Source: Halobacteriales archaeon
GTDB lineage: Archaea > Halobacteriota > Halobacteria > Halorutilales > JAHENH01
NCBI GenBank assembly: GCA_018609935.1
Contig: JAHENH010000073.1
Span: 1-5,686, forward strand
DNA length: 5,686 nt
Reading direction: 5' to 3'
Shown here: positions 1 to 5,686 of the stretch, piece after piece
Layout of the letters: each line of letters begins with the position of its first letter
Numbering within the stretch: position 1 is the first letter of the stretch
Notes under the pieces: generated by a model
What the model saw: the letters and a program-made list of their open reading frames with translations, nothing else
What the model was told of the DNA's origin: nothing
Database searches by the model: none
Made by a program: the position numbers and the translations under genes

Positions 1-309
1 CTTTATCAATTCATTGGAAAATGAATTAAGACTATAAGACTCTACAAGCTCATCATTTTCTATGGATAATATCTTTACACAGTTCTGTATATAAGCATGA
101 TCTCCACCACTTGTCTTCACTACATTCTTATTGTTCTTAAACTCATATTTATCCAGATAACTTAGATAAACAAGATCATCTTTGTTCACATATTTACCCT
201 TTATCTTTATGGCTTTGTTCTTAGGTATTATCACAAGATCATACCCTGTAACATAACCTTTAGGAGCTCTCTTTAGATCTAATTTATTTCCATCTTCATC
301 GAATATCAT
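1..309 (-). CDS. Unknown protein, N-terminal 103 residues (cut by window edge)
   Basis: This frame opens with ATG at 309 and stays open through the left edge of the window, so only the N-terminus is visible. Its ATG overlaps the TGA stop of the class II amidotransferase gene as ATGA, which supports both the start and translational coupling. The protein begins MIFDEDGNKLDLKRAPKGY and is mixed-charge and Lys/Asp-rich, with no signal peptide or membrane segment. Two segments, YVNKDDLVYLS (residues 40-50) and YIQNCVKILS (73-82), look like degenerate copies of one beta-rich unit, but the match is loose. All nine isoleucines use ATA, as in the neighbouring genes, so it belongs to the same genome compartment. 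I do not recognise the family. As the last visible gene of the cluster it could be a partner or substrate of the ligases, or simply the next viral gene. Confidence 0.8.
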   Translation of the reverse strand, partial: MIFDEDGNKLDLKRAPKGYVTGYDLVIIPKNKAIKIKGKYVNKDDLVYLSYLDKYEFKNNKNVVKTSGGDHAYIQNCVKILSIENDELVESYSLNSFSNELIK

Positions 310-2048
310 GATTCACTTTCTTTAATTCCTGAATGTTCTCTATATAAAACATCTAAGTCTTCTCTTAATATCTCAGCGTTCTCTCTTACTAATTGCATAT
401 CCAATATACCATCACAATTTAATTCCTGATGCATGTTAAGGAAAGTGTTATAAATTCTGAATATGAGATCATCCTTATCATTAGTGTATTCTACATCTTC
501 CTCTTCTTTTATAAGACCTATTCCTTCTTCTGTCTTGTCTCTATAGAAAGATAATATATCCTTACTTTCATCCTTTTTGTCTTTATCTTCTTTCTTTTCT
601 TCTTCCTTGATCTGTGAACCTTTTTCTGTAGGAGCCAGATCTTCTTTGAAATGATCGGTTCTAAGGATCAGATTCTCTGAACCATCTTTAGGATGAACGA
701 ATCTGGGTAGTCCTATTGAATCTACATTACTTATAGTATCGACTTTTCCATATATAACTTTCAAAGGACCTTTACCTTCTAAGGATTCTTCTGTGAAAGA
801 AGATTTATCTATATAAGATATATGTGACATTCTATTCAATAAATCTATTGGATTTTCTGATCTACTCTCTACAGGGTCCTTACATAGATTTAACTCTATA
901 TATCCTCCATTCTTAAGATGGACTACCTCGAACCATGTATCTCTGAGCTCACAATATTCGAGTGAAACTAACATAACATCCAAATCATTATTATCCCCAA
1001 AGAATAAGACATTTTCTAATTTACTTACGATGAAAGCTCTAGAATTATCTTTGAATTCTAATAATTCATAAGAATATTTATTTTTACTTACTTCCTGTCT
1101 TGATTTACAGGATTCAAGATATTTTTCTATATTATTTATCCCGAATATAGAGGATATTCCTGAATTCACCAAGCTACCCCAAGAAGCTTCTATAAAATTA
1201 TCTTTCTCGAATTCAAGGACTTTTTTCCATTTATCCTTATACATATTTAATCTATGATCATTAATGTTATCATTAATATCTTTATGAGATTCATATCCAC
1301 TATTATGGTTACCATATCCACTTCCATAGTGACTTCCATATCTTCTTCCATAATGAGTTGTTGGGGTTTTTTTCTTCTTTTTTATAGGATCTTTCTTTAT
1401 CTTCTTACTTCTATTATTTATTACTTTACCATCTTTTATACAGTAAAGATAGTCAGTTTTAAATTCCTTTATATTCTTACATCCTATAACTTCCAAAGAA
1501 TCTTTTATGGAAGAAATATACATTCCTCCATTTATTTCTCCTCTATAAAGAGGTCTTTCATCATTTCTTCTGAAGGCATACATCTCATCAGTTTCTTTAT
1601 CAATATAGACCACAGATGCTTTTCCTTCTATTTTCTCTAAAACTGATGTACCTCTATCCTTTATTAGAGAGATCAATAAATGACTATCTGTAAAATAATC
1701 ATCGAAATCTTCATCATATTCTTCGGCTAATTCCTCTGAATTTTTCAGAGTTCCATTATGAACTCCTACTATATTTTCTTCTTCATAAGGATGAGAGGAC
1801 CTATTATCCACTTTACCTTTGGATCTATTTCTTAAATGACCCAAGAAGATGTTACCATCCTTTATTTCATTCTTTATTATTTCATCTGTATAAGAACAAT
1901 TAGATTTTACCAGTTCATTATCTCCATTATTATTTCTTGAGTAGAACCCGCAAGAATCAAGTCCTCTTTTCTCATTCCATAACATTAAGAACTTTAACTT
2001 ATCTTTATCGTATTTATCTACAGATGAGTATGCTACTATACCACACAT
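306..2048 (-). CDS. Class II glutamine amidotransferase-like (Ntn-hydrolase) protein with long unknown C-terminal extension
   Basis: Residues 1-210 form a class II glutamine amidotransferase domain. After Met removal, Cys2 of MCGIVAYSS would be the N-terminal nucleophile. Other family motifs follow: RGLDSCGFYS (28-37), GHLRNRSKG (70-78), SHPYE with VHNGTLKN (85-103), DSHLL (121-125) and a late YISSIKDSLEVIG strand-helix (177-189). Cytosolic glutaminase, amidase or peptidase activity is expected. No synthetase, phosphoribosyltransferase or isomerase domain follows, so it is not PurF, GlmS, GltB or AsnB. Residues 214-255 are a basic, Gly/Tyr/His-rich linker, and residues about 265-465 are an unrecognised, apparently folded region. 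Residues 481-496 are almost all Lys/Glu/Asp, and a short helical tail follows. At 580 residues it is far longer than a lone class II domain. The start lies 12 nt after the cyclotransferase stop, behind an A-rich leader with no Shine-Dalgarno, and is fixed by the MCGI motif. The N-terminal domain is secure; the role of the extension is unknown. Confidence 0.93.
   Translation of the reverse strand: MCGIVAYSSVDKYDKDKLKFLMLWNEKRGLDSCGFYSRNNNGDNELVKSNCSYTDEIIKNEIKDGNIFLGHLRNRSKGKVDNRSSHPYEEENIVGVHNGTLKNSEELAEEYDEDFDDYFTDSHLLISLIKDRGTSVLEKIEGKASVVYIDKETDEMYAFRRNDERPLYRGEINGGMYISSIKDSLEVIGCKNIKEFKTDYLYCIKDGKVINNRSKKIKKDPIKKKKKTPTTHYGRRYGSHYGSGYGNHNSGYESHKDINDNINDHRLNMYKDKWKKVLEFEKDNFIEASWGSLVNSGISSIFGINNIEKYLESCKSRQEVSKNKYSYELLEFKDNSRAFIVSKLENVLFFGDNNDLDVMLVSLEYCELRDTWFEVVHLKNGGYIELNLCKDPVESRSENPIDLLNRMSHISYIDKSSFTEESLEGKGPLKVIYGKVDTISNVDSIGLPRFVHPKDGSENLILRTDHFKEDLAPTEKGSQIKEEEKKEDKDKKDESKDILSFYRDKTEEGIGLIKEEEDVEYTNDKDDLIFRIYNTFLNMHQELNCDGILDMQLVRENAEILREDLDVLYREHSGIKESES
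1305..1352 (-). repeat. 12-bp tandem repeat encoding YGxx tetrapeptides
   Basis: Read on the minus strand there are four head-to-tail 12-nt units, each starting TATGG: TATGGAAGAAGA, TATGGAAGTCAC, TATGGAAGTGGA and TATGGTAACCAT. They encode YGRR, YGSH, YGSG and YGNH (residues 233-248 of the class II amidotransferase protein). A weaker fifth copy, YESH, follows after a 9-nt insertion at 1284-1295. The array sits directly after a five-lysine run and separates the amidotransferase domain from the C-terminal extension. It is probably a flexible, low-complexity linker that grew by replication slippage. A nucleic-acid-binding or condensate-forming role is possible for such Gly/Tyr/Arg/His sequence, but nothing here shows it. 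Confidence 0.8.
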
Positions 2049-2060
2049 ATATTATTATTT

Positions 2061-2402
2061 TTAGTTATTAATAGGTTCATTATTGTATTCATTCCAGTCT
2101 CCTGACATTACTAATTCATCTTCATTGAATGTAGATTCATCATTACCTACATACATCTTAACCTTTTCTCCCTCTATAGTTATCCAATGGTCATGGTATC
2201 CTGCACCATGTTCCATATTATCTATAGAGAACAATTCCTTATCATCCACTTCTATTATATCTCCCTTTATACTTCTCTCACTGTCGTGAAATACTTTAGG
2301 GAATGGACCACAGGAATACATTCTGAATCCTTTTACTTCTATATTTTCTTTTATTAATTCTTCTCTTCCTCTTAAAATTCCATATACAAATAGTCTATTC
2401 AT
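2061..2402 (-). CDS. AIG2-like gamma-glutamylcyclotransferase (YtfP/GGACT type)
   Basis: This 113-residue protein has the cyclotransferase-fold signature. RLFVYGILRG at 3-12 is the YGTLR-type substrate loop at the end of strand 1. GPFPKVF (32-38) and IKGDIIEVDDKEL (45-57) match the next conserved strands. In FSIDNMEHGAGYHDHWITI, Glu64 sits where the family's general acid/base glutamate lies. SGDWNEY (100-106) matches the usual C-terminal motif. Its size is that of compact YtfP-like members rather than the longer animal glutathione-type enzymes. Family members cyclise a gamma-glutamyl group of an amine or peptide, releasing 5-oxoproline. Here it would remove gamma-glutamyl groups made or exposed by the neighbouring ligases and hydrolases. 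The start overlaps the upstream hydrolase gene by 8 nt. Family assignment is strong; the actual substrate is unknown. Confidence 0.9.
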   Translation of the reverse strand: MNRLFVYGILRGREELIKENIEVKGFRMYSCGPFPKVFHDSERSIKGDIIEVDDKELFSIDNMEHGAGYHDHWITIEGEKVKMYVGNDESTFNEDELVMSGDWNEYNNEPINN

Positions 2403-3093
2403 TTTCTTGTGCTTTTGAGATTTCTATTAATTCATTCATTATTTCTATTGATATTGGATCCTTTATCTTTTCAGGATGCCATTGTACCCCTATTATAGGT
2501 AATTCTTTATGACATATCATTTCTATTATATCATCATCACTCTTAGCTAGAGGTACTATATCTTTTCCCGGTTCATTTATAGCTTTGTGATGGATACTAT
2601 TGACAGCTATCTCTTGGTTAATGAGTTCTAAGACATCATCTGTTACTGTTTCAGGATTAATATCATCAATAAATTTATCCTGACTTATTCTATGTACCAA
2701 TGAGCATTTTTCTCTCTCATCTTTACTTTTATCATGATCCACTACATTCATTAGATTTCCTCCGAAATAATTATTAATTACTTGCATACCCCTACATATT
2801 GCGAATATGGGTATCTCTTTCTCTATGTATTTTTTCAACATTTTTACATCGAAGTAATCTAAATGAGTTTTAGCATCACTATTTAAATAAGAGGGATAAG
2901 AATTGTTCATCCCCATCAATGAATCTTTGCCTCCGGGGAGCATAAGAATATCTATATCCTCAGGCTCATCATCACTGTTAGGAGTTAGTATTTTCACATC
3001 TCCGAACATAGAGGCAAAGTCCATATATTTATAATTAACTCCCCATATCTTATCATATAAAGCTCCGGGGATTCCTATTCTCTTTCTTTGCAT
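2395..3093 (-). CDS. Class I glutamine amidotransferase-like gamma-glutamyl hydrolase (PuuD / peptidase C26 type)
   Basis: This 232-residue single-domain class I (triad) amidotransferase fold begins RKRIGIPG, the usual first strand. DILMLPGGKDS (48-58) supplies the oxyanion loop. PIFAICRGMQVINNYFGG (95-112) is the nucleophile elbow with Cys100. VNSIHHKAI (164-172) is typical of the PuuD/C26 group, and GVQWHPE (202-208) supplies His206 and Glu208, so the Cys-His-Glu triad is intact. Length and motifs fit free-standing hydrolases that cut gamma-glutamyl amide bonds, such as gamma-glutamyl-GABA hydrolase, rather than amidotransferase subunits of biosynthetic synthetases, which carry or pair with a synthetase partner. 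In this cluster it probably hydrolyses or edits a gamma-glutamyl product of the three upstream ligases. The start lies 19 nt inside the ATP-grasp gene with no Shine-Dalgarno, but homology to the first strand supports it. The substrate is not determined by the sequence. Confidence 0.92.
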   Translation of the reverse strand: MQRKRIGIPGALYDKIWGVNYKYMDFASMFGDVKILTPNSDDEPEDIDILMLPGGKDSLMGMNNSYPSYLNSDAKTHLDYFDVKMLKKYIEKEIPIFAICRGMQVINNYFGGNLMNVVDHDKSKDEREKCSLVHRISQDKFIDDINPETVTDDVLELINQEIAVNSIHHKAINEPGKDIVPLAKSDDDIIEMICHKELPIIGVQWHPEKIKDPISIEIMNELIEISKAQENE

Positions 3094-4058
3094 AAGGCAA
3101 TTGAATTTATGAAGCCTGAAATGGCTTCTCTTGTTATACTACTTGATATTCCGGGGTAAGAATTTAGCTCATAGAGATAAAACTCTTTACCCTCGTCTTT
3201 TTTACCTAGATCTATCCCGAGTATCTTATCTTCATCGGTGATCTTACTTAGTATATTGTTTATACTGAATACTACAGGTTCCAGATCTTTATACAAAGGA
3301 TGATTTTTCTTTAATATCATAGAATTTCCTCCTGTATGTAAGTTGGATCTGAATTCTCCTTTTTTGGCAGTTCTTATAATGATATTATGTATAGTGGAAT
3401 TTATAGCTATAACCCTTATGTCACAGCATTTATCCCTTATGCTACTTACGTGAGGATCTATATATTGTCCTAAAGTATATATAGGCTCTTGTAACAGTTC
3501 TCCATCTTCTATCTGTCCTCTATTCATAAGATCCACTACATCCTCTGATCTTATCTTTCTGACACCTTTACCTATTCTTCCTTTATTAGGCTTTACTATC
3601 AATTCATCATGATCGAAGGATTGACCTCTTATATCACTGGATACAACTTGGAATTCAGGTACTTTAAGATATGGGGTCTCATTCTTTTCCCCTTCTATTA
3701 ATTTATATGTCAATGCTTTATCATTACATATGCTTACTATATCGGGATCATTTATGATCCTATAAGGATAATTACTATAGAAAGGTTTATGCCTCCTGTT
3801 TATAACTATACTTCCATTTAGTAAAGAATATACATCTTCAAATTCAGGTATTAATTCTCCTTTATGATTATAGTCGAAACTTTCCACTAGATCTTTATCA
3901 TCATAGTGATAACATTTCTCTATTTTATTATCATTTTCATTTAGACATACCATAAAACTTGAATGTCCTATAGCATCGAACATTTCTTTATATTCTTCTA
4001 TATAGTTCGAGTAACTGTCTTCAAAATTCTCTTTATCGAATAAGAATATTATCTTCAT
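3075..4058 (-). CDS. ATP-grasp ligase, RimK/glutathione-synthetase-like
   Basis: This 327-residue protein has a full ATP-grasp layout. An N-terminal Rossmann-like pre-ATP-grasp domain starts MKIIFLFD and ends near INDPDIVSICNDKALTYKL (102-120). The ATP-binding lysine and glycine-rich loop are IVKPNKGRIGKGVRKI (154-169), and LLQEPI (188-193) is the adenine-contacting hinge. DIRVIAI (213-219), with RTAKKGEFRSNLHTGG (229-244), forms the conserved Arg/triphosphate region. GIDLG (281-285) and LYELNSYPGI (295-304) carry the metal-binding Asp, Glu and Asn. Such enzymes activate a carboxylate as an acyl-phosphate and join it to an amine, as in glutathione synthase or glutamate-ligating RimK. Nothing here fixes the acceptor. 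The start overlaps the upstream ATP-grasp gene by 26 nt and is placed by the MKII strand; it has no Shine-Dalgarno. It is only distantly similar to its ATP-grasp neighbour, so the two are not a recent duplication. Confidence 0.92.
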   Translation of the reverse strand: MKIIFLFDKENFEDSYSNYIEEYKEMFDAIGHSSFMVCLNENDNKIEKCYHYDDKDLVESFDYNHKGELIPEFEDVYSLLNGSIVINRRHKPFYSNYPYRIINDPDIVSICNDKALTYKLIEGEKNETPYLKVPEFQVVSSDIRGQSFDHDELIVKPNKGRIGKGVRKIRSEDVVDLMNRGQIEDGELLQEPIYTLGQYIDPHVSSIRDKCCDIRVIAINSTIHNIIIRTAKKGEFRSNLHTGGNSMILKKNHPLYKDLEPVVFSINNILSKITDEDKILGIDLGKKDEGKEFYLYELNSYPGISSSITREAISGFINSIALCKERE

Positions 4059-4866
4059 ATTTTTGTTTTAATATTTCAGGTATCTTTTCTTTATATTTTT
4101 CTATTGTTATATTACCGAATGAAGGTCCGGAACTGGTCTCTAATATCACGAATGGATTATTTCCTTGGTCATCCACTTGTGTACTGACCTTTACATCTAT
4201 GGCTCCTATATCCAATCCTACGGACTCTAATGTTTTTACACAATGTTCCTCTATCTCATCCCAATTATTAGGTTTATTGAACTTAGGATTCGTCTCAAGG
4301 AACCACACGCAATTAGAATCATTTCTGAACCATCTATTGTCTTCCGGTCTATCTCTTTTTATCATTTTTCTACAGGTGTAGAAGCATCCATCCTTTGTAA
4401 CATGGAGCCTGTATTCTCTTCCGTAGTTATGGAACTTCTCGAATATATAATCATTTATATTTATATCTTCATTATTCAAGAACTCTCTGAATTCTTCCCG
4501 AGAATCCAATTTACGCATACCTCTGGCTCTACTACTCTTTCTTTTCTTAGCTAGAATAGGATATTCCATATCTTGTTCTTCTGGTACTTGAGATGCGAAC
4601 CAATCAGGAGTTCTCACTCCATATAGATCGAATTGCTGTTTCATTGTTTTCTTATCACCGGATCTCTTCACCGCTTCAACTGAATTACATTCCACTACAC
4701 TTCTTCCTTTATTTATTTTGTGATTAGGTGTAACAGATCCTAATCTTACAGTGGATCTGAAATTCAATGTCGGTAATTCTTTACCTCTAGGTTTTAGTGG
4801 TTTGTGACTTGGGTGAGGTGATCTAACTCTAGGTCTGTGTCTCTTTGATCTTGTGTTCTGTGTCAT
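4033..4866 (-). CDS. ATP-grasp ligase with basic N-terminal tail
   Basis: This 277-residue ATP-grasp protein is of the short phage-associated kind. LNFRSTVRLGSVTP (34-47) and the helix with RSGDKKTMKQQF (68-79) replace a full pre-ATP-grasp domain. YPILAKKRKSSRARGMRKL (102-120) holds the ATP-binding lysine and an Arg/Ser-rich phosphate loop. YIFEKFHNYGREYRLHV (140-156) is the hinge plus conserved Arg strand. GLDIGAIDVKV (217-227) and FVILETSSGPSFG (239-251) hold the metal-binding Asp, Glu and downstream Ser/Asn-type positions. In the last motif ETSS stands where many family members have ENxx. Residues 1-30 contain 13 Arg/Lys/His, five Pro and one acidic residue, so they are likely disordered and could bind an acidic substrate. 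The start overlaps the COOH.NH2 ligase gene by 38 nt. No other Met precedes the domain, so this start is preferred. A ligase role is secure; the substrate is unknown. Confidence 0.9.
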   Translation of the reverse strand: MTQNTRSKRHRPRVRSPHPSHKPLKPRGKELPTLNFRSTVRLGSVTPNHKINKGRSVVECNSVEAVKRSGDKKTMKQQFDLYGVRTPDWFASQVPEEQDMEYPILAKKRKSSRARGMRKLDSREEFREFLNNEDININDYIFEKFHNYGREYRLHVTKDGCFYTCRKMIKRDRPEDNRWFRNDSNCVWFLETNPKFNKPNNWDEIEEHCVKTLESVGLDIGAIDVKVSTQVDDQGNNPFVILETSSGPSFGNITIEKYKEKIPEILKQKYEDNILIR

Positions 4867-5590
4867 TTTCTAGTATTTGTTTAGCTAATTCTGTATCATT
4901 TTCGTTTATACATTCTTTTATTGTCTGGTCTTGCACATTCTCTCCTTTGATAGCTTTGACCACTTGGTCATAGATAAAACCTATCTCATCAGGATCAGAG
5001 GTCCAGAAATTAGATAGAGTTCTATATTCTAATCCATATTCTTTATTTCTGAAACTTCCCGCTTTACCATATAACTCTCTTCTTCTGGTATCATAGTCAG
5101 TGAATAGTGAATAGAGACCTAAAAAATAATCTAATTTCTTTGCTATCTCTATATTCTCTTGTTCATCACCACTATGTCCTATATGAATATGTCCGCCAGC
5201 AGTTCTGAACTTATGGTCGGGATTTGGAGGATAGATGATCTCCTCTGACCAAGCATCTATTTCCTCATCACACCCCATATCTCTTCCCAATTCTGATTCC
5301 AGTTCCTCTTTATCGAATTCCTCGGAGGCTATTACACCTATATCCATATCTGATGGAATATAATCTCTTATGAGATCATAAGCTTCATTCATATTACTTA
5401 CGAATTCTTCTTTGGACCTGGAAACAGGTACATTGAACTCTACTGCTAGATTATCTTTATGAATAAAGAACCCTTCTTTTAATTTCTTAGGTTCTTTCTT
5501 AGTGCCTTCTATAGCCCCTTCCGGAGAAATAGGAAGACCCATGTGATCATAGAGGAATACCTCTATATCAGCTCCTATTGTATTTAGCAT
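4829..5590 (-). CDS. phiEco32-type COOH.NH2 ligase (glutamine synthetase fold, type 2)
   Basis: This 253-residue amidoligase carries the motifs of the phage phiEco32-like COOH.NH2 ligase type 2 family. IGADIEVFL (5-13) holds the first metal-binding Asp/Glu pair, and DNLAVEFNVP (46-55) the second metal-binding Glu. GCDEEIDAWS (106-115) follows. RTAGGHIHIGH (129-139) is the conserved Gly-His motif, DTRRRELYGKAGSFR (167-181) the phosphate-binding Arg cluster, and YGLEYRTLSNFW (185-196) the terminal catalytic strand. The family is related in fold to glutamine synthetase and glutamate-cysteine ligase and is predicted to join a carboxylate to an amine using ATP. The length is normal and no key motif is missing. 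The C-terminal 40 residues are polar and helical. The start overlaps the upstream frame by 7 nt (ATGCTAA) with no clear Shine-Dalgarno. As the first complete gene it probably makes the first or defining bond of the pathway, which is an inference. Confidence 0.94.
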   Translation of the reverse strand: MLNTIGADIEVFLYDHMGLPISPEGAIEGTKKEPKKLKEGFFIHKDNLAVEFNVPVSRSKEEFVSNMNEAYDLIRDYIPSDMDIGVIASEEFDKEELESELGRDMGCDEEIDAWSEEIIYPPNPDHKFRTAGGHIHIGHSGDEQENIEIAKKLDYFLGLYSLFTDYDTRRRELYGKAGSFRNKEYGLEYRTLSNFWTSDPDEIGFIYDQVVKAIKGENVQDQTIKECINENDTELAKQILENDTEHKIKETQT

Positions 5591-5686
5591 AAAATATCTT
5601 TAATATCTGCCCTTTTACTTTTTTCACCATTATAATATTCTACTTTTCTTCTTGAAAGAGGTCCTGCTACTCTATAACTATCTATC
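5584..5686 (-). CDS. Unknown protein, C-terminal 33 residues (cut by window edge)
   Basis: On the minus strand one frame entering from the right edge is open and ends at TAA (5586-5584). The other two frames have stops within the first 20 nt of the window edge. The visible tail reads IDSYRVAGPLSRRKVEYYNG followed by a short Lys/Arg-rich end, KDILC. Its stop lies just past the start of the COOH.NH2 ligase gene (ATGCTAA), giving a 7-nt overlap like the other junctions in the cluster, and this is the main support for it being a real gene. The visible part is basic, with no membrane segment. The family is not recognisable from 33 residues. Confidence 0.65.
   Translation of the reverse strand, partial: IDSYRVAGPLSRRKVEYYNGEKSKRADIKDILC

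Follow-up and report, generated by a model that had tools for sequence, protein, structure and literature searches.

What does a compact run of enzymes that make and break amide bonds do, and whose genome does it serve? The window analyzed here (the whole 5,686-nucleotide stretch of DNA) raises both questions: six intact open reading frames (ORFs), all on the minus strand between positions 306 and 5590, encode enzymes of amide-bond synthesis and cleavage. The window is a further copy of an already described phage cassette, plus one extra ATP-grasp ligase. The accessible text of one paper has the set in print as a "peptidoglycan modification cassette" (PMC5498523). The preliminary description's statement that the product is not established stands, no published product having been found in the excerpts consulted.

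Six enzymes and a truncated seventh ORF

The cassette's first complete gene in the window is the ligase ORF at 4829..5590 (minus strand, 253 aa). Its product is a COOH-NH2 ligase type 2 of the phage phiEco32-like kind (PF14395, above cut-off; phrog_3815, E = 7e-63) with a glutamine synthetase (GS)/gamma-glutamylcysteine synthetase (GCS) fold. A sequence search of solved structures gave nothing useful for this protein; a PF14395-type profile also finds a copy in phage HP1. Upstream of 5590, the last 33 residues of a further reading frame had no convincing match (best E = 0.67). Two ATP-grasp ligases were recognized, ATP-grasp 1 by its RimK/LysX-like fold (4033..4866, minus strand, 277 aa) and ATP-grasp 2 by Pfam (3075..4058, minus strand, 327 aa). 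The GS-type ligase shares its fold with gamma-glutamylcysteine synthetase and YbdK, and ATP-grasp 1 shares its fold with RimK and LysX enzymes; structural alignments of both ligases with these enzymes gave only 10 to 17% identity, and we do not claim membership of those families for either. ATP-grasp 1 is 46% identical to its counterpart in phi14:2 and 44% identical to that in cr108_1. It is also the core ATP-grasp of the cassette among crAss-like relatives.

ATP-grasp 2 is RimK/YheCD-like, matching PF14398 (E = 1.8e-11) and PF08443 (E = 5e-10; 39.6 bits against a cut-off of 21). Because its score with the NCBIfam model rimK_fam (E = 8e-14, 51.7 bits) falls below the curated cut-off of 143.4, we call it RimK-like and do not file it as RimK. 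Among 5.8 billion proteins, a search that requires shared 5-residue words found only the protein itself at E ≤ 1e-3. Judged from its sequence, this extra gene is the window's main difference from its relatives and an orphan by word-based search. When 50 related records were searched for a second ATP-grasp, PF14398 gave three matches, none above cut-off: two fell on ATP-grasp 1 and one, weak, elsewhere (the record of L082). The Pfam RimK model matched in 15 records, in 14 of them on ATP-grasp 1 itself; the remaining match (the record of L047) was elsewhere, weak (E = 9e-4) and below cut-off. Because these weak L047 and L082 matches lie off ATP-grasp 1, one or two relatives may have a divergent second ATP-grasp.

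Three further enzymes complete the set. The class I glutamine-amidotransferase-like amidase (2395..3093, minus strand, 232 aa) is of the peptidase C26, gamma-glutamyl hydrolase type (PF07722, E = 2e-32; PF00117, E = 2e-19), with Lin1909 (E = 2e-15) and PuuD (E = 1e-7) as relatives in the PDB. The gamma-glutamylcyclotransferase (GGCT)/AIG2-like protein (2061..2402, minus strand, 113 aa; PF06094, E = 2e-12, over cut-off) is ∼30% identical to the GGCTs of phage HP1 and phage T4S1-k141_470236; for this protein, too, a sequence search of solved structures returned nothing useful. The class II (Ntn) glutamine amidotransferase (306..2048, minus strand, 580 aa) begins MCGIV and has its domain at the N terminus (PF13522, E = 4e-16 at residues 63 to 180, over cut-off; phrog_4736, E = 3e-28); its residues 226 to 580 had no relative at E ≤ 1 among the 6,419 ORFs of 161 loci. 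Pfam, PHROGs and folds together bear out the six-enzyme set first proposed. None of the six proteins matched a PADLOC defence model at E ≤ 0.01.

A seventh ORF (1..309, minus strand) is truncated by the window's end, leaving its 103 N-terminal residues. It had no Pfam match, and its match to the amidoligase-2 profile is weak (6.9 bits). When phmmer was run against the 6,419 ORFs, amidoligase-2 proteins took the top two places (E = 1.1e-4 and 5.6e-3), in different registers; the other high ranks are unlabelled or GGCT ORFs with E above 0.1. Amidoligase-2 lies immediately after the first class II amidotransferase in 43/43 non-redundant loci that were chosen by ATP-grasp 1 and whose first class II gene is not at a contig end. 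The truncated ORF thus probably starts the cassette's second amidoligase (Amidoligase_2, PF12224-type).

Conservation across phage loci

Loci were selected via ATP-grasp 1 or the GS-fold ligase. The ligase scan yielded at least 600 stretches, with at least 501 relatives among the matches listed, and 80 were kept; scans using single proteins found no locus. The resulting 161 loci were reduced to 117 non-redundant ones (85% identity, two anchor proteins), and those of at least 15 kb form the main set. Profiles for six families (ligase, ATP-grasp 1, class II, amidoligase-2, class I, and GGCT) were seeded with sequences from the window and from six named phages, together with database ligases; as a control, they were run on 110 frames from phi14:2's structural half and matched none.

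In this main set, the cassette recurs in at least 76 phage loci, with five or more families in 70 and all six in 41. Class II and amidoligase-2 were each found in all 76, class I in 64, and GGCT in 51; the counts for the ligase and ATP-grasp 1 (74 each) arise partly by construction, unlike those for the other four. All six families fall within a median of 7.2 kb (45 loci), and 643/644 cassette ORFs share the query's strand. The class II gene is directly followed by amidoligase-2 in 97 of the 104 non-redundant loci that have both. The genes' co-occurrence is therefore kept rather than lost, which supports the proposal of a dedicated gene set. The ligase, counted alone, is present in 311 of 50,697 phage records. 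The cassette is common and spread over very different phage families, including crAss-like phages.

Probable viral origin

The preliminary description's inference of viral origin is supported by the relatives only. Long records carrying ATP-grasp 1 are mostly crAss-like. Among 46 related records, a crAss-like TerL was found in 24 with the phi14:2 protein as query, and in 23 of the 24 records of at least 75 kb; the terminase model PF03237 had no match in 27 records. (These 46 records, and the 50 searched for a second ATP-grasp, come from 76 ATP-grasp 1 loci and were chosen mostly for length.) The window probably comes from a crAss-like tailed phage.

We consider it very improbable that the genes instead form a bacterial chromosomal pathway. 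The ligase does occur in 12 loci of an 84,980-species collection, 10 of which carry three or more cassette families, and on a 160-kb contig of a Rickettsiales metagenome-assembled genome (MAG) none of the six ORFs tried had a PHROG match. However, all 12 loci are MAG contigs by their titles, one of which also carries a phage terminase; the Colwellia MAG locus adjoins a phage-type primase/helicase, DNA polymerase, and exonuclease; and a blastn comparison found phage DNA resembling the window in Cellulophaga phage phi14:2 alone. Non-viral clusters with a known product, named earlier as evidence that would count against a viral set, have so far not appeared: 0/12 loci were shown to be chromosomal with such a product, two have phage-type genes, and 10 are without assignment.

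Genomic neighborhood and timing

Clusters of primase, DnaB, Sak4, or exonuclease lie near the cassette in 51 of the 76 main loci. We compared 20 of the 21 commonest neighbor clusters (a 97-aa cluster was left out) with PHROGs: 12 matched families with a function, two matched function-unknown families only, and six were matchless. For all 12, the best match was to DNA, RNA and nucleotide metabolism; the neighbors include primase, DnaB, Sak4, exonuclease, DNA polymerase, and ribonucleotide reductase (RNR). In phi14:2 and cr108_1, the cassette sits between primase and uracil-DNA glycosylase. The predicted peptidoglycan modification genes of HP1 are reported, in the available text, as "expressed immediately" (PMC7082346), and none of the five phi14:2 cassette genes bears the MS/MS-virion annotation present on many structural genes of that phage. 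Because of the replication-gene neighbors and the immediate expression in HP1, an early host target is favored over the virion target suggested earlier; a host protein may be the target.

Proposed function and alternatives

Gene content, the two folds, conservation, gene order, and the relatives' replication neighborhood are observed directly. Early alteration of host peptidoglycan is in our judgment the best explanation for them, with about an even chance of being right. The peptidoglycan stem peptide contains a gamma-D-glutamyl bond, and the GS/GCS fold, C26/PuuD-like, and GGCT families usually act on gamma-glutamyl bonds; family and fold likewise support the gamma-glutamyl-type chemistry proposed at the outset. 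Early in infection, the GS-fold ligase would activate a glutamate-type gamma-carboxylate with ATP and join it to an amine, and the RimK/LysX-like ATP-grasp enzymes would append further residues. The class II amidotransferase may feed glutamine-derived ammonia to the neighboring amidoligase-2, while the class I amidase and GGCT would cleave or recycle gamma-glutamyl bonds. Together they would probably act on the host stem peptide or its precursors, and the likely gain is an altered cell wall that hinders competing phages. We infer every substrate, the class II–amidoligase-2 pairing, and the benefit.

The same enzymes could act on proteins, the ligases attaching glutamate or a similar residue to a protein of the host or the phage and the hydrolases trimming or recycling the tag, a reading we hold possible but rather unlikely. 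RimK modifies ribosomal protein S6 and LysX acts on its carrier protein; the substrate is, however, not fixed by the fold. The window's six genes abut or overlap on their strand, leaving no room between them for a small carrier or tag ORF, which could lie elsewhere in the genome. Immediate expression and the replication neighborhood disfavor tagging of virion proteins, an argument that leaves host proteins unaffected. In a specific form that we regard as distinctly doubtful, RimK/LysX-like and Pup-ligase-like enzymes would reversibly tag host proteins with gamma-glutamyl or oligo-glutamyl groups early in infection, ATP-grasp 2 would lengthen or branch the tag, and the Ntn, C26, and cyclotransferase enzymes would trim or recycle it. 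Such a tagging system, if true, would be common to crAss-like, phiEco32-like, and LUZ24-like phages.

By fold and family, a GS/GCS-fold ligase with an ATP-grasp enzyme and GGCT also resembles glutathione synthesis and breakdown, and auxiliary metabolic genes might make a soluble glutathione-like gamma-glutamyl compound or bring nitrogen into amino acids. Genes for an amidoligase, a glutamine amidotransferase, a glutathione synthase, and a GGCT are reported in Phage-ZRK32, as is growth promotion by that phage with nitrate or ammonium, although in the available text this effect is of the whole phage and the genes' role is the authors' inference (PMC10945688). Pfam found no transporter or regulator families among the window's ORFs, and we think this metabolite supply unlikely. 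DNA or nucleotide modification is suggested by the cassette's place in the replication block, among the neighbors listed above and, in phi14:2 and cr108_1, between primase and uracil-DNA glycosylase. However, that block also simply houses early genes, and to our knowledge no family found in the window is a DNA-modifying enzyme; we rate this reading highly unlikely. Identifying the substrate would separate wall rewriting, host-protein tagging, and metabolite supply across many phages, and the class II–amidoligase-2 neighborhood points to a candidate first reaction.

Comparison with known systems

The published cassette is listed in HP1/RIO-1 (Pseudoalteromonas), phiEco32, 7-11, LUZ24, PaP3, tf, MR299-2, PA11, and CW02 (PMC5498523, accessible text), whose description places it with genes for transcription, DNA metabolism, and replication; Iyer 2009 is the founding paper and Hardies 2013 the RIO-1 paper, as cited in excerpts of PMC10580990, PMC5498523, PMC11318856, and PMC11945000. 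HP1 shares the COOH-NH2 ligase, amidoligase, ATP-grasp, class II amidotransferase, and GGCT, on one strand and surrounded by replication genes; our profiles found 5/6 families in its locus (L004), the one for the class I (C26) amidase finding no counterpart. Compared with the printed cassette, the window adds the second RimK-like ATP-grasp, differs in gene order, and has an ATP-grasp 1 of the crAss-like branch. Leptolyngbya phage Lbo-JY46 (L001, 6463-14950) resembles the cassette in having all six families on one strand; it differs in its three class I-type ORFs and an ATP-grasp 1 protein of almost twice the length, and, unlike the window, it adjoins PncB and PrsA genes. Among the papers listed, we found none linking the cassette to crAss-like phages, which is not proof of absence since the search word "crass" mostly matched Crassostrea or other words; in the available text of one crAss paper, "ATP-grasp" refers to a bacterial protein (PMC12118408). 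In the stretches examined of phi14:2 (g037-g041) and cr108_1 (gp028-gp034), profiles found no class I amidase in the former and no GGCT in the latter, and, unlike in the window, no second ATP-grasp was found in either. Both have a close ATP-grasp 1 and, as in most relatives with both genes, a class II amidotransferase followed directly by amidoligase-2.

Gene content of the window

The window spans a whole contig of 5,686 bases, and six intact ORFs occupy its minus strand from 5590 to 306. In order of transcription, they encode a PF14395 COOH-NH2 ligase of the GS/GCS fold (4829..5590), ATP-grasp 1 (4033..4866), the RimK-like ATP-grasp 2 (3075..4058), a class I (C26) amidase (2395..3093), a gamma-glutamylcyclotransferase (2061..2402), and a class II glutamine amidotransferase (306..2048), followed by a truncated ORF (1..309). 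The six overlap by 38, 26, 19, and 8 bases, with one 12-base gap; the seventh starts 4 bases before the end of the sixth and leaves the window at base 1. Since six intact ORFs of the stated families are read here, the six-enzyme amide-bond island of the preliminary description is confirmed, with one gene added to its count. No clear Shine-Dalgarno sequence was found upstream of the seven starts, whose leaders are A/T-rich, as in Bacteroidota and their phages. At 4129-4140 (ATP-grasp 1 residues 243-246), the ATP-grasp metal site carries Ser in place of the usual Asn, a substitution unique among 53 sequences. The class II protein ends in a C-terminal part of 355 residues (306-1373) with stretches rich in lysine and in GYG/HYG; nothing related to this part was found in the ORFs of 161 compared loci.

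When the truncated 103-residue ORF was searched with phmmer against the 6,419 ORFs of these loci, its two top matches were PF12224-type second amidoligases, hereafter amidoligase-2 (E values of 1.1e-4 and 5.6e-3), with others at ranks 6, 9, and 10. Because the top two alignments differ in register and a profile of the amidoligase-2 N terminus scored weakly (6.9 bits only), sequence similarity by itself is only suggestive of this assignment. Gene order argues for it more strongly: among the non-redundant loci selected through ATP-grasp 1 whose first class II gene lies away from a contig end, 43 of 43 have amidoligase-2 directly after that gene. The two genes adjoin, in either order, in 97 of the 104 non-redundant loci carrying both; Pseudoalteromonas phage HP1 is among the seven exceptions. 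Some loci have a further Ntn-type protein, distinct from the first, after amidoligase-2; it is 220-454 aa long and starts MCLI or MCII (L007, 13787-14485; L021, 12138-12797; L025, 14308-14967; L022, 17277-18560; L101, 6376-7704; L116, 13828-15189).

Conservation of the cassette across phage loci

Viral contigs were scanned with alignments of ATP-grasp 1 (76 loci) and the ligase (at least 80 loci), and profiles for six families were run on 161 loci, 117 of them non-redundant. In the 76 non-redundant loci of at least 15 kb, class II and amidoligase-2 were each present in 76, the ligase and ATP-grasp 1 each in 74, class I in 64, and the cyclotransferase in 51; all six families occurred in 41 and at least five in 70. 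Within this set, the 38 loci picked out with ATP-grasp 1 had the ligase in 36, class I in 30, and the cyclotransferase in 29, and the 36 picked out with the ligase (among the matches listed) had ATP-grasp 1 in 34, class I in 32, and the cyclotransferase in 21. All but one of 644 cassette ORFs (643) shared the query's strand. As a control, the six profiles gave no match in 110 frames of the structural half of the crAss-like Cellulophaga phage phi14:2.

Twenty of the 21 commonest neighbor families were searched against PHROGs. Twelve received a function, the best match always being in DNA, RNA and nucleotide metabolism (primase, DnaB, Sak4, exonuclease, RusA, DNA polymerase, RNR, helicase, endonuclease), and no structural family was among these 12; two matched only PHROGs of unknown function, and six had no match. 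A conserved ORF (227 aa; L119, 10771-11451) has relatives in 26 loci, within the cassette in 25, and matches PHROG families of unknown function. In Leptolyngbya phage Lbo-JY46 (L001, 2192-6401), annotated PncB nicotinic acid phosphoribosyltransferase and PrsA phosphoribosylpyrophosphate synthetase genes lie directly upstream of the cassette and could serve NAD synthesis.

Viral origin of the window

The viral origin proposed earlier was supported through relatives only. The phi14:2 terminase protein matched 24 of 46 ATP-grasp 1-bearing records, including 23 of the 24 of at least 75 kb; a Pfam terminase model matched none of 27 records. By blastn, phi14:2 was the sole phage DNA resembling the window (74% over 258 bases, within ATP-grasp 1). 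Judged from these relatives, the window very probably derives from a tailed phage, which is probably crAss-like. The ligase alignment found 12 loci in 84,980 species genomes, every one on a MAG contig and 10 with at least three cassette families; phage genes were seen on two of these contigs (one with a terminase, one with phage-type replication genes beside the locus), and six ORFs tried on a 160-kb Rickettsiales contig, one of the other ten, had no PHROG match. Because in-frame TAG (records of L043, L050, L067, and L076) or TGA (L053) falls inside the terminase match, several crAss-like relatives may have reassigned a stop codon; the window's own frames follow the standard code.

Function of the cassette

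The gamma-glutamyl bond appears to be the shared theme of the predicted enzymes. As is established for these families, GS/GCS-fold ligases activate a gamma-carboxylate, and C26/PuuD-type enzymes and cyclotransferases cleave gamma-glutamyl amides; class II amidotransferases free ammonia by hydrolyzing glutamine. Because class II usually adjoins amidoligase-2, with HP1 an exception, the two may form a glutaminase-synthetase pair. The peptidoglycan stem peptide itself holds a gamma-D-glutamyl bond.

A seven-gene "peptidoglycan modification cassette" has been described in RIO1-like phages, comprising a gamma-glutamyl amidoligase, second amidoligase, ATP-grasp, cyclotransferase, and glutamine amidotransferase, with phiEco32, 7-11, PA11, tf, MR299-2, LUZ24, PaP3, and CW02 named as carriers and a cited hypothesis that it changes the host surface against superinfection (PMC5498523). 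A LUZ24-like phage carries ligase, amidoligase, class II amidotransferase, ATP-grasp, and AIG2/GGCT genes ahead of primase/helicase (PMC3890496), and another has a comparable module (PMC11945000). The cell-wall idea is credited to Iyer 2009 (PMC10580990, PMC11318856). In HP1, where our profiles detected five of the six families, the predicted peptidoglycan modification genes are expressed immediately, followed by genes for host takeover and DNA metabolism (PMC7082346); this early expression fits a host target. We give the cell-wall reading roughly an even chance. Tagging of a protein, virion or host, as suggested in the preliminary description, is compatible with the RimK/LysX-like fold of ATP-grasp 1, and we consider it rather unlikely, at about a fifth of the weight; a soluble metabolite is somewhat less likely again, and one paper takes these genes to act in nitrogen and amino-acid metabolism (PMC10945688). 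In the excerpts of these sources (PMC5498523, PMC3890496, PMC11945000, PMC10580990, PMC11318856, PMC7082346, and PMC10945688), no product of the cassette is demonstrated.

The window's gene set thus belongs to a kind of cassette already described. Among the literature matches listed, we found no statement of its presence in crAss-like phages. Within the searches made, what is new here is the extra, orphan RimK-like ATP-grasp 2 and the widespread occurrence of the cassette in crAss-like phages.
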